Source: Thiohalocapsa sp. | GTDB taxonomy: Bacteria > Pseudomonadota > Gammaproteobacteria > Chromatiales > Chromatiaceae | Length of the DNA stretch: 64,000 nt | Direction of reading: 5' to 3' | Assembly (NCBI GenBank): GCA_021736785.1 | Contig: JAIPFF010000019.1 | Span: forward strand, 1 to 64,000 | In this document: positions 1 to 64,000 of the stretch, in pieces | Layout of the letters: each line of letters begins with the position of its first letter | How positions within the stretch are numbered: position 1 is the stretch's first letter | Notes under the pieces: generated by a model | Told to the model about the DNA's origin: nothing | Seen by the model: the letters and a program-made list of their open reading frames with translations, nothing else | The model's database searches: none | Made by a program: the position numbers and the translations under genes

Positions 1-1
1 G

Positions 2-1510
2 GTGCCGCCGCCGGAGCGTGAGCCGCCGGCCGGGGCTCCGACCGGGGCTCCGGGCGCCGATGCGCCGGCAGCGCCCGGTGCGACGCCGGCGGCCGATGGC
101 AGCGGCGTCGAACCGCAGCTCGGTCCGGCGCAGGCCGGTCCTGCCGAAAACGGCACGGACGCGCAGACCGGCGGAGACGCGCCGGACACCGATCCGGTGC
201 TGCCGGATGCGACGGAGCAGCTAGGCGAGGACGAGAACGGCCTCGCCGACGAGATTGTCGAGGAGGCGGGCGAGGCCGAGCGGCCCGATGCGCTGCCCCT
301 GGACGATCTGCGGATTTTCGCCGAGGTATTCGGTCGCATCAAAAGCGACTACGTCGAGTCGGTGGATGACCGCGATCTGCTCTCGAGCGCCATTCGCGGC
401 ATGCTCGGCGGGCTGGACCCGCATTCCGCATACTTGGACCAGGACGAGTATCGCGATCTGCAAGTGGGCACCAGTGGCGAGTTCGGCGGGCTCGGCATCG
501 AGGTCGGCATGGAAGACGGCTTCGTAAAGGTCATTGCGCCCATCGACGACACGCCGGCGCAGCGCGCCGGCATGCAGGCGGGAGATCTGATCGTGCGTAT
601 CGACGGCAAGCCCGTGAAAGGTCTCGATCTCGGCGGCGCGGTCAAGCTCATGCGCGGCAAGCCCGGCACCAGCATCGAGCTGACCGTCGTGCGCGAGGGT
701 GAGGGAGAGCCGCTTACCATCAGCATCGAGCGGGCCGTCATCAAAGTGGCGAGTGTCAAGAGCCGCACGCTGGAGCCGGGCTTCGGGTATGTGCGCATCA
801 GTAATTTCCAAGCGCGCACCACCGACGACGTGCTCGACGCCGTTGCCGAGCTCAAGGGCGAGAATGCCGACGGTCTCAACGGCGTCATCCTCGATCTTCG
901 CAACAATCCCGGCGGTGTGCTCAACGCCGCGGTCGGCGTCAGCGACGCGTTCCTCGAGGATGGACTGATCGTCTACACCAAGGGCCGAGTCGAGGACTCG
1001 AAGCTGGAGTTCAAGGCCGGGCCGGACGATGTCCTCAACGGGGCGCCGATGGTGGTGCTGGTGAACGGCGGTAGCGCCTCGGCGTCGGAGATCGTCGCCG
1101 GCGCGCTGCAAGACCAGGGCCGTGCCATCATCATGGGCAGCGACACGTTCGGGAAGGGCTCGGTGCAGACCATTGTTCCCATCGACGACAAATCCGCGCT
1201 GAAGCTCACCACAGCCCGCTATTACACGCCATCCGGGCGCTCGATTCAGGCGCAGGGCATCGAGCCGGATATCTCGCTGGCCCGCGGCAGCCTGACGCTC
1301 GACACGGCGTCCGACCTCGCTCCGCTGAAGGAAGCCGATCTGATGCGCCATCTAGAGGACGACGACGAGCTCGACGCGGAGGAGGACGACGGCGCGCAGG
1401 AAGACGAGGCCAACGGCGCGCTGGCGACCGAGGACTACCAGCTTTCGGAGGCGTTGAACGTGCTGAAAGGGCTCATGTTCTACAACAAAAAGCTCGGCGC
1501 CGCGCACTGA
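2..1510 (+). CDS. S41-family C-terminal processing peptidase (CtpA/Prc type), 5' end cut by window
   Basis: A periplasmic serine protease of the tail-specific type that trims or degrades envelope proteins. In the 502 codons visible, a low-complexity Pro/Ala/Asp-rich stretch covers about residues 1-95. A PDZ domain follows (from GEFGGLGIEVG, about 159-240), then the S41 core. The Ser-Lys dyad is visible as Ser360 in GGSASASEI and Lys385 in FGKGSVQT, with the family's 25-residue spacing. An acidic Glu/Asp-rich tail comes near the C-terminus. No signal peptide is seen and the frame is open to the edge, so the true start probably lies upstream and the first GTG is arbitrary. The DJ-1 gene follows after 36 bp. 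Confidence 0.9.
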   Translation: MPPPEREPPAGAPTGAPGADAPAAPGATPAADGSGVEPQLGPAQAGPAENGTDAQTGGDAPDTDPVLPDATEQLGEDENGLADEIVEEAGEAERPDALPLDDLRIFAEVFGRIKSDYVESVDDRDLLSSAIRGMLGGLDPHSAYLDQDEYRDLQVGTSGEFGGLGIEVGMEDGFVKVIAPIDDTPAQRAGMQAGDLIVRIDGKPVKGLDLGGAVKLMRGKPGTSIELTVVREGEGEPLTISIERAVIKVASVKSRTLEPGFGYVRISNFQARTTDDVLDAVAELKGENADGLNGVILDLRNNPGGVLNAAVGVSDAFLEDGLIVYTKGRVEDSKLEFKAGPDDVLNGAPMVVLVNGGSASASEIVAGALQDQGRAIIMGSDTFGKGSVQTIVPIDDKSALKLTTARYYTPSGRSIQAQGIEPDISLARGSLTLDTASDLAPLKEADLMRHLEDDDELDAEEDDGAQEDEANGALATEDYQLSEALNVLKGLMFYNKKLGAAH

Positions 1511-1546
1511 CCGAAACCCGCAATTCACGAAACCGGAGGATCGACA

Positions 1547-2101
1547 ATGCCGAGCGTACTTGTTCCGCTCGCCCCGGGCTGCGAAGAGCTGGAGGCGGTC
1601 ACGATCATCGACCTGCTGCGCCGCGCGGAGGTCGAGGTCGTCGCCGCGGGCCTGTCGCCTGGCCCGGTGACGGCGAGCCGCGGCACCGTGCTGATGCCCG
1701 ATACCGACCTCGACGCGGTCGCCGATCGGGATTTCGATATGATCGTCCTGCCCGGAGGTCTGCCCGGCGCCACCAACCTCGATGCGGACCCGCGTATCCA
1801 TCGGCTATTGGAGCGGCAGTCCGCCGAAGGCCGGTACTGCGCGGCGATCTGCGCCGCGCCGCAGGTGCTCGCCAAAGCCGGGCTCCTGACGAACCGGCGC
1901 GCGACCGGGTTCCCCGGCACGCTCGATGCCGGGGCGCATCCCCGAATCACGCTGACCGAAGAGCCGGTGGTCGTCGATGGCCCGATCGTCACGTCCCGGG
2001 GCCCCGGGACCGCGATGGACTTCGCGCTGCAGTTGATCACGATGCTGTGCGGCGACGAGCGCCGGGCCGCGGTCGAATCCAAGCTGATGCGCCCTGCCTG
2101 A
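1547..2101 (+). CDS. DJ-1/PfpI (ThiJ/YajL-like) family protein
   Basis: A cytoplasmic protein of the DJ-1/YajL family, whose members act in protection against carbonyl or oxidative stress (protein deglycase or glyoxalase-type activity is proposed for the family). The 184 residues match the usual length. The conserved Glu is Glu16 in GCEELEA and the nucleophilic Cys is Cys102 in AAICAAPQ, at the tip of the nucleophile elbow. The start is an ATG with a good ribosome-binding site (CGGAGG, about 8 bp upstream). It follows the S41 peptidase closely and may be co-transcribed with it. The exact substrate cannot be read from the sequence. Confidence 0.88.
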   Translation: MPSVLVPLAPGCEELEAVTIIDLLRRAEVEVVAAGLSPGPVTASRGTVLMPDTDLDAVADRDFDMIVLPGGLPGATNLDADPRIHRLLERQSAEGRYCAAICAAPQVLAKAGLLTNRRATGFPGTLDAGAHPRITLTEEPVVVDGPIVTSRGPGTAMDFALQLITMLCGDERRAAVESKLMRPA

Positions 2102-2128
2102 AGCCGGTCGCGCGGACAACGAAAGAAG

Positions 2129-3184
2129 ATGCAGGCATCGACCTGGGCATGGATCGCCGTCGCCGCAGGCCCGGTGGTCGGGTTGGTTGCGAGCGCCTGG
2201 CTCACGGACGCGCTCGCCCGGCACGCGGTTCCGGCTCTGCGCATCCTCGATCACCCGAACCCCCGCTCGCTGCACGAAACGCCCGTGCCGCGCAGCGGCG
2301 GCATCGCGGTGGTCGCGGGCCTGCTGATCGGCGTCTTGTCGTCGCTCGGTGCGCTGGCGCTCGCTTCCGAGCTGACCTGGATCGCCGCCGCCGTCCTGTT
2401 GGTCGGCGCCGTCTCGCTGCTCGATGACCGCGGCGACGTGCCGCAGCTGCTGCGCCTCGCGGCGCATGCCGGCGCTGCGCTGCTGCTGCTGGCCGGCGGC
2501 CTGCAGTGGCAGGTGATCGGGCTGCCCGGACTCGAGACGCCGTTGAGCGCCTGGCTCGCCCTGCCGCTGACCGTGATTTATATCGTCTGGATGATCAATC
2601 TCTATAACTTCATGGACGGAATGGACGGCCTCGCCGGCGGGATGGCGCTGTTCGGCTTCGGCGCGCTGGCCCTGCTCGGGCTGCAGGGCGAGGCAATGCT
2701 GTACACCGCCGTCGCGGCCACCGTCGCCGCTGCCGCTGCCGGCTTCCTGACCCGCAATTTCCCGCCGGCACGTATCTTTCTCGGCGACACCGGCTCTTCC
2801 GTGCTCGGTCTGCTGGCCGCCGCGATGACGCTTTGGGGTGCCGGCCTCGGCCTGTTTCCGCTCTGGGTCGGGCTGCTGATCTTCTCGCCTTTCGTTGTCG
2901 ACGCGACCTGGACGCTGCTGCGGCGCATCGCCGCCGGCGAGCCGTTTTGGCTCCCGCACCGCTCTCATCACTACCAGCGCCTGGTGCTGGCCGGCTGGGG
3001 CCACCGGCGCACGGTGCTGCGCGCCTATTTGCTCATGGCCGGCGTCGCTGCCAGTGCGATCGGTGCCGTCGCCATGACCGAGCGCGAGCAATGGATGCTG
3101 CTCGGTGCCTGGGCCGCCGTTTATCTGTTGATCCACTTTCGTGTCGGGCTCGCCGAGCGAGCCGCCGGCGAGCCGGTCCGATGA
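2129..3184 (+). CDS. Undecaprenyl-phosphate sugar-1-phosphate transferase, glycosyltransferase family 4 (WecA/WbpL type)
   Basis: A multi-pass inner-membrane enzyme that would transfer a sugar-1-phosphate from its UDP-sugar to undecaprenyl phosphate, starting an O-antigen or similar repeat unit. The 351 residues contain about ten hydrophobic segments. The MraY/WecA signatures are in order: DDRGDVP, the Mg-binding NFMDGMDGLAGG, FLGDTGSS, and the cytoplasmic HRSHHYQRL. Its stop overlaps the start of the downstream dehydratase in an ATGA (3181-3184), so the two are probably translationally coupled. That pairing, plus a WbpV-like gene at 29.2 kb, resembles the Pseudomonas wbpL-wbpM-wbpV set, so UDP-QuiNAc or a related amino sugar is the likely substrate (inference). 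Confidence 0.88.
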   Translation: MQASTWAWIAVAAGPVVGLVASAWLTDALARHAVPALRILDHPNPRSLHETPVPRSGGIAVVAGLLIGVLSSLGALALASELTWIAAAVLLVGAVSLLDDRGDVPQLLRLAAHAGAALLLLAGGLQWQVIGLPGLETPLSAWLALPLTVIYIVWMINLYNFMDGMDGLAGGMALFGFGALALLGLQGEAMLYTAVAATVAAAAAGFLTRNFPPARIFLGDTGSSVLGLLAAAMTLWGAGLGLFPLWVGLLIFSPFVVDATWTLLRRIAAGEPFWLPHRSHHYQRLVLAGWGHRRTVLRAYLLMAGVAASAIGAVAMTEREQWMLLGAWAAVYLLIHFRVGLAERAAGEPVR

Positions 3185-5058
3185 AACGTTGGTTCGAGCG
3201 GCTGCGCTCGCAGACATCCGCCTTCGTGCACGACCTGCTGATGGTGCCCGCGGCCTGGCTGCTGGCCTTCTGGACGCGCTTCAATTTCGAGCAGGTGCCG
3301 CCGGAGTTTCGGCAGACGGCGCTGCAGTCGCTGCCATTGGTATTGCTGGTCTGCGCCGTCGTTTATTGGTCGTTCGGTCTTTACCGGGGCGTATGGCGCT
3401 TTGCCTCGCTGCCGGATCTGGTGCGCATCGGCAAGGCAGCGGTCGCGACCACGCTGATCGTGCTGGTGGCCTTGTTCGTCATCAACCGCAGCGAGAACCT
3501 GCCGCGATCGGTTCCGCTGCTGTTCGTGCTGTATCAGCTCGTCCTGCTTGCCGGGCCGAGATTGGCCTACCGCTGGCTCAAGGACCATCGCCTCAGTCTG
3601 CGCTCCGGCAAGCGTGTGCTGATCGTCGGCGCCGGACGCAGCGGCGAGATGCTGGCGCGTGACATGCTGCGCGACAATGCCCATACCTACGATCCCGTTG
3701 CCTTCGTCGACGACAAACTCCGCCGCCAGGGCGGCGATATCCACGGCATTCCCATCGCCGGAGCCACGTCGCAGCTCGCCGAGCTCGTCGAGCGTCTCGA
3801 GATCGACTTGATTATGCTGGCACTCGAGCGCGCCTCCTCTCGGGAGATGCGCGGGCTGGTCGAGCTGTGCGAACGGACCGGCAAGCCCTTTCGCACCGTG
3901 CCCCAGCTGCAGAGCCTGCTATCCGGACAGGTCACCATCAACCAGTTGCGCGAGGTCGGCATCGACGATCTGCTCGGCCGCAACCCGGTCACGCTCGACT
4001 GGGACGGCATCCGAGCCGGGCTGACCGACCGGGTCGTGCTGATCACCGGTGCCGGCGGCTCCATCGGCTCGGAGCTGTGCCGACAGGTGACCGCCGCCTC
4101 GCCGGCGCGTCTCGTGCTGGTGGACAATTGCGAGTACAACCTCTACAAGCTCGACATGGAGCTGACCGGGCGCCATCCGGCGCTGGCCGTCGAGCGCTAT
4201 TTGGTCGATGTGGGCGATCGTGTCGGTGTGGATGCGCTGTTCCGGCGCGAGCGACCGCAGATCGTCTTCCATGCTGCTGCCTACAAGCACGTGCCGCTGC
4301 TGCAGGCGCAGGTGCGCGCCGCCGTGCGCAACAATGTGTTCGGGACGGCCGTCGTCGCCGAGAGCGCGGACCGCTGGCAATGCGAGCGCTTCGTGCTGAT
4401 CTCCACCGACAAGGCCGTCAATCCGACCAACGTCATGGGCGCGAGCAAGCGTGTCGCGGAGGTGCTGACGCAGGATCTGGCCGCGGGCTCGCGCTGCCGA
4501 TTCATCACCGTGCGCTTCGGCAATGTGCTCGGCTCCGCCGGCAGCGTCGTGCCGCTGTTCCGCCGCCAGATCGAGGACGGCGGGCCGGTGACCGTTACGC
4601 ATCCGGACATCGAGCGCTATTTCATGACCATCCCCGAGGCTTGCCAGCTGATCATGCAGGCCGCGGTCATCGGCGAAGGCGGCGAGATCTTCGTGCTCGA
4701 TATGGGCGAGCCGATCAAGATCCGCTATATGGCAGAGCAGATGATCCGGCTCGCCGGGCGCGAGCCGGAGCAAGACATCGAGATTCGCTATGTGGGTCTG
4801 CGCCCCGGCGAGAAGCTGTTCGAAGAACTGTTCTACGATGTCGAGGATACGATCCGCACCGCACATCCGAAGATTCGCACCGCCCGCCGTCAGCCAACGG
4901 CGGGCGAGGACGTGCAATCGGTGCTGGCGGATCTACGCAATGCGCTGCAGCGTTGCGATAACGATGCATTGATACGGGGTCTGCGGCGACTGGTGCCGCA
5001 GTGGCGCGCAGACCTTGCCACCGGCGAGACCGCGAGTGCGGAGGTGTCCGATGAATGA
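3181..5058 (+). CDS. Membrane-anchored nucleoside-diphosphate sugar 4,6-dehydratase/epimerase (WbpM/FlaA1/CapD family)
   Basis: Makes the UDP-4-keto-6-deoxy-HexNAc precursor of rare amino sugars. From the ATG at 3181 it is 625 residues: an N-terminal region with four membrane segments, a CoA-binding-like Rossmann domain (VLIVGAGRSGEMLAR), then the SDR domain with LITGAGGSIGSELCR. The active-site motif reads NVMGASKR, so Met stands where most SDRs have the catalytic Tyr. This M-x3-K form is characteristic of the long WbpM-type dehydratases. The reading frame is open further upstream, but the ATGA overlap with the preceding transferase and the membrane start MKRWFERL favour 3181. It overlaps gspE by 8 bp, so the polysaccharide and secretion genes may share a transcript. 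Confidence 0.9.
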   Translation: MKRWFERLRSQTSAFVHDLLMVPAAWLLAFWTRFNFEQVPPEFRQTALQSLPLVLLVCAVVYWSFGLYRGVWRFASLPDLVRIGKAAVATTLIVLVALFVINRSENLPRSVPLLFVLYQLVLLAGPRLAYRWLKDHRLSLRSGKRVLIVGAGRSGEMLARDMLRDNAHTYDPVAFVDDKLRRQGGDIHGIPIAGATSQLAELVERLEIDLIMLALERASSREMRGLVELCERTGKPFRTVPQLQSLLSGQVTINQLREVGIDDLLGRNPVTLDWDGIRAGLTDRVVLITGAGGSIGSELCRQVTAASPARLVLVDNCEYNLYKLDMELTGRHPALAVERYLVDVGDRVGVDALFRRERPQIVFHAAAYKHVPLLQAQVRAAVRNNVFGTAVVAESADRWQCERFVLISTDKAVNPTNVMGASKRVAEVLTQDLAAGSRCRFITVRFGNVLGSAGSVVPLFRRQIEDGGPVTVTHPDIERYFMTIPEACQLIMQAAVIGEGGEIFVLDMGEPIKIRYMAEQMIRLAGREPEQDIEIRYVGLRPGEKLFEELFYDVEDTIRTAHPKIRTARRQPTAGEDVQSVLADLRNALQRCDNDALIRGLRRLVPQWRADLATGETASAEVSDE

Positions 5059-7033
5059 TTCCGCCACGACCGAAGAAGTGCGCCGCACGCCCGAGCCATC
5101 GCCCGGCGAGCACGACGCCGTGCTCGTCGACGGCGCTGCGCGGCGCGAGCCGGTGCTCGGACGCGGCGACCTGGACGAACCGCAGACGATACCGACCGGG
5201 GGCGCCGGCGGCGAGCCGGCGGCGGCAAGCGAGCCGACGGACGCGCGGCCCCTCGCGGACTCCCTCGATACACAAGCGAAGATGGATGCCGGCGCGCCTG
5301 AGCCGGATGGCGGGGCGGCGCTTGCCGACGAGCCCGACATGCCGCCCGCGCCGTCGCTCGAAATGCGCGTGGTGGCCGACCTGCAGGCCAACGGCAAGCT
5401 CTCTGCCGGCGATTTGGCCCGTGCCCGTAAGCTGGCCGAGGACAGCGGTGATCCGCTTCGGGTGATGCTGGTGCGCCTCGGTCTGGTGTCCGACCGGGAT
5501 ATGGCGGCGGCGTACTCGGCTGTCCTGGGTTTGGCACTGATCGCGGCCGAGGACTATCCGGACGAGCCCGTTGCCGACGAGCTGTTGAGCCTGCGCTTCC
5601 TGAAGGACGCCGGGCTGGTGCCGCTGCGCGAGAGCGAAGAGGCCTTGGAGGTGGCGGTGGCCGACCCGGTGGACGACTTCGCCATGAAGGCGGTGCAGAT
5701 GGCCGCGGGGCGGCCGGTGCATTTGCGGGTCGGCCTGCCCACCGAGATCGAGGCCGCGCTCGAGCGTCTCTATGAGCAGCCGAAAGACGATCTGGCGGAG
5801 CAGGAAGAGGCCGAGATCGGCAACTTCAGCGAAGAGGACATCGAGCATCTGCGCGATCTGGCGAGCGAGGCGCCGGTAATCCGGCTCGTGAATCAAATCC
5901 TGCAGCGAGCGGTCGAGTCGCGGGCATCGGACGTGCACATCGAGCCGTTCCCCGATCAGCTCAAGGTGCGCTACCGCATCGACGGCATCCTCAAGGAATC
6001 GGAGTCGCCGCCGGTGCGCTCCACGGCCGCGGTGATCTCGCGCATCAAGATCATGTCGAAGCTCAATATCGCCGAGCGCCGGCTGCCCCAGGACGGACGC
6101 ATCCCGTTGCGTATCCAGGGCAAGGAGCTGGACCTGCGCGTATCGACGGTGCCGACGATGTTCGGCGAGAGCGTCGTCATGCGCTTGCTCGACAAGGAGA
6201 GCGTACGCTTCGACTTCGACGCCCTCGGCTTCGACGGGCCGCCCCGCGAGCGCCTGATCAAAGTCCTCGACCAGCCCTTCGGCATCTTCCTGGTCACCGG
6301 CCCCACCGGCAGCGGCAAGAGTACGACGCTCTATACCGCGCTGAGCCGTCTCAATACCGAGGATCGCAAGATCATCACCGTCGAAGATCCGGTGGAATAT
6401 CAGCTCTCGGGCATCAACCAGATTCCCGTCAACGCCTCCATCGGCATGAGCTTCGCCAACGCGCTGCGCGCGATCGTCCGCCAGGATCCGGACATCATCA
6501 TGGTCGGTGAGATGCGCGACCTGGAGACCGCGCGCATTGCGGTGCAGTCGGCGCTGACCGGCCATGTGGTGCTGTCGACACTGCACACCAACGATGCCGC
6601 CAGCGGCGTCACGCGCCTGCTCGACATGGGCGTCGAGGACTACCTGCTGACCAGCACCATCAACGGTATCCTCGCCCAGCGTCTGGTGCGTCGGCTGTGC
6701 ATCCATTGCCGCGATCCTTACCAGCCGCTGCCGGAAATGGCGGCCCGCTTCGCCAAGGTGCCGGGGCTCGGCGCGGGGCCCGTGACGCTGTTCAAGCCCG
6801 GCGGCTGCAAGCATTGCAACGGCACCGGCTTTCGCGGCCGGCTGGTGATCGCCGAGGTGCTGGTGATGACCGACCGCATCCGCCAAGCGGTGCTGTCCCA
6901 TGCCACTTCCTCCGAAATCCACAAGATCGCCGTGCAAGAGGACATGCTCACCATGTACCGCGACGGGCTGCGCAAGGCCGCCTCGGGCCTGACCACCATC
7001 GACGAGGTGCTGCGCGTGGCGGAGGAAAATTGA
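5051..7033 (+). CDS. gspE: Type II secretion system ATPase GspE
   Basis: The cytoplasmic hexameric ATPase that powers pseudopilus assembly. It is 660 residues from the ATG at 5051. An acidic, Ala/Glu/Pro-rich segment of about 100 residues comes first, then the GspE N1/MshEN-like domain, then the ATPase core. Walker A is GPTGSGKS (417-424), Walker B is DPDIIMVGEMRD (479-490), with a His box (LSTLHTND). The C4 zinc site is CIHC/CKHC (Cys550, 553, 586, 589). The C4 site is shared with PilB/MshE, but the ten gsp genes that follow settle the assignment. The long acidic N-terminal extension is not typical of GspE. The start overlaps the dehydratase stop. Confidence 0.95.
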   Translation: MNDSATTEEVRRTPEPSPGEHDAVLVDGAARREPVLGRGDLDEPQTIPTGGAGGEPAAASEPTDARPLADSLDTQAKMDAGAPEPDGGAALADEPDMPPAPSLEMRVVADLQANGKLSAGDLARARKLAEDSGDPLRVMLVRLGLVSDRDMAAAYSAVLGLALIAAEDYPDEPVADELLSLRFLKDAGLVPLRESEEALEVAVADPVDDFAMKAVQMAAGRPVHLRVGLPTEIEAALERLYEQPKDDLAEQEEAEIGNFSEEDIEHLRDLASEAPVIRLVNQILQRAVESRASDVHIEPFPDQLKVRYRIDGILKESESPPVRSTAAVISRIKIMSKLNIAERRLPQDGRIPLRIQGKELDLRVSTVPTMFGESVVMRLLDKESVRFDFDALGFDGPPRERLIKVLDQPFGIFLVTGPTGSGKSTTLYTALSRLNTEDRKIITVEDPVEYQLSGINQIPVNASIGMSFANALRAIVRQDPDIIMVGEMRDLETARIAVQSALTGHVVLSTLHTNDAASGVTRLLDMGVEDYLLTSTINGILAQRLVRRLCIHCRDPYQPLPEMAARFAKVPGLGAGPVTLFKPGGCKHCNGTGFRGRLVIAEVLVMTDRIRQAVLSHATSSEIHKIAVQEDMLTMYRDGLRKAASGLTTIDEVLRVAEEN

Positions 7034-7121
7034 TCGGCGCGGCCGGCGCCCGCCGACGGATGCCGGTGCAGGGGGCGCCGGGATCCCGCCGGACGACTCG
7101 ATTCCATCGGTAATCCTCTTT

Positions 7122-8330
7122 ATGGCAAGGTATTACTTCAAGGCGGTCAAGCTCGACGGCGAAGAGATCGAGGGCGAGCAGGAGGCCGTGGACGAGGACG
7201 CCCTGGTCCGCCGGCTGCAGGCCGAGGGCCTGATCCCGCTGCAGACCCGCTCTGCCGGCGGCTTTGCCGCGCAGCTTGCGCGTCGCAGACGCCGCGCGCT
7301 GTCGGCGAAGGATATCGAGATCCTCACGCGCCAACTCGCGACGCTGCTCGAGGCCGGACTGACGCTCGACCGCTCCCTCGGCGTGCTCGGCGAATTGACC
7401 ACCGACGAGCACGTCGGCCGCGTCCTGAGCGACCTGCAGGAGCGGGTGCGCGGCGGCGCCACGTTCTCCGCCGCGCTGGAGGCCCAGGACGGACAATTCG
7501 CCAAGCTCTACGTGAATATGGTCCGCGCGGGCGAGGCCAGCGGCGCGGTCGACGAAGTGCTGTCGCGCCTGGCGGACTATCTGGAGCGCAGCGCCGAACT
7601 GCGCGGCACCATCACATCGGCGTTGGTCTATCCTGCGATCTTGCTGTTCGTGGCAGGGCTGTCGGTCATCATGCTGCTGGTATTCGTGGTGCCCCAGTTC
7701 ACAGTGCTGTTCGAGGACATGGGGGCCGCATTGCCGCTGCCGACGCGGATCGTCGTCGGTGCCGGTGATCTCTTCCGCGATTACTGGTGGGCATTTCTGG
7801 TCTTCGTCGCCATCGCCGCCGTGCTGATCGAGCGCTGGCTGCAGAATCCCGAAAACCGTCGCCGTTTCGACTTCGGCGTCATGCGGATGCCGTTATTCGG
7901 CGATTTGATCTGGAAGATGGAGACGGCGCGCTTTTCGCATACGCTATCCACGCTGTTGAAGAACGGCCTGCCGCTGCTGTCCGGGCTGAACCTGGCGAAG
8001 GAAGTCGTCGATAACCGCAAAATCGGCGAAGGCCTCGACGAGGTGGGCGAGGCGCTCAAGCACGGCCGCGGTCTTGCCGAGCCGCTGGCCAGCCGCCAAG
8101 TGCTGCCGCAGTTGGCGCTGCAGATGGTGCGTGTCGGCGAGGAGTCGGGCACGCTGGACGCGATGCTGGCCAAGATTGCCGACATCTTCGACCGCGAAAC
8201 CCGCGCCGCCGTGCAGCGCATGCTGACACTGCTGGAGCCGATGCTCATCATCGGTCTCGGCGTCATCGTCGCCGGCATCATCATCTCGATCCTGATGGCG
8301 ATCCTGGGCGCCAACGAGCTGGTTTTCTGA
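7122..8330 (+). CDS. gspF: Type II secretion system inner-membrane platform protein GspF
   Basis: The polytopic membrane protein at the base of the pseudopilus that couples to GspE. It is 402 residues, the normal length, with two repeated T2SSF domains (about 70-195 and 270-395). Each carries the family pattern, e.g. LTRQLATLLEAGLTLDRSL and FSHTLSTLLKNGLPLLSGL. Three long hydrophobic helices are present, including the C-terminal hairpin LIIGLGVIVAGIIISILMA. The ATG at 7122 opens with MARYYFKAVKLDG, typical of the family. An 88-bp gap separates it from gspE, the largest gap before gspG. Confidence 0.95.
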   Translation: MARYYFKAVKLDGEEIEGEQEAVDEDALVRRLQAEGLIPLQTRSAGGFAAQLARRRRRALSAKDIEILTRQLATLLEAGLTLDRSLGVLGELTTDEHVGRVLSDLQERVRGGATFSAALEAQDGQFAKLYVNMVRAGEASGAVDEVLSRLADYLERSAELRGTITSALVYPAILLFVAGLSVIMLLVFVVPQFTVLFEDMGAALPLPTRIVVGAGDLFRDYWWAFLVFVAIAAVLIERWLQNPENRRRFDFGVMRMPLFGDLIWKMETARFSHTLSTLLKNGLPLLSGLNLAKEVVDNRKIGEGLDEVGEALKHGRGLAEPLASRQVLPQLALQMVRVGEESGTLDAMLAKIADIFDRETRAAVQRMLTLLEPMLIIGLGVIVAGIIISILMAILGANELVF

Positions 8331-8417
8331 AGCAGGCGTCTTCGAGAACCGGATAAAATCACCGGTGGGATAAGTGTATTGAAATGCTTGTCCAATCGCG
8401 CAACCCGAACCACTGTG

Positions 8418-8858
8418 ATGGATTTCGTCATGTTTAACCGTAAACGCGCCAATGGGGGCTTCACGCTTGTCGAGCTGCTGGTGGTGTTGGCCATCCTCGG
8501 TCTCCTGGCCGGCTTGGTGGGTCCCCAGGTCATGAAATTCCTCGGCTCATCGAAGACCAAGACCGCGGCCCTGCAGGTGGAAGATCTCGCGGCCACGCTC
8601 GATCTATACCGGCTCGAGCTCGGCCGCTATCCGAGCACCTCGGAAGGACTGCAGGCGCTGGTCCAGGATCCCGGTGTGTCCAACTGGAACGGTCCCTACC
8701 TGAAAAAATCTCAGGTCCCCAAAGACCCCTGGGGCAACGAGTATCAATACCGCTCGCCGGGACAGAACGGCCCGTTCGACGTCTGGTCGCTGGGTGCCGA
8801 CGGCCAAGAGGGCGGCGAAGGAGAAAATCAGGATATCCGCAGCTGGGAGTCTTCCTGA
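8418..8858 (+). CDS. gspG: Major pseudopilin GspG
   Basis: The main subunit of the T2SS pseudopilus. The prepilin peptidase site is clear: a short basic leader ends in ANGG, followed by the Phe-Thr-Leu-Val-Glu start of the hydrophobic helix with the conserved Glu at +5. The C-terminal half has the GspG signature (GRYPSTSEGLQALV, GPYLKK, DPWGNEYQYRSPG, DVWSLGADGQEGGEGENQDI), including the calcium-site region. Starts at 8379, 8418 and 8430 are all in frame. The last gives the shortest leader (10 residues) and none has a strong ribosome-binding site. The 87-bp gap after gspF is larger than elsewhere in the operon and could hold a promoter for this high-demand subunit (inference). Confidence 0.94.
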   Translation: MDFVMFNRKRANGGFTLVELLVVLAILGLLAGLVGPQVMKFLGSSKTKTAALQVEDLAATLDLYRLELGRYPSTSEGLQALVQDPGVSNWNGPYLKKSQVPKDPWGNEYQYRSPGQNGPFDVWSLGADGQEGGEGENQDIRSWESS

Positions 8859-8869
8859 CGAGGCCCGCG

Positions 8870-9370
8870 TTGCTTCCTCGCGCGCTCGGGCGACGCCCCG
8901 CCGGGCGAACCGGCCGGGGCGTCGGGCTGCGCGGCTTCACGCTGGTGGAGCTGCTGGTGGTGTTGGCCATCGGCGGCCTCCTGCTCGCCGTCGTGCCGCC
9001 GCTGATCTCGGCATCCATGCCGGGGGTCGAGCTGAAGGCGGCGGCCCGCCGCACCGCGGGCGCGCTGCGCCTGGCACGTGAGATCGCCATTGCGCGGGGA
9101 CGCGACGCCGCCTGGGTCGTCGATGTCGAAAACAATCGTTACCGCATCGACGGCGACGGGCGCAGCGGCAGCTTCCCGAAAGGGCTCGACATCGAGCTGG
9201 TCGCCGCCGAGACCGAGATGCGCAGCGAAGCCGTCGGCGCGATCCGCTTCTTCCCCGACGGCAGTTCCACCGGCGGCCGTGTCATTCTCAAACGCGGCAA
9301 CGGCGGCTATCAGGTGGGCGTGAATTGGCTCACCGGCCGCATTCTGATCGCCGACTGGGAGCGGCCTTGA
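8870..9370 (+). CDS. gspH: Minor pseudopilin GspH
   Basis: A minor pseudopilin of the tip complex. A prepilin-type cleavage site (LRG before Phe-Thr-Leu-Val-Glu) is followed by the hydrophobic helix LLVVLAIGGLLLAVV. The C-terminal domain is GspH/FimT-like, with the AARRTAGALRLAREIAIARG segment that follows the helix in this family. The reading frame opens with TTG at 8870, giving a leader of about 22 residues. No better ATG or GTG exists upstream, so the exact start is uncertain. The stop TGA overlaps the ATG of gspI by one base (TGATG). Length is 166 residues. Confidence 0.88.
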   Translation: MLPRALGRRPAGRTGRGVGLRGFTLVELLVVLAIGGLLLAVVPPLISASMPGVELKAAARRTAGALRLAREIAIARGRDAAWVVDVENNRYRIDGDGRSGSFPKGLDIELVAAETEMRSEAVGAIRFFPDGSSTGGRVILKRGNGGYQVGVNWLTGRILIADWERP

Positions 9371-9765
9371 TGAGCCGCCGCGGCACGCAGCGCGGATTCT
9401 CCCTGCTCGAGGTGCTGGTGGCCTTCGCCATTCTGGCCATGTCGTTGGGCGTGCTGCTGCAGATTTTTTCGCGCGCGATGACCACCACCGCCGTCAGCGT
9501 CAGCTACAGCCAAGCGGTCTCGCTGGCCGAGGCCAAGCTCTCGGCGGTCGGCGTGGAGATCCCGTTGCAGGAAGGCGTGCACAGCGGCGAGCCCGAGGCG
9601 GGCATGGACTGGATCGTCAATATCGAGCGCTACCGGCCCGAAGGCTGGATGGGCGAGGATCCGCCGGTGCAGCCCTATATCGTAACCGCCGTCGCTTCCT
9701 GGCCCGCTGCCGGCGGCTCGCGTCGGGTGGCGTTGCGCTCGCTGCGGCTCGGTGAGCTGTTCTGA
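9370..9765 (+). CDS. gspI: Minor pseudopilin GspI
   Basis: A minor pseudopilin that with J and K forms the tip of the pseudopilus. From the ATG at 9370 it is 131 residues, with a short leader MSRRGTQRG before Phe-Ser-Leu-Leu-Glu and the helix VLVAFAILAMSLGVLLQIFS, the classic GspI opening. An in-frame GTG at 9325 is inside gspH and would give an implausible leader, so 9370 was chosen. It overlaps the gspH stop by one base and is 14 bp from gspJ. The C-terminal domain carries the family's EAKLSAVG segment. Confidence 0.9.
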   Translation: MSRRGTQRGFSLLEVLVAFAILAMSLGVLLQIFSRAMTTTAVSVSYSQAVSLAEAKLSAVGVEIPLQEGVHSGEPEAGMDWIVNIERYRPEGWMGEDPPVQPYIVTAVASWPAAGGSRRVALRSLRLGELF

Positions 9766-9779
9766 CGCGCGGCATCGCA

Positions 9780-10577
9780 GTGAGCCAACGATCTTTGCCT
9801 CGCCCCGATGCACGCCAGCGCGGCTTCACGCTGGTGGAGCTCCTCATTGCACTGACGCTGATCGCGATGATCACGGTGCTGATGTTCTCCGGACTTCGGC
9901 TCGGCACGCGTGCATGGGAAGGCGTCGAGACGGTGTCGGAGCGCGTCGCCGATATCCGTGTCGCGCGCAACTTCGTCGAGGGCATATTGCGTCAGGCGCG
10001 TCCCGCGTCCGTTTTCCTCGACGGACTGGAATTGCAGGTCTTCGCCGGCGATGCCGAGCGCATCGATCTCGTCGCGCCGCTGACCGAGAACGTCGGTATT
10101 CCGGGCCTCTATCTGCTTCGGTTTCAACTGGAACAGGGCGGCGAGCATCCGCGTCTCGTCTTGGTGCGCTGGCTGCTGCATCCGGAAGTGCTGGCAGGCG
10201 GCGACGACTATCCGGCCTGGGAGCCGCTGGCGGAGGCAGGCATGGAGCTGGAAGACGCCGGACCTTTGGACCGCGACGTTGCATCCGGCGCCTACGGCCG
10301 CACCGTGCTGCTGCCCGAGGTGGGCGAGTTCGGCCTCGCCTATTTCGGTATCAGCGAAGGTCAGCAGGATCCGGAATGGCTCGACGAATGGCTGGAAGAG
10401 CGCCGCATGCCGCTGGCGGTGCGGCTGACGATGACCACGCCGAGCCAGACCTGGCCGACCGGCGTCGTTGCGCTGACCGGTGGCGACCTCGGCGCCTTCG
10501 GCGGTTTCGACGACGGGCACGGCGGCGGTTTCGATGGCGGTGAGCCGGACCCGGAACGCGATGATGATCCGAACTGA
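9780..10577 (+). CDS. gspJ: Minor pseudopilin GspJ
   Basis: A minor pseudopilin of the tip trimer. It is 265 residues from a GTG at 9780, with leader MSQRSLPRPDARQRG, then Phe-Thr-Leu-Val-Glu and the helix LLIALTLIAMITVLMFSGLR. The C-terminal domain has the GspJ/PulJ pattern (LRLGTRAWEGVETVSERV). The tail is rich in Gly and Asp (GGFDDGHGGGFDGGEPDPERDDD), a low-complexity acidic end that could bind divalent metal but is not a defined domain. It overlaps gspK by 17 bp. Confidence 0.9.
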   Translation: MSQRSLPRPDARQRGFTLVELLIALTLIAMITVLMFSGLRLGTRAWEGVETVSERVADIRVARNFVEGILRQARPASVFLDGLELQVFAGDAERIDLVAPLTENVGIPGLYLLRFQLEQGGEHPRLVLVRWLLHPEVLAGGDDYPAWEPLAEAGMELEDAGPLDRDVASGAYGRTVLLPEVGEFGLAYFGISEGQQDPEWLDEWLEERRMPLAVRLTMTTPSQTWPTGVVALTGGDLGAFGGFDDGHGGGFDGGEPDPERDDDPN

Positions 10578-11472
10578 CCGTCTGCGACGACGCCGGCGCG
10601 GCATCGCCCTCGTGCTGGTGCTATGGGTCATCGCGCTGTTGACGGTCATCGCGCTCGGCCTGACCACCACCCAGCGAACGGAAAGCGCGTTGACGCGCAA
10701 TCAAATCGACGGTGCGCGCTTTCGCGCAATGGCCGATGCCGGCATTAACCTGGTCGCGCTGAACCTGCTGTCGACGCCGCTCGACATGGTGGCGCGCGAG
10801 GAAGTCTGGGTGCCGGACGGCTTACCGAGACCGGTACTGTTCGAAGGGGAGAGGTTGGAAATCAGCATCTTCAACGAAGGCTCGCGCGTCGACCTGAATC
10901 GAGCGACCCGCGAGCAGTTGCTCGCGCTGATCGATCTCGCGTGGGATCCGGAAACCTACGATCAGGCCAAGGCGGATAGGCTCGCCGATGCGATCCTCGA
11001 TTGGCGCGACGAGGACGATATGACTCAGCTCAACGGTGCCGAAGATCCGGATTACGAGGCCGAAGGCCTGGCCTACGGCGCCGCCGACATGCCGTTTCGC
11101 AGTGTCGAGGAACTGCGCCAGGTGCTGGGGATGCCGCCCGACCTGTTTCGCCGGCTTGCGCCTCACCTGACCGTCGACAACCCGAGCGGGGGCATCGACG
11201 AGCAGTTCGCGTCGGCGCTGGTGCTTTCGGCGGTCCGGAACCTGCCCATCGAAGACGCGCAGGCGCTTGTGGAAGAACGCAATCAACCGACGGTGCCGGG
11301 TGCCGAGCAGAGCCGCGTCTTCGACCGCGGCGGCCCGCTCTACCGCATTCGGGTCACGCAAACCCGCGGCAATACCGCGCGCCGCACGATGGAGGCGTTG
11401 ATCTCGCTGGAGCCCGGCGGCGTGCCGCCGTTCGAGCTGCGCTGGCGACGCTTCGGAATCGGCGAGCGTTGA
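10561..11472 (+). CDS. gspK: Minor pseudopilin GspK
   Basis: The large tip pseudopilin. It is 303 residues from the ATG at 10561 (a second ATG follows directly). The basic leader RTDRLRRRRRG precedes the helix IALVLVLWVIALLTVIALG. As usual for GspK, the +5 Glu of the other pseudopilins is absent. The inserted SAM-like domain region contains the family motifs SRVDLNRAT, ILDWRDEDD, YGAADMPFRSVEELRQVLG and the C-terminal YRIRVTQTRG. It starts inside gspJ. Downstream, 169 bp without a clear gene precede the chosen gspL start. Confidence 0.92.
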   Translation: MMIRTDRLRRRRRGIALVLVLWVIALLTVIALGLTTTQRTESALTRNQIDGARFRAMADAGINLVALNLLSTPLDMVAREEVWVPDGLPRPVLFEGERLEISIFNEGSRVDLNRATREQLLALIDLAWDPETYDQAKADRLADAILDWRDEDDMTQLNGAEDPDYEAEGLAYGAADMPFRSVEELRQVLGMPPDLFRRLAPHLTVDNPSGGIDEQFASALVLSAVRNLPIEDAQALVEERNQPTVPGAEQSRVFDRGGPLYRIRVTQTRGNTARRTMEALISLEPGGVPPFELRWRRFGIGER

Positions 11473-11641
11473 GCGGCGCGTGGGCGGGGAAATGTCGGCA
11501 ACGACCCGGTCCATTGCCGCCGTGTTTGCACGCGGCAACGGATAGAAGGTACAAACGCCGACTGTTTCGGCGACAATAGTGTCTTACGACACCCCGCTCA
11601 CAGCACAGCAAGCCACCGATGCAGCGAAAACCGGCAAGCCC

Positions 11642-12739
11642 ATGGCCCTCTCCAGCAGTCTGAACAAACTGCGACTTCCGGCGTTGGGCGGTCCGGTCCG
11701 CGTCGAGCGGCTGCTTAGACGCTGGCGCCGCGCGCTTTTTCAGTGCCTGCCTCGCGGCGCACGTCACCGCCTGGCATTGCGCAATCCGCTGCTGGTCGCG
11801 GTGCCCCGCGGCGACGACGCCGACCTGTTCCGCCAGCTCGGTGACGAGCGCGAGCAAATCGGCGGCATCGATCTGCGTGCCGCCGGTACATTGTCCTCGG
11901 TGGTGCCGACACCGAAAAACGGCTGGCGCGAGACCTGGCTCGAGCTGCCGGCGGACTTGGTGCTCCTGCGTACATTGATGCTGCCGGTTCAGGTCAAGGA
12001 CAACCTGCGCAAGGTCGTCTCCTACGAGATCGACCGTCTGACGCCGTTCGCGCCGATCGACGTCTATTTCGATACGGACATCACCGGCACGGCGGCCCGC
12101 GGCAGCAAGCTACAAGTCAGACTGGCCGTGTGCCGGCGCGACGACGTCTCCGATTGGCTCGCGCGGCTGCGCGAGGGCGGCTCGCCGGTCTCCCGCTTGA
12201 CCTGGGAGCACGCCTGGACCGGTGCAAACCTGCTTCCGCCGGAAGAGCGCCCGCGCCGGGCGCGCTTCGGCTCATTGCTGACGCAACTTCTGGCCGGTGT
12301 CGTCCTGCTGCTCGTGGCCGCCGTGCTCATCTCGCCGCTGCGCCAAATGAGCGACGAGCGAGAATTGCTTCAGCGTGAGCTGCGCCAAGTGCGAATCGCG
12401 GCGGAAGAAGTTCAGGTCGTTCGTGAAGAGCTCGAGCGTGCCCGCCTGGGCAGCGTCGAGGTACTGGAGCGCAAGCGCGGGCAGCCGCGCATGACCGATC
12501 TGCTGCTGGAGCTGACGGAGCTCCTGCCCGACGGCACCTGGGTGCAAACGCTCAACTACCGCGAAGGCGAGGTCGACATCCGCGGCGAGTCCGATCAGGC
12601 CGCGGCGCTGATCGCGCGCCTGGAGCAGGGCCCCGGTATCAACAACGTGAGCTTCCGCTCGCCGGTCATGCAGGTCGCCAGCACCGGCCAGGAGCGCTTC
12701 CACATCTCGTTTACCTACAGCCGGTCGCAACAGCGATGA
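11642..12739 (+). CDS. gspL: Type II secretion protein GspL (XpsL-like, with PilN-type periplasmic part)
   Basis: The bitopic inner-membrane protein that links GspE to GspM. The visible 365 residues have a cytoplasmic actin-like-type domain (about 1-215), one transmembrane helix (LLAGVVLLLVAAVLISPL), a short coiled coil, and a ferredoxin-like periplasmic domain of the PilN type (LLELTELLPDGTWVQTLNYR). This compact form fits XpsL of Xanthomonas better than enteric GspL. An alternative in-frame GTG at 11579 would add 21 residues. Neither start has a clear ribosome-binding site. The stop overlaps gspM (ATGA at 12736-12739). Confidence 0.85.
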   Translation: MALSSSLNKLRLPALGGPVRVERLLRRWRRALFQCLPRGARHRLALRNPLLVAVPRGDDADLFRQLGDEREQIGGIDLRAAGTLSSVVPTPKNGWRETWLELPADLVLLRTLMLPVQVKDNLRKVVSYEIDRLTPFAPIDVYFDTDITGTAARGSKLQVRLAVCRRDDVSDWLARLREGGSPVSRLTWEHAWTGANLLPPEERPRRARFGSLLTQLLAGVVLLLVAAVLISPLRQMSDERELLQRELRQVRIAAEEVQVVREELERARLGSVEVLERKRGQPRMTDLLLELTELLPDGTWVQTLNYREGEVDIRGESDQAAALIARLEQGPGINNVSFRSPVMQVASTGQERFHISFTYSRSQQR

Positions 12740-13365
12740 GCGAGGCGACGTCGACAGCCCGGCGTGCACCGAGTCTGGATTGCCTGTTGGCCTGGGGGCT
12801 GGCGCTCGCCGTGCCGACATTGCTGATCTTGGCCATCGGTTTGCCTTGGTGGCAGCAGCGCGCCGAGCTCAACGCCCAAATCGAAAAGAACCGAGACCAG
12901 CTCAGCCGTTATCAGTCGCTCGTGGCCACGCTGCCGGCGCTGCGCGCCGAGCTCGAGCGCGAGCAGGCGAACGAAGACTTCAAGGCGTTCTACTACGATG
13001 CGCAAACCCCCGCCCTCGCCGGTGCCCGCTTGCAGAGCGAGGTGCAGGACATGATCCGCGCCGCCGGCGCCCGCCCCATCAGCACCCAGGTGCTGCCGGC
13101 GAGCACCGACGAGCAGCCCCCGAAAGTGCTGATCCGCACGCAACTGCAGGGCACCACCGATGAACTGCTCGATGTGCTCTACCGTATCGAAGCGGCGCGT
13201 CCGTTTCTGTTCGTCGACCAGATGTCGGTGCGCTCCACGTCGCCGCGGGCGCGTCCGCAGCCGCGCAGGGCCGGGCGGGTCATCAATCGTGCCTACGATC
13301 GCAGCGTCGGTCAGCTGACGGTGCGCCTCGATGTGTTCGGCTACTCGCTCGGGGGTGCCCCGTGA
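12736..13365 (+). CDS. gspM: Type II secretion protein GspM (XpsM-like)
   Basis: Inner-membrane partner of GspL in the assembly platform. It is 209 residues with one N-terminal transmembrane helix (LAWGLALAVPTLLILAIGL), a coiled-coil stretch (AELNAQIEKNRDQLSRYQSL) and a small periplasmic ferredoxin-like domain. The pattern matches the XpsM-like form of GspM. Sequence conservation in this family is low, so the call rests largely on size, topology and position. It is tied by 4-bp overlaps to gspL (ATGA) and to the next gene (GTGA at 13362-13365), indicating translational coupling through L-M-C. Confidence 0.86.
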   Translation: MSEATSTARRAPSLDCLLAWGLALAVPTLLILAIGLPWWQQRAELNAQIEKNRDQLSRYQSLVATLPALRAELEREQANEDFKAFYYDAQTPALAGARLQSEVQDMIRAAGARPISTQVLPASTDEQPPKVLIRTQLQGTTDELLDVLYRIEAARPFLFVDQMSVRSTSPRARPQPRRAGRVINRAYDRSVGQLTVRLDVFGYSLGGAP

Positions 13366-13982
13366 AAGCGCTGCTCGCGGGCATCGCGGTGCTGCTGTCG
13401 GGGGTGTTGTTGCTTCAATGGAAGGACTGGCCGCCCGACGTTCCGCAGCCGCCGCCACCGGTGCAGGCGCTGCCCGGTGAGCAGCAGCCGCCGCCGGTCC
13501 GCGATGTGGACGACGTGCTCTCCGTGCCGCCCGTGGAAGACTATGTGGCGGTCACGGATCGTCCGCTGTTTTTGCCGGAGCGCCGCCCGCCCCCGGACGA
13601 GCCGCAGGGGCAGGCCGAGGAGCTGCCGATGGAATTCACCGAACTGGACGGGATGGACCTGACCGCCATCGTCATTACGCCGGACGTCGTCTCGGCGTGG
13701 GTGCGCAGTCCGGCCTCGCCGGAGGCAGTGCGGGTGCGGCTCGGCGATGATCTGGAGGGTTGGACGGTCAAGACCATCGAGCCGCAACGGCTGGTGTTGG
13801 AGCGACAGGGCGAGGTCGATGAGTTACAATTGCGCGATTACGAAAATGCTGCCGCGGCCGTGCCCATGCCGACCGGACCCAGGCGCCGCCCCCCGATGCG
13901 CAGCCGACAGCCCAATGCGCCCCAACGGCCATCCAGAGCTCCGGCCGCCAGCGACCAACTCCCGCCACAGCCAGACCACTGA
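13362..13982 (+). CDS. gspC: Type II secretion clamp protein GspC/XpsN-like
   Basis: A bitopic inner-membrane protein expected to contact the secretin through its periplasmic homology region. It is 206 residues from a GTG: a short N-terminal helix (LLAGIAVLLSGVLLLQW), a Pro-rich linker, then the HR-type domain (DRPLFLPERRPP, LTAIVITPDVVSAWV, RLGDDLEGWTVKTIEPQRLVLE). No PDZ or coiled-coil domain follows. Instead there is a Pro/Arg/Gln-rich tail of about 50 residues. In Xanthomonas the gene at this place is called xpsN, and automatic pipelines may name it GspN. It lies 52 bp before gspD. Confidence 0.8.
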   Translation: MKALLAGIAVLLSGVLLLQWKDWPPDVPQPPPPVQALPGEQQPPPVRDVDDVLSVPPVEDYVAVTDRPLFLPERRPPPDEPQGQAEELPMEFTELDGMDLTAIVITPDVVSAWVRSPASPEAVRVRLGDDLEGWTVKTIEPQRLVLERQGEVDELQLRDYENAAAAVPMPTGPRRRPPMRSRQPNAPQRPSRAPAASDQLPPQPDH

Positions 13983-14034
13983 TGCCGAGTGGCCGCGCCG
14001 AGCAATCGGGTCGGACTACGGAAGTCGATATCGT

Positions 14035-16188
14035 ATGATCACAGCTCCCCTGCCTTCGCTGCAGATCAGGCGCCGCCTCGCACGTCCCGCTGTCGTGTTT
14101 GCGTTGACGGCCGTTGTCTCGTTGACCGGTTGCCAGGGACTTGTCTGGGATCCGTCGGAGCGCGTCGGCAGCGCCCAAGGCCACATCATCGGCAGTGAAG
14201 AGCGCATTGCCGGCAGCACCGGCCCGCTGCGCGGCGCAGAGGGCATCGAGATCGGCGACGACGGGGTACCGCAGGCCCAAGACAGCATGGAGCGCGGCAC
14301 CGGAACTTTCGTGCGCCGCGTCTCGCCGCCCTCCGTCGACACCACGCCCGGCGACGTCACACTGAATTTCGACGGCACGGATATCCGTGAAGTGGTGAAG
14401 GTCATCCTCGGCGACCTGCTCGGGGTGAACTACGTACTCGATCCCGCCGTGCAGGGCTCCGTCTCGCTTCAGACCGGCCGCCCGCTGCGCCGAGACCTGC
14501 TGATTCCCACGCTGGAGACGCTGCTGCGCATGAACAACGCGGCGCTGGTGGACAACGCGGGAACCTTCGAGATCGTTCCGCTGGCCAGCGCCGTCAAGGG
14601 CCGCATCGTTCCGCAGCTCGGCGAGTCCTCGCGGGCGCTGCCGGAGGGCTACAGCGTACAGGTCGTTCCGCTGCGCTTTATCGGCGCCGAAGAGATGAGC
14701 CGCATCCTCGAGCCGCTGGCCCCGGAAGGCAGCATCGTGCGTGTCGACAATTTGCGGAACCTGATCGTTCTCGCGGGTGCCAGCCCGGAAATGAGCAACA
14801 TGCTCGATACCATCGACGTGTTCGATGTCGACTGGATGGCAGGTCTGTCCGTCGGATTCTTTTCCCTCGAGTATGCGAAGGCCACCGACGTGGTGACGCA
14901 GCTGGAGGCGCTGCTGGCGGACGAGACCGGCAATCCGTTCAAGGGGCTGTTTCGCTTTATCCCCGTCGAGAGCGCCAACGCATTGCTGGTTGTCTCGCCC
15001 CAGGACCGCTATCTGAAGCAGATGGAGGACTGGATCAACCGGCTCGACCTCGCAGAGGCCTCCGGCAGCGCCGCCCAGCGGCTCTACGTCTATCGCGTGC
15101 GCCACGGCGACGCCGAGAACCTGGCCGATGTCCTGACCAAGCTCTTCTCCGGCGACGACTCCGGCGGCACTCAACGCAGTATCGGCGGTGTCGCTCCCGG
15201 CTTCCGCGAGGCATCGATCGGCGGCGAAGGAGACGGCGAAGGCGGCGCTCCCCAAACTGCACCACGCCGCGCCGTGGCCAGTTCCATCGAGCTGTCGTCG
15301 CCGGTCAGTATCGTTGCCGACACGATCAACAATTCCCTGCTGGTCAAGTCCAGCCCGCGCGACTACAAGAAGATCCTCGATGCACTGAAGCAACTCGACA
15401 TCGTGCCGCTTCAAGTATTGGTGGAAGCGACCATCGTCGAGGTCCAGCTGGTCGGCAATCTCCGCTATGGCGTGCAGTGGAACTTCTTCGGCCTCGCCGA
15501 GGGCGACTACCGCAACCAATGGGAGCTGAGCAGCAGTGCGGACGGCGGGACGCCGAAGCTGTTCCCGGGCTTCAATTGGTCCGTAGTGCTGCGTCCGGAT
15601 ACCGTTCGGGCGACCCTGTCCGCGCTCGCATCCGACGACTTGGTCAATGTCCTGTCCTCGCCGTCGGTGATGGTCATGGATAATCAGACGGCGAAGATCC
15701 AGGTCGGTGAAGAGGTGCCGATCGCGACCGCCCAGCAACAGGGCTTGACCGCGGATGATCGCGTTCTGAACCAGATCGAGTACCGGGATACGGGTGTGAT
15801 GCTGTCGGTGAAGCCCCGGGTCACCCCGGGCGGCCTGGTGCAGATGGAGATCGAGCAGGAGGTCAGCACCGTTGCGGAGGAGACCGGCCCCCTGAACTCG
15901 CCGACTTTTCGTACCCGGAACATTACCAGCAACGTGGCCGTCCGCTCGAATCAGGCCGTCGTGCTCGGCGGCTTGATTCAGGACTCGCGCACCGACGGCA
16001 AGTCGGGCGTTCCGGGCCTCTATCGGGCGCCCATCCTGGGCCCGCTGTTCGGCGAGACTTCCAAGCGGGCCGAGCGCACCGAGCTGGTGGTGATTCTGAC
16101 GCCGCGCGTGATCGCCGGCGACAGCGACATCGAGACCGTGACCCGCGATTTCCGCGACAAGGTCAAGAACCTCGATACCCGCTTCTGA
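14035..16188 (+). CDS. gspD: Type II secretion outer-membrane secretin GspD (lipoprotein form)
   Basis: The outer-membrane channel of the T2SS. From the ATG at 14035 it is 717 residues. The signal peptide ends in a lipobox, LTGC, with Cys33, so the protein is probably lipidated as described for Xanthomonas XpsD. N0-N3 domains follow (VTLNFDGTDIREVVKVILG and repeats), with a Gly/Glu-rich insert in N3 near 15150-15270. The secretin core contains VLSSPSVMVMDNQTAKIQVGEEVP and VVLGGLIQDSRTDGKSGVPG. An upstream in-frame ATG at 13747 lies inside gspC and is rejected. No separate pilotin (GspS) gene is present, which fits a lipid-anchored secretin. kdsD follows after 7 bp. Confidence 0.95.
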   Translation: MITAPLPSLQIRRRLARPAVVFALTAVVSLTGCQGLVWDPSERVGSAQGHIIGSEERIAGSTGPLRGAEGIEIGDDGVPQAQDSMERGTGTFVRRVSPPSVDTTPGDVTLNFDGTDIREVVKVILGDLLGVNYVLDPAVQGSVSLQTGRPLRRDLLIPTLETLLRMNNAALVDNAGTFEIVPLASAVKGRIVPQLGESSRALPEGYSVQVVPLRFIGAEEMSRILEPLAPEGSIVRVDNLRNLIVLAGASPEMSNMLDTIDVFDVDWMAGLSVGFFSLEYAKATDVVTQLEALLADETGNPFKGLFRFIPVESANALLVVSPQDRYLKQMEDWINRLDLAEASGSAAQRLYVYRVRHGDAENLADVLTKLFSGDDSGGTQRSIGGVAPGFREASIGGEGDGEGGAPQTAPRRAVASSIELSSPVSIVADTINNSLLVKSSPRDYKKILDALKQLDIVPLQVLVEATIVEVQLVGNLRYGVQWNFFGLAEGDYRNQWELSSSADGGTPKLFPGFNWSVVLRPDTVRATLSALASDDLVNVLSSPSVMVMDNQTAKIQVGEEVPIATAQQQGLTADDRVLNQIEYRDTGVMLSVKPRVTPGGLVQMEIEQEVSTVAEETGPLNSPTFRTRNITSNVAVRSNQAVVLGGLIQDSRTDGKSGVPGLYRAPILGPLFGETSKRAERTELVVILTPRVIAGDSDIETVTRDFRDKVKNLDTRF

Positions 16189-16195
16189 TCCCCGA

Positions 16196-17167
16196 ATGTC
16201 CGAGCATCGCGCGACGCAGGTCGACCCCGCCGAGTTGGATTACAACGCGATCGCCCGCGAAGTCTTCGCGGTCGAAGCGGCGGCCGTCGCCGCATTGGCG
16301 GACGCACTCGATGGCACCTTCGCCGCTGTTGTCAGCGCCATCATCTCGACCCACGGGCGAGTGATCGTCTGCGGTATGGGCAAATCGGGTATCGTCGGCA
16401 AGAAGATCTCCGCGACCCTCGCCAGCACCGGTACGCCATCCTTTTTCATGCACCCCGGCGATGCCTTCCACGGCGACCTCGGCATGATTACCTCCGACGA
16501 CGTATTTATTGCGCTGTCGTATTCCGGCGAGACGGAGGAGATGATCAAGCTGTTGCCGTTCTTGCGCGTGAACGGCAACCTCACCGTCGCCGTCACCGGT
16601 AACGCGCAGTCGACGCTGTCGAAGAATGCGAACTTCCACCTATCGGTGCGGGTGGAGCGCGAGGCCTGCCCGCTGCAGCTGGCACCGACTGCCTCCACCA
16701 CGGCGACGCTGGCCATGGGGGATGCGCTTGCGGTCGCTCTGATGAAGGCGCGCGACTTCCAGCCGATGGATTTCGCCCGCTTCCACCCCGGCGGCAGCCT
16801 GGGGCGCCGTCTGCTGCACCGGGTGCGCGAGGAGATGCGCTCGCAGGATCTGCCGTTCGTGTCTGCGCAGGATTCCGCGGATGCCGTGCTCACTGCCGTC
16901 ACCAAGGGCAGGCTCGGCATTGCGCTGGTGGGGGACGACAGCAAAACGGCACTCGGTATCATCACCGACGGTGATCTGCGCCGTGCGCTGCAGTTGCACA
17001 AGGCCGATTTCTTCGCCCTCACGGCAGCCGATCTGATGACGCCGAATCCGGTCACTATCGGCGTCGACAGCAGTATGCACACCGCCATCGAGTTGATGGC
17101 CGAGCACTGCATTACGCTGCTGGTCGTCGTCGACAACGACCGCGTCGTCGGCGTGGTCCAAAAATAG
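16196..17167 (+). CDS. kdsD: Arabinose-5-phosphate isomerase KdsD
   Basis: Converts D-ribulose 5-phosphate to D-arabinose 5-phosphate, the first step of Kdo synthesis for lipopolysaccharide. The 323 residues contain a SIS domain (CGMGKSGIVGKKISATLAST, FFMHPGDAFHGDLGM, SYSGETEEM), the family signature EACPLQLAPTASTTATLAMG, and two CBS domains. The C-terminus stops at VVGVVQK, so the last helix seen in E. coli KdsD (about 12 residues, HMHDLL-like) is missing. This could be natural or a small 3' truncation. It is 14 bp from the aminotransferase gene and 7 bp from gspD. kdsA lies at the far end of the same locus. Confidence 0.92.
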   Translation: MSEHRATQVDPAELDYNAIAREVFAVEAAAVAALADALDGTFAAVVSAIISTHGRVIVCGMGKSGIVGKKISATLASTGTPSFFMHPGDAFHGDLGMITSDDVFIALSYSGETEEMIKLLPFLRVNGNLTVAVTGNAQSTLSKNANFHLSVRVEREACPLQLAPTASTTATLAMGDALAVALMKARDFQPMDFARFHPGGSLGRRLLHRVREEMRSQDLPFVSAQDSADAVLTAVTKGRLGIALVGDDSKTALGIITDGDLRRALQLHKADFFALTAADLMTPNPVTIGVDSSMHTAIELMAEHCITLLVVVDNDRVVGVVQK

Positions 17168-17181
17168 CGGAGACGCTGGTC

Positions 17182-18297
17182 ATGAATTTCATCGATCTGC
17201 AGACGCAATACGCCCGCATCGATACCGATATCAACGCCCGTATTCAGGCGGTTCTGGCGCACGGCAAGTATGTCATGGGCCCGGAGATCGGCGAGCTGGA
17301 ACAGCGCCTAGCCGAGTATGTCGGTGTCGCCCACTGCATTGCGGTGTCCAGCGGAACCGATGCCCTGCTGGTGGCGCTGATGGCGCTGGGTGTCGGCCGC
17401 GACGACGAGGTCATCACGACGCCGTTCACGTTCGTCGCGACCGCCGAGGTCATCGCCCTGTTGGGCGCGATACCGAAATTCGTCGATATCGATCCGCGCA
17501 CCTACAACATCGACCCGGCGCAAATCGCGGCCGCCATCACGCCCAAGACCAAGGCGATCATGCCGGTGTCGCTGTACGGTCAATGCGCGGACATGGACGC
17601 AATCAACGCCATTGCCGCAGACCACGGCCTGCCGGTGATCGAAGACGCGGCACAGAGTTTCGGCGCCACCTACAAAGGCCGGCAATCGTGCGCACTGTCG
17701 ACCATCGGTTGCACTTCGTTCTTTCCGTCCAAGCCCCTCGGGTGCTACGGCGACGGCGGCGCCTGCTTCACCGATGACGCCGAGCTGGCGCAGGTCATGC
17801 GTCAGGTCATGAATCATGGTCAGGATCGGCGTTATAGCCACGGCCGGCTCGGAATCAATGGCCGCCTGGACTCGCTGCAAGCCGCTATCCTGCTGGCGAA
17901 GCTATCGATTTTCGACGACGAGGTGACGCGCCGCGCGCAGGTCGGGGCGGCCTATCGGCTCGAGCTGCTGCGGCGCGGCGCGTCCACCGCGGGGGAGGCG
18001 CAGCACGGGCTGCTCGTCCCGTTCGTTGAACAGCACAACACCAGTGTGTTCGCGCAGTTCACTGTGCAAACCGACGACCGGCCCGGCGCCCAGCAGCGGT
18101 TGGCCGACGCCGGAATACCCACGGCAGTGCACTACCCGATCCCGCTGAATCGCCAGGCCGCTTACAGCCATCTCTGCTGTCCCGATTGCACGCCGCTGGC
18201 CGACCGCGCCTGCGAGCGCGTGCTGAGCTTGCCCATGCATCCTTACTTGGACGCCGATGCCATCGAAACAGTCGTTGCTGCACTGGCGCCGACGTAA
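17182..18297 (+). CDS. DegT/DnrJ/EryC1-family sugar aminotransferase (WbpE-like)
   Basis: A PLP-dependent enzyme that would aminate a keto-sugar nucleotide for a surface polysaccharide. It is 371 residues, full length. The PLP-binding lysine is Lys184 in FFPSKPLG. Other family motifs are SSGTDALLVAL (phosphate binding), TPFTFVATAE, VIEDAAQS and NGRLDSLQAAIL. The overall sequence, starting MNFIDLQTQYAR, resembles WbpE/WlbC (3-amino UDP-sugar synthesis). The usual partners (WbpA, WbpB, WbpD) are not in the window, so the sugar made is uncertain. Confidence 0.9.
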   Translation: MNFIDLQTQYARIDTDINARIQAVLAHGKYVMGPEIGELEQRLAEYVGVAHCIAVSSGTDALLVALMALGVGRDDEVITTPFTFVATAEVIALLGAIPKFVDIDPRTYNIDPAQIAAAITPKTKAIMPVSLYGQCADMDAINAIAADHGLPVIEDAAQSFGATYKGRQSCALSTIGCTSFFPSKPLGCYGDGGACFTDDAELAQVMRQVMNHGQDRRYSHGRLGINGRLDSLQAAILLAKLSIFDDEVTRRAQVGAAYRLELLRRGASTAGEAQHGLLVPFVEQHNTSVFAQFTVQTDDRPGAQQRLADAGIPTAVHYPIPLNRQAAYSHLCCPDCTPLADRACERVLSLPMHPYLDADAIETVVAALAPT

Positions 18298-18459
18298 CCC
18301 CCGCACGCGTCGGGTGTATCGCATGGCTGCCGGCCTGCACGCGCGGAGTCGAGAGGCTCTCATGTCCCGGCTAGCGCCGGTGCGCGATACGTGCCGAGCG
18401 CTTCTGCGGCTTCCCGCGACAGGCTGCCGAGCGGCCCTCCCGGGCGTCTTGAACCGGCG

Positions 18460-19806
18460 ATGCGACAGGCGGCGCTCGGCAACACGCCTGCGGCAGCGCC
18501 GGCGGGCGGCGCGGTGAGACCCGCGATGGTCTATATCGTCGGCATGCACCGCTCCGGAACATCGGCGGCGACCGCCTGTCTCGGTGCGCTCGGCGTCGAG
18601 CTCGGTGATCGGCTGATGCCGGGCCTGGAAGATAACCCGAAAGGCTTCTTCGAGGATCTCGATCTGGCGGGGGTCAATCTCCGCTTGTTCTCGGCGCTGT
18701 CGGCGCACTGGGACACATTGCTGCTGCCCGGGCTCGACACCCTGCAACCGGGCGCCTTCGACGCCGCGCTGGCGCATGCAGTCGACATTCTGACGACGCG
18801 GTTCGCCGACGGGCGCCCGGCGGCGTTCAAGGATCCACGCACGACACGCCTTGCGCCCTTCTGGCTTAGCGTTGCCGCGCACTGCGGCCGGCCAGCGCAT
18901 TTTCTCGCGGTCTTGCGCCACCCTCTCGCCGTGGCCGACTCGCTTCGATCGCGCGATCGAATGCCGCGCCGCAAGGCGCTGATGCTGTGGCTTTTCTATC
19001 AGGCGGACGCGGCGCGGCTGCTGTTGGACCACGGCGGCTTTCTGGTGCTTTACGACGAGCTTCTGGACGACCCGTGCACCGTGCTCGAATCGTTGGCTGC
19101 ATTTGTCGGCGCAACACCGGACAATGCCGCATTGCGTCGCTTCGCAGTTGAATTCCTCAGTGCCAAGCTGCGGCATCACGCTTACGCGCCCGACGCGGAC
19201 GATCTCGATTCCGACACGCTTGAATGCCTTTGCCGAGATCTGTTTCTTGCGCTGCGCGCGCGAGGCCGCGGCGAGACGGCGCCGGAGTCCGCGCGCTCGG
19301 CGTTACGTCGGGTGCTCGCCCGTGTGGACGACTTCAAGCAGGCGCAGCGCCCTTGGCTTGCCTGTTTGGACGAGCTGACCGGCCTGCATCACGCCCGCGT
19401 GGAGTCCATCGAGGCAGAATTGCGTCGGGTGCATGGGGAGGCACGCAAGGCGCAGGAAGCGCTGCAACGCAAAGAGCAAGAGCTTGCGCTCGCGCACGAG
19501 GAGCTGGCCCGCACCCGAGCGTTGATGGCGGCGCCGCCCGGCAGCTTCCCGGCGCATGCCGAAAGGCGCGCGGCTGCCTCCACCGCTTCCGATTCGGCGC
19601 CGGCGGAGCTATCGCAGCCCGCGCCGCAGCTTGCCGACGAGGCCACCTCCCTTGCGCGTAACCAAGCCCCCGGAGACGCGTCACGGGAGGTGCAAGCGGA
19701 CGGCGCCATGCGCGGTCTTTCGCAGGCGACTCCGCGTGCGCCGGTCACTGCCGCGCGGCGCACGCTGGACTTCATCGTCAGCGGCTTTCGCAAGCGCTTC
19801 CACTAA
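18460..19806 (+). CDS. Sulfotransferase-like P-loop protein with C-terminal coiled coil
   Basis: The N-terminal region has the PAPS-binding-type P-loop of sulfotransferases (IVGMHRSGTSAATACL). Downstream are FKDPRTTRL and FLAVLRHPLAVADSLRSRD, which fit the 3'-phosphate-binding segment. After about residue 300 a heptad-rich coiled coil appears (EAELRRVHGEARKAQEAL onward), then a Ser/Ala/Pro-rich tail. It could sulfate the exported polysaccharide, though similar P-loop domains are also found in glycan proteins of unproven activity. Start sites at 18391 (GTG), 18460 (ATG) and 18526 (ATG) are possible. The last begins immediately before the P-loop. It sits among glycosyltransferases. Confidence 0.7.
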   Translation: MRQAALGNTPAAAPAGGAVRPAMVYIVGMHRSGTSAATACLGALGVELGDRLMPGLEDNPKGFFEDLDLAGVNLRLFSALSAHWDTLLLPGLDTLQPGAFDAALAHAVDILTTRFADGRPAAFKDPRTTRLAPFWLSVAAHCGRPAHFLAVLRHPLAVADSLRSRDRMPRRKALMLWLFYQADAARLLLDHGGFLVLYDELLDDPCTVLESLAAFVGATPDNAALRRFAVEFLSAKLRHHAYAPDADDLDSDTLECLCRDLFLALRARGRGETAPESARSALRRVLARVDDFKQAQRPWLACLDELTGLHHARVESIEAELRRVHGEARKAQEALQRKEQELALAHEELARTRALMAAPPGSFPAHAERRAAASTASDSAPAELSQPAPQLADEATSLARNQAPGDASREVQADGAMRGLSQATPRAPVTAARRTLDFIVSGFRKRFH

Positions 19807-19863
19807 GCGCGGCGGGTCGTCATAGGGCCGCTATCGGTGGCCGGTGTAGAGAGGGATCCCACG

Positions 19864-22416
19864 ATGTCGACCGACACGGTCATTTTCACGATTTGTGCGC
19901 GCAATTACCTCGGGTTTGCGAAGACCCTTGCCGCTTCTCTGCACGCGCAGCAACCGGACTGCCGCCTTGTGGTCTGGCTCCTGGACGAGGGTCCGCTGCC
20001 CGACATGCCCGATTACCTGCAGGCCCGTTACGTCCCGCATATCGTGGAGCCGGCTGATTGGGTCGAGCTGTCGTTGACTTTCAACATTCGCGAGCTGGCC
20101 ACGTCGGTCAAACCGATGTGCTTCCTGCGCCACTTCGAGGAGGGCGCGGGCCGCGTCCTGTATGTGGATCCCGACATCTTCGTGTTCCGGCCCCTGGACG
20201 CGGTCTTCGCCGAGCTCGACGCCGGCGCCGGCGGCGTTCTGACGCCCCATATCCTGTCACCGCTGCCGCGCGACGACGCGATGCCCGACGACCTCGAGTT
20301 GCTCGGCGCCGGTGTCTTCAACCTTGGCTTTTTGGCCGTCGCCGCGTGCGACGAGAGCGATCGGTTGCTGCGCTGGTGGGCGCGTTGGCTCCGCACCCAT
20401 TGCTTCGAAGACAAGCAGACCGGCACCTTCACGGACCAGAAGTGGATCAATTTCGCGCCGGCCTTCTGCCCCGGCTGGCACATCCTGCGCGATACCGGCT
20501 ACAACGTCGCGTACTGGAACCTGCCGCAGCGCAAATTGGCCCGCAGCAGCGGTCAATGGAGCGTCGACGGCCGGCCACTGATCTTTTTTCATTTCAGCGG
20601 CTTCGATCCGACCACGCCGACCGTGCTCTCGAAGCACCAGAGCCGGATTACCGTTGCGCCGGGGTCGGCGTTGTCGGCACTGCTGCGGTTCTACGCCGAG
20701 CGCCTGCTGTCGTGTGGCTACGCGGAGGCTTTGGCGCTCGAATATCCGAAGCTGCGCTTCGACAACGGGGCGGCGGTGGACGATATCTGCCGCGCGCTGT
20801 TCCGGGATGCAAGCCGTCAAGGCCGAAGCTTTCGAACCCCGCTCGCGGCCGGCAAGCACGGCCTGTTCGATTGGTGCAACGAGCCCATCGTCCGCGCACC
20901 GGGGAATAAAGCCTACCTGACACGCTATCTGGCCAGGGTCAATGCCGTCCGGCCCGATGTCGTCGCGACCTACCCCGATCTGCTCGGCGAGCATTGGGAC
21001 GCCTATGTGCACTGGCTTCACCATAGCGGCATCACGGAAATGGCCCTCGAGCCCGCATTCTTGCCGGCACTCGCGCCGACCGCCGAAGCGAGCGCAGAGC
21101 TCGACAGTCCCTTGGGTGTCCGCTACGTCGGCTATCTGTCCGCGCACCTCGGCTTGGGAGAGGCCGCGCGGGGCAATATTCGCGCCCTGCGCAAGCTCGG
21201 CATTCCGACCGAGCTGACCGACGTCAGCCATATGACGCGCAGCGACTGCGCGTCTTGGGAGTCCGAGGATCAGGAGCCGGCGGGCCTGCAGAGCGTCGGC
21301 GAGCGCATCAATATCGTCCATGTCAATGCCGACCAGTTCGCTTACGTACGCGCGCAGCTGGGTGCCCCTTTTTTCGACAATGTCTACACCATCGGCATGT
21401 GGGCATGGGAGACCAGTGAGTTTCCCGAGGAATGGCATGGACTTTTCGCATTGGTCGACGAGATTTGGGTCGGCGGCAGCTATATGGCCGAGGGCATAGC
21501 CGCCGCGTCGCCGGTCCCGGTCCTGCGCATGCCGCATGTCGTCGAGGTGCCGGACGTGGCGCCGAGCCGGAGGGAATTCGGGCTCGATGAGGCCGAATTC
21601 ATCTTCCTGTTCATGTTCGATTTCCACAGCACACCGGCGCGAAAGAATCCCGAAGGCGCGATCCTTGCGTTTAGCCGAGCGTTCTCGCCGGACCAGCCGG
21701 TGCGTCTGGTCATCAAATCAATGAACGGGTCGAGCCGCCCCGAGGCGTTCGCCCGCCTGCGAGCCCTGGCCGGCGATAGCCGGGTGACGTTTATCGACAA
21801 AGCGCTGGATAGCCGGCGCCGATTTCAGCTCATCGCCAGCGCCGACGCCTTCGTCTCGCTGCATCGTGCCGAGGGCTTCGGGCTGGGAATCGCGGAGGCC
21901 ATGGCGCTCGGCAAACCGGTGATCGCGACCGGCTGGAGCGGCAATATGGATTTCATGAACGTCGCCAATTCACTGCCGGTGTCTTATAAGCACGCGGTGC
22001 TGGCCGAGGCCGACCCGCCCTACCCGGCCGGAACCGTATGGGCGGAGCCGGATCTGGCCGACGCCGCTCGGCTGATGCGCCGGCTGTGGTCCGAGCCGGA
22101 TCTCGCCGCCGAGCTCGGCGAGCGGGCGCGATCCGATATGGCGGAGGGCTACTCCGCCGAGCGCATCGGCGCCCTGATCAATGCGCGCTTGCAGCGGATC
22201 CGGCGCGGCGGTTTCGCGGCGACTCGAGATCCCGGCGTGGCGGAAGCGGTCGTCATGGCCGCGCTGACGCAGACATCGGACACCGGTCCGGTCTCGCCGC
22301 TGCGCTTCATGCTGCGCAAATTGCGGGTCGTGCTGCTTGCCATGATGCCCGCACGCTATCGACCGGCCTATCACCGTCTCGCCCATAGCGTCGCACGCAA
22401 GATGGGCTACTGCTGA
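19864..22416 (+). CDS. Two-domain glycosyltransferase (GT-A-like N-terminus plus GT4 C-terminus)
   Basis: An 850-residue cytoplasmic protein. The N-terminal third looks like a GT-A fold (TICARNYLGFAKTLAASL, with the metal-binding-like DPDIFVF at 102-108, and a terminal FFHFSGFDP typical of GT8-like proteins). The C-terminal half is a GT-B family 4 domain (GYLSAHLGLGEAARGN, and the nucleotide-sugar motif HRAEGFGLGIAEAMALGKPV around 667-686). It could add two sugars of a repeat unit. The ATG at 19864 has a GAGAGGGA ribosome-binding site. An in-frame GTG at 19837 would add nine residues. It is convergent with the next gene with only 18 bp between. Confidence 0.83.
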   Translation: MSTDTVIFTICARNYLGFAKTLAASLHAQQPDCRLVVWLLDEGPLPDMPDYLQARYVPHIVEPADWVELSLTFNIRELATSVKPMCFLRHFEEGAGRVLYVDPDIFVFRPLDAVFAELDAGAGGVLTPHILSPLPRDDAMPDDLELLGAGVFNLGFLAVAACDESDRLLRWWARWLRTHCFEDKQTGTFTDQKWINFAPAFCPGWHILRDTGYNVAYWNLPQRKLARSSGQWSVDGRPLIFFHFSGFDPTTPTVLSKHQSRITVAPGSALSALLRFYAERLLSCGYAEALALEYPKLRFDNGAAVDDICRALFRDASRQGRSFRTPLAAGKHGLFDWCNEPIVRAPGNKAYLTRYLARVNAVRPDVVATYPDLLGEHWDAYVHWLHHSGITEMALEPAFLPALAPTAEASAELDSPLGVRYVGYLSAHLGLGEAARGNIRALRKLGIPTELTDVSHMTRSDCASWESEDQEPAGLQSVGERINIVHVNADQFAYVRAQLGAPFFDNVYTIGMWAWETSEFPEEWHGLFALVDEIWVGGSYMAEGIAAASPVPVLRMPHVVEVPDVAPSRREFGLDEAEFIFLFMFDFHSTPARKNPEGAILAFSRAFSPDQPVRLVIKSMNGSSRPEAFARLRALAGDSRVTFIDKALDSRRRFQLIASADAFVSLHRAEGFGLGIAEAMALGKPVIATGWSGNMDFMNVANSLPVSYKHAVLAEADPPYPAGTVWAEPDLADAARLMRRLWSEPDLAAELGERARSDMAEGYSAERIGALINARLQRIRRGGFAATRDPGVAEAVVMAALTQTSDTGPVSPLRFMLRKLRVVLLAMMPARYRPAYHRLAHSVARKMGYC

Positions 22417-22434
22417 ACAGCGGCGGGGAAGCGG

Positions 22435-24717
22435 TCAGCGGTGTTGCGCGCGGTGATCTCGCTCCGTCGTGTCCGTCTCTTCCGTGTCACCCTCGACCCT
22501 TGCATGGCGACGCCAGTGGTGCGGACACGGCGGCGGAAAGGCCAGATCGCGCCCGCTGCCGAAACGCGCGTAGTTAGGATTGTGGAAGGGATCGTGGCGC
22601 AAATACCCCTCCCACCGCGAGATGAAGGCCTCGGTCTCCCGGGCGGTGCGGTCTCGGCGTTCCGGTCGATAGGGCATGCCGAGGGTGGCCGATTCATGGT
22701 GGTAGAGCTCGGCGCGGGGCGTCCATATGGTGCGATACCCCCGTTCCCACAGTCGCAGGCAGAGGTCGACATCGTTGAAGGCGACGGCGAAATTGTCGGC
22801 GTCGAAGCCGTTGACGGATTCGAACACGTCGCGCCGGATCATCATGCAGGCCGCCGTCACCGCGGCCCGGTTCTGCAGCCTGAGCGCGAGCCCGTGCTCG
22901 CCCGGACTGCCGCGGGGCAGACCCTTGTGGGCGTGGTCGGCCGGCCCGTTTTGTCCCAATAGGACGCCGGCGTGCTGCACCGTGTCGTCGGGGTAGTAGA
23001 GCATGGCGCCCACCGGTCCGATATCCGGGCGCAGGGCAAGGCGTACCATCTCCGCCATCCACCCGGGTGAGATGACTTCGATATCGTTGTTCAAAAACAC
23101 CAGCAACTCGCCGCGGACCCTGCTTGCCGCGAGATTGTTGATCGCGGAGAAATTGTATTGGGCGTCGTAGTCCATCACGGCGATCCGCCCCTCGCCCGTC
23201 ACATCCTGCAGGTAATCCAGCGTGGCGCGGGACATGCTGCGGTTGTTGACGACGGTGATATCGAACGCGGGATAGTCGGTCTTTTCCAGCACCGACGAGA
23301 CGCAGTTGCGCAGCAGTTGTACCGCATCCTTCGTCGGGATGATGACGCTGACCAACGGCGCCGGCTCGGGCAGCGGGAAGCGGACTTCGCAGGCCGGCTT
23401 ACCGTCCGCGCCCTGGCGCAGCTCGACCGTGGCTCCGAGCGCGCGCAGGCGCTCCGAGACCGCCCGCTGTCGGGCGCCTGGGTCATCGGCCGGCGGGGCG
23501 CCCCGGTGGTAGAGCACATGGGGTACATGGATGATGCGCGCGGGCGCGCAACCGGCGGCGACGCGCAGCGCCAAGTCGTATTCGCTTGCCGTGCCGAGCT
23601 CCGCGCGCAGGCCGCCGACCCGCTCGACGTCCGCCCTCCGGTATAGCGCCAGCCGGCCGATGGCGTCGTCTTCGAGCATCAGATCCGGATTCCAATCGGT
23701 CTTCAGCCAGGGACGACAGCGCCGGCCTGCGGCATCCAGCACATCCTCATCGCTATAGACGATGCTTGCGTCGGGGACCGCGGCCAGGGCGCTCGCGATG
23801 GACGAGAGGGCATGTGGCGGCAACCGGTCGCCGGCATCGATGAATCCGAGATAGTCGCCCTCTTCGACCGCGCCCGGCGCTCCCTCGCAATGCGTATCGT
23901 GCTGCTGCGCCACGACACGCAGCCGTGGCTCCTTTGCGGCGCGCTCGGCCAACATGCGCGTCAGTGCCGGCACCGCGCCATCGTCGCCGATGACCAAAGA
24001 CCAATGGGGATAGACTTGTTCGACGAAGCTGTCTATGGTTCCTCGCAAGTGCTCGGCATCGCCGGCGCGTCCCGGGATGATCAGCGTCAATCGCGTCGCG
24101 TCGCGCCGCGCCGCATCGGCGCGGGCCAGCGGCTCGCGATCGGCCGGATCGAAGCTGTCGTAGAGCGTTACCCAGGTTCCGTAATCATCCGTCGATTTGG
24201 TCGAGACATACAGCGCCTGGCGAAGGCCGGCCAGTCCGCGGTGGCGGAAAATCGCCCAAGCACGGCGCGCGGCGGCCGGCAGCACGCCGGGATGGCGCAG
24301 CCGGCGGCGCAGCAGATCCCAGACGACTTGTGCCTTGCCGAGCTCTTGCAGCCTGATGTCCGATAGCCGAAAGCCCGCCGGACAAGTCGGCAGTTCCAAG
24401 CGCAGCGATGTGGTTTCCTCAGGTAGCTGCATCAGGCAGCCCGTGCCGCTCGCCTCCCGCGGCGGCATCCGCTGCGCGATCTGCCGCGGCCAGCCGCCCG
24501 GTGATTCGGCGCGCAAGACGAGATCGATTCGCTCGTCGGCCGGAGACAGACGGCAGCGAAACCGAACCCATCCGCCGGGCCAACGGCCGCTGTGCGGCAC
24601 CAGCCAAAGCACCGGTGCATCCCCCGTGCGGAAAAAGTCATCCTCGCGGCGTCGGGCGCCTGCCACCGTCGCGATGTGGGCGCGGTGCACAGGATGCCCT
24701 TTCAAGCCGGAAAGCAT
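22435..24717 (-). CDS. Large glycosyltransferase with two GT2 domains
   Basis: A 760-residue enzyme on the opposite strand from its neighbours. After an N-terminal region of about 200 residues without a recognised motif, a first GT2-like domain begins near residue 205 (TLIIPGRAGDAEHLRGTIDS, IGDDGA, YSDEDVLD). A second, canonical GT2 domain starts near 455 (VSVIIPTKDAVQLLRN, VVNNRS, FLNNDIEV, FNDVDLCLRLWERG). Such tandem GT2 proteins are common in O-antigen or rhamnan-type loci. The orientation against the rest of the locus suggests a separate promoter in 24718-24989. Confidence 0.82.
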   Translation of the reverse strand: MLSGLKGHPVHRAHIATVAGARRREDDFFRTGDAPVLWLVPHSGRWPGGWVRFRCRLSPADERIDLVLRAESPGGWPRQIAQRMPPREASGTGCLMQLPEETTSLRLELPTCPAGFRLSDIRLQELGKAQVVWDLLRRRLRHPGVLPAAARRAWAIFRHRGLAGLRQALYVSTKSTDDYGTWVTLYDSFDPADREPLARADAARRDATRLTLIIPGRAGDAEHLRGTIDSFVEQVYPHWSLVIGDDGAVPALTRMLAERAAKEPRLRVVAQQHDTHCEGAPGAVEEGDYLGFIDAGDRLPPHALSSIASALAAVPDASIVYSDEDVLDAAGRRCRPWLKTDWNPDLMLEDDAIGRLALYRRADVERVGGLRAELGTASEYDLALRVAAGCAPARIIHVPHVLYHRGAPPADDPGARQRAVSERLRALGATVELRQGADGKPACEVRFPLPEPAPLVSVIIPTKDAVQLLRNCVSSVLEKTDYPAFDITVVNNRSMSRATLDYLQDVTGEGRIAVMDYDAQYNFSAINNLAASRVRGELLVFLNNDIEVISPGWMAEMVRLALRPDIGPVGAMLYYPDDTVQHAGVLLGQNGPADHAHKGLPRGSPGEHGLALRLQNRAAVTAACMMIRRDVFESVNGFDADNFAVAFNDVDLCLRLWERGYRTIWTPRAELYHHESATLGMPYRPERRDRTARETEAFISRWEGYLRHDPFHNPNYARFGSGRDLAFPPPCPHHWRRHARVEGDTEETDTTERDHRAQHR

Positions 24718-24989
24718 GGAGGCGTTGCCGATGCGGGGGTTTTCGGGCGGGCGGCGCGGGAACGGGGGTCCGGGCGGGAAGCCGCTGACGCTGCACGGAA
24801 TGACGAGCCGGGCGCTGCAGGGTGCCGCAGAAGCCGGGCGGCGCAGGTCGGCTCGGGAGGCTGCACGGCAGGCGACGAGCCGGACCGTGCTCGATGAGCG
24901 GCAGGAACTTGGGTCGTCAAGATGGAAACCGACATACCCACAAGGTATTCTATCCGATTAAACACGGAAATCTGGTCCGAGTCGAACAA
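24718..24989. promoter_or_regulatory. Divergent intergenic region between the GT2 gene and wzm
   Basis: A 272-bp space between divergently transcribed genes, so it should carry promoters for both. The part next to wzm (about 24905-24975) is noticeably more AT-rich than the surroundings (AAGGTATTCTATCCGATTAA). A TATTCT hexamer there could serve as a -10 box, but no convincing -35 was found. The wzm reading frame is open through part of this region. Starts upstream of 24990 were rejected because the encoded residues do not resemble a transporter N-terminus. Confidence 0.3.
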
Positions 24990-25844
24990 ATGGGGGATAC
25001 AAGCAGCACTGCGCCCAGCGTGTCGCTGATGGCTCAGCTCAAGCATGGACTGACGCGGGAAAATTATCAAAAGGCCGTCGCCGACATCGTCGACGGTTGG
25101 AGACGGCGGTCCTTGTGGGGCACGATGGGATTGCAGGATATCCGCCAGCGCTACCGCCGCTCCGTCATCGGTCCGTTCTGGCTGACCATCTCGATGGGTG
25201 TCATGGTCGCGGCCTTAGGCGTGCTCTACGGCGCAATTTTCGGCCAAGAGCTCGGTGATTACCTGCCCTATCTGGCCGCCGGCTTCGTGACCTGGGGACT
25301 GGTCTCCAGCATGGTGCTCGACGGCGGGCGGGCGTTCATCAGCGGCGAGGGCCTGATCAAGCAGTTGAATGCGCCCCTGTCGGTGCATGTCTATCGGCAG
25401 GTCTGGGGCAACCTGATCGTCTTCCTCCACAACATCTGGATCTATTTTCTGGTCGCGATGTGGTTCGGTCAGTATCCGTCGTGGACGACACTGCTGGTCG
25501 TGCCCGCTATTGCAATTATTCTCGTCAATGGCATGTGGATGGGGCTGCTGCTCGGCCTCCTCAGTACGCGGTTTCGCGATATCCCGCAGATTATCGGTAG
25601 TGTCGTGCAGGTGATGTTCTTCATCACGCCGATCATCTGGAAGACGGACATGCTGCCTGGACGCGCGCTGTTCTTGGATCTGAACCCGTTTTACTACTAC
25701 GTGCAACTGGTGCGCGCTCCGATGATGGGCCACCTGCCTTCGCTGGAGATCATCGCCGGTGTGGTGTTGTTGACGGTGCTCGGTTGGGGTGCCGCGTTGT
25801 TCTTCTATACCGCCTATCGCTGGCGGCTGGCGTACTGGGTATAG
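24990..25844 (+). CDS. wzm: Polysaccharide ABC-2 type exporter, permease (Wzm-like)
   Basis: The membrane subunit of an ABC exporter for lipid-linked O-antigen or capsule. From the ATG at 24990 it is 284 residues with six hydrophobic helices. The conserved amphipathic entry motif of the family is present (LWGTMGLQDIRQRYRRSVIG, then FWLTISMGVMV). The C-terminal part has the FFITPIIWK and LNPFYYYVQLVRAP signatures. The ATPase follows after 9 bp. The presence of Wzm/Wzt, with no Wzx or Wzy seen in the window, points to ABC-dependent export. Confidence 0.9.
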   Translation: MGDTSSTAPSVSLMAQLKHGLTRENYQKAVADIVDGWRRRSLWGTMGLQDIRQRYRRSVIGPFWLTISMGVMVAALGVLYGAIFGQELGDYLPYLAAGFVTWGLVSSMVLDGGRAFISGEGLIKQLNAPLSVHVYRQVWGNLIVFLHNIWIYFLVAMWFGQYPSWTTLLVVPAIAIILVNGMWMGLLLGLLSTRFRDIPQIIGSVVQVMFFITPIIWKTDMLPGRALFLDLNPFYYYVQLVRAPMMGHLPSLEIIAGVVLLTVLGWGAALFFYTAYRWRLAYWV

Positions 25845-25853
25845 GTAATCGGC

Positions 25854-26609
25854 GTGGCATCGATCATCATCAAGAACGCCAGCGTCGCGTTTCCCATTTA
25901 CGACGCCAGCAGCAGGTCGCTGAAAATGCGGGTGTTGCCGGGCAACATGGGCGGGCGCATCGGCGGCAGCGGCGGGCATGTGTCCGTGGTTCAAGCCCTC
26001 GACGATGTGTCGTTGACGCTCAATCACGGCGACCGTGTGGGGCTGGTGGGTCACAACGGTGCCGGCAAGACGACGCTTTTGCGCGTCTTGGCGGGCATCT
26101 ACGAGCCCGGCGCGGGCTCGGTCCGGGTCGATGGCCATGTGGCACCGCTGTTCGATATCGCGTTGGGCATGGATCCGGAGTCCACCGGTTACGAGAACAT
26201 CTATCTGCGGGGCCTGTTCCTCGGCATGAGCCGCCGCGAGATCCGAAGACGTCTGCCCGAAATCGCCGAATTCACCGAGCTCGGCCAATTCCTCGACTTG
26301 CCGCTTCGCACTTACTCCGCCGGTATGCGCATGCGCCTGGCGTTCGCGGTGTCGACGTCGATTACGCCCGATATCCTGCTTTTGGACGAGGGCATCGGCG
26401 CCGGCGATGCCGCCTTCCTGGACAAGGCCAACCAGCGGCTCGGCGCATTCACCGATCAAGCCGGCATCATTGTGCTGGCATCCCATGCCGACCATCTGAT
26501 CAAGCGTATGTGCACCAAGGCGGTGCTGATGGAGCGCGGGCGAATCGTCGCTGTCGGGCAGGTGGACCGCATCCTGCAGCGCTATCGCAAGCGCATTGCC
26601 GCGGCCTGA
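25854..26609 (+). CDS. wzt: Polysaccharide ABC-2 type exporter, ATPase (Wzt-like, without C-terminal binding domain)
   Basis: The nucleotide-binding subunit that pairs with Wzm. It is 251 residues from a GTG. Walker A is GHNGAGKTT (66-74), the signature is YSAGMRMRLAF, Walker B is DILLLDEGIG, and the family's N-terminal GDRVGLVGHNG region is present. It ends soon after the H-loop region (VLASHADHLI). The roughly 150-residue carbohydrate-binding domain that many Wzt proteins use to recognise capped O-chains is absent. This short form resembles KpsT-like or Raoultella-type exporters that do not require a terminal cap (inference). Confidence 0.9.
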   Translation: MASIIIKNASVAFPIYDASSRSLKMRVLPGNMGGRIGGSGGHVSVVQALDDVSLTLNHGDRVGLVGHNGAGKTTLLRVLAGIYEPGAGSVRVDGHVAPLFDIALGMDPESTGYENIYLRGLFLGMSRREIRRRLPEIAEFTELGQFLDLPLRTYSAGMRMRLAFAVSTSITPDILLLDEGIGAGDAAFLDKANQRLGAFTDQAGIIVLASHADHLIKRMCTKAVLMERGRIVAVGQVDRILQRYRKRIAAA

Positions 26610-26635
26610 GCAGGATTTCTGGGGGACTCCGATCC

Positions 26636-27733
26636 TTGCCGCCGGAGCAAATACCGCTGCTGGTCCTCACGCGTTACGGTCCGCTCGGCTCGAGCAGCCG
26701 GCTGCGTATGCTGCAGTATCTTCCCCGGCTAACCGAGGCCGGGTTCGCGCCGCGCGTCTGTCCCCTATTCTCCGACGACTATCTTCATGCGCTCTACGGG
26801 CAGGGCCGCCGGCCGGGTCTGTTGGTTGTGCCGGCGTATTTGCGCCGACTGCGGCAACTCTTGTCGGTGCGACGCTTTGCCGTGCTCTGGGTCGAAAAGG
26901 AGCTGTTCCCGTTCCTGCCGGGAACCTTCGAGGGCCTGCTCGGGCGAACGGGCGTGCCCTATGTGCTCGACTACGATGACGCGACGTTCCACCGCTACGA
27001 CCGGCACCGTTCGGCGCTGGTCCGGAGGCTGCTCGGGCGCAAGCTCGCGCCGCTCATTCGCGGCGCACGCACCGTGACACCGGGCAATGCCTACCTGGCC
27101 GACTACTGTCGGGATGCCGGTGCCGGCGATGTGCGCATCGTGCCGACGGTGGTCGAACTCGACCGTTACGCCGATGTCTCCGAGCCCGAGACCAACGAGT
27201 TTCGCGTGGGCTGGATCGGCTCGCCGACGACCACGCCGTTTCTTGCCATCGCCGGCGCCGCGCTCGAGCAGCTCGCGCGCGAGCGCCCGGTACGCCTCGT
27301 CGTCATCGGTGCCGGCCACTTGCCGCCGATGGACGTGCCCATGGAGCGCCATGACTGGTCCGAGCAGACCGAAGCGTCGCTGCTCGCCGGCGTGCACATC
27401 GGCATCATGCCGCTACCGAGCGCCCCCTGGGAACGCGGCAAATGCGGCTATAAGCTGATCCAATACATGGCCTGCGGGCGTGCCGTCATCGCATCGCCAG
27501 TCGGCGTGAATACCGATATCGTCACCGATGACGTCGGCTTATTGGCGGTCGACGCCGTGACTTGGCTCGACGCCGTGCGTCGCCTGGCCGACGATGCCGC
27601 GCTGCGTCGGGCCATGGGACGCGCGGGGCGCAAGCGCGTGCTCCGCGACTACAGCATGGACCGGACTGCGCCGGAAATCGCATCGATCTTGCGCGAGGCG
27701 GCGGACGCCGCGCCGAGTCGGGCCGGATCGTGA
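26636..27733 (+). CDS. Family 4 glycosyltransferase
   Basis: A cytoplasmic GT-B glycosyltransferase of 365 residues. The N-terminal domain has YGPLGSSSRLRMLQYLP and the LDYDDATFHRYDR motif typical of a GT4 subgroup. The C-terminal domain has WIGSPTTTPFL and GKCGYKLIQYMACGRAVIASPVG, the donor-binding EX7E-like region with Lys and Tyr. The start is a TTG at 26636, chosen because GGGGGA lies about 10 bp upstream and the sequence resembles the family from there. The frame is open much further upstream inside wzt. The stop overlaps the next gene (GTGA at 27730-27733). Confidence 0.83.
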   Translation: MPPEQIPLLVLTRYGPLGSSSRLRMLQYLPRLTEAGFAPRVCPLFSDDYLHALYGQGRRPGLLVVPAYLRRLRQLLSVRRFAVLWVEKELFPFLPGTFEGLLGRTGVPYVLDYDDATFHRYDRHRSALVRRLLGRKLAPLIRGARTVTPGNAYLADYCRDAGAGDVRIVPTVVELDRYADVSEPETNEFRVGWIGSPTTTPFLAIAGAALEQLARERPVRLVVIGAGHLPPMDVPMERHDWSEQTEASLLAGVHIGIMPLPSAPWERGKCGYKLIQYMACGRAVIASPVGVNTDIVTDDVGLLAVDAVTWLDAVRRLADDAALRRAMGRAGRKRVLRDYSMDRTAPEIASILREAADAAPSRAGS

Positions 27734-28896
27734 GCAAAGCCGGCGAGCCGCGCGCGGAGGCCGGCGAGGGGCCCGCGCGGCTGTTGTACTTCGTCACCGA
27801 GGACTGGTTCTTCTGCTCGCACTTCATCGAGCGCGCCTGCGCCGCTCAAGCAGCCGGCTACGAGGTTAGCGTGCTGACGCGGGTCCGCGAGCACGGCGAA
27901 GAGATCCGCCGCCGCGGACTGACATTGATACCTATCGAGCTGAAGCGCCACGGCATCAACCCATTCATCGAGGCCGCCACGCTGCTGCGCGTGCTGCGCG
28001 CCTATCGCCGCATTCGCCCGGACCTGGTGCATCACTTTGCGTTGAAGCCGATTGTCTACGGAACGCTCGCGGCGCGGCTCGGCGGCTTTCGTCGCTTGGT
28101 CAATGCGCCGGTGGGCATGGGTTTCGTCTTCGCATCGAATTCCGCGCTCGCGCGGCTGCTGCGTCCTTTGATGCGCTTGACGCTGCGCGCGCTGCTGAAT
28201 CCGCCGGGCAGCCGCGTCGTCTTCGAGAACCTCGACGATCTGCGCTCCGCCGTCGACGAGGGCTTCGTGCGCGCCGACTCCGCGCTTCTGATCCGTGGCG
28301 CCGGCGTCGACACCGCCCGCTTCGTGCCGACGCCGGAGCCGGATAGCGTACCGACGGTGGTGCTGGTCGCGCGGATGCTCAAAGAGAAGGGCGTGCAGGA
28401 GTATGTCGACGCCGCGCGGCGGCTGAAGGACGATGGCGTGCGCGCGCGCTTCCTGCTGGTCGGCGCCCCCGACCCCGGCAACCCGTCCGCGGTCGCGCGC
28501 ACGCAGCTCCTCGCATGGCAGCAGCAATGCATTGTCGAGTGGCTCGGGCAGCGCACGGATATTCCGGAGATTCTGGCAGCGGCCCACATTGTTTGCCTGC
28601 CGTCGTACCGCGAGGGCTTGCCGAAGACGTTGCTGGAGGCATTGGCCGCGGGCCGCCCGATCGTGACCACCGACGTGCCCGGCTGCCGCGAGGTCGTCAC
28701 CGACAGCATCAACGGTCTGCTGGTGCCGCCGCGCGATGCCGCGGCCCTGGCCGACGCTTTGGCGCGCCTGATCCGCGATCCCGCGCTCAGGCGGCGTTTC
28801 GGCGCGGCGGGCCGTGAGCGGGCCGAGCGCGAATTCGCGACCGAGCTGGTGGAGCGCGCGACTACCGCGCTGTACCGGCGGATGTTGGCCACATGA
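27730..28896 (+). CDS. Family 4 glycosyltransferase (PglA/WbpU-like)
   Basis: A GT-B enzyme of 388 residues from a GTG that overlaps the previous stop. The C-terminal donor site is clear: LLVGAPDPGNPSAV, EWLGQRTDIPEILAAAHIV, and PSYREGLPKTLLEALAAGRP with the EX7E glutamates. The N-terminal LYFVTEDWFFCSHFIERA and NAPVGMGFVF are typical of the subgroup found beside WbpL/WbpM-type genes, which often adds the second sugar of a repeat unit. Acceptor and donor cannot be assigned from sequence. Confidence 0.85.
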   Translation: MSKAGEPRAEAGEGPARLLYFVTEDWFFCSHFIERACAAQAAGYEVSVLTRVREHGEEIRRRGLTLIPIELKRHGINPFIEAATLLRVLRAYRRIRPDLVHHFALKPIVYGTLAARLGGFRRLVNAPVGMGFVFASNSALARLLRPLMRLTLRALLNPPGSRVVFENLDDLRSAVDEGFVRADSALLIRGAGVDTARFVPTPEPDSVPTVVLVARMLKEKGVQEYVDAARRLKDDGVRARFLLVGAPDPGNPSAVARTQLLAWQQQCIVEWLGQRTDIPEILAAAHIVCLPSYREGLPKTLLEALAAGRPIVTTDVPGCREVVTDSINGLLVPPRDAAALADALARLIRDPALRRRFGAAGRERAEREFATELVERATTALYRRMLAT

Positions 28897-29183
28897 GACC
28901 GGCCCGCCTGACACCGGCCCGCATCAGACCGGCAGTGAGCGACGCCGAAGTGCCGCTGCGCGACAATGGGCCGCAACCGCCGCAACCGCCGCAACCGCCG
29001 CAAGCCCGCCGCCCGCGTGCGCCGCGGTGGTTGCAAGGACGACTGCTCTGGGCGCGCGATATTCGTTTAACGGTATCGCCGATCTGCCGGCGGCTGCCGG
29101 CGACCGTTCCGCCTCCGGTTTTCCGCATGGCTTTTCAGGGCTGCGTCACGGCGGAGTGTGCACCCGAGGTTGTTGTCCGATGA
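28893..29183 (+). CDS. Doubtful 96-codon reading frame between glycosyltransferase and epimerase genes
   Basis: The frame starts at an ATG that overlaps the upstream stop by 4 bp (ATGA) and ends in a TGA that overlaps the downstream ATG by 4 bp, as in a tightly packed operon. The product is basic, starts MRPARLTPARIRP, contains a Pro-Gln repeat encoded by a 9-bp tandem repeat, and resembles no family I know. In DNA this GC-rich, open frames of this size are common. The repeats argue for non-coding DNA. Confidence 0.22.
   Translation: MRPARLTPARIRPAVSDAEVPLRDNGPQPPQPPQPPQARRPRAPRWLQGRLLWARDIRLTVSPICRRLPATVPPPVFRMAFQGCVTAECAPEVVVR
28971..29006. repeat. 9-bp tandem repeat CCGCAACCG, nearly four copies
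   Basis: Three perfect copies of CCGCAACCG and a partial fourth follow one another at 28971-29006. They encode Pro-Gln-Pro-type repeats in the doubtful frame. Just upstream (28897-28935) the element ACCGGCCCGC is also repeated with slight variation. Confidence 0.8.
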
Positions 29184-30136
29184 CGGCCATCGCGGTCACC
29201 GGTGCATCGGGCTTTGTCGGGCGGTTTCTGTGCCGGCAGTTGGCAGACCGGGGCGCAGAGGTGGCGGCACTGGTGCGTAGACCCGCGAGCGCGCCTGCCG
29301 CTGTCGCGTCCGAGCACGTCGTCGGTGATCTGGAGGCGCTACCCTCGTTGGGGCAGGCGCTGCAAGGCATCGAGACCGTGGTTCATCTGGCCGGGCGTGC
29401 CCATGTGATGAGGGAAAGCGCCGACGACCCTGAGCAGGCCTATCTGTGCGCCAACGCCGAGGCCGGTGCGCATCTGGCGGCGCAAGCCGTGGCGGCCGGT
29501 GTCCGGCGTGTGGTGTTTCTGAGCAGCGTTAAAGTCAACGGCGAGCGCACACGCGCGCGGCCCTTCGTCGAAACCGACCCGCCGGCGCCCGAGGATGCCT
29601 ACGGACGATCGAAATTGGCGGGCGAGCGTGCACTTTGGCGAATCGCCGAAGACACCGGCCTCGAGGTGGTCATCATCCGCCCGCCGCTGATCTACGGCCC
29701 GGGCGTCAAGGCAAACTACCTGCGATTGATGCGGCTTGCGGACAGCGGGTTGCCGCTGCCGCTGCGCTCGGTAAGCAATCGGCGCAGTATGGTCAGCCTT
29801 TGGAACCTGTGTGATCTGATCGCGGCGGCCGCGGTGCATCCGGCGGCCGCCGGCGAGACGTTTCTGGTGTCTGACCAGCACGACCTATCGACCCCCGAGC
29901 TGGTCGCGGCGTTGGCGGCCGCGCTGGGCAAACGCGCGCGGCTGATGCCGTTTCCGGTGTCGGCGCTTCGGCTGATCGGCCGGGGCGTCGGGCAGGGGGG
30001 CACCGTGGAGCGGCTGACGGACTCGCTGGTCGTGGATTCCGGCAAGGCCACGCGGCTGCTCGGCTGGCGGCCGGGCTGCTCGGTCACCGAGGGCATCGAG
30101 CGCACCGCGGCCTGGTATCGGAGCTTTGCGTCTTGA
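29180..30136 (+). CDS. NAD-dependent epimerase/dehydratase (WbpV-like UDP-sugar 4-reductase/epimerase)
   Basis: An extended SDR enzyme of 318 residues. The NAD-binding motif is TGASGFVGRFL. Other features are VVHLAGRAHVM, the catalytic region FLSSVKVNGE, and YGRSK (Tyr-x3-Lys). The set SSVKVNGE, IIRPPLIYGPGVKANY and FLVSDQHDLSTPELV matches the WbpV subgroup, which reduces the 4-keto intermediate made by WbpM to give UDP-QuiNAc in Pseudomonas O6. With the WbpM-like and WbpL-like genes at 2-5 kb this suggests the same pathway, split across 25 kb (inference). It is convergent with kdsA. Confidence 0.86.
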   Translation: MTAIAVTGASGFVGRFLCRQLADRGAEVAALVRRPASAPAAVASEHVVGDLEALPSLGQALQGIETVVHLAGRAHVMRESADDPEQAYLCANAEAGAHLAAQAVAAGVRRVVFLSSVKVNGERTRARPFVETDPPAPEDAYGRSKLAGERALWRIAEDTGLEVVIIRPPLIYGPGVKANYLRLMRLADSGLPLPLRSVSNRRSMVSLWNLCDLIAAAAVHPAAAGETFLVSDQHDLSTPELVAALAAALGKRARLMPFPVSALRLIGRGVGQGGTVERLTDSLVVDSGKATRLLGWRPGCSVTEGIERTAAWYRSFAS

Positions 30137-30202
30137 GCGCGAAGCGGCTGCCGCGCTGCCCGCGGGCGGGTTGCCATCGGTGAGCGCCGCCGCGGCGCGC
30201 CG

Positions 30203-31051
30203 TCAGGGGACGATCGGATACCGTTTGGCGACCGTGTCGAGCGCTTGGAAGCCCGCCAGCATGTCCGCGAGCCGATCCAGTCTCACCGAGTTGGGCCCGT
30301 CGCTGGCGGCATTGTCCGGATCGTCGTGGACTTCCATGAACAGCATTGCGATGCCGACGCCGATGGCGGCGCGGGCGACGACGGGCACGTATTCCCGTTT
30401 GCCGCCGGTGGCGTTGCCGAGTGCGCCCGGCATCTGCACGGCGTGGGTTGCGTCCATCACCACCGGGTAGCCGGTCTTGGCCATCTCGTAGAAGCTGCGC
30501 GGGTCGACGATCAGATTGCCGTACCCGAAGCTGACGCCGCGCTCCACCAGCGTGATCCGCTCGCAGCCCGTCGACTCGAGCTTCTCGACGACGTTGTTCA
30601 TGTCCCAAGGTGCCATAAACTGTCCCTTCTTGACATTCACCGCCCGCCCGTAGCGGGCCGCGGCGCGCCCCACCGCCAGTACGAAGTCGGTCTGCCGGCA
30701 AAGAAACGCCGGGATCTGCAGCATGTCGACGGCCTCGGCGACCGGCTCGCACTGGGCTTCGGTATGTACGTCTGTCAGCACCGGGCAGCCGATGGCCTCG
30801 CGGATCTCCTGCAGCACGGAAAGACCTGCGGCGAGGCCGATGCCGCGTCTGCCGCCGAGGCTCGAGCGGTTGGCCTTGTCGAACGAGGCCTTGAAGATGT
30901 AGGGGATGCCCAGCTGCTCGGCGGTGCCCGAGATCTCGGTCGCCAACATGAGCGCGTGCTCGCGGCTCTCGATTTGGCAGGGACCGGCTTGCAGTGCGAA
31001 GGGCAGGTCGTTGCCGACGACGATATCGTCGCCGATCCGAATGTGCTTCAT
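30203..31051 (-). CDS. kdsA: 3-deoxy-8-phosphooctulonate synthase KdsA
   Basis: Condenses phosphoenolpyruvate with arabinose 5-phosphate to give Kdo 8-phosphate, needed for the LPS core. It is 282 residues, the normal size, from the ATG at 31051. Motifs include QAGPCQIESREHAL, FKASFDKANRSS, LTDVHTEAQCEPV, PAFLCRQTDF, VKKGQFMAPWD, DATHAVQMPG and ARAAIGVGIAMLFMEVHDDP. The arrangement with kdsD at the other end of the polysaccharide locus brackets the region with Kdo genes. It is transcribed in the same direction as ubiB, 86 bp downstream of it. Confidence 0.95.
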   Translation of the reverse strand: MKHIRIGDDIVVGNDLPFALQAGPCQIESREHALMLATEISGTAEQLGIPYIFKASFDKANRSSLGGRRGIGLAAGLSVLQEIREAIGCPVLTDVHTEAQCEPVAEAVDMLQIPAFLCRQTDFVLAVGRAAARYGRAVNVKKGQFMAPWDMNNVVEKLESTGCERITLVERGVSFGYGNLIVDPRSFYEMAKTGYPVVMDATHAVQMPGALGNATGGKREYVPVVARAAIGVGIAMLFMEVHDDPDNAASDGPNSVRLDRLADMLAGFQALDTVAKRYPIVP

Positions 31052-31137
31052 GGCGGAGCTCCGGTATGGACTTGCGCGGGCGCTCGCCGTGCATGGCCGA
31101 TCGCTGGCCGCGCGGGCGGCATCTTGAACCGATGCTA

Positions 31138-32802
31138 TCAGGAGCGGGCCGACGCCAGAAAGGCCTGCCACAGCAGCGCCAGGCTGACCGAAATCAGCAG
31201 CACCGCCAGGATCGGCACCAGTAGCGGCAGCGTCGTGGTCGGCTGCACCAGGGTCAGTAAGACGGTTCCGCAGCCGGCGAGGCCGACCGCGGCAAGGGTC
31301 GCCATGGTGCGCCGGTTATTGCTGCGCAGCTCAGCCTTGATGGCCTGCAGATCGGCGGCGGGGCTGTCGGGGCGGTTGGTCGCTTGCTGTTCCAGGTGAT
31401 CGACGATGCGCGTCAGCGTGACGGGTAGCTCCGGGAGGCGCTCGGCCACGTGGGGCCACGTCTCGACCATGCGCTTTACCAGTGTGCGCACGCCGATCTG
31501 CTCGCGCATCCAGTCTTCCATGAAGGGTTTCGCCGTTGTCCAAAGATCGAGCTGGGGGTAGAGCTGGCGGCCCAGGCCCTCGATATTCAGCAGCGTCTTT
31601 TCCAGCAGCACGAGCTGGGGCTGGATCTCCATGTCGAAGCGCCGCGCGGTCTGGAACAGGTTGACCAGGAAGCCGCCGAACGAGATCTCCGACAGGGGCT
31701 TTTCGAAGATCGGCTCGCAGACCGTGCGAATGGCCGATTCGAACTCCTCCACCCGGGTCCCGGGCGGCACCCAGCCCGACTCGACATGCAGCTCGGCGAC
31801 ACGCCGATAATCCCGGCGGAAGAATGCGAGCAGGTTCTCCGCCAGATAGCGCTGGTCTTCCTTGGTCAGGCTGCCGACGATGCCGAAATCCACCGAGATG
31901 TATCGCCCGGACGGCTCGACGAAGATGTTGCCCGGGTGCATGTCGGCATGGAAGAAATTGTCGCGGAAGACCTGCGTGAAGAAGATCTCGACGCCGCGGG
32001 TGCCCAGCATACGCATGCTGATGCCCTGCGCCTTGAGCTGATCCACTTGCGAGACCGGCGTGCCGTAGATGCGCTCCATCACCATCACGTTGGCGCGGGT
32101 CCAGTCCCAGTAGACCTCGGGGATATAGAGGTCCTGGCTGTGGCGGAAGTTGCGCCGCAGCTGCGAGGCGTTGGCCGCTTCGCGCTGCAGATCCAGCTCG
32201 TCGAAGATGGTCTTCTCGTATTCCTTGACCACGTCCACCGGGCGCAGTCGGCGCCCGTCGCGCCAGTAACGCTGCGCGAGATGGGCGAAGGTAAACAGCA
32301 GGTCGACATCGCGGCGGATGATTTTGTCGATGCCCGGCCGCAGGACCTTGACGATGATTTCCGTGCCGTCCTTGAGCCGGCCCGTGTGCACCTGAGCAAT
32401 GGAGGCGGATGCGAGGGGACGCTCTTCGAATTCGTCCAGCACGTCCTCGATGGGCACGCCCCAAGCCTTCTCGATCATGGCGCGCGCCTGCGGGCCCGGA
32501 AACGGCGGCACCCGGTCCTGCAGCCGCGCCAGCTCGACCGCCAGATTCTCCGGCAGCAGATCGACGCGGGTCGAGAGCAGTTGCCCGAACTTGATGAAGA
32601 TCGGTCCCAGATCCTCGAGTGCGAGGCGAACGCGGACCGGGTAGGCCGGCAATTCGCGCTTGAACCAATGCCAGGGCGCGAGGTAGATCAGGAAGCGCAG
32701 CGGCCGAAACAGCCGCGTGGCAACCACCACCTCGTCCAGGCCGTGCTTGAGAAGCACGATATTGATGTGCAGCAGACGCAAAGTCTGCGACAGGTGAAAC
32801 AT
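31138..32802 (-). CDS. ubiB: Ubiquinone biosynthesis kinase-like protein UbiB
   Basis: An atypical ABC1/ADCK-family ATPase needed for ubiquinone assembly. It is 554 residues with the KxGQ motif ([11 protein letters not shown]), the Ala-rich loop region ([11 protein letters not shown]), the catalytic-type MHPGNI and the metal-binding VDFGIVG. Two C-terminal hydrophobic helices ([17 protein letters not shown] and [20 protein letters not shown]) anchor it to the inner membrane. It is the third gene of the conserved ubiE-ubiJ-ubiB group, 25 bp after ubiJ. Confidence 0.96.
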
Positions 32803-32827
32803 GGGTGAAGCCGCCGCGTACTACTTG

Positions 32828-33490
32828 CTACTTGCCCCGGACTTTTGCCAAACGCCGAATGCGGGCATCGAGCCGCTCCACATCGTCGCGTACCGTATCG
32901 ACCTCGTCCAGAAACCCGCGCAGCTCTTCGTGGGTCGGCAGGAAGCGTCCCTCCTCCTGCAGATACTCGCGCAAGTCTTGCCGGAAAATACCCGCGCTGC
33001 GACGCGCCCAGCGACCGGCCGCCCGTGCGCGCCGGCCGAGTTGATGGGCGAGCGTGTCGCCGACCAAGTGTGATACATGCTCTTCCCAGTCGATGTCCAG
33101 GCCGCGCAGAATTTCACCGAGCCGTTGCGCGAGGGCGTTGTCCCCGTCGATGTCGATCTCCCCTTCGAACACCGAATCTTCGCGATGCTCGCTGAGGGCC
33201 ATCCGCAGCAGCGCCGCCGGCGTGCCGCGCACGACGCAGTCGGGCTCCGCCTCGTAGTCGCCGAACAGCATCAGCCCCGACTCCGAGGGAATCACGTAGA
33301 CGCGCGTGCCGAAGCCGGCCAGCACCAGCAGCAGCACCCGTCCCTGCAGATCGGCAAGGCGAGCCGCGCCCTCGGCGTCGAGCGCCAGTGCGGCATTGAG
33401 CGCAGCTTCGGCGGCCGCGAGCACGGCGTCGGGCAGCCGAAGGGCGTCATCGGGTGCGTTGCTGTCGTCCATGGAAACCTCCGCGTTCAC
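32828..33490 (-). CDS. ubiJ: Ubiquinone biosynthesis accessory factor UbiJ (SCP2 domain)
   Basis: A lipid-binding accessory protein of the cytoplasmic ubiquinone-synthesis complex. It is 220 residues. An SCP2-like domain covers about 25-125 ([41 protein letters not shown]), followed by a charged helical tail including [20 protein letters not shown]. The first start, a GTG at 33490, overlaps the ubiE stop in a GTGA. An in-frame ATG at 33472 is also possible. Sequence conservation is modest, but its place between ubiE and ubiB is diagnostic. Confidence 0.9.
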
Positions 33491-34236
33491 AGCTTATAGC
33501 CGCGGTGAATCGCGACGATGCCGCCGGTCATGTTGAAGTAGCTGCAGCGCTCGAAGCCGGCCTGCTCCATCATCGAGAGCAGCGTGTCCTGGTCCGGATG
33601 CATGCGGATCGACTCCGCCAGATAGCGATAGCTCTCGGCATCCCCGGCGACGAGCTTGCCCATGACCGGTAGCAGCGTAAAGGAGTAGAGGTCGTAGGCG
33701 CGGCTCAGGGGTCGGCTGACCGGGTGGGAAAATTCCAGAATCAGGGCGCGGCCGCCGGCGCGCAGGACGCGAAACATCTCGTTCAGCGCGAATTGCTTGT
33801 GGGTCACGTTGCGCAGCCCGAAGCCGATGGTGACGCAGTCGAAGCTGTTGTCCGCGAAGGGCAGCCGCTCGGCGTTGGCGATGGCGTAGTCGATGTTGCC
33901 GACGACGCCCTCGTCCACAAGCCGCTCGCGGCCGTGGGACAGCATCGCCTCGTTGATATCGGACATCACCACGTCGCCATCGGGTCCGACGATCTTCGAG
34001 AATTTTTGTGCCAGGTCGCCCGTGCCGGCGGCGAGATCAAGCACGCGCTGGCCCCGGCGAACACCCGCGAGCTCGATGGTTCGCCGTTTCCATAAGCGGT
34101 GTACGCCGGCGGACATCAGGTCGTTCATCAGGTCGTAGCGCGAGGCGACGGAGTCGAAGACCGCGCGTACCCGCTGCTGCTTCTCTTCGACCGGGACTTC
34201 CTGGTAACCGAAATGGGTGGTCTTGTCGTCGGACAT
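33487..34236 (-). CDS. ubiE: Demethylmenaquinone/ubiquinone C-methyltransferase UbiE
   Basis: SAM-dependent methyltransferase for the C-methylation of ubiquinone (and menaquinone) precursors. It is 249 residues from the ATG at 34236, beginning [19 protein letters not shown]. The UbiE signatures are all present: [57 protein letters not shown] and the C-terminal [17 protein letters not shown]. An ATG nine bases upstream would add three residues. It is the first gene of ubiEJB and is separated from the DUF971 gene by about 465 bp. Confidence 0.96.
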
Positions 34237-34701
34237 GGATCTCACTGCTCCGGGGTTGCGGCTGCGGATGACTGCCGCGCCGGCGCCTGTTCGATGTGGC
34301 GGCGCACGCGTTATCTTTAAGATCGCAACCGGCTTCGGAAATTCTCTGGAACGGGCGCCGTTCGCCCACGGATCGGTGCCTTCCGGCGCCGAGGCCGGAA
34401 AAAGCGCGTGCCGAGGCCGAAACGGGATACTTGGCGGGTGCCGGCCGAGGCCGTTACCTTGCGTGGCCGGAACCTCAGTCGCAGCCGCGTACGTGCGAAT
34501 CGCGCGCGCTGCGGTATCGGCCTCTCACGTCAGCGGCGATTCTACACCCAAGCGAGCGGGCGGGAACTGTGCGAAGTCAGTGACCCCGAGCCCGGTCCCG
34601 TGGCTGAGGGCGGCCCGAAGGGACCCCGTGGCTGGCTTGCCGGCGGGCAGCCGGGGCTGCCGTCGGCGCCGCCGCGGGCGGCGCCCGCTTGCGCTTCGGT
34701 C
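34237..34701. other. Non-coding stretch between ubiE and the DUF971 gene
   Basis: No gene is supported here. The plus-strand open frames across it have no family resemblance. The part next to ubiE (34305-34325) is less GC-rich and may contain the ubiE promoter on the minus strand, but no clear -35/-10 pair was found. The longer-than-usual gap in an otherwise compact block is worth noting. Confidence 0.4.
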
Positions 34702-35064
34702 TCAGGAAGGGCGGTGCTTGCGCTTGTGGCCTGCCTTTTCCAACTCGTCCAAGTACTCTTTCCAAAGGGCTTCCTGGTTCTTGCCGAGCCCGTAGAGATA
34801 CTCCCAAGAGTAAATCCCCGTGTTGTGCTCGTCGTCGAAAAACAGGCACACGGCGTAGTTGCCGACGGGCTCGATCTTGTCGATATTCACCTCCTCCTTG
34901 CCGACTTGCAGCACACGCTGGCCGGGGCCGTGGCCCTGGACCTCCGCCGACGGGGAATAGACGCGAAGCAACTCCACGGGCATGCTGAAGTGAGCGCCGT
35001 CGTCGAAGGTGATCTCGAGGACGCGGGAATTGCGGTGCAGGTTGAACTCGGTCGGCGTTGGCAT
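34702..35064 (-). CDS. DUF971 protein (gamma-butyrobetaine hydroxylase-like N-terminal domain)
   Basis: A 120-residue single-domain protein: EFNLHRNSRVLEITFDDGAH, LLRVYSPSAEVQGHGPGQ, KEEVNIDKIEPVGNYAV, FDDEHNTGIYSWEYLYGLG. This is the domain found at the N-terminus of gamma-butyrobetaine hydroxylases, alone in many proteobacteria and commonly next to hslU. Its function is not established, and an iron-sulfur-related role has been suggested for the domain. The ATG at 35064 was chosen because upstream residues are not conserved. Here it is separated from hslU by an inserted plus-strand sulfotransferase gene. Confidence 0.88.
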   Translation of the reverse strand: MPTPTEFNLHRNSRVLEITFDDGAHFSMPVELLRVYSPSAEVQGHGPGQRVLQVGKEEVNIDKIEPVGNYAVCLFFDDEHNTGIYSWEYLYGLGKNQEALWKEYLDELEKAGHKRKHRPS

Positions 35065-35272
35065 GGATGGACTCCGTTGTCTGATGGCGCGCGGCTCGGT
35101 GCGGCGCGAAAATACCTGCACGAGATGGGTGAAAGCGGGCAAGATTCAATGCCGTGGCAGGGTGCGGCGCGCCCGTTCCGGGCCGCGCCTCGGATGCCGC
35201 GCCCCGCGCCCCGCGCCCGGTGTGCCGGACAGCAGGCCGGACATCGGCGCCCGCGGGCAGAAAAGCTTCCTC

Positions 35273-36055
35273 ATGATCATTTGCAACTCAAACCGATACG
35301 TCTACATTCATCTCCACAAGTGCGCCGGCACAAGTGTCGAGCGCGCTCTGGCGAAGTCGCTGCAATACAACGATATTTTGATCGGCAGCACGGATCGCGG
35401 AGAGGCTCTGCAGCCGCTGTTCCAACAGATGATCGGCTTGCACAAGCATTCGCCGGCGGCGGCCGTCCTGCGGCTCGTCGGCGAGGATCTTTGGCGCAGC
35501 TACTTCACATTCGCCACCGTGCGCAACCCGTTCGATCTGGCAATTTCGCAATATCGTTTTTCGTTGATGCTGTTGGAGAAGGCGTTGCGGCAAGCAGGCG
35601 GGGCGCTACCGGACCGGGCGGGGCCGATCGAGGTGCCGATGAGCCCGAGGGATTGGCGGTGGGACTATCCCGGTGTGCGGGCGCTCGTCTCCGCGGACGG
35701 TATGCAGACGTCGTTCTCGGCATTCATCCGCTCGCAGTATCTCGAAAACTGGGGCGGCTTCGCACCGATGAGCGAGCATTTGTCGGACGACAGCGGCCGC
35801 TTGTTGGTGGACGAAGTCTTCAAGCTCGAAGAGTTGTCCGTCTCCTGGCCGGACTTGGTTGCCCGGCTCGGTGTCGAGCAAGACATCGATCTCGAGACCT
35901 ACAACGCGACCAAGTTCGGCGTCGCGTCTGCGACGGCGGGGCGCGGTAAGGGGCGCCGGCAGCACTACCGCAACGCGGACGACATCTCATTGATTAGGGC
36001 GCGATTTCGCCGCGACTTCGAGTTGTTCGGATATGCACCGCGGCTAGAAGGCTAG
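35273..36055 (+). CDS. Sulfotransferase family protein
   Basis: A 260-residue P-loop protein. MIICNSNRYVYIHLHKCAGTS contains the family-2 sulfotransferase PAPS-loop pattern (HLHKCAGTSVERAL), and FATVRNPFDLAISQYRF corresponds to the 3'-phosphate-binding motif. It would transfer sulfate from PAPS to a glycan or similar acceptor. The start codes for the residue right before the P-loop strand. It stands alone on the plus strand, between minus-strand hslU and the DUF971 gene that are usually adjacent, and its 5' end is less GC-rich than the neighbours, so it was probably inserted by transfer. Confidence 0.78.
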   Translation: MIICNSNRYVYIHLHKCAGTSVERALAKSLQYNDILIGSTDRGEALQPLFQQMIGLHKHSPAAAVLRLVGEDLWRSYFTFATVRNPFDLAISQYRFSLMLLEKALRQAGGALPDRAGPIEVPMSPRDWRWDYPGVRALVSADGMQTSFSAFIRSQYLENWGGFAPMSEHLSDDSGRLLVDEVFKLEELSVSWPDLVARLGVEQDIDLETYNATKFGVASATAGRGKGRRQHYRNADDISLIRARFRRDFELFGYAPRLEG

Positions 36056-36164
36056 GGAAGCGCTGCAATATCGAGCTCCATCCGTGCCGATTTCGGCGGC
36101 GAGGGCCGGTCGAGGCGCGCGTCTGCGCGACGGCGCATGCCGCCCCGGAGCCGCGCAGCAAAGG

Positions 36165-37499
36165 CTAGAGGATGTACTGCGACAAATCCTCGTCCGCCGC
36201 CAGTTCGGCCAGGTTCTGGTCGACATAGGCGGCGTTGATGGTGATGGGCACCCGGTCGAGCTCCGGCGCGTTGAAGGAGATATCTTCCAGCAGGCGCTCC
36301 ATGACGGTGTGCAGCCGGCGGGCGCCGATGTTTTCGGTGCGCTCGTTGACCTGGAAGGCGATCTCGGCGAGACGGCGAATGCCGTCGTCGGTAAATTCCA
36401 GCTTGACCCCTTCGGTGGCGAGCAGCGCGGTGTACTGATCGGTCAGGGATTCATCGGGCTCGGTCAGGATGCGCACGAAGTCGTCGGTGGTCAGGGCCTG
36501 CAGCTCGACGCGAATCGGCAGGCGGCCCTGAAGCTCGGGGATCAGGTCCGAGGGCTTGGCGAGATGGAACGCGCCGGAAGCAATGAACAGGATGTGGTCG
36601 GTCTTGACCATGCCGTGCTTGGTCGAGACGGTGCTGCCCTCCACCAGCGGCAGCAGATCCCGCTGCACGCCCTCTCGGGATACGTCCGCTCCGCCCGAGT
36701 GCTCGGCGCGCCGCGTGACCTTGTCGAGCTCGTCGAGAAAGACGATACCGTTCTGCTCGACGTTGCTCATGGCCCTGAGCTTCATCTCTTCCTCGTTCAC
36801 CATTTTCGCCGCTTCCTCGTCGCGCAGCACCTTGCGTGCCTCGGCGATCCGCAGCTTGCGCCGCTTGGTGCGGTTGGAGCCCATATTCTGGAACAGGCCC
36901 TGTAGCTGGTTGGTCATCTCTTCCATGCCCGGGGGCGCCATGATCTCGACGCCCAGCGGCGACGCGCTGACCTGCACCTCGATCTCGCGCTCATCGAGCT
37001 CGCCGGCGCGCAGCTTCTGCCGAAACTTCTCTCGGGTGGCCGAGGATGTGCCGCCGGCGCGGCTGTCCTGCTCGAAGTCCGACGGCGGCGGCAGCAAGGC
37101 ATCGAGAATGCGCTCTTCGGCGGCGGCCTCCGCGCGACCGGTATTGCGTGCCATCTCCTGCTCGCGCTCAAGCTTGATTGCGATATCGGCGAGATCGCGG
37201 ACGATCGACTCCACATCGCGGCCGACATAACCCACTTCGGTGAACTTCGTCGCCTCTACTTTCAAGAACGGCGCATTGGCGAGCTTCGCCAGGCGGCGAG
37301 CGATCTCGGTCTTGCCGACGCCGGTGGGGCCGATCATCAAAATGTTCTTCGGCGTGATCTCCGAGCGCATGGGCTCCTCGATCTGTGCGCGCCGCCAGCG
37401 GTTGCGCAGCGCGATGGCGACGGCGCGCTTTGCCGCATGCTGGCCGATGATGTGCTTGTCCAGTTCGGCAACGATGCGCTTCGGGGTAATCTCGGACAT
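36165..37499 (-). CDS. hslU: HslUV protease ATPase subunit HslU
   Basis: The AAA+ unfoldase of the HslUV (ClpYQ) protease. It is 444 residues, full length. Walker A is [13 protein letters not shown], Walker B is IVFLDELDK, the pore motif is in VGYVGRD, and the C-terminal EDLSQYIL tail inserts into HslV. The I-domain (about 110-240) is present. It lies 117 bp downstream of hslV on the same strand, so the two form an operon, probably heat-shock controlled as in other gammaproteobacteria (family knowledge, no sigma-32 site identified). Confidence 0.97.
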
Positions 37500-37616
37500 G
37501 GGATGCCTACTGTCGGGTTGATGGCGCGGCGCATTGCGCCGGCCGGGGCAGCCGGCTCACCGGTTGCGGGAAGAACTTTGGCCTTCTCGTGGTTTCTGCA
37601 AGCCGGGGCGGGCCGC

Positions 37617-38159
37617 TCAGCCCGCTGCCAGCTCTTCGATGACGAGATTGTGATTGGTATAGATGCAGATGTCGGCGGCGATGCCCAAGGCCCGCTCGAC
37701 GATGTCGCGCGCGCCGAGATCGGTATTCTCGCTGAGTGCGCGTGCCGCGGCCTGGGCGAAGGCGCCGCCGGAGCCGATCGCCATCAGGTCGTTCTCGGGC
37801 TCGAGCACGTCGCCGGTGCCGGAGATGATCAGTGATGCCTCGTGGTCGGCGACGCAGAGCATGGCCTCGAGCCGGCGCAGCATGCGATCGGTCCGCCAGT
37901 CTTTCGCGAGCTCGACCGCCGAGCGCGTCAAATGCCCCTGGTGTTTTTCCAGCTTGCCCTCGAAGCGCTCGAACAGCGTGAAGGCGTCCGCCGTCGCGCC
38001 GGCGAATCCCGCCAGCACCTTGTCCCGATACAAGCGGCGTACCTTTCGGGCGTTTCCTTTCATGACCGTCTGGCCGAGGGATACTTGGCCGTCGCCGCCG
38101 ATGACGACGCTGCCGTGGCGGCGGACGGAGAGTATTGTCGTACCGTGAAACTGTTCCAT
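37617..38159 (-). CDS. hslV: HslUV protease proteolytic subunit HslV
   Basis: The proteasome-like threonine peptidase that pairs with HslU. It is 180 residues. The usual N-terminal nucleophile follows a short propeptide: MEQFHG precedes Thr-Thr-Ile-Leu, so Thr7 becomes the catalytic residue after processing. Family signatures include [37 protein letters not shown] and [18 protein letters not shown]. It is divergent from the MBL hydrolase gene with 220 bp between. Confidence 0.97.
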
Positions 38160-38379
38160 TGCGGGGCTCTTGCTGACTGCTCTCGGATTATTCTACGCCC
38201 TTGACGGGGTGGATTTCAGACGCGGGCGCTTCGCCGGCAACGCTTCGCGCGCCGTTTGCGGCGCTGGCGGCAGCCCCTGTTTGCCGGGTAGACTCCCGCG
38301 TCCACGCGCAGGCGGCGTGTCGGCTGATACGCCGCCGGTCAATCCACCCACAGCGTAGGCGCCACTGCGCCGAGCCGCC

Positions 38380-39345
38380 ATGCCACATGTCGATTTCAAG
38401 CCCGTCGCGGACGGGATCTACTGCGTCGAGACCGGCCTCTATCGTCCGGGTCTTGCCTCCTGCTATGTCATCCGCGCCGAGGACCGCCTGGCGTTTATCG
38501 ATACCGGTACTGCGAACACCGTGCCCGCGCTGCTCCAGGTGGTCGACGCACTCGGGCTTACTCCGGCCGATGTCGAGTATGTGATTCCGACGCACGTGCA
38601 CCTCGACCATGCCGGCGGCGCGGGCGCGCTGATGGCCGCTTGTCCCCGCGCAAAGCTGATCGTCCACCCCAAGGGCGCGGCACACATGATCGATCCCGCC
38701 AAGCTCACCGCCGGTGCGACGGCAGTCTACGGCGAAGCGGCTTTCGCGCGGGACTTCGGCGCGCTGACGCCGGTCGCTCCCGAGCGTGTGATTGCGGCCG
38801 ATGACGGGCAGTTGTTCGACCTCGCCGGGCGTTCGCTGATGTTCATCGACACGCCGGGTCACGCCAATCATCACGGCTGCATTTACGATGCGGCCAGCGG
38901 CGGCGTCTTCAGCGGCGACACGTTCGGCATCTCCTACCGGGAGCTCGATACCGAATCCGGACCCTGGCTGTTTGCGCCGACCACCCCGGTCGCGTTCGAT
39001 CCGGATGCATGGCAGCTCAGCCTGGACCGGATCATGGCGCTCGCGCCGCGGGCGGTGTTTCTGACGCACTATTGTCGGATCGACGAGCCGGCCCGGTTGG
39101 TCGACGATCTGCGCCGCAGCATTCGCGATCTCGCCGATATCGCAAAGCGCGAAGAGGCATCGGCCGACGCCGGCCGTCAGCAACGCCTCGAGCAGGCGAT
39201 CACGCGTCATTTGATCGACGATGCCCGGCGCCACGGCTGCCGGCTCGAGGAGGCGCGCATCCGGGAGTTGCTGGCTGTAGACCTGGCCCTGAATGCCCAA
39301 GGACTCGAGGTTTGGCTGCGTCGCCGCGCCCGTGACCGGTCCTGA
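38380..39345 (+). CDS. MBL-fold metallo-hydrolase
   Basis: A 321-residue metallo-beta-lactamase-fold hydrolase of unknown substrate. The metal-binding motif is HVHLDHAGG (His72, His74, Asp76, His77). A second His is in DTPGHANHHG, and the bridging Asp is in GGVFSGDTFG, so it should bind two metals. The C-terminal 90 residues are helical. It resembles the broad glyoxalase-II-like group. It stands alone on the plus strand between hslV and the BLUF gene, in an accessory patch interrupting the conserved block. Confidence 0.85.
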   Translation: MPHVDFKPVADGIYCVETGLYRPGLASCYVIRAEDRLAFIDTGTANTVPALLQVVDALGLTPADVEYVIPTHVHLDHAGGAGALMAACPRAKLIVHPKGAAHMIDPAKLTAGATAVYGEAAFARDFGALTPVAPERVIAADDGQLFDLAGRSLMFIDTPGHANHHGCIYDAASGGVFSGDTFGISYRELDTESGPWLFAPTTPVAFDPDAWQLSLDRIMALAPRAVFLTHYCRIDEPARLVDDLRRSIRDLADIAKREEASADAGRQQRLEQAITRHLIDDARRHGCRLEEARIRELLAVDLALNAQGLEVWLRRRARDRS

Positions 39346-39479
39346 GCACCGGCGCTGCCGCGGGGCGCAATGCCTCGCCGAGCGCCCCCGGCACTCGCCA
39401 ATGCCTGTCGCCGCGCAATCGCGAATCAGTCGGAGGGCGACGAGCCCGGCAGCGCTATGTTGCGGCGCTGACGGCGCAC

Positions 39480-39938
39480 TCAAGCGGTTTCCGCGTCTTC
39501 CCAGGGACGGCCGCGGCAAATCGTGCGTGCGTCGAGCAGCAGACTGTAGACCTCGTGCAGGCGCTCGGGGATGACGACGGCGCCGTCCTTGACGCTGTAT
39601 TTGGCGGCGAGCAACTCGCGGGGCTGCTTGGGCAGGTCGAACAGATCGACCAAGTGCATGTCCCATTCGTCGAAATAGACAGGGCCGATCTGTTCGAACG
39701 CGATCAGACTCACGTCGTGGTGGCGCGGATCCCGGATGATGCGGTTGAACAGCGTGTTGACGGCGTCGGAGGGGCCTTCGAGCACCTGCAGGAAGTCGTT
39801 TCCGGACAGCAGCAGCAGGCCGGTGATGCCGAGGGCGCGATTGTTCTCGGCGCTTTGACGGACCAATTCGCCCAGCTCGTCGTTGGGCATCGACGCGTCC
39901 GAGCACAGGCTGCGGTAGATCAGTCGACAGTTGGCCAT
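39480..39938 (-). CDS. BLUF-domain blue-light photoreceptor (single domain)
   Basis: A 152-residue FAD-binding light sensor. The flavin-site residues are visible: Tyr8 (RLIYRS), Asn33 (ENNRALGITG), Gln51 (FLQVLEGP), and the semi-conserved Trp/Met pair in DEWDMHL. The Tyr-Asn spacing is one residue longer than in AppA or Slr1694, and the Asn-Gln spacing (18) is the same. No output domain follows, only a short C-terminal extension of about 50 residues, so signalling would go through a partner protein. A phototrophic or light-exposed lifestyle would fit. The partner is not evident nearby. Confidence 0.88.
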   Translation of the reverse strand: MANCRLIYRSLCSDASMPNDELGELVRQSAENNRALGITGLLLLSGNDFLQVLEGPSDAVNTLFNRIIRDPRHHDVSLIAFEQIGPVYFDEWDMHLVDLFDLPKQPRELLAAKYSVKDGAVVIPERLHEVYSLLLDARTICRGRPWEDAETA

Positions 39939-40264
39939 TGCCGGGCGGTGCGGTCATGTGACGCACGCAGTCCGTGTGCGGGCGGTGCGGGTCCGCAACT
40001 GCACCGGCGCGGAGGCCGGTACCGGTTTGCTGCCGCCGACCCCGTTGTCGGCACCCCTTGCCTACCGGCGAGGGCCTGCCGGCACGGATAACGCCGATAC
40101 GACGTCTCCAAGCGCCGATGGCATCGACTCGGATCGCCCGCGGACTGTAAGTGCACAAGACCCACAAAATAGCAAAGCGCCCGGCTTTTGCAACTCGTCG
40201 CCGGTGAAACCCGCGTCGGCGCGTGGTCTTGGCGGGGATCTCGATCACTTTTGCGGACGATCGT
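39939..40264. other. Region upstream of the BLUF gene
   Basis: About 325 bp without a supported gene. It must hold the minus-strand promoter of the BLUF gene. The stretch near 40145-40200 (AAGACCCACAAAATAGCAAAG) is AT-richer than average, but no clear promoter hexamers were found. Further out lies the 7-bp tandem repeat. Confidence 0.4.
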
Positions 40265-40369
40265 GCCGAAAGCCGAAAGCCGAAAGCCGAAAGCCGAAAG
40301 CCGAAAGCCGAAAGCCGAAAGCCGAAAGCCGAAAGCCGAAAGCCGAAAGCCGAAAGCCGAAAGCCGAAA
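40265..40369. repeat. Fifteen perfect tandem copies of the heptamer GCCGAAA
   Basis: Exactly 105 bp made of 15 uninterrupted, identical copies of GCCGAAA. Because seven is not a multiple of three, each strand reads as one repeating 7-residue peptide in all frames, without stops. No gene is supported over it. Its perfection implies recent expansion by slippage. It lies between the BLUF gene (start 39938, minus) and the terminator of the fasciclin gene. Confidence 0.99.
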
Positions 40370-40400
40370 ACATCCCAGGCCGTAGACTGCGATGACGAGC

Positions 40401-40443
40401 AAAAAAATGCTCGACCCCGGGAGGAGGTCGAGCACGTTTTTTT
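40401..40443 (-). terminator. Strong bidirectional rho-independent terminator
   Basis: A 9-bp perfect stem (TGCTCGACC at 40408-40416 pairing with GGTCGAGCA at 40426-40434) is flanked by seven A on the left and seven T on the right (40437-40443). It can stop transcription from either side. On the minus strand it ends the fasciclin gene, whose stop is at 40543. Confidence 0.92.
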
Positions 40444-40542
40444 GCACCGACGGGCCGCACCGGTGTAACGCTCCGGCTAACCGATGTTCACGGACCTGTC
40501 GAATGTCGTGATTCTATTCGCAGCGGATCAGGATATCGGGCA

Positions 40543-41157
40543 TTACATGATCGGCCGGTCGATGACGTGCACCACGCCGTCGGCCGCGAACAGGTTGGTC
40601 TTGACGACGCCGGCGCCGCCGACACCGATATGGCCACCTGCTTCCGAGGACGTCCCCACCGGGATCATCTCGCCGTCGAGCGTTCGGGCCTGCTGCATCT
40701 GCATCAGGTCGGTCGCCGTGTAACGTCCGGGAATGATGTGCTTGGAGACGATCCGGCTCATAGCGTCCTTGTCGTTCAGCAAAGCCGCGCGCTGCTCGGG
40801 ACTCATTCTCGAGAAGGCCTCGTCGCTGGGCACGAACAAGGTGTAGTCGCCGCCCGTCAGTTGATCGGCAATGCCGGTCGCGGTCAGCATGGTCTCGAAA
40901 TCATCGAACAAGCCGGAGCCGGTAACGAGGTCGAGCACGTGCTTGTCGCTGGCATAGGAGGGCACGCCGTTCGGCTTGCCGTAACGTGCCAGAACATCGA
41001 CGGGCTCGGCATTCTCGAGGCCCGCGTTGGCGCGCTCTCGGGTTTCCTCGTCCGCGTACTTGTTGCCGAGGGACAAGGCCGTCAGCGGGCCGAGTGCCAT
41101 CGCCAGACCGAGAAACAGGACAAGGCGGTTGGACTGAGTCACGTTCGCATCGCTCAT
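40543..41157 (-). CDS. Fasciclin (FAS1) domain protein, membrane-anchored or secreted
   Basis: A 204-residue protein with an N-terminal hydrophobic segment (NRLVLFLGLAMALGPLTALSL) that acts as signal or anchor, followed by one FAS1 domain. The two FAS1 boxes are seen as YTLFVPSDEAFSRM and VKTNLFAADGVVHVIDRPIM. FAS1 proteins act in adhesion or cell-surface interaction. The ATG at 41157 has a good ribosome-binding site (AGAGGA). The frame is open further upstream to 41292 but without a plausible start region. A strong terminator lies about 100 bp downstream. Confidence 0.87.
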   Translation of the reverse strand: MSDANVTQSNRLVLFLGLAMALGPLTALSLGNKYADEETRERANAGLENAEPVDVLARYGKPNGVPSYASDKHVLDLVTGSGLFDDFETMLTATGIADQLTGGDYTLFVPSDEAFSRMSPEQRAALLNDKDAMSRIVSKHIIPGRYTATDLMQMQQARTLDGEMIPVGTSSEAGGHIGVGGAGVVKTNLFAADGVVHVIDRPIM

Positions 41158-41532
41158 GGGACTATCCTCTGTTTGCCGCAGTTGAAGACTACATCCGGAC
41201 AGAATCGGGACGGACATCGCCGCCACCTGGTCAAGGACACCGATTCTGCCCTCCACGAGAGCGTAGGTCTGGACAAAGTCACGTCGGGACAAGGAAAACG
41301 TCTTTCGATACGTGGTTTTCGGCGGGCTTGGAATAGGGCGATCAGGTTGTAGCCGTCGGCGACGGCAGCCCGACCGACGCCGCGGCCGGATCGGTGCGCT
41401 CGAGGCAGATCCGCCGGATGGCGCGGACTCGTCGTTTGAGTCACCCGTGAAACTAACCTATCGCCAGGTCGACGGCGGCTGCCCCCGCAACCCGCCCGCG
41501 CTTCCCCCGGCGCGACTCGGCCTTCATCTCGG
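41158..41532. other. Non-coding region between the fasciclin and glutaredoxin-like genes
   Basis: About 375 bp with no supported protein gene. It should carry the minus-strand promoter of the fasciclin gene. On the plus strand it ends in a strong terminator that serves no visible plus-strand gene, so it may encode a small RNA. No known RNA family (RNase P, tmRNA, SRP, 6S) was recognised in it. Confidence 0.45.
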
Positions 41533-41569
41533 CTGCCGGGTGCATTGCCATGCGCCCGGCAGTTTTTTT
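41533..41569 (+). terminator. Strong plus-strand rho-independent terminator without an upstream plus-strand gene
   Basis: A stem of 13 pairs (CTGCCGGG at 41533-41540 with CCCGGCAG at 41555-41562, one T-G pair, then GCAT with ATGC) closes a TGCC loop and is followed by seven T (41563-41569). The minus-strand side lacks a T tract, so it is directional. The nearest genes on both sides are on the minus strand. Confidence 0.88.
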
Positions 41570-41575
41570 CGGCGT

Positions 41576-41845
41576 CTAGCGGCGCTTGCCGCGGGTATCG
41601 CCCTCGTAGAGCGCGAGGAAGCGCTGTTCGGAGAACCCGTCCAGGCGTCGGTTGCCGACCAACAGCAGCGGTACGCCGCGCCCGCCGAGCCGCTCGAACT
41701 CCTTGCGCGCGCGCGGGTTACGTGCCACGTCCATCTCGCGAAAGCCGATCCCGTGCCCGCGCAGAAAGGCCTTCGCGCGATTGCAATGGCTGCAAGATGC
41801 CGTGGTGTAGATGACCACCGACATACGTCCCGGCTTGGCGCTCAT
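41576..41845 (-). CDS. Glutaredoxin-like protein with CSHC active site
   Basis: A small thioredoxin-fold protein of about 89 residues. The active site is CSHC in YTTASCSHCNRAKAFL, the cis-Pro loop is GVPLLLVG, and the GSH-side region is RRLDGFSEQRFL. This CxHC form differs from the CPYC of classical glutaredoxins and is seen in NrdH/YruB-like proteins. Starts at 41845 (MSAKPGRM) and 41824 (MSVVIYTT) are both in frame, and the shorter gives a compact fold. It follows xerC on the same strand after 108 bp. Confidence 0.82.
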   Translation of the reverse strand: MSAKPGRMSVVIYTTASCSHCNRAKAFLRGHGIGFREMDVARNPRARKEFERLGGRGVPLLLVGNRRLDGFSEQRFLALYEGDTRGKRR

Positions 41846-41953
41846 CCCGGGCGGACCGCCGGACCGCGGTGTCTGCCCGGACGCGGGCACCGCGCGGGCT
41901 CAAACGTCGCGCGGTCTCTCGAGCGGTCGCTGGTCGAGCGATCGCGACGACAC

Positions 41954-42919
41954 TCAGTCGTTGTCGGGTTTCTTGCGTGCACGGGGATGAGCCTGGTCGT
42001 ATACCCGCGCCAGGTGCTGGAAATCGAGATGCGTGTAGATCTGCGTGGTGGCGATGTCTGCATGGCCCAGCAGTTCCTGCACCGCGCGCAGATCGCCGGA
42101 GGATTCCAACAGATGGCTGGCGAACGAGTGTCGCAGCAGGTGCGGATGTAGATTTCGGGCGGCGCCGCGTACCTGCGCCCAGTGCTTCAGACGCTGTTGC
42201 ACCGTCCGCGGGTGAATACGGCCGCCCCGCGAGCTGACGAACAGTGCGGGCTCGTCGTCGGCGGCGAGAAGCCGGCGTGGTTCCAGCCAGCGCTCGATGG
42301 CCTGCAGCGCTGCCGCGCCGATTGGAACCCGCCGGGTCTTCGCGCCCTTACCGGTTACGGTCAGCGTTGCATCCGCGGGATCGATATCGCGGATGTCCAC
42401 GGAGATCAGCTCCGCCAGGCGCAGGCCGCTGGAGTAAAACAGCTCCACCATGGCCGTGTCGCGCAGCATCAGCGGGTCGTCGCCGCCGCCGTGGGCGCTG
42501 TCGGCGTCGATCAGGGCGCCGAGCTGATCGACATCGAAGGTTGCCGGCAGTTTGCGCCCGCTTTTCGGCGGGCGCACGCCGCGCGCCGGGCTCTGCTTGG
42601 CGGCTCCCTCGCGGATCAGATACTTGAACAGGCTGCGCAGGGCGGACAGCTCCCGCGCCAGCGTCTTGCCGCCGATGCCGGCGCGGTGACGCGCGGCGAT
42701 GTAGCGCCGCACATCGCCCTCGCGCAGCGCTGCCCACTCGTCGATGCCCTGCGCACGCCGCCACTGGCCGATGCGAAGCAAGTCGCGCCGGTAATTGCTC
42801 AGCGTATGTGCCGACAGGCGCCGCTCGTGAGCGAGATGCGCCAGAAAGGCATCCAACCGGGGGTCGCAGGACGCAACGCCGTCGTCGACGCGCGCGGGTG
42901 CGGCGGTATCCCGGCTCAT
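41954..42919 (-). CDS. xerC: Site-specific tyrosine recombinase XerC
   Basis: Resolves chromosome dimers at dif together with XerD. It is 321 residues. The N-terminal SAM-like DNA-binding domain (LDAFLAHLAHERRLSAHTLSNY) is followed by the catalytic domain with Arg in SSGLRLAEL, Lys in VTGKGAKTRRVPIG, the box II HLLRHSFASHLLESSGDL, the later His in LLGHADIATTQ and the nucleophile Tyr in IYTHLD. The neighbours dapF and DUF484 identify it as XerC rather than XerD. Confidence 0.94.
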   Translation of the reverse strand: MSRDTAAPARVDDGVASCDPRLDAFLAHLAHERRLSAHTLSNYRRDLLRIGQWRRAQGIDEWAALREGDVRRYIAARHRAGIGGKTLARELSALRSLFKYLIREGAAKQSPARGVRPPKSGRKLPATFDVDQLGALIDADSAHGGGDDPLMLRDTAMVELFYSSGLRLAELISVDIRDIDPADATLTVTGKGAKTRRVPIGAAALQAIERWLEPRRLLAADDEPALFVSSRGGRIHPRTVQQRLKHWAQVRGAARNLHPHLLRHSFASHLLESSGDLRAVQELLGHADIATTQIYTHLDFQHLARVYDQAHPRARKKPDND

Positions 42920-43010
42920 GGCTGTAACGCGGCCGAGGCAAGCGTCGTCGGCAAGGCCGCCGGCGTGTGCTCCGCGCGCGCGCCGACGCCTTGCTCGGGC
43001 CGGGCCGGCA

Positions 43011-43682
43011 TCAGCGGCGCTGGCCGAGATCGGTCAGCTTGGCGCTGGCGATGGCGCCGAGGCGCTCGAGCAGGTCCGTGCCCATGTCCGGCGTGAAACG
43101 GGCCGGGTCGGTGCTGCCGATGGCCAGCACGCCGGTCTGGCCATGGGCATTGATCGGCACCAGCGCCGCCGACTGAATACCGGGCGTGTCGTCGAACAAT
43201 GCGCGGGTCTGCTCGGGCTTCAGTGGACCGCATACACAGCGGTCGCGCGCGACGAAGTCGACGAAGCTGCCGATCAGCGGGTCGGCGGCCGCGCGCTCCG
43301 CCTCCAAAGGGAACAGCTTGAGTGCCACCGCGTCGGCATTGAACTGCTCGCGAAGAGCGTCCTGCAGCGCTTTGTGGGCGTGCTCCAGATCGTGGGCGAG
43401 GATGAGCTTCAGGGTCAGCTCATGCAATCTGGCGGACAGCTCCTCGTAGTCGCGCGCCCGATGCACCAGGTGGTTGAGCCGGCCGCGCTCGGTGGCGAGC
43501 TGTTCGCGCAGCACCGAAACCTGATGCTCGATCAGCGAGACCGCGCCGCCGGCACCGTGAGGAACATGCAGCTTCGCAAGAACTTGTGGATGTCGGACGA
43601 GGAAATCCGTGTGCCGCATCAAATAGGCCGCCATGGCCTTTTCGTACTCATCGTCGGCTTGGTCGACCTGACGCGTGGTCAT
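43011..43682 (-). CDS. DUF484 family protein (GAF-like)
   Basis: A 223-residue cytoplasmic protein of unknown function found between dapF and xerC throughout gammaproteobacteria. It begins with the family region [20 protein letters not shown], then a coiled coil ([20 protein letters not shown]), then a GAF-like domain containing [12 protein letters not shown] and [19 protein letters not shown]. Its start overlaps the dapF stop by 4 bp (ATGA), indicating translational coupling. Confidence 0.92.
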
Positions 43683-44509
43683 AGCTCGATGTCCCCATCA
43701 AAGACCCTGGTTGCGGGGCCGGTCATGACAACCGTCTCCCCTTCGCCGAGCCAATTTATCACAAGCTCTCCGCCGGGCAGCGCGACGGTCACGGTCTCGT
43801 CGAGCTCGCCCCACAGGCGGCCGATGACCACGGCCGCGCAGGCGCCGGTGCCGCAGGCCAGCGTCTCTCCGACCCCCCGCTCCCATACCCGAAGCCGGAT
43901 CCGCGTCGCATCCTCGACCTGCATGAAGCCGACATTGACGCGGTTCGGGAACAGCGCATCGTGCTCGATCAGCGGACCCAAAGTCTCGACCGGCGCGTCT
44001 TGCACGTGATCCACGCGCAGCACCGCGTGGGGATTGCCCATCGAGACGGCACCGAAGCGGATGGCGTCGCAGCCTTTGCCGATCTCGTAGGCGGGGGCGC
44101 GACTGCGCGCCACCAGCGGGATGTCCGCGGGCTCGAAGCGGGGCACACCCATGTCGACGGTGACTTGCCCGTCCGGGCGCAGGCACAGCACGATCGGGCC
44201 CGCGGCGGTGCCCACCGAGATTTCGTCACGGGTGCAGAGACCCCGCTCGCGCACGAAGCGGGCAAAGCATCGGGCGCCGTTGCCGCACTGCTCGACTTCG
44301 GAGCCGTCGGCATTGAAGATTCGGTAGTGAAAGTCGGTTCCCGGCAACCGCGGCGGCTCCACCAAAAGGAGCTGATCGCAGCCGATGCCGAAACGCCGAT
44401 CGGCCAACCGCCGGCACAGCGCCGGGGTCATCTCCACGCGCTGGCCGACAGCGTCGATAACGACGAAATCGTTGCCGAGGCCCTGCATTTTCGTAAAGCG
44501 CAGACGCAT
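43679..44509 (-). CDS. dapF: Diaminopimelate epimerase DapF
   Basis: Interconverts LL- and meso-diaminopimelate for lysine and peptidoglycan synthesis. It is 276 residues from the ATG at 44509, beginning [15 protein letters not shown]. The two catalytic cysteines are in [13 protein letters not shown] and [14 protein letters not shown]. The start overlaps the stop of the methyltransferase gene by one base (TAATG), which supports it over the ATG six codons upstream. lysA, the next step of the pathway, lies one gene away. Confidence 0.96.
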
Positions 44510-45180
44510 TAGCCGATCCGACCCCAAACGGCAAGATGCCGGTCGCTGACCACGTTGACTTCCAGGTGCGGGTCCAGCCCGGCCTCGCGCAGCTGCGCCG
44601 TCACCTCCGCCGGCTCGAAGGCGGCCAGCAGCGAATTGTGGAAATCGCGCCGCAGGACGTCCGGTGCATCCCCGGCGTAGCTCTCGACCAATGCCGCGGC
44701 CCAGCCCGCCGAGGCCGGGCGCATCAAGTCCATGACCAAGACCAGCGCGCCGGGCTTGGCGCAGGCGCGCACCGTGCGCCAGAGCACCTGCGGCTCGTGC
44801 AGGTGGTGCAGCAGGCTGTTGGAAAGGATCAGGTCATAGGCGCCCTGCGCCAGCGTCGGCGAGGGCAGCTTGTCGCAGACCAGCCGGACGCGGTCGGCGA
44901 TGCCCGGCAATGCGGCGATATTGCGCCGTGCCAGATCGAGCATCGCTTCGCTGCCGTCGAGTGCATCGCAATAGGCCTGCGGATAGCGGCGCAGAAAACG
45001 GATCACGATGTCCGCTGGACCGCAGCCCAGATCAAGCGCCCGGGCGCCGGACAACTCGCCGGGCCGCTGCTCGGCGAGCAGCCGCAGGAACAGCTCGTTG
45101 GGCTCGGTGAAGTCCGCTTCCGCGTAGGCGATGGCCTGCCCGGCCTCCTCCATCAATTCCGGCTCCGGTCGGCGTTTCAT
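44509..45180 (-). CDS. Class I SAM-dependent methyltransferase
   Basis: A 223-residue methyltransferase with motif I in [16 protein letters not shown], the acidic residue in [16 protein letters not shown], and motif IV-like [13 protein letters not shown]. The substrate is unknown, and the overall look is like small-molecule rather than rRNA methylases. It sits in the lysA-dapF operon (23 bp after lysA, 1-bp overlap with dapF), where most gammaproteobacteria have no gene, so it is either an added member or a lineage-specific operon partner. Confidence 0.82.
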
Positions 45181-45203
45181 CGTATCGCTCGTATTGCTGC
45201 GGC

Positions 45204-46448
45204 TCAGGGAAGTGTCGCCTCGTCGGCGTACAGCGAGGCCCGCGTCTCGCGGCGGCGAACCAAGTGAATGTCGGCGCCGTCGACGACGATCTCGGCGGCG
45301 CGCGGGCGGCTGTTGTAATTCGAGCTCATGGTGAAACCGTAGGCGCCGCTCGAGCGCACCGCCAGCAAATCACCCTCCGCGAGCACCAGAGACCGCGCCT
45401 TACCGAGAAAATCGCCGGTCTCGCAGACCGGGCCGACGATGTCGAATATGCGTGGCTCGCCGTGGCCGCGCTGCACCGGCACGATCTCCTGCACCGCCTG
45501 ATAAAGGGCGGGCCGCAGCAGGTCGTTCATGGCCGCATCGACGATGGCGAAGTGCCGGCTTTCGGTCGGTTTCAGGTATTCGACCCGCGTCAGCAGTATG
45601 CCGGCATTGCCGGCAATGGCGCGGCCGGGCTCGAGGATAATCTCCAGCGGACGCTGCGCGAGGCGCTCGCGCAGCACCGCGGCATAGGCGTCCGGTGCCG
45701 GCGGCTGCTCGTCCGTGTAACGGATGCCGAGACCGCCGCCGAGATCCAGGTGCTCGATGGCGATGCCCCGCTCGGCGAGCCGGTCGGCCAGCGCGAGTAC
45801 TCGCTCCAACGCGTCGAGGAACGGCGCCAGCTCGGTGAGCTGGGAGCCGATATGACAATCGATGCCGACTACGCGCACATGCGCCATCGCGGCGGCCTCG
45901 GCGTAGACTGCCTCGGCGCCACCGATGTCGATACCGAACTTGTTCTCCTTGAGGCCGGTGGAGATGTAGGGGTGGGACTTGGCGTCGACATCCGGATTGA
46001 CGCGCAGCGAGACCGGCGCGACGGTGCCGAGCTCGGCGGCGATCGATGCGATCCGCGCGAGCTCGGGCTGCGACTCCACGTTGAAGCAACGGATGCCGAC
46101 CTCGAGCGCGCGACGGATCTCGTCGGCGCGCTTGCCCACGCCCGAGAAGATGATCTTGCCGGGCTCCCCGCCGGCGGCCAGCACGCGCTCGAGCTCGCCG
46201 ACGGAGACGATATCGAAGCCGGAGCCCAGGCGGGCCAGAATACCGAGCACGCCGAGGTTCGAGTTGGCCTTGACGGCGAAGCAAATCAGGTGCGGGTGGT
46301 CCGCGAAGGCCGTGTCGAATGCACGCCAGTGACGCTCGAGCGTGGCGCGCGAGTAGACATAGGCCGGCGTGCCGAAACGCGCGGCGATCTCCCGCAGCGG
46401 CACATCTTCGGCGTAGAGCTCATCGCCGCGGTAATTGAAGTGGTCCAT
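45204..46448 (-). CDS. lysA: Diaminopimelate decarboxylase LysA
   Basis: PLP enzyme that decarboxylates meso-diaminopimelate to lysine. It is 414 residues. The PLP lysine is in ICFAVKANSNLGVL, the glycine-rich phosphate loop is in HLDLGGGLGIRY, and other signatures are ILEPGRAIAGNAG, VGPVCETGDFLGK and GAYGFTMSSNYNSRPR. It starts 25 bp after the lptM stop and belongs to the lptM-lysA-dapF group. Confidence 0.96.
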   Translation of the reverse strand: MDHFNYRGDELYAEDVPLREIAARFGTPAYVYSRATLERHWRAFDTAFADHPHLICFAVKANSNLGVLGILARLGSGFDIVSVGELERVLAAGGEPGKIIFSGVGKRADEIRRALEVGIRCFNVESQPELARIASIAAELGTVAPVSLRVNPDVDAKSHPYISTGLKENKFGIDIGGAEAVYAEAAAMAHVRVVGIDCHIGSQLTELAPFLDALERVLALADRLAERGIAIEHLDLGGGLGIRYTDEQPPAPDAYAAVLRERLAQRPLEIILEPGRAIAGNAGILLTRVEYLKPTESRHFAIVDAAMNDLLRPALYQAVQEIVPVQRGHGEPRIFDIVGPVCETGDFLGKARSLVLAEGDLLAVRSSGAYGFTMSSNYNSRPRAAEIVVDGADIHLVRRRETRASLYADEATLP

Positions 46449-46473
46449 ACGGTCGTCGTCGGGGCCTTCGTCG

Positions 46474-46689
46474 TCAGGGCGTACCGCTTAGGGGGTCGGC
46501 TGCGGGGGCTTCGGGCACGTCGTCCGCGTCTTGCTGCGCCGGGGACGCTTCGGCGGGCGCGGGCGGCCCGCTCTGCGACGGCGGCTCGGGCAGATACAAA
46601 TCGCCCTTCTGGCCGCAGGCGCTCAGCATTTGCGCGGTACCGAGGACGGCGATCGTTGCGTAAAGAAGATATTTGGCCCAGCAGTGCAT
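46474..46689 (-). CDS. lptM: Small outer-membrane lipoprotein LptM (YifL type)
   Basis: A 71-residue lipoprotein. The signal peptide (MHCWAKYLLYATIAVLGTA) ends in the lipobox LSAC followed by the hallmark GQKGDLYLPEP. A Pro/Ala/Asp-rich tail follows. LptM helps mature the LptD/LptE LPS translocon. In most gammaproteobacteria it stands directly upstream of lysA, as here. The start at 46689 gives a normal signal peptide, and the frame is open further upstream but not meaningful there. Confidence 0.9.
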   Translation of the reverse strand: MHCWAKYLLYATIAVLGTAQMLSACGQKGDLYLPEPPSQSGPPAPAEASPAQQDADDVPEAPAADPLSGTP

Positions 46690-47019
46690 GGCACGCAGCT
46701 CGAAATCGGATATCGGCGGTCGGAACTGGCGCAACGCGCAAGCGTGAGTCGGCATTTGCCATTCGAGGCGCGACGCCGCGCGATGATTCCGCACCAAGGG
46801 CGCACCGAGCGATCCGCCGGCCAAGCGATGCACGTCCGACATGCCGCCAGCAGCGCGCGGGCGGCAAGGCAGGACGCCGCTTCGATGCCGCGGGCCTGTG
46901 CCCGCACAAGGTGCCCGCACAAGGTGCCCGCCTAAGCTGCCGGCGGCAGGTTCCCGGCTAAATGCCGAGTATACCGATCAAGCGTATTTCTTGCGCGTTT
47001 GGCGGACGCCGCCGCCGGC
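46690..47019. other. Non-coding region upstream of lptM
   Basis: About 330 bp with no supported gene. It contains the minus-strand promoter region of lptM-lysA and three tandem 13-bp repeats at 46908-46946. Confidence 0.4.
46908..46946. repeat. 13-bp tandem repeat GTGCCCGCACAAG, three copies
   Basis: Two perfect copies (46908-46920, 46921-46933) and a third differing at two positions (46934-46946). Located between the META lipoprotein and lptM genes. Confidence 0.88.
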
Positions 47020-47844
47020 TTATTGCTCCTCGCTCGCTGCCACGAACACGGCAAGTCGGGAGGCGTTACCGTCGAACAGCGTCAGCCCGGACCCGGAGAT
47101 TTCGTACCGTACGACCCGCGTCAGCGCGTCCAGATAGGCTGCCTCCTGCGCCATGACGCCCTCCGGGCTCGGGCACATCATCCGCGTCGTGGCGACGGGC
47201 TCGCGGATCTCGAGCCAGTTGCCGTTCAGCGCGTAGGCTCCCCGATAGCGATTGCAGGCCTGTCCGGAAAACCGGCCGTCCGCGTCGAACTGCAGCGTCA
47301 CGTCGGCGCCCACCAGCGTCGAAACGATCGCCTGCTTTCCGTTGTTGAGGCTGACCAGTTGCCATTGCGTGCCGGTCAGCGAGGCCTGCCGGAGCTCGGC
47401 CAGCGTGAGCAGGGGCTCGCCGCCGGCATCGAGGATCTCCAGGCGACCACCGTCGATGCGGTAGCGAGCGGCGCGGGAAATGGCGTCGACGACGGCGCGC
47501 TCTTGCTCCATCAAGGGCGGGTCGCAGGCCATCATTGTCGACGCCATCTGCGATGTCATCTTCAGCGTGCCGCCGTCGATGCTGTAGCCGCCCATCAGGC
47601 GGTTGCAACCCGCGCTGCCGCTGAAGCGGCCATCGTCGAAGCTTACCACCGCGTTCTCGCCGCCCAGGATGGGTTGCATCGCGCCGTCCGCGCGGTAGGT
47701 CTCGATACGCCACTGGGTGCCTTCGAGGGTGGTTTCGGCGTCGTTCATCGTGTCTGTCGCGCAAGCGGACATGGTGCCGGCGAGGGCGGCGACAACCGCC
47801 AACAGCGCGGCGGCGGGTGTGCGAAGCAGGTCACGTGCATTCAT
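47020..47844 (-). CDS. Lipoprotein with two META (HslJ-like) domains
   Basis: A 274-residue envelope protein. The signal peptide ends in a lipobox (TMSAC, Cys near residue 28). Two META domains follow, about 38-145 and 150-265, each with the WRIETY/WQLVSL opening, the FSGSAGCNRLMGGYSIDG or FSGQACNRYRGAYALNG core, and the TRMMC or STMMAC motif. Tandem META lipoproteins are linked to heat or novobiocin resistance (HslJ) or to protease inhibition in some species. The role here is unknown. Confidence 0.86.
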   Translation of the reverse strand: MNARDLLRTPAAALLAVVAALAGTMSACATDTMNDAETTLEGTQWRIETYRADGAMQPILGGENAVVSFDDGRFSGSAGCNRLMGGYSIDGGTLKMTSQMASTMMACDPPLMEQERAVVDAISRAARYRIDGGRLEILDAGGEPLLTLAELRQASLTGTQWQLVSLNNGKQAIVSTLVGADVTLQFDADGRFSGQACNRYRGAYALNGNWLEIREPVATTRMMCPSPEGVMAQEAAYLDALTRVVRYEISGSGLTLFDGNASRLAVFVAASEEQ

Positions 47845-47999
47845 GCGAGTCTCCTTTCGTTGATGCGGCGCTGCCGTGAGCCGCGCGTGCGATAGGGGCG
47901 AAAGCGGGCTATGCCGAGGCGCCGACGGCCGGACTTCCGGGCCGCGAATACCGATCGCGCTTCCGGGCCCGACTTGCGGGGTCGGCTTTCGGTTCGGGC

Positions 48000-48596
48000 T
48001 CAGGGAAGGATACGGATCGGAGTCCCGTCGCGCACCAATGACCAGATCTCGTCCATCTCGTTGTTGGTGACCGCGATACAGCCGTCGGTCCAGTCCCGGC
48101 CATCGTATTCTTTGGCCAGCGCCGGCGATGTCAGCCAGTTCGGGCGCCCGTGGATCATGATCATGCCGCCCGCGCTATGCCCCATTGCGCGTGCGAAGGC
48201 GCGATCGCGCTCGTTCGGGTAGGAGACGTGGATGGACTTGTAGAAGTTGCTGCGCGGATTTCGCCAGTCGAGGGTGTAGTCCCCTTCGGGCGTGCGCTCG
48301 TCGCCTTCCGCCATTTTGTGCCCGCGTGGATTGTCTCCGAGGGAGATGCGGTATTCACGGTGCACCTGACCGTCGGCGATGAGCTGCATCTTGCGCTCCG
48401 CCTTGCGGACGACCACGCTGTCCACGTGGCGCACCGACCGATAGTCGGGCTTGGATGCGCAGCCCGAGAGCTGGGTGCCGAGCAGCAAGGCCGTGAGGAT
48501 CGGGATCATTACCCCCGAGGGGATCCGCCCGCTTCGGGCGGAGCAGCGGAGAATGAATTCACGCAGGCCCCTGCGGGCCGATGAAGGCTGCGCCAT
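48000..48596 (-). CDS. L,D-transpeptidase (YkuD) lipoprotein
   Basis: A cell-wall L,D-transpeptidase-fold protein. The YkuD core is RKMQLIADGQVHREYRISLG, RTPEGDYTLDWRNPRSNF, the His in MIMIHGRPN, and the catalytic Cys in DWTDGCIAVTN. It ends DGTPIRILP, as usual. A hydrophobic stretch LTALLLGTQ followed by LSGC looks like a lipobox. Starts at 48620, 48596 and 48509 are in frame. The shortest begins at the hydrophobic segment with no basic residues, the longer ones give a long basic leader. An 8-bp GC-rich hairpin around 48525-48543 lies in the leader. Confidence 0.85.
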   Translation of the reverse strand: MAQPSSARRGLREFILRCSARSGRIPSGVMIPILTALLLGTQLSGCASKPDYRSVRHVDSVVVRKAERKMQLIADGQVHREYRISLGDNPRGHKMAEGDERTPEGDYTLDWRNPRSNFYKSIHVSYPNERDRAFARAMGHSAGGMIMIHGRPNWLTSPALAKEYDGRDWTDGCIAVTNNEMDEIWSLVRDGTPIRILP

Positions 48597-48761
48597 CGAG
48601 TTTATCCGGGTAATTGTCATGTCGAGTGATCGGAACCGGATTCTAGCCGATCGAAACCCCCCAGGCATCAGCGAATCGTCGCTTTTATCCTTCGAAATTG
48701 ACTGGTTAGAGCGGTAATCTAAAGGACTTTTTGCGAGTATGGCGATATCGCTGATCGCGGC

Positions 48762-51158
48762 CTAGTCCTGGCTCGGCCCATCGGGCGTCGCATAGACCAA
48801 CAGCTGCGCCACCGCGCGGTCGGTCAGCGGATCCCGACTCAGCAGCCGCGCGTTGCCGTTGCGCAGGTGGCGCGCGAACTGAACGCGTGTCAGCACCAGC
48901 GGGTTCTGCGCCTGGCGGTCCGCAAACAGAATCAGGCCGCTGACGTCGCTGATCCAGCTGGCGCAGAGCGTCATCTGCGCGCCGTCGACATCGGCGAATT
49001 CGGCCCAGTCGCCCACCGCAAGCTTGCGTGCCGACACATCGAATTCGTCGCTGCCCTGCCCATGATCGCTGTCGCCCGGCGGCGCGGGCTCGCCGTTGTC
49101 GGCACGCGAGTCGGCTGGCTCGACGAGCGGTTGCCCGCTGCCCGGCTCGCGCGGTGTTTCCGTCGGCGGCTTGATCGCCGCCATATGCAACGGCATCAGG
49201 GCGCGCAGGAAAGGATGCCAAAGATCCGACTTGCCGATACACGCCAGGCCTTCGGGCAATCGCTGCAGCAGGTCCGGCAGCAGGCGCATCAGCCGCTCGC
49301 GATCGAGCCGATGGCTCTTTGGTCGGATGCTCCAAGCAAGGTCGTCGACGGTGCTCAGAGCTTGCCGCCAGTGCGCACCGCTGTCGCCTTCGGACACATA
49401 GAGATGGACCAGCACTTGCGACCAAGCGGTGCGAATGAATTCCTCCACCACGGCGGGCAGGCGCTGCCCGTCGAGACGCTGTCCGATGGCGTCGCCGACA
49501 ACGCGGTCCGCCGTCAGGCGTCGGTCGCGCTGCTCCAGGCGCTGCACCAGCTCGCCGACTTTCTTGCGCGCCTGCCGTTCGGCGTCCTCCAGGATTTGCC
49601 GAATGCGCCCGACTTGCGCCTCGAAGATGTCGGTATCGCTGTCGAAGTCTTCGATGACTTGGCTGACAGCGTTGCGGATCGCGTCCAACAGACGCGCCTC
49701 CTGTTGTTCGTTCCAGCCGCGGGTCGCTTCGTCGATGAGATCCATCAGCTGTCGCGCGGGATGCTCGGAGTCGGCGAAAAAGGCCTTGTTGAGCAGCGCG
49801 ACCTTGAGGATCGGCAGCTGCAGACGGCCCAACTCCCCGCGCATGCAGTCGGCCAACTCGCCGTCGGCGAGGATATAGTCGAACAGCGTTGCGGTCAGAT
49901 TGACCGTCACCGCTTCTGTTGGCTGCAGCCAGCGCAGCAGCGGCGACGCGGCGAGAATATGCAGGATGGCGCTGCTGGTGGGGTCATGCTGCGCAAGGTC
50001 GACGCCGAGCTTCGCTGCCGCCTTGCCGTTGCCGCGTTGCAAGCCAGTCAGCCCTTCGAGGAGCTGGCTCAGCACGACCGGCCCCATCTGCATGGCGTCG
50101 AGCGCGTCGCCGGCGCCGTCGTCGCTCGGCTGCGCCCCGGCCGCAAAGCCGGTTTCCGGACCGGACTCGCGCTTGGCGCTTGCGCCATGCATTTGGCCGC
50201 TCGCCCCTTCCCCGCCGGACCCGCCGGACCCGCCGGACCCGGTACCGGTCGACCCGCCAACGGATGCCGCCTTTGCCGCGAGAAGGCCGCGTGCCATCTT
50301 CATGAAGACGTCGTCGACGCTGCTCCCCGCGCCAGTGCCGTGGCTCGACGGTGCTTTAGCCGCCGCCGGCCCGCCAGGGCGGTGTGACCGGTCCTCGTGC
50401 CCGGGCTGCTGCTCTTGGGCGGCGGGTGTTGCGTCTTCGGGCGCGCGCTCACGCTTGGGAATCGGCTCGGCCGCCGACACCTTCAGCTTTTCCAGCACGC
50501 CGTGCTCGACCAATGTTGCGTTCAGGTCTTCGTAGACGGCCGGCAGTTCTTTCGCGGTGTAGTGCTCGAAGGTCTCCAGCAGCGTCAGCGCCAGTTCCTC
50601 GTCGGCCCAATTTTCCCGAACGGCAGCGAGAAAAGCACTGAACAGTCGCTTGACCGAGAACGGATTACTCTCACTGTCGAGGCGCCCGACATCGAGCAGT
50701 GCACCGACGCGGTGCTCAAGCGCGGTTAGCTGACCGGAGCACGCATAGGTCGCCTTTGCCGACAAGCGTCCCACCGCGAGGTCACGCTCGAACTCGTTGC
50801 GATCCACCAACGCCAGCTGGTCGGCGCTGGTGGATGGGGCGACGCGCTTGCCGCGCAGTGCGGCCACGGCTTGATCGCAGGCGCGGGTGTAACTGTCCCG
50901 GAATGCGCGCAGCAGTCCGCTACCGTTGGCACGCAGCACCGCAAACGCCGATTCGTAGAGCTCGCGCCGCACCGGGTCGTCGCTGCGCTCTGCTAGATTT
51001 CTCAGATCCGCTTCGGCCGCCTTCAGGTGCTCCGCGAACGCGGACGCTACTTGCTGGGACAGGCTGTCGCGCAACTCGCTGACCAACTCCAGCGCTCGCG
51101 TCGAGGGACGCTTCGCTGCGGGCGATCCGCTGGGTTGGCGTTGAGCGCGATCCGGCAT
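48762..51158 (-). CDS. DUF1631 family protein
   Basis: A large cytoplasmic protein of 798 residues matching the DUF1631 family, whose function is not known. Recognisable parts are LYESAFAVLRANGSGLLRAF, NPFSVKRLFSAFLAAVRE, TLLETFEHYTAKELPAVYED, VNLTATLFDYILADGELADC, LPILKVALLNKAFFADSEHPARQ and a C-terminal beta-rich segment (VGDWAEFADVDGAQMTLCAS) similar in style to a PilZ domain. A Gly/Ser-rich low-complexity linker of about 60 residues lies between. The ATG at 51158 has a CGGAGA ribosome-binding site. Confidence 0.83.
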   Translation of the reverse strand: MPDRAQRQPSGSPAAKRPSTRALELVSELRDSLSQQVASAFAEHLKAAEADLRNLAERSDDPVRRELYESAFAVLRANGSGLLRAFRDSYTRACDQAVAALRGKRVAPSTSADQLALVDRNEFERDLAVGRLSAKATYACSGQLTALEHRVGALLDVGRLDSESNPFSVKRLFSAFLAAVRENWADEELALTLLETFEHYTAKELPAVYEDLNATLVEHGVLEKLKVSAAEPIPKRERAPEDATPAAQEQQPGHEDRSHRPGGPAAAKAPSSHGTGAGSSVDDVFMKMARGLLAAKAASVGGSTGTGSGGSGGSGGEGASGQMHGASAKRESGPETGFAAGAQPSDDGAGDALDAMQMGPVVLSQLLEGLTGLQRGNGKAAAKLGVDLAQHDPTSSAILHILAASPLLRWLQPTEAVTVNLTATLFDYILADGELADCMRGELGRLQLPILKVALLNKAFFADSEHPARQLMDLIDEATRGWNEQQEARLLDAIRNAVSQVIEDFDSDTDIFEAQVGRIRQILEDAERQARKKVGELVQRLEQRDRRLTADRVVGDAIGQRLDGQRLPAVVEEFIRTAWSQVLVHLYVSEGDSGAHWRQALSTVDDLAWSIRPKSHRLDRERLMRLLPDLLQRLPEGLACIGKSDLWHPFLRALMPLHMAAIKPPTETPREPGSGQPLVEPADSRADNGEPAPPGDSDHGQGSDEFDVSARKLAVGDWAEFADVDGAQMTLCASWISDVSGLILFADRQAQNPLVLTRVQFARHLRNGNARLLSRDPLTDRAVAQLLVYATPDGPSQD

Positions 51159-51661
51159 TGGACAGTTCTCCGGGAGCAATTGCGCCGCCGACGGCGCTTT
51201 GGACCTGTTCCCTGTCCGCCGAGGCGCCGAAAACCGGCAGGGGCGCGAGAGGCCTGCGCCCTCGTGGAAACGGGGGTGCGCATGCGTCGATCCTCTGCCC
51301 GGCGGTAAATACGGCGCCGATGTGTTTGTCTCTTTACATGGCAAAGTCTAACGCCTGCATCCGCGCGCCGGCGTGAAGTGCCTCGCAGGTTGCGCCGCCG
51401 ACTGCCGGGCAAAGCGCCGGCCGGGCACCTCGAGGCGAGCAGGAGGTGCCGACGGGCCGGCCGCGAGGGCCCGCATACGTGCGGCGAAGCTCCGATTGCC
51501 GGCGCCTGTTTGCGGCGCTCGGGCGCGGGGTGCGCCGGTCCGGCCGACGCTCCGGCTTCGACCCGCATTCTCCCCGGCGCCAATCGTATCGGTCGATGTG
51601 CCGAACGTGGGGTCGACGTCGCTGTGTTAGCATCGTTCGGCTTCGATCGATGGAGCTTGCG
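51159..51661. other. Divergent intergenic region between DUF1631 and alpha/beta hydrolase genes
   Basis: About 500 bp without a supported gene. It must hold promoters in both directions. The most AT-rich patch is at 51305-51350 (GTTTGTCTCTTTACATGGCAAAG). Nothing else recognisable was seen. Confidence 0.4.
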
Positions 51662-52696
51662 ATGCTTCGCTTTTTTGTGCGTTTCCTCCTGTTCGTGCTC
51701 GCCGTGGTTCTCATCGGGCTGGCCGTCGGGCCGCTGCTGGTGAACCCGAATCCCGCGCCCGGCGCAACGTCCGCGAAAACCCTCGCCGGCGACGACAGCC
51801 GCTTCGTGGCCGTACCCTACCAGGGGACGGACGGCATCTCGCTGCACTATCTCGCGCGCCCCGCGGGCAATAGCGACGCGGTGTCCGCCGGCGACGCCGC
51901 GGCCGCCGGGCGGGTCTTCGTGCTGCTGCACGGCTTTACGTTCAACGCCTACACCTGGAGCGAACTGCTCGATTTCTTCGCCGGACACGGCCGCGTGCTC
52001 GCCTACGATCAGATCCCCTACGGTCTCAGCGCAAAACTCGTACCGGGGAGCTGGGAAGGACCGAATCCGTACGCGAAAGCCGCGGCCGTCGAACAGCTGT
52101 TTGCCTTCATGGACGCGCGCAATATCGGTCGAGCCGTGCTGGTCGGCAACTCGTCCGGGGGCACGCTTGCGCTCGAGGCCGCTCTCGCACGACCGGAGCG
52201 GGTCGAGGCGCTGATCTTGATCGGACCCTGGGTGCACTCGAAGCGGCCGATCTTCCCGCAGTGGGTCGCGGATCTGCCGCAGCTCGGGCGCATCAGCCTG
52301 CAGCTGGCGCGCTACCTGGGGGGCGATATGCCGCTGCTGGATCACTCCTACGCCGACCCTTCGCTGATCGACGACCATCGGCGGGCGCTGACCGGCATCC
52401 ATCGTGGCATGGCCAATTGGGATGTCGCCTGGGGCGCGCTGCTGAATCACTCGCTGACCGATCCCGTGGAGATCAGCGCACATCTCGGCGAGATCGAGCA
52501 GCCCGCACTGGTCATCATCGGAGGCGAGGATCGGATCGTGCCTGTCGAGGACACGGCGGCGACGGCGCGCGCGCTGCCCGATGCCCACTTCGCGCTGCTG
52601 CCCGGCTGTGGGCATCTGCCGCAGGAGGAGTGCCCCGCAATGGTCGAGCAGGTGGTGGGCGAATGGCTGGAGACACTGGAAGACGGCGCGCGCTGA
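51662..52696 (+). CDS. Alpha/beta hydrolase, membrane-anchored
   Basis: A 344-residue hydrolase. An N-terminal helix (MLRFFVRFLLFVLAVVLIGL) anchors or exports it. The fold follows, with the oxyanion region LLHGFTFNAYTW, the nucleophile Ser164 in VGNSSGGTLAL, and the catalytic His in LPGCGHLPQEE, with the Asp likely in GGEDRIVPVED. The substrate is unknown. The ATG at 51662 was preferred over 51650 because GGAG lies 7 bp upstream of it. The SDR gene follows on the same strand after about 110 bp. Confidence 0.85.
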   Translation: MLRFFVRFLLFVLAVVLIGLAVGPLLVNPNPAPGATSAKTLAGDDSRFVAVPYQGTDGISLHYLARPAGNSDAVSAGDAAAAGRVFVLLHGFTFNAYTWSELLDFFAGHGRVLAYDQIPYGLSAKLVPGSWEGPNPYAKAAAVEQLFAFMDARNIGRAVLVGNSSGGTLALEAALARPERVEALILIGPWVHSKRPIFPQWVADLPQLGRISLQLARYLGGDMPLLDHSYADPSLIDDHRRALTGIHRGMANWDVAWGALLNHSLTDPVEISAHLGEIEQPALVIIGGEDRIVPVEDTAATARALPDAHFALLPGCGHLPQEECPAMVEQVVGEWLETLEDGAR

Positions 52697-52805
52697 CCGC
52701 ATTCTCCGATCAGAGGCCGAGGTCGGCGGGCGGCGTCGACGGCGGCCGCAGGCGTCGCCGAGTAACGGCGGCTCAAGGTTCGTCCCGCGACCCGAAAAGG
52801 CGCCT

Positions 52806-54329
52806 ATGATGCCGGGTGAGCAAAGCGACACCGATGCCCTGCCCGGCCTATGCCTGGTATTCGGTGCCAGCGGTTATATCGGAAGCCATCTGGTTCCGCG
52901 TCTGCTCGACGAGGGCATCTCCGTGCGCGCGAGCAGCCGAACGCGCGCTTCTCTGGAGGCGCGGGGCTGGCAGGGGGCCGAGCTGGTGCAGGCCGATGCG
53001 CTCGATCCGGCCAGCCTGGACGCAGCCCTCGCCGGTGTGCACACCGCCTACTACCTGGTGCACTCGATGGCCGCCGGCAAGGACTTCGGGCGGATCGATC
53101 TGCAGGCCGCGGCCAATTTCGCGGCGGCGGCGGAACGCGCCGGCGTCCAGTGCATCGTCTACTTGGGCGGGTTGGTGCCCGACGATGCCGACAGCGAGCA
53201 CATCGTCTCGCGCCGGGACACGGGCAAGGTGCTGCGCCAGGGCGCCGTGCCGGTGACGGAGCTGCGCGCGGGCATCATCGTCGGGCCCGGGTCGGCGGCA
53301 TTCGAGGTCATGCGCGACCTGGTCTATCACCTCCCGATCATGGTGACGCCGCGCTGGGTGCGCGCGAAATCGCCGCCCATCGCCCTCGACAATCTCTTGA
53401 TGTATCTGGTGCGGTTGCCGCAGATCGAGGCGGCCAGAGGCGGAATCTACGACGCCGGCGGACCGGAGACGCTGACCTATCAAGCGATGATGCGTATCCT
53501 CGCCGAGGCGGGCGGGCGCAGGCCGCCGGTGATCGTCCCGGTGCCTGTGCTGACGCCGGAGCTCTCGGCGTACTGGCTGCGCTTCATCACCTCGGTGCCC
53601 ACCAATATCGCGCGCGCGTTGATCGGCGGACTTAAGCACGATTTCTCCGCGAACGACGCGGAGCTGCGCCGGCTCGTTCCGCAGCATCTGCTCGGCTTTC
53701 GGGAGGCGGTGGAAGCCGTGTTCGCCGCCGAGCGCGCCAGTGAGCCCGTTATCGCCCGTTGGATCGAAGGAGCATTCGCCGTGCGGCAGCAACGTATCGA
53801 CTACGCCTACTACGCAAAGCGCGCCGGCGGCGATGCCGAGACCAAGGCCCCGCCGGAGGCCGTCTGGGACGTGGTCGCGGCCATCGGCGGGGATCAAGGC
53901 TACTACTACTTGAACCAGGTCTGGCAGCTGCGCGAGCTGTTCGACTGGCTGGCCGGCGGGCCGGGCCGACAGCACGGGCGGCGTCATCCGACGCAGCTGC
54001 GGGTCGGCGACCGCATCGATTCCTGGAAAGTTCTGGGCGTCGAGCCGGGCCGGCGCCTGAGCCTCGCCTTCGGCATGAAGGCGCCGGGCGCGGGAATGCT
54101 GGAGTTCGATCTAAAGCCGCTCGATACCGGCGGCACCCGGCTGTCGGTCACCGCCTACTGGCATCCGGCCGGGGTATGGGGACTGTTGTACTGGTACGCC
54201 TTCGAGCCCATGCACAAGGTCATCTTCAGCGGCACCGCGCGGGAAATCTGCCGCCGCGCCGAGCGTCGCGCCGACACGGCCGGCGCATTGCCGGGCGGCG
54301 ATTCCGGCGCCGATACCGGCGGCGGCTGA
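52806..54329 (+). CDS. NAD(P)-binding SDR protein with C-terminal DUF2867 domain
   Basis: A 507-residue fusion. The N-terminal half is an atypical SDR/NmrA-type Rossmann domain (LVFGASGYIGSHLVPRLL, GVHTAYYLVHSMAAG, IVYLGGLVPDDADSEH, LRAGIIVGPGSAAFEV). The C-terminal third is a DUF2867/START-like domain (GGDQGYYYLNQVWQLREL, TQLRVGDRIDSWKVLGV, LSLAFGMKAPGAGMLEF). This arrangement is common in proteobacteria and its function is not established. It is convergent with the LysR gene. The two ATGs at 52806 and 52809 are equivalent. Confidence 0.84.
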   Translation: MMPGEQSDTDALPGLCLVFGASGYIGSHLVPRLLDEGISVRASSRTRASLEARGWQGAELVQADALDPASLDAALAGVHTAYYLVHSMAAGKDFGRIDLQAAANFAAAAERAGVQCIVYLGGLVPDDADSEHIVSRRDTGKVLRQGAVPVTELRAGIIVGPGSAAFEVMRDLVYHLPIMVTPRWVRAKSPPIALDNLLMYLVRLPQIEAARGGIYDAGGPETLTYQAMMRILAEAGGRRPPVIVPVPVLTPELSAYWLRFITSVPTNIARALIGGLKHDFSANDAELRRLVPQHLLGFREAVEAVFAAERASEPVIARWIEGAFAVRQQRIDYAYYAKRAGGDAETKAPPEAVWDVVAAIGGDQGYYYLNQVWQLRELFDWLAGGPGRQHGRRHPTQLRVGDRIDSWKVLGVEPGRRLSLAFGMKAPGAGMLEFDLKPLDTGGTRLSVTAYWHPAGVWGLLYWYAFEPMHKVIFSGTAREICRRAERRADTAGALPGGDSGADTGGG

Positions 54330-54350
54330 ATCGCCCGCCCGCGCGTGCCC

Positions 54351-55211
54351 TCAGGCCGCCGCCGTGTTACCGGCCCGCAGCGGTGCGAGTAGTGTCTCCA
54401 CCCGGCCTTCCGGGCCGGCGTCCGGATGATGGAAGGCGAAGGTGGCACGCTCGATGGCGGGGGCCTCCGCGACGCGGGTCAGCCGCCCGCTTTCGAGGTC
54501 CGGGGCGACGATGGGCTCCGGTAGATAGGCACTGCCGCCGCGGGCGCCGATGAGCGCGTGCGCCAGTCGCCAATGACCCACCCGCAGCCGCGGCGGCGGA
54601 GCCCCGTGGAAGGCTTGGGCGTGGGCGCCGGCGAATCCGGTGCCCCAATCCACCAAGACGTAGTCACCCCGGTCGAACAGCGCCTCGGCACCGAGATCGC
54701 CGTGGGTCGTCACCATCACCAGCCGGACCCCGATCAGTTCCACCACGGCGATCTCCGCCACCTGCGGTGATTCGAACGAGAAGGCCAAGTCCAGCGTACG
54801 CTCGCGCACCCGGCGCAGCAGTGCGTCGGCGCCGTGCGCCTCGGCGATGACCGACAGCGCCGGGACGCGACCGGCAATGTCCACCAGCCACTGCGCCAGA
54901 TAGATATCCCACAAACTCGGTACCGCGCCCACCGCAAGCGCTGCCATCGCCGCGTCCGGCGCTGCAATCTCCTGCCTGGCCCTGCTCCAAGTGTTGAGAA
55001 TGTTGTCGGCGTGTCTGAGCAGGCGCTCGCCCTGGGGCGTGAGCTGTACGTTGTTGCGGGTCCGCGTGAACAGCGCCACGCCCAAGATCTGCTCGAGCTG
55101 TCGAATGCGGGCGCTGACGGCGGACTGTGTCAGGAACAGGTTGTCCGCCGCCTTGCCGAAATGGCGGGTCCGGTTGACTTCGAGAAACGTCTTCAGCAAC
55201 TCGGTATCCAT
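54351..55211 (-). CDS. LysR-family transcriptional regulator (HdfR-like)
   Basis: A 286-residue regulator. The winged helix-turn-helix is at the N-terminus (MDTELLKTFLEVNRTRHFGK, then AADNLFLTQSAVSARIRQLE), followed by LFTRTRNNVQLTPQGERLL, typical of HdfR. The substrate-binding domain follows. The ATG at 55211 is the natural LysR start, and the open frame upstream is not conserved. It is divergent from a small acidic gene, with an 8-bp inverted repeat between them that is a candidate operator. Confidence 0.88.
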   Translation of the reverse strand: MDTELLKTFLEVNRTRHFGKAADNLFLTQSAVSARIRQLEQILGVALFTRTRNNVQLTPQGERLLRHADNILNTWSRARQEIAAPDAAMAALAVGAVPSLWDIYLAQWLVDIAGRVPALSVIAEAHGADALLRRVRERTLDLAFSFESPQVAEIAVVELIGVRLVMVTTHGDLGAEALFDRGDYVLVDWGTGFAGAHAQAFHGAPPPRLRVGHWRLAHALIGARGGSAYLPEPIVAPDLESGRLTRVAEAPAIERATFAFHHPDAGPEGRVETLLAPLRAGNTAAA

Positions 55212-55706
55212 CGGCTTCTCAAGCTCGGGAGGCGCCGAACCGGTAGGCGATCGCCTCGCCGGGCAGGCAATTCCGACATCTTTTAGCGCGCAAGCGGCAA
55301 AACACCAAAACAACGGCGCCGTCCGGTGGCTCGGCGCAGGGAATCTCCGTGCTCGTTTTGTCGGCATCGGGCGTGTCCGCGTCGATGCGGGGCCGAGTGT
55401 CGACTTGCCGCGCCGCTCGCGCCGTCCGTCCTCGCGATGATGATCGAAACGCGAGATCGAAACGATGAGCAAATTTCGTTTCCTTTAGGCGCCCTGGTTG
55501 CGTCAAGAATATTAGCAACCAGTGGACATTGCCCCGGGACGAGGTCCGCTGCCGATTCACTTGGCACAGCCGGGGGGCATCCGAGCCGCATGGGGCCACG
55601 GCCGCTCGCGTGCCGGACACGACGCGCGCGGGACGGCGACAGTGATGCTGGTGAGGACGTCTCGCCGACGTTGGCGCCGGCTATCTATGGGATTTTGGAG
55701 GCGTTG
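55212..55706. promoter_or_regulatory. Divergent regulatory region between the LysR gene and a small gene
   Basis: About 495 bp. It contains two copies of GATCGAAACG (55442-55451 and 55455-55464) and, about 30 bp on, an inverted repeat (55494-55522). The stretch 55440-55520 is AT-richer than the rest. Open frames that cross this region are not supported by family resemblance. Confidence 0.5.
55494..55522. promoter_or_regulatory. Inverted repeat CTGGTTGC-N13-GCAACCAG, candidate LysR operator
   Basis: Two perfect 8-bp arms separated by 13 bp. The AT-rich centre (AAGAATATTA) is the usual look of a LysR-type regulator site. Its position between the divergent regulator and the small gene fits autoregulation plus control of the target. 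It is too widely spaced and lacks a T tract, so it is not a terminator. Confidence 0.55.
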
Positions 55707-55901
55707 ATGTCGTACGACGATAATGATGCTGTCACAGAGGTCGCCGACGATGACGTCGAGCCGATCGAAGACACCACCAGTGTGCGCAGTCCGCGTGTCG
55801 GCGCGGGTTATTCGCCGCAGGCGCGCCAGCGCATCGAATACCTGCAGGAGCTCAAACGGCTTCGTTCGCAGGCAGGCGACGACGCCATCGAACAGTTTTG
55901 A
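55707..55901 (+). CDS. Small acidic protein, PA3496-family-like
   Basis: A 64-residue protein with an excellent ribosome-binding site (GGAGG, 7 bp before the ATG). The N-terminal half is acidic (DDNDAVTEVADDDVEPIED), and the C-terminal half is a charged helix (QARQRIEYLQELKRLRSQAG) ending GDDAIEQF. The pattern of RxRIE plus a charged helix resembles the short PA3496-type family annotated as putative envelope-integrity proteins, but without a search this is tentative. It is divergent from the LysR regulator, which may control it. Confidence 0.65.
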   Translation: MSYDDNDAVTEVADDDVEPIEDTTSVRSPRVGAGYSPQARQRIEYLQELKRLRSQAGDDAIEQF

Positions 55902-56063
55902 TGGAGACCGCATGAGGGCTAGCCGAGGATTTGCGGCGTCGGGCTGCGGCTAGGGCCAGGGCGACGGCCATAGGCCGGAACGCGGGAGCGAGAGGGGCCG
56001 GGGCTTGCGCCCCGGTGCTGCTATGCGCCGCGGGATGCGGTGCAGTAGCGAGCGCTGCCTGTC

Positions 56064-56483
56064 TTACTGGGCCGGTGCGGCCGGAGCAGCAGGAGCTGCT
56101 GCGGGCGGCGCGCCGTAGGGCATGCCGTAACCGCCGCCGTAAGGCATGCCGTAACCGCCGCCGTAAGGTGCGCCGTAACCGCCGCCGTAAGGCATGCCGT
56201 AGCCGCCGCCGTAAGGTGCGCCGTAACCACCACCATAAGGTGCACCGTAGCCCTGGCCATAACCGCGGCCGTAGCCTTGACCATAACCGCGGCCATAGGC
56301 GCGGCTGCTGCCGCTCATGCTCATGTCGAAGTCGCCGGTGCCGTCACCGAACATGTTGCCGAAGTTGTCCCACATGCCGTTGCCGTAACCGGGACCGCCG
56401 CCCCACCACGCGCTGGCCGAGAAGGAGGCGCCCGCGAGGGCGACAATGCTGGCAATGCCAAGGTTCTTGATCACTTTGTTCAT
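56064..56483 (-). CDS. Sulfur-globule-type Gly/Tyr-rich secreted protein
   Basis: A 139-residue secreted protein. The signal peptide ([20 protein letters not shown], cut near SASA) precedes a mature region starting [21 protein letters not shown], then YGRGYGQ repeats and about six YGGGYGxP repeats, then an Ala/Pro-rich end. The composition and the [15 protein letters not shown] segment resemble the envelope proteins (SgpA/B/C) that coat periplasmic sulfur globules in purple sulfur bacteria. Gly/Tyr repeats also occur in other structural proteins, so the match needs a search. It has its own upstream region of 375 bp. Confidence 0.72.
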
Positions 56484-56858
56484 GAGAGTCTTTTGCCTCG
56501 TTGTCATGCGTTTCGGGCGCGCGGCAGCCGCCGTGCAGTCGCTGCGCGACGCACGGCACGAGGTCTTTTCCGTAGGGAGATCAGAACTGCATACGCCCGG
56601 CGGGCGATCTGATCGGAGCCAGATGTCGACGCAATGCACCGAGCGGCGTTATCGGCCCGGCCGGCCGGGTTCACCGATGGTGACTTCCGCGGGCCTGCGG
56701 CCCTGAGACAAAGTGACTGACCTGCGGGCTAGACGCTGGAGCCCTGCTTTCCCGGCCTACCGCCAAGTGTTTTGGTCGGTTACTTCGGGTCCGATCAAGT
56801 ATAGGCGTTGGTGTTGCCGATGGGAAATCCAATCGCGGCCGCCGGAGGTTGATCGTCG
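56484..56858. promoter_or_regulatory. Intergenic region upstream of the sulfur-globule-like gene
   Basis: About 375 bp between the dihydroorotase stop and the sulfur-globule-like gene, with no supported gene. On the minus strand a TATACT hexamer (56799-56804) is preceded by TTTCCC at 18 bp, a possible promoter. It would give a leader of roughly 300 nt. Confidence 0.35.
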
Positions 56859-58199
56859 TCAACGCACGCGGCGAAAAGCCAGGCGCATGCCGCGCACGGC
56901 GTCGTTGACGCGGCCCTGCTCGTAGGCAACTTCTCCGTTGATGATCGTCATCGCGATGCGCGCGCGAAACCGCTGTCCCTCGAAAGGCGACCAACCGCAT
57001 TTGGCGAGTACATCGGCGCGCTCCACGGTGTAGGCGGCGTCCGGATCGACCAAGGTCAGATCCGCCCAGTAGCCCTCGCGAATATAGCCGCGCTCCTCGA
57101 TGCCGTAGCACTCGGCCACGGCATGGCTGGTCTTCGTAACGAGCGTTTCCGCGGAGAGGGTACCGGCATGAACGTGCTCGAACAGAGACGGCAGTGCATC
57201 CTGAACAAGCGGCAGCCCCGCGGGTGCCTTGAAATAAGTGCCGGCCTTTTCCTCTAGCGTATGGGGCGCGTGGTCCGTGGCGATGACATCGATGCGGCCT
57301 TCGGTCACGGCGGCCAGGATGCCCTCGCGATCTTCGGCGCGCTTGATGGCGGGGTTGCACTTGATCAGCGTGCCTTTGTCCGCGTAATCGCGTTCGTCGA
57401 AGAACAGATGATGGACGCAGGCCTCCGCCGTGACCCGCTTGCCGTCGATCGGACCCGGCGCGAACAGGGACAGTTCGCGCGCCGTGGTGATGTGCAGCAC
57501 ATGCAGCCGCGCATCGTGCCGGCGCGCCAGATCCACCGCCAGCGACGAGGACTTCCAGCACGCCTCCTCGGAGCGGATTGCCGGGTGCGCGCTCATCGGC
57601 ACGTCCTCGCCGTAGCGAGCCCGGTACTCCGCCTCGTTGGCCAGGATCATCGGCGTGTCTTCGCAATGGGTCGCGATCAACAGCGGGCAATCGGCGAAGA
57701 TCGCGTCGAGTGTCTGCTCGTTGTCCACCAGCATACTGCCGGTCGAGGCGCCCATAAACACCTTGACACCGCAGCTCTGTCCGACCCGTACCGCGCGGAT
57801 TGCGTCGATGTTGTCGTTGCTTGCGCCGAGATAGAAGCTGTAGTTGGCGCGCGAGACTTCTGCGGCCCGTGTGTGCTTGGCCTCCAGCGCTTCCATGTCC
57901 AACGTCGGCGGCTTGCTGTTGGGCATCTCCATGAAACTGGTAATGCCGCCGGCGACCGCGGCCCGCGATTCGCTGGTGAAGTCCGCCTTGTAGATCAGTC
58001 CGGGCTCTCGGAAGTGGACTTGGTCATCGATCATCCCGGGGATCAGCAGGCGGCCGGCGGCGTCGACGACGCGATCGACCGGCTGCGCCTGCAGGTCGCT
58101 CCCGACGGCCTCGATGCGCCCGTTTCGGATAAGAACGTCGCCCTCGAACCGGCGTTGCTCGTTGATGATCCGGGCATTAGTGATTAGCAGACTGGACAT
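56859..58199 (-). CDS. Dihydroorotase-type amidohydrolase (with Gln in the first metal-ligand position)
   Basis: An amidohydrolase of 446 residues in the class I dihydroorotase/allantoinase group. Expected motifs are present: a catalytic-site Lys146 in GVKVFMGAS (the carbamylated Lys), His in LIATHCED, His in LHVLHITTA, and DHAPH in IATDHAPHTLEEK. The first metal motif, usually DxHxH, reads DDQVHFREPG, so Gln60 replaces the first His while His62 is kept. This DDQVHFREPG form is known from a subgroup annotated as dihydroorotase in Bacteroidetes. It would make dihydroorotate for pyrimidine synthesis, but another cyclic amide is possible. It is divergent from hisI. Confidence 0.83.
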   Translation of the reverse strand: MSSLLITNARIINEQRRFEGDVLIRNGRIEAVGSDLQAQPVDRVVDAAGRLLIPGMIDDQVHFREPGLIYKADFTSESRAAVAGGITSFMEMPNSKPPTLDMEALEAKHTRAAEVSRANYSFYLGASNDNIDAIRAVRVGQSCGVKVFMGASTGSMLVDNEQTLDAIFADCPLLIATHCEDTPMILANEAEYRARYGEDVPMSAHPAIRSEEACWKSSSLAVDLARRHDARLHVLHITTARELSLFAPGPIDGKRVTAEACVHHLFFDERDYADKGTLIKCNPAIKRAEDREGILAAVTEGRIDVIATDHAPHTLEEKAGTYFKAPAGLPLVQDALPSLFEHVHAGTLSAETLVTKTSHAVAECYGIEERGYIREGYWADLTLVDPDAAYTVERADVLAKCGWSPFEGQRFRARIAMTIINGEVAYEQGRVNDAVRGMRLAFRRVR

Positions 58200-58288
58200 T
58201 TGGGTGCCTCTTCTTGCATATCTCCGCGTCTCGCGGCCGCGCGCGGTTTGATAGTCTGCGCAGTCTAACGCGTAAGGAGCCACTGTCG

Positions 58289-58729
58289 ATGACTGAAGCG
58301 AGAGCAATCAACCATAACGAACGTGCGGGAGTCGGCGACTCGGTTGCCTGGGCGGACGTGCGCGCGAGCCTGAAGCTGAATGCCGACGGCCTGATCCCGG
58401 CCATCGCCCAGCAACACGACAGCGGGGAGGTGCTGATGATGGCTTGGATGAACCTCGAGTCGCTGGACGAGACGCTCGCGAGCGGGCGGGTCTGTTATTG
58501 GTCGCGCTCGCGCGGCAAGCTGTGGCGAAAGGGCGAGTCGTCGGGCCAAGTCCAGCATCTGAAGGAGATGCGCCTCGACTGCGACGGCGACACCCTGCTG
58601 CTGCTGGTGGATCAGACCGGTCCGGCCTGCCATACCGGACGGCGCAATTGCTTCTACAACGCCGTGCGCGGCGAGCGTGTGGAGGTCATCGCCGAGCCGC
58701 TGATCGACCCGGAGATACTTTACAAATAG
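58289..58729 (+). CDS. hisI: Phosphoribosyl-AMP cyclohydrolase HisI
   Basis: Opens the purine ring of phosphoribosyl-AMP in histidine synthesis. It is 146 residues from the ATG at 58289, which has AAGGAG upstream. Signatures are MMAWMNLESLDETLASGRV, YWSRSRGKLWRKGESSGQ, the metal and zinc cysteines in RLDCDGDTLLLLVDQTGPAC, and HTGRRNCFY. There is no HisE domain. It stands apart from other his genes in this window. A strong GC hairpin follows it, before the convergent DsrC-like gene. Confidence 0.93.
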   Translation: MTEARAINHNERAGVGDSVAWADVRASLKLNADGLIPAIAQQHDSGEVLMMAWMNLESLDETLASGRVCYWSRSRGKLWRKGESSGQVQHLKEMRLDCDGDTLLLLVDQTGPACHTGRRNCFYNAVRGERVEVIAEPLIDPEILYK

Positions 58730-58748
58730 CCTCGGCGGCGCAGAAAGA

Positions 58749-58781
58749 GCGCCGCCCGCTACCCCGGCGGGCGGGCGGCGC
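58749..58781. terminator. GC-rich hairpin between hisI and the DsrC-like gene
   Basis: An 11-bp perfect stem, GCGCCGCCCGC (58749-58759) with GCGGGCGGCGC (58771-58781), sits in the gap between two convergent genes. No T tract follows on either strand, so it may be a barrier to decay or a weak bidirectional terminator. Confidence 0.6.
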
Positions 58782-58827
58782 CTGCGATGCAGCTTGCGGG
58801 CGGCCCTAGACCACCCGGCGGAGACGC

Positions 58828-59169
58828 TCAGCAGGAGTGGCAATAATAGTCGGGAAGTCCCGCGACACGGCATGCCTGCTTGCAGCCGCCGTTCGGGAAC
58901 AGGCTTTCGAGGTTCTTGCGGGTGCAGGGGGTGTGCTTCGACACCTCGTTGCCGATGGCGCTGATGATCACTTTCGGCGACGGCGGCATCTCGTGGAACG
59001 CATAGTATTCGCGCATGAAGCTGATCACGGTCCAGTGGCAGTCCGTGAGCTCCAGCCCTTCGCTCGCGGCGAGTGCCCTTGCAAGGTCGTCGTCCCAGTC
59101 GTGGAAGCGGGCCAGATGGCCTTTCTTGTTGAGCTGGACTTCGCGGCCGGCGATCTGCGTGGCGGTCAT
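58828..59169 (-). CDS. DsrC/TusE-family sulfur-relay-like protein with four-cysteine tail
   Basis: A 113-residue protein of the DsrC/TusE superfamily, whose members carry sulfur as a persulfide or trisulfide between enzymes. The fold motifs are LARALAASEGLELTDCHWTV, FMREYYAFHEMPPSPKVI, LESLFPNGGCKQACRVAGLP. Classical DsrC ends AGLPKPTGCV, with one Cys in the KQAC motif and one at the tail. Here the tail reads GGCKQAC (Cys96, Cys100), then GLPDYYCHSC (Cys110, Cys113), so a CxxC replaces the single terminal Cys. It has an excellent ribosome-binding site (GGAGGAGA). Two more Cys occur earlier (TDCHW, TPCTR). It does not look like the tRNA-thiolation TusE. Confidence 0.82.
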   Translation of the reverse strand: MTATQIAGREVQLNKKGHLARFHDWDDDLARALAASEGLELTDCHWTVISFMREYYAFHEMPPSPKVIISAIGNEVSKHTPCTRKNLESLFPNGGCKQACRVAGLPDYYCHSC

Positions 59170-59432
59170 CGAATTCTCCTCCACCCTGACGGTGGCTTCC
59201 TGTGATGGTGGGGTTGCCGTCTTGCGGCCGACGATGCCGGGCTTGGGCACGGACGATCCGGGACGATCTACATTGCTTTATTAGCAGCTTGTGGAGCAGC
59301 CTCTCCGCGCGCTGTCAATGAAATATAAACCCCTATGCCTCGCCGCGCGCCATCGAAACTGGATCTGGATCAACTAAACGCCGATTGAGTGGCGGCCGGC
59401 CAACATGGAAGCCATCGCCAACCGCTGCTCCC

Positions 59433-59915
59433 TCACCAGCTTGCCGCCGCCTCGGCGATGCCTTGCAGCATCTCGGCAACCTCCTTCATCACCGCGCTCC
59501 CCTCGATCTCTTCCGCGGGGAAGGTTCGATGGGCAAGGTAGGTGGTGTCGGGCTCGTCCGGCAGCCGATAGACCGAGATGATGAACGGGCAATTGACGAT
59601 GCGGATCGGATCTTCGGAGGTCATTTTGCGCGACAGCACCGCGCTGCAGAATTCGATGGAATCGGCCGCGGTATAGATGTCCTCGTCCATGCCGAGATCC
59701 TTACCGGTGCGATCGAGCATCTCGTCCATGTGCATGACGTTGTTGATGTACATCCCCCGCTCTTGAATCGCCAGCTTGAGCGCGTCCATCACGTCCTCGA
59801 AGCTGCTCTCGCTCTGATAAACCGCGTAGCCGCCGGCCTCGTCCGCCGGGAGCGGCGCCGCAAAGAGCGAAAGGGCGATGGCGGCGGCGGGCAGGAGGCG
59901 TGTGTCGATATGCAT
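59433..59915 (-). CDS. DUF302 periplasmic protein
   Basis: A 160-residue secreted protein. A signal peptide (MHIDTRLLPAAAIALSLFAAP, cut near ALP-ADEA) leads into a DUF302-type domain (FEDVMDALKLAIQERGMYIN, VNCPFIISVYRLPDEPDTTY). DUF302 proteins are periplasmic or cytoplasmic, of unknown biochemical role, and common in sulfur-oxidising and metal-stressed bacteria. It lies upstream of the DsrC-like gene on the same strand, about 260 bp away, and is divergent from the ICMT-like methyltransferase. The ATG at 59915 is preferred because it gives a proper signal peptide. Confidence 0.8.
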   Translation of the reverse strand: MHIDTRLLPAAAIALSLFAAPLPADEAGGYAVYQSESSFEDVMDALKLAIQERGMYINNVMHMDEMLDRTGKDLGMDEDIYTAADSIEFCSAVLSRKMTSEDPIRIVNCPFIISVYRLPDEPDTTYLAHRTFPAEEIEGSAVMKEVAEMLQGIAEAAASW

Positions 59916-60018
59916 GGATCGGAACCTTTGTTGGTGACGGGCTCGCGCCGGATCATAGCCCACATGGCAGGCGCCACCGCAAGCCGGTGCTTGAGGCGCG
60001 CCAACAGTCGCCACCACA

Positions 60019-60693
60019 ATGGTGCTCATGAACGAATTGTTTTTGTTGGCCGTGCTCTGGGTCGGTTACTTCGCGCTGCACTCGGCGCTGGCATCGCTGA
60101 CCCTCAAGCGTTGGATCGCGGCGCGGCGACCCGGCTGGCTGCGGGCTTACCGGCTCGCTTTCAACATCATCGCCGGCGTGCTGCTGTTGCCGCCGCTGTG
60201 GCTGATCTATGCCGAGCGCGGCCCCTGGCTTTGGCAGTGGACGGGGCCTTGGTGGTGGCTGTCTACCGCACTGGCAGTGCTGGCCGCGGGCGCCTTTCTC
60301 TGGTCCCTGCGGTGGTACGACGGCGCCGAGTTTCTGGGATTGGCGCAGCTGCACCGCCAAGACCGGCGGGTCGAGGATCAGGAAGCATTCCATCTGTCGC
60401 CGCTGCATCGCTACGTGCGCCATCCGTGGTACACGCTCGGACTGGTCATCATCTGGACCCGCGACATGGACCCGGCGATGTTGCTGAGCGCACTGTTTCT
60501 GACTGCCTATCTGGTGGCCGGCTCGCGTCTCGAGGAGCGCAAGCTGCTGGTTTATCACGGTGATCGCTATCGCCGTTACCGTGACGCGGTGCCTGCCCTG
60601 CTGCCGTTGCCGGGACGCCGGCTAAGCGCCGACCAAGCGCGCGCCTTGACCGAGGCTGCGCCGGCGGACAAAGGCCGCGGTGCGAGGCGCTGA
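60019..60693 (+). CDS. Isoprenylcysteine carboxyl methyltransferase-like (ICMT/PEMT) membrane protein
   Basis: A 224-residue inner-membrane protein with about five helices (LFLLAVLWVGYFALHSALASL and others). The C-terminal cofactor site of the ICMT/phospholipid-methyltransferase family is present: LHRYVRHPWYTLGLVII, then RLEERKLLVYHGDRYRRYRD, ending AVPALLPLP. The substrate is unknown. An in-frame ATG three codons in (60028) is also possible. It is the only plus-strand gene between the DUF302 and sulfur-globule-like genes and is followed by a long repeat-bearing gap. Confidence 0.78.
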   Translation: MVLMNELFLLAVLWVGYFALHSALASLTLKRWIAARRPGWLRAYRLAFNIIAGVLLLPPLWLIYAERGPWLWQWTGPWWWLSTALAVLAAGAFLWSLRWYDGAEFLGLAQLHRQDRRVEDQEAFHLSPLHRYVRHPWYTLGLVIIWTRDMDPAMLLSALFLTAYLVAGSRLEERKLLVYHGDRYRRYRDAVPALLPLPGRRLSADQARALTEAAPADKGRGARR

Positions 60694-61186
60694 CCCGGCG
60701 CCCTGACCCGGCGAGCTAAACCGGCGAGCTAATCCGGCGCCGATACCGGTCGATGGGTGCGATCGACTCGACCGACGTCGGGCCGCAAGCGCGTGAGGAG
60801 CCGCCGGCGCCGAACTGCCGCGGGATAAGCGCCGTCTGGTCAAGCGCCCCCTGATTTGGCGCCCCCTGATTTGGACGCCCTGATTTGGCGCCCCCTGATT
60901 TGGACGCCCTGATTTGGCGCCCCCGGTAATAGGCCCCCTAATAAGCGCTTCCGGAATAGGCGCTTCCGTTGCGCGGCGGCCAAGGGGCGCCGGTTTAGAC
61001 GATGTGCGCAGCAGCGTGGGTTATTGCGATGACTGGGCGTCGATGGTCGTAACGGGCAAGCGCGTTTTCGAGCGCCATGCCGACTTTCGAGCAAGCCCGG
61101 CTGTCGGCGTTGCGGGGCCCGGGCGGGTCGCCGCACGCCGCGCGACGAGGACTTCGAGCACCGATCGGATCGGCGCTCGAAGTCCC
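60694..61186. other. Repeat-bearing intergenic region
   Basis: About 490 bp without a supported gene. It begins with short degenerate repeats of CTGACCCGGCGC and GAGCTAAACCGGC types (60691-60740), contains a 29-bp tandem repeat (60851-60924) and ends downstream of the second sulfur-globule-like gene. Nothing else was recognised. Confidence 0.5.
60851..60924. repeat. 29-bp tandem repeat, two and a half copies
   Basis: Two perfect 29-bp copies (60851-60879, 60880-60908) and 16 bp of a third (to 60924). Each unit itself holds two versions of CTGATTTGG, spaced 15 and 14 bp, so five CTGATTTGG cores occur in a row. Not flanked by genes that look interrupted. Confidence 0.93.
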
Positions 61187-61684
61187 TCAGTACTGATCCA
61201 TGGGCCGAAACGCCGGCGCCGACGGCCAGTCGCCGCTGCCCGCGCTGGGCGGGGGCGGCGGCGGCGCACCGGCACCTTGCCGGCTCTCGAGCTGGTCGAT
61301 ACGCCGTTTCAGGGCTTCGATTTCCTTGTCTTTAGCGTCGTCGCTGCCGGACGCCGCGGCCGGTCCGGGTGCGGCCGGCGCAGCGGGAGCCGCATAGCCG
61401 GGTGCAGCCGGCGGCGCATAGCCATAGGGAACCGCACCGTAACCGGGTGCGCCGTAAGGTGCGTAGCCGCCATAGCCGGGCGCGCCATAGGGAGCGCCGC
61501 CGTAAGGGCCATATGCCCCGTAAGGCGCCCCGTAGTAATAGTCGTCGTAATCGTCGTCGCCGCCCATCCATCGGCCCGGGCTGAACATGTCACCGAAGTT
61601 GAAGGCATGGGCGAGAGGCGCGGCCGCGAGCAGGCCGGCAGCGAGAGCAATCGTGGTGGAGCGTGAGCGCAACTTCTTTGCCAC
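61187..61684 (-). CDS. Second sulfur-globule-type Gly/Tyr/Pro-rich secreted protein
   Basis: A 165-residue secreted protein. From the GTG at 61684 the signal peptide is AKKLRSRSTTIALAAGLLAA, cut near AHA-FNFGD. The mature part starts FNFGDMFSPGRWMGGDDDYDD, then YGAPYGAYGPYG and related repeats, an Ala/Pro-rich stretch, and a C-terminal coiled coil (DKEIEALKRRIDQLESRQ). The FNFGDM..PxRWMGG opening is similar to sulfur-globule-family proteins. The ribosome-binding site GGAGG supports the GTG start. It is about 4.7 kb from the first such gene, and both are on the minus strand. Confidence 0.68.
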   Translation of the reverse strand: MAKKLRSRSTTIALAAGLLAAAPLAHAFNFGDMFSPGRWMGGDDDYDDYYYGAPYGAYGPYGGAPYGAPGYGGYAPYGAPGYGAVPYGYAPPAAPGYAAPAAPAAPGPAAASGSDDAKDKEIEALKRRIDQLESRQGAGAPPPPPPSAGSGDWPSAPAFRPMDQY

Positions 61685-61833
61685 AGCGGAAAGTCCTCCA
61701 TTGGCGTTGTCGGGGTAGGGCCCCCAAAATTCTGTGCAAGCCCTCCCGGGGGGCCCGGGCGATCTCTGCCGCCTGATGACTGCCGAGGATACTACAGCGC
61801 CGCTGCCGGCGGCAGCAGCGGTTTTCGCCATTC

Positions 61834-61873
61834 GCCGAGCCCGTGCGGTCCTAGCCGAGCCCGTGCGGTCCTA
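61834..61873. repeat. Two direct 20-bp copies covering the hypB stop codon
   Basis: GCCGAGCCCGTGCGGTCCTA occurs twice in a row (61834-61853 and 61854-61873). The right copy includes the hypB stop (CTA at 61871-61873 on this strand). The duplication continues the GTGCCC-type repeat that encodes the His-Gly tail. Confidence 0.9.
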
Positions 61874-62773
61874 GCCGTGCCCGTGCCCGTGCCCGTGCCC
61901 GTGCCCGTGCTCATGATCGTGGCCGTGGGCATGGTGATGTCGATGATGCGCTCCTTCCCCGGCGTGCAGCGCTGCGCCCTCCTTCTGGATGTCGGGATGC
62001 ACGGTCTCGCCTCGCTCCACGCGGCGGCGCTGCTCGAGCACTTCCGCGCGCAGCCAATCGAGCCAGGGGGCGATGCCGTCGCCGTGGCCGCGTGCGCTGA
62101 GCCGCAGGAAGGGTGCGTTGCTTGCCAGGTTGCGCAGGTAGCCCTCGGCGCGCTGCGGATCGAAATCGTCCAGGTACTGCAGCAAGTCCGATTTGGTCAG
62201 CAAGACCAAGTCAGCCGCACGGAACATAACGGGGTATTTGGCGGGCTTGTCGTCGCCTTCGGGCACCGACAGCAGCGTGATGTTTCGATGCTGGCCCAAG
62301 TCGAAGCTGGCCGGACAGACCAGGTTGCCGACATTCTCTATGAACAGTATGTCGACGTCGGCGAGGTCGAGACGGTGCAGTGCGTCGTGCACCATATGGG
62401 CGTCCAGATGGCAGGCGCTGCCGGTTGCGATCTGGATCGCGTCGACGCCTTTGGCGCGAATTCGCTCGGCGTCGTTTTCGGTTTCGAGATCGCCCTCGAC
62501 CACGGCGATGCGCAATTCGTCGCCGAGCGCCTCGATCGTGGCCTCGAGCAGGCTGGTTTTGCCGGCGCCGGGCGATGACATCAAATTGACCGCCAGCAAC
62601 CCGTGGCTGTCGAAGTGGTAGCGGTTGTGCTGCGCCTGGCGGTCGTTCTCGCCGAGCAGGCTCTCCAACACTTCCACCGCGGCGCGGCCATCGGCCGTGC
62701 GGGCATGCTTGCCGTCGGCCTGGACCAGATGCTCGTTGCCGGGGGTGATATTACAGCCGCAGGTCTCGCACAT
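61871..62773 (-). CDS. hypB: Hydrogenase nickel-incorporation GTPase HypB with C-terminal His-rich tail
   Basis: GTPase that delivers nickel to [NiFe] hydrogenase with HypA. It is 300 residues from the ATG at 62773 with an AAGGAG site. The N-terminal metal-binding motif is CETCGC, and the GTPase motifs are NLMSSPGAGKTSLLEA (P-loop), VVEGDLETENDAERI, ENVGNLVCPA and LLTKSDLL. The last 31 residues hold 15 His, mostly as alternating His-Gly pairs, encoded by a repeating GTGCCC run. His-rich stretches of HypB are usually N-terminal or internal, so a C-terminal one is unusual and could store nickel. hypA lies 47 bp upstream. Confidence 0.93.
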   Translation of the reverse strand: MCETCGCNITPGNEHLVQADGKHARTADGRAAVEVLESLLGENDRQAQHNRYHFDSHGLLAVNLMSSPGAGKTSLLEATIEALGDELRIAVVEGDLETENDAERIRAKGVDAIQIATGSACHLDAHMVHDALHRLDLADVDILFIENVGNLVCPASFDLGQHRNITLLSVPEGDDKPAKYPVMFRAADLVLLTKSDLLQYLDDFDPQRAEGYLRNLASNAPFLRLSARGHGDGIAPWLDWLRAEVLEQRRRVERGETVHPDIQKEGAALHAGEGAHHRHHHAHGHDHEHGHGHGHGHGHG

Positions 62774-62820
62774 GGCAGTCTCCTTGAATGAGAGGCCCGT
62801 TGCGGGGCGTTGATGCTCGA

Positions 62821-63222
62821 CTATAGCAGTCGGTCGCCGCCAACCGAGCCGGGATCGGATTGTGGGTTTTCGACGTCCGGCACATGCAGTTCCAGGCGCG
62901 CCAGCAACATTTCGTCGCCGCTGACCAGGCGCGTGCGGTGGCTGCCGCAGGCGCCGCACAAGAGCCGGTTGGCAGCCGCCTCGGTCTCGGCCCCGCAGTC
63001 GTCGCAGCCGACCCGCACCGGCGCGGCTTCGATGTCGAGCACCGCATGCTCGGCGACGGTGCCGGCGGCTGCCAACGGATAGGCGTTGGCGAGCAGCGAC
63101 GCCTCGACGCCGGACAGCGGGCCGATGCGCAGCAGGATACGCTCGACGCGCTCGGCACCGTTCTCGCGGGCGATGCGCTCCACCTGTTCGAGCAGCGACA
63201 GACAGACAGACAGTTCATGCAT
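62821..63222 (-). CDS. hypA: Hydrogenase nickel-incorporation protein HypA
   Basis: Partner of HypB in nickel delivery. It is 133 residues from the ATG at 63222. The N-terminal nickel site Met-His-Glu is intact (MHELSVCLSLLEQVERIAR). The zinc site has the four cysteines in GCDDCGAE and LLCGACGS. The frame continues upstream for five codons, but MHE must be at the N-terminus to bind nickel, so 63222 is the right start. Hydrogenase structural genes and hypCDE are not in the window. Confidence 0.94.
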   Translation of the reverse strand: MHELSVCLSLLEQVERIARENGAERVERILLRIGPLSGVEASLLANAYPLAAAGTVAEHAVLDIEAAPVRVGCDDCGAETEAAANRLLCGACGSHRTRLVSGDEMLLARLELHVPDVENPQSDPGSVGGDRLL

Positions 63223-63371
63223 GGGTCTCTCCCGCACGGCGGTATTGGGCGAGAGCCTGCCACGCCGGCGTCATCCGTGCCAGCCCCGGGGGCAAGCACG
63301 GCGGCGCAAGGCACTGTGCCGGCACGCACGCGGCAATCGGTTCCGGGCATGCCGCCCTTGCCGGTATGCGG

Positions 63372-64000
63372 CTACAGACTGTCGAGATAGGTATAGCCGT
63401 ACAGCCCGGCCTTCAGCTCCAAAAACAGCCGCTCGCGCTCGCCGCGCTCGAGCCCGGCGGCGGCGAGGCGGCCCCGATAGCGGGCCAGCAGCTCGCGCGG
63501 ATCGAAGTGGACGTATCCGAGCAGCTCATCGGCGGAATCGCCGCGCTCGGGCTCAAGCAGCCGATAGCCGTCGGCGCTCGCGTCGTCGAGCTCCACGTTG
63601 ACCGCGTCGGTGTCGCCGAACAAGTTATGGATGTCGCCGAGGATCTCTTGATACGCGCCGACCATGAAGAAGCCGATCAGATAGGTCTCGGTGCGCGGGT
63701 CGAAGGCATGCACCGGCAGGCTCGCCTCGATGCCGTCTTGGTCGACATAGTGCGACACGCAGCCGTCCGAGTCGCAGGTGAGGTCGTGCACCACGCCGCG
63801 CTCGGTCGGCGGCTCGCGCAGGCGTTGCAGCGGCACGATCGGGAAGATCTGCTCGATGGCCCAGACGTCCGGCAGGGACTGAAACAGCGAGAAGTTGCAG
63901 AACAATTTGTCCGCCAACTCCGCGTTGATGCGGTCGAGCAGCTCGCGCTGACGGCGGTTCGCATGCGACAGGCGCCGGCGCAGTGCCCGGCACACCGCCG
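63372..64000 (-). CDS. speA: Biosynthetic arginine decarboxylase SpeA, C-terminal part (cut by window edge)
   Basis: PLP enzyme that makes agmatine for polyamine synthesis. Only the last roughly 208 residues are in the window, and the start lies beyond position 64000. Diagnostic segments are FSLFQSLPDVWAIEQIFPI, VVHDLTCDSDGCVSHYV and FFMVGAYQEILGDIHNLFGD, with the C-terminus LKAGLYGYTYLDSL. These distinguish SpeA from the smaller decarboxylases such as LysA. It is upstream of hypA on the same strand, with 149 bp between. Confidence 0.92.
   Translation of the reverse strand, partial: AVCRALRRRLSHANRRQRELLDRINAELADKLFCNFSLFQSLPDVWAIEQIFPIVPLQRLREPPTERGVVHDLTCDSDGCVSHYVDQDGIEASLPVHAFDPRTETYLIGFFMVGAYQEILGDIHNLFGDTDAVNVELDDASADGYRLLEPERGDSADELLGYVHFDPRELLARYRGRLAAAGLERGERERLFLELKAGLYGYTYLDSL

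Follow-up and report, generated by a model that had tools for sequence, protein, structure and literature searches.

The window analyzed here, a stretch of 64,000 nucleotides of Thiohalocapsa sp. DNA, encodes a small DsrC-like protein of 113 aa with four cysteines in its C-terminal tail (58828–59169, reverse strand, stop codon counted; ORF and profile matches). This locus raises the question of what such a tail could do and which partner it could serve. An extra DsrC of this kind, unstudied so far, is found in many purple sulfur bacteria and lies beside hydrogenase genes in several lineages, a setting that suggests a possible role in connecting hydrogen with sulfur metabolism.

A DsrC Paralog with Four Tail Cysteines

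The ATG at position 59169 gives the protein of 113 aa, and an upstream GTG would give 140 aa. An earlier note on this DNA had read the ORF as a DsrC/TusE-like protein, which is borne out by matches to PF04358 (E 4.5e-31, 107.9 bits, cut-off 24.9) and TIGR03342 (92.6 bits, cut-off 53.5). The nearest solved structure by sequence is the A. vinosum DsrC (1yx3). The best AlphaFold2 model has a mean pLDDT of 90.4 (76.1–81.9 in the remaining four) and contains helices at residues 96–102 and 107–111. A Foldseek search of the PDB with this model at E ≤ 0.001 gave eight matches, all to DsrC-family structures, 1yx3 among them (E 1.6e-7). The modeled structure places the variant in the DsrC family, with the DsrC fold.

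Nine DsrC-family genes were found in this genome. The earlier note had named dsrAB and dsrEFH as genes to look for elsewhere; both are present on contig C73 in a dsr cluster with dsrM, dsrK and the ordinary dsrC, and the variant, 40% identical to the ordinary DsrC, is on contig C40. The second tail cysteine of the ordinary protein (KQACRYAGLPKPTGCV) is at +11 from the first, whereas those of the variant are at +10 and +13. Comparison of the two endings, YGPAKQACRYAGLPKPTGCV in the ordinary DsrC and NGGCKQACRVAGLPDYYCHSC in the variant, indicates that the residue four positions before the active cysteine and the entire terminal segment differ. In the tails of the other paralogs, one or both DsrC cysteines are missing, or the ending is TusE-like. 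A cysteine-free paralog with an RKGGY tail (L182:10454-10789, forward strand) lies near dsrA, pointing away from it, and recurs near dsrA in several relatives.

The whole variant protein contains six cysteines (C44, C82, C96, C100, C110, and C113), the last four exactly where the earlier note had placed them in the tail GGCKQACRVAGLPDYYCHSC (codons 94–113, 58831–58890, reverse strand, by alignment). Among 62 distinct sequences, two of which (L061 and L071) come from outside the window's family, C96 and C100 are present in all 62, C110 in 61 and C113 in 59, the full set of four being kept in 58; the body cysteines C82 and C44 are found in 57 and 50, respectively. L071, located at a contig start and with two stops reported in its match, belongs to a second subtype with the tail GGCKLACKIAGLPDCHCRGV (GGC-x3-C-x7-C-x-C, ending GLPDCHCRG[VL] or close to it). 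In the eleven sequences of this subtype II, ten from the order of genome G426 and one from genome G361, C96, C100 and C108 are invariant and C110 is present in ten, so that the second pair of cysteines is at +8 and +10. The same order also yielded four sequences with the window's tail (subtype I). In the sequences compared, both subtypes keep two plus two tail cysteines but differ in how the second pair is spaced. The dN/dS values between the window and nine homologs are about 0.11–0.34, and synonymous TGC/TGT changes are observed at the tail cysteine codons among these sequences. Given this conservation in relatives, the low dN/dS and the synonymous changes at the cysteine codons, the tail is not a product of chance, and the claim of the earlier note that it is a real, non-canonical multi-cysteine tail holds.

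Distribution and Phylogeny of the Variant

A single scan across a collection of genomes at the species level revealed 23 relatives, 22 of which are in Thiohalocapsa, Halochromatium, Lamprobacter, Thiocapsa, Thiocystis, Allochromatium or Chromatiaceae records and one in a gammaproteobacterial MAG; 18 of their loci together with the window make up the set A1 of 19 sequences. In a profile search, the variant was detected in 64 of the 194 genomes of the window's family (its named relatives are Chromatiaceae), and the same 64 were the carriers among the 210 genomes of the order. Carriers were selected manually, as those whose match extends to model position 112 or 113 with at least 129.9 bits. The split was clean, the other listed matches scoring at most 116.2 bits and stopping at positions 107–109. 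A class sample of 369 genomes added two carriers to the window's own genome, G426 and G361, and the profile search in the order of G426 found the variant in 14 of 24 genomes. In a phylum sample of 398, only the window's own genome was matched (none of the 397 others) at E 1e-33, a threshold which could miss distant subtypes.

Since the search profile contains the tail itself, trees were built from the body alone, with residues 94–113 omitted. In the tree with all paralog types (29 of the 62 variants; identical paralogs and those shorter than 90 aa dropped), the variant forms one group in 80% of bootstraps (support 83/55), and when only DsrC and RspA-type rows were added, it forms one group in 200 of 200; these trees have few columns, and many of their forks are unresolved. 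Judged by its sequence, the variant is a conserved paralog lineage separate from canonical DsrC. The earlier note had proposed a DsrC tree with an inspection of tail motifs, and both results, the separate group and the conserved four-cysteine tail, support its reading in part.

The phototrophy marker PF00124 is present in 54 of the 64 carriers and in 78 of the 194 family genomes, one of the latter (G174) by a weak match (Fisher p 6e-19, not corrected for kinship). The variant is not a photosynthesis gene, given that ten of the 64 carriers do not have PF00124. A phage or plasmid origin was also rejected: viral contigs gave ten pattern matches and no relative, and the two phage and 14 plasmid tblastn matches are all below 60% identity. 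None of the latter reaches the last residue of the query, and where annotated they are tusE.

The genome G124, which is probably that of A. vinosum, has five DsrC-family genes, the number named in the A. vinosum paper, and none of the five has the variant tail. If G124 is indeed A. vinosum, the published Alvin paralogs do not include the four-cysteine variant.

Several divergent copies can be noted. The variants L079, L083 and L099 (genus g36, probably Thiodictyon) are without C44 and C82 and keep the four tail cysteines; a neighbor resembles sulfide:quinone reductase by eye, and the genome G178 of this group has two variant copies. In L084 (genome G166), both C44 and C82 are replaced and the tail is altered to RAYCQFC. 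The gene is missing from four other sampled genomes of that genus and from the probable A. vinosum genome. Possibly, the L084 copy is under relaxed constraint.

Gene Neighborhood and Linkage to Hydrogenase Genes

All the annotated neighbors discussed here, with one exception, are on the strand of the variant. Upstream, after a gap of about 260 bp, lies a gene for a small DUF302-like protein (59433–59915), followed by a glycine/tyrosine-rich protein without a Pfam or NCBIfam match (61187–61831), hypB for hydrogenase nickel incorporation (61871–62773; TIGR00073, 266 bits, cut-off 121.2) and hypA for a nickel metallochaperone (62821–63222; TIGR00100, 89.7 bits, cut-off 88.1; PF01155, 104.8 bits). 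The earlier note mentions neither the presence of hypA and hypB in the same stretch nor the hydrogenase linkage of other lineages. On the other side, a sulfur globule protein (SGP) is encoded (56064–56483; PF17228, 64.9 bits). Neither it nor the glycine/tyrosine-rich protein is counted as part of the proposed unit. The exception in strand is a membrane protein gene (60019–60693, forward), whose product matches the methanethiol S-methyltransferase MddA weakly (58.7 bits, cut-off 270).

The earlier note had pointed to an adjacent DUF302 gene and two sulfur-globule-like genes as possible marks of an undescribed sulfur-relay variant. The same-strand neighbor is there, but its match to Pfam DUF302 is below the threshold (E 0.15, 12.4 bits, cut-off 23); one of the two sulfur-globule-like genes is an SGP, while the other matches no Pfam or NCBIfam family. 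As a mark of the system, this context is not supported, since the DUF302-like gene is present in only eight of 55 non-redundant loci. All eight, the window included, belong to the Thiohalocapsa/Halochromatium group, where the DUF302-like gene and hypB are upstream of the variant and hypA is beyond. DUF302 and sulfur-globule genes as a functional unit were rejected for this restriction to one group and the Pfam E of 0.15. A universal partner by synteny was also rejected, the commonest neighbor cluster occurring in ten of the 55 non-redundant loci. Other groups have, by eye, malate synthase and acetolactate synthase as neighbors, together with a Deg-type protease, which was checked separately. 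Among the conserved neighbors of the 55 variant loci (19 neighbor ORFs inspected, and only part of the neighbors named), no member of a dsr gene family was seen, and the variant is outside the dsr cluster in every variant locus examined. The gene is mobile in its genomic context.

The strongest linkage was found in the order of G426 (f99 loci, counted on stretches of unequal length). In six of its ten subtype II loci, the variant is directly preceded on its own strand by hydS, isp1, isp2, hydL, and a gene that we call p160; another two loci are truncated at the contig start and still hold isp2, hydL and p160, one at a contig end holds p160 only, and one is without any hydrogenase cluster gene despite 6.2 kb of upstream sequence. 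HydL thus accompanies the variant in eight of the ten loci, where it comes behind hydL and p160 in the gene cluster of an Isp-type [NiFe] hydrogenase. The gaps between p160 and the variant in nine loci are 35, 317, 21, 54, 42, 20, 733, 20 and 60 bp, i.e., 20–60 bp in seven of them. The four subtype I loci of this order gave no hydrogenase match. The identities of HydL, HydS and Isp2 were checked with Pfam and NCBIfam, and Isp1 and Isp2 were named from gene order and similarity (TmcC-like and DsrK-like, under the cut-offs), as in the T. bogorovii paper. Isp2 resembles DsrK (E 9.1e-71, 238.8 bits, under the cut-off of 400) and carries a CCG domain.

Arranged differently, this cluster is also adjacent to the variant in three loci of Thiocystis (L092, L030, and L029) and in two of three of the genus g29 (L104 and L087). 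The Thiocystis locus L092 contains hypB, hypA, the variant, p160, hydS, isp1, isp2 and hydL within 14 kb; with hypB and hypA on the other side of the variant, it joins the hypAB arrangement of the window to the hydrogenase arrangement. The hypA–hypB genes are near the variant in eight further loci, the window among them. Six loci of Thiocapsa and Thiodictyon have a HoxF-like gene cluster no more than about 6.5 kb from the variant; of the two examined with Pfam, only L078 has a large subunit that passes PF00374. An Isp-type cluster is linked to the variant in five of the 55 Chromatiaceae-set loci, and 41 of the 55 have no hydrogenase-type match. HydSL-Isp genes are not in the 88-kb contig of the window and were not found in about 0.87 Mb inspected of this 5.2-Mb genome.

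The control comprised 20 stretches from six genomes, each about 14 kb long and surrounding another DsrC paralog; three have a hydrogenase-type match: L235, where a paralog with one cysteine follows hydL at a distance of about 1 kb, L236, with another [NiFe] hydrogenase, and L241, with p160. The Chromatiaceae variant loci do not differ significantly from this control, whether counted as 12 of the 35 loci that extend 5 kb or more to each side (p 0.21) or as 14 of 55 (p 0.53). The f99 subtype II loci, which are related to each other, do differ (HydL in 8 of 10 versus 2 of 20, p 0.0003).

In the stretch L235:1266-7343 (Thiocapsa genome G071), the paralog, with the tail ...SFGSVQ, is on the same strand as hydL. 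The Isp-hydrogenase link may be common to more than one DsrC paralog.

The p160 protein (150–160 aa; for example, L092:7759-8211 and L200:7254-7733, both on the reverse strand and adjoining the hyd-isp cluster) has no Pfam or NCBIfam match and is encoded beside hydS-isp1-isp2-hydL in f99, Thiocystis and g29. A conserved motif YT.CG...TDW...H can be seen in it by eye, and its AlphaFold2 model is poor (mean pLDDT 49.5). In L087, there is a second, partial hydL-like stretch (7211–7423; 71 aa, 72%) close to the variant and some 3.4 kb from the full hydL, which looks like an insertion or duplication.

A Possible Partner and Comparison with Known Systems

A DsrC paralog encoded together with Isp2, a DsrK relative, would most simply be the substrate of Isp2. 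Tentatively, as a possibility somewhat short of probable, we propose that the variant is a dedicated DsrC-type cytoplasmic carrier of thiols and sulfane sulfur for the DsrK-like Isp2 of HydS-Isp1-Isp2-HydL, coupling H2 to sulfur/H2S. On this reading, its flexible C-terminus holds two cysteine pairs, C96/C100 one helical turn apart and C110/C113 at the end. The tail would load sulfane sulfur or form a disulfide or trisulfide, and would then be reduced, or oxidized in the reverse direction, at the CCG iron–sulfur site of a DsrK-like subunit, the likeliest candidate being Isp2 of this [NiFe] hydrogenase. With a carrier of its own coupling H2 to sulfur/H2S, the hydrogenase would leave the ordinary DsrC to DsrAB and DsrMKJOP. 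We infer the chemistry, the contact with Isp2, the direction of flow and the same role in unlinked members, that of the window included; linkage is not interaction. Among the three options given in the earlier note, the evidence favors electrons from a different partner.

Published work gives some background to this proposal. DsrK acts in a complex that reduces the DsrC trisulfide (PMC10504309). The only known major function of Hyd is H2-dependent sulfur reduction in the dark, as in Thiocapsa, and the physiological partner of HydSL-Isp in purple sulfur bacteria is described as unsettled, with several schemes, none of which covers all valid data (PMC10892978). Against the proposal, A. vinosum has HydSL according to the same source, while its probable genome is without the variant. 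The Chromatiaceae linkage, not significantly above the 20-locus control, and the four f99 subtype I loci without a match also count against it. Our confidence is limited because of A. vinosum, and also because most loci are unlinked and HydSL-Isp was not found in the inspected part of this genome.

The variant could instead serve the ordinary oxidative Dsr/Tus route as an auxiliary carrier of sulfane sulfur, passing sulfur from DsrEFH or TusA-type donors to DsrAB or to storage, its extra cysteines holding more than one sulfur and its hydrogenase linkage being incidental. This appears rather unlikely. This genome does hold the dsr genes listed above, and Cys111 is the only DsrC residue that DsrEFH persulfurates in A. 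vinosum (PMC3397948). In addition, dsrA is found in 61 of the 64 carriers (167 of the 194 family genomes overall), and an SGP match in all but G148 (63 of 64; 172 of 194 overall); both are near-universal in the family, and their co-occurrence with the variant is thus uninformative. However, the gene is never inside a dsr cluster in the loci examined, it is missing from 106 of the 167 dsrA-positive family genomes, and it has no cysteine at the +11 spacing of the sulfur acceptor in the DsrC of A. vinosum. Another unlikely reading is that the tail is fixed by a metal ion (Zn or Fe) bound to its four cysteines, in which case the protein would have a structural role or act as metal carrier or redox switch, and not as a carrier of sulfur. 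Two plus two cysteines in both subtypes (CxxC 110/113 and CxC 108/110) would fit a four-thiolate site, and the nickel genes hypA–hypB are nearby in one group, but four of the 62 rows miss one cysteine of the subtype I pattern (one of them is L071, of subtype II), one subtype II row is without C110, and the AlphaFold2 model was computed without metal. That the variant regulates sulfur or hydrogenase genes in response to sulfur or redox state, sensed by its tail, has little probability. PMC5944118 states that DsrC of A. vinosum binds to DNA ahead of the dsr cluster, and the mobile gene context is as expected for a stand-alone regulator; however, no DNA-binding domain was matched, the PDB fold search matched regulators only with E above 1, and the f99 operon position with catalytic subunits fits a carrier better.

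A broader and somewhat more doubtful suggestion is that the whole four-cysteine subfamily, not recognized before, is the dedicated substrate of Isp2 and the missing carrier between H2 and stored sulfur in purple and related sulfur bacteria, forming with p160 an unnamed hydrogenase–sulfur module. A specific small protein behind or beside the hydrogenase makes the question of the HydSL-Isp partner directly testable. The variant is also a natural variant of the DsrC tail, useful for asking what each cysteine does, and DsrC paralogs are worth sorting by tail and context and not by the single annotation TusE/DsrC/DsvC.

The variant has probably been listed before. The accessible part of the literature names the DsrC-like genes THSYN_09485, 18820 and 22565 in T. 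syntrophicum and seven LT988 genes in T. bogorovii, and the variant is probably among them: THSYN_09485 would correspond to it by position in genome G107, and LT988_16185 by its numbering near hox2. There, these genes are given without an analysis of tails, and the function is described only as 'could function as TusA homologues'. In the accessible parts of the open-access literature, no description of the four-cysteine tail, its function or its hydrogenase link was found; subscription reviews may mention it.

Among the known relatives, DsrC (A. vinosum Alvin_1256, 1yx3; TIGR03342) shares with the variant the family, the fold and the KQAC-type first tail cysteine. The variant adds a cysteine at −4 (GGC versus GPA), has cysteines at +10 and +13 in place of the penultimate one at +11 of the canonical ...GLPKPTGCV tail, and is a separate lineage located outside the dsr cluster. 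TusE has the family and the C-terminal cysteine region in common with the variant, which scores 67.8 bits against the TusE equivalog NF008562, far under the cut-off of 191; the TusE-like paralogs of these genomes end in GLPKPTGCV and form their own group apart from it. The cysteine-poor DsrC-like paralogs, which we take to be the RspA of Venceslau et al. 2014, are of the same family, one of them being upstream of dsrA in this genome, and unlike the variant they end in KQGTKIAGLPEVQRKGGY, with no cysteine. Closest to our proposal is that of PMC5944118 (Isp is described in PMC10892978), in which Isp passes electrons to a DsrC disulfide. The accessible parts of these papers name DsrC generally and tie no four-cysteine paralog to Isp, whereas here the connection comes from gene linkage. 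Electron flow from Isp to DsrC had already been proposed in print, and what is new is the particular conserved four-cysteine paralog as its candidate.
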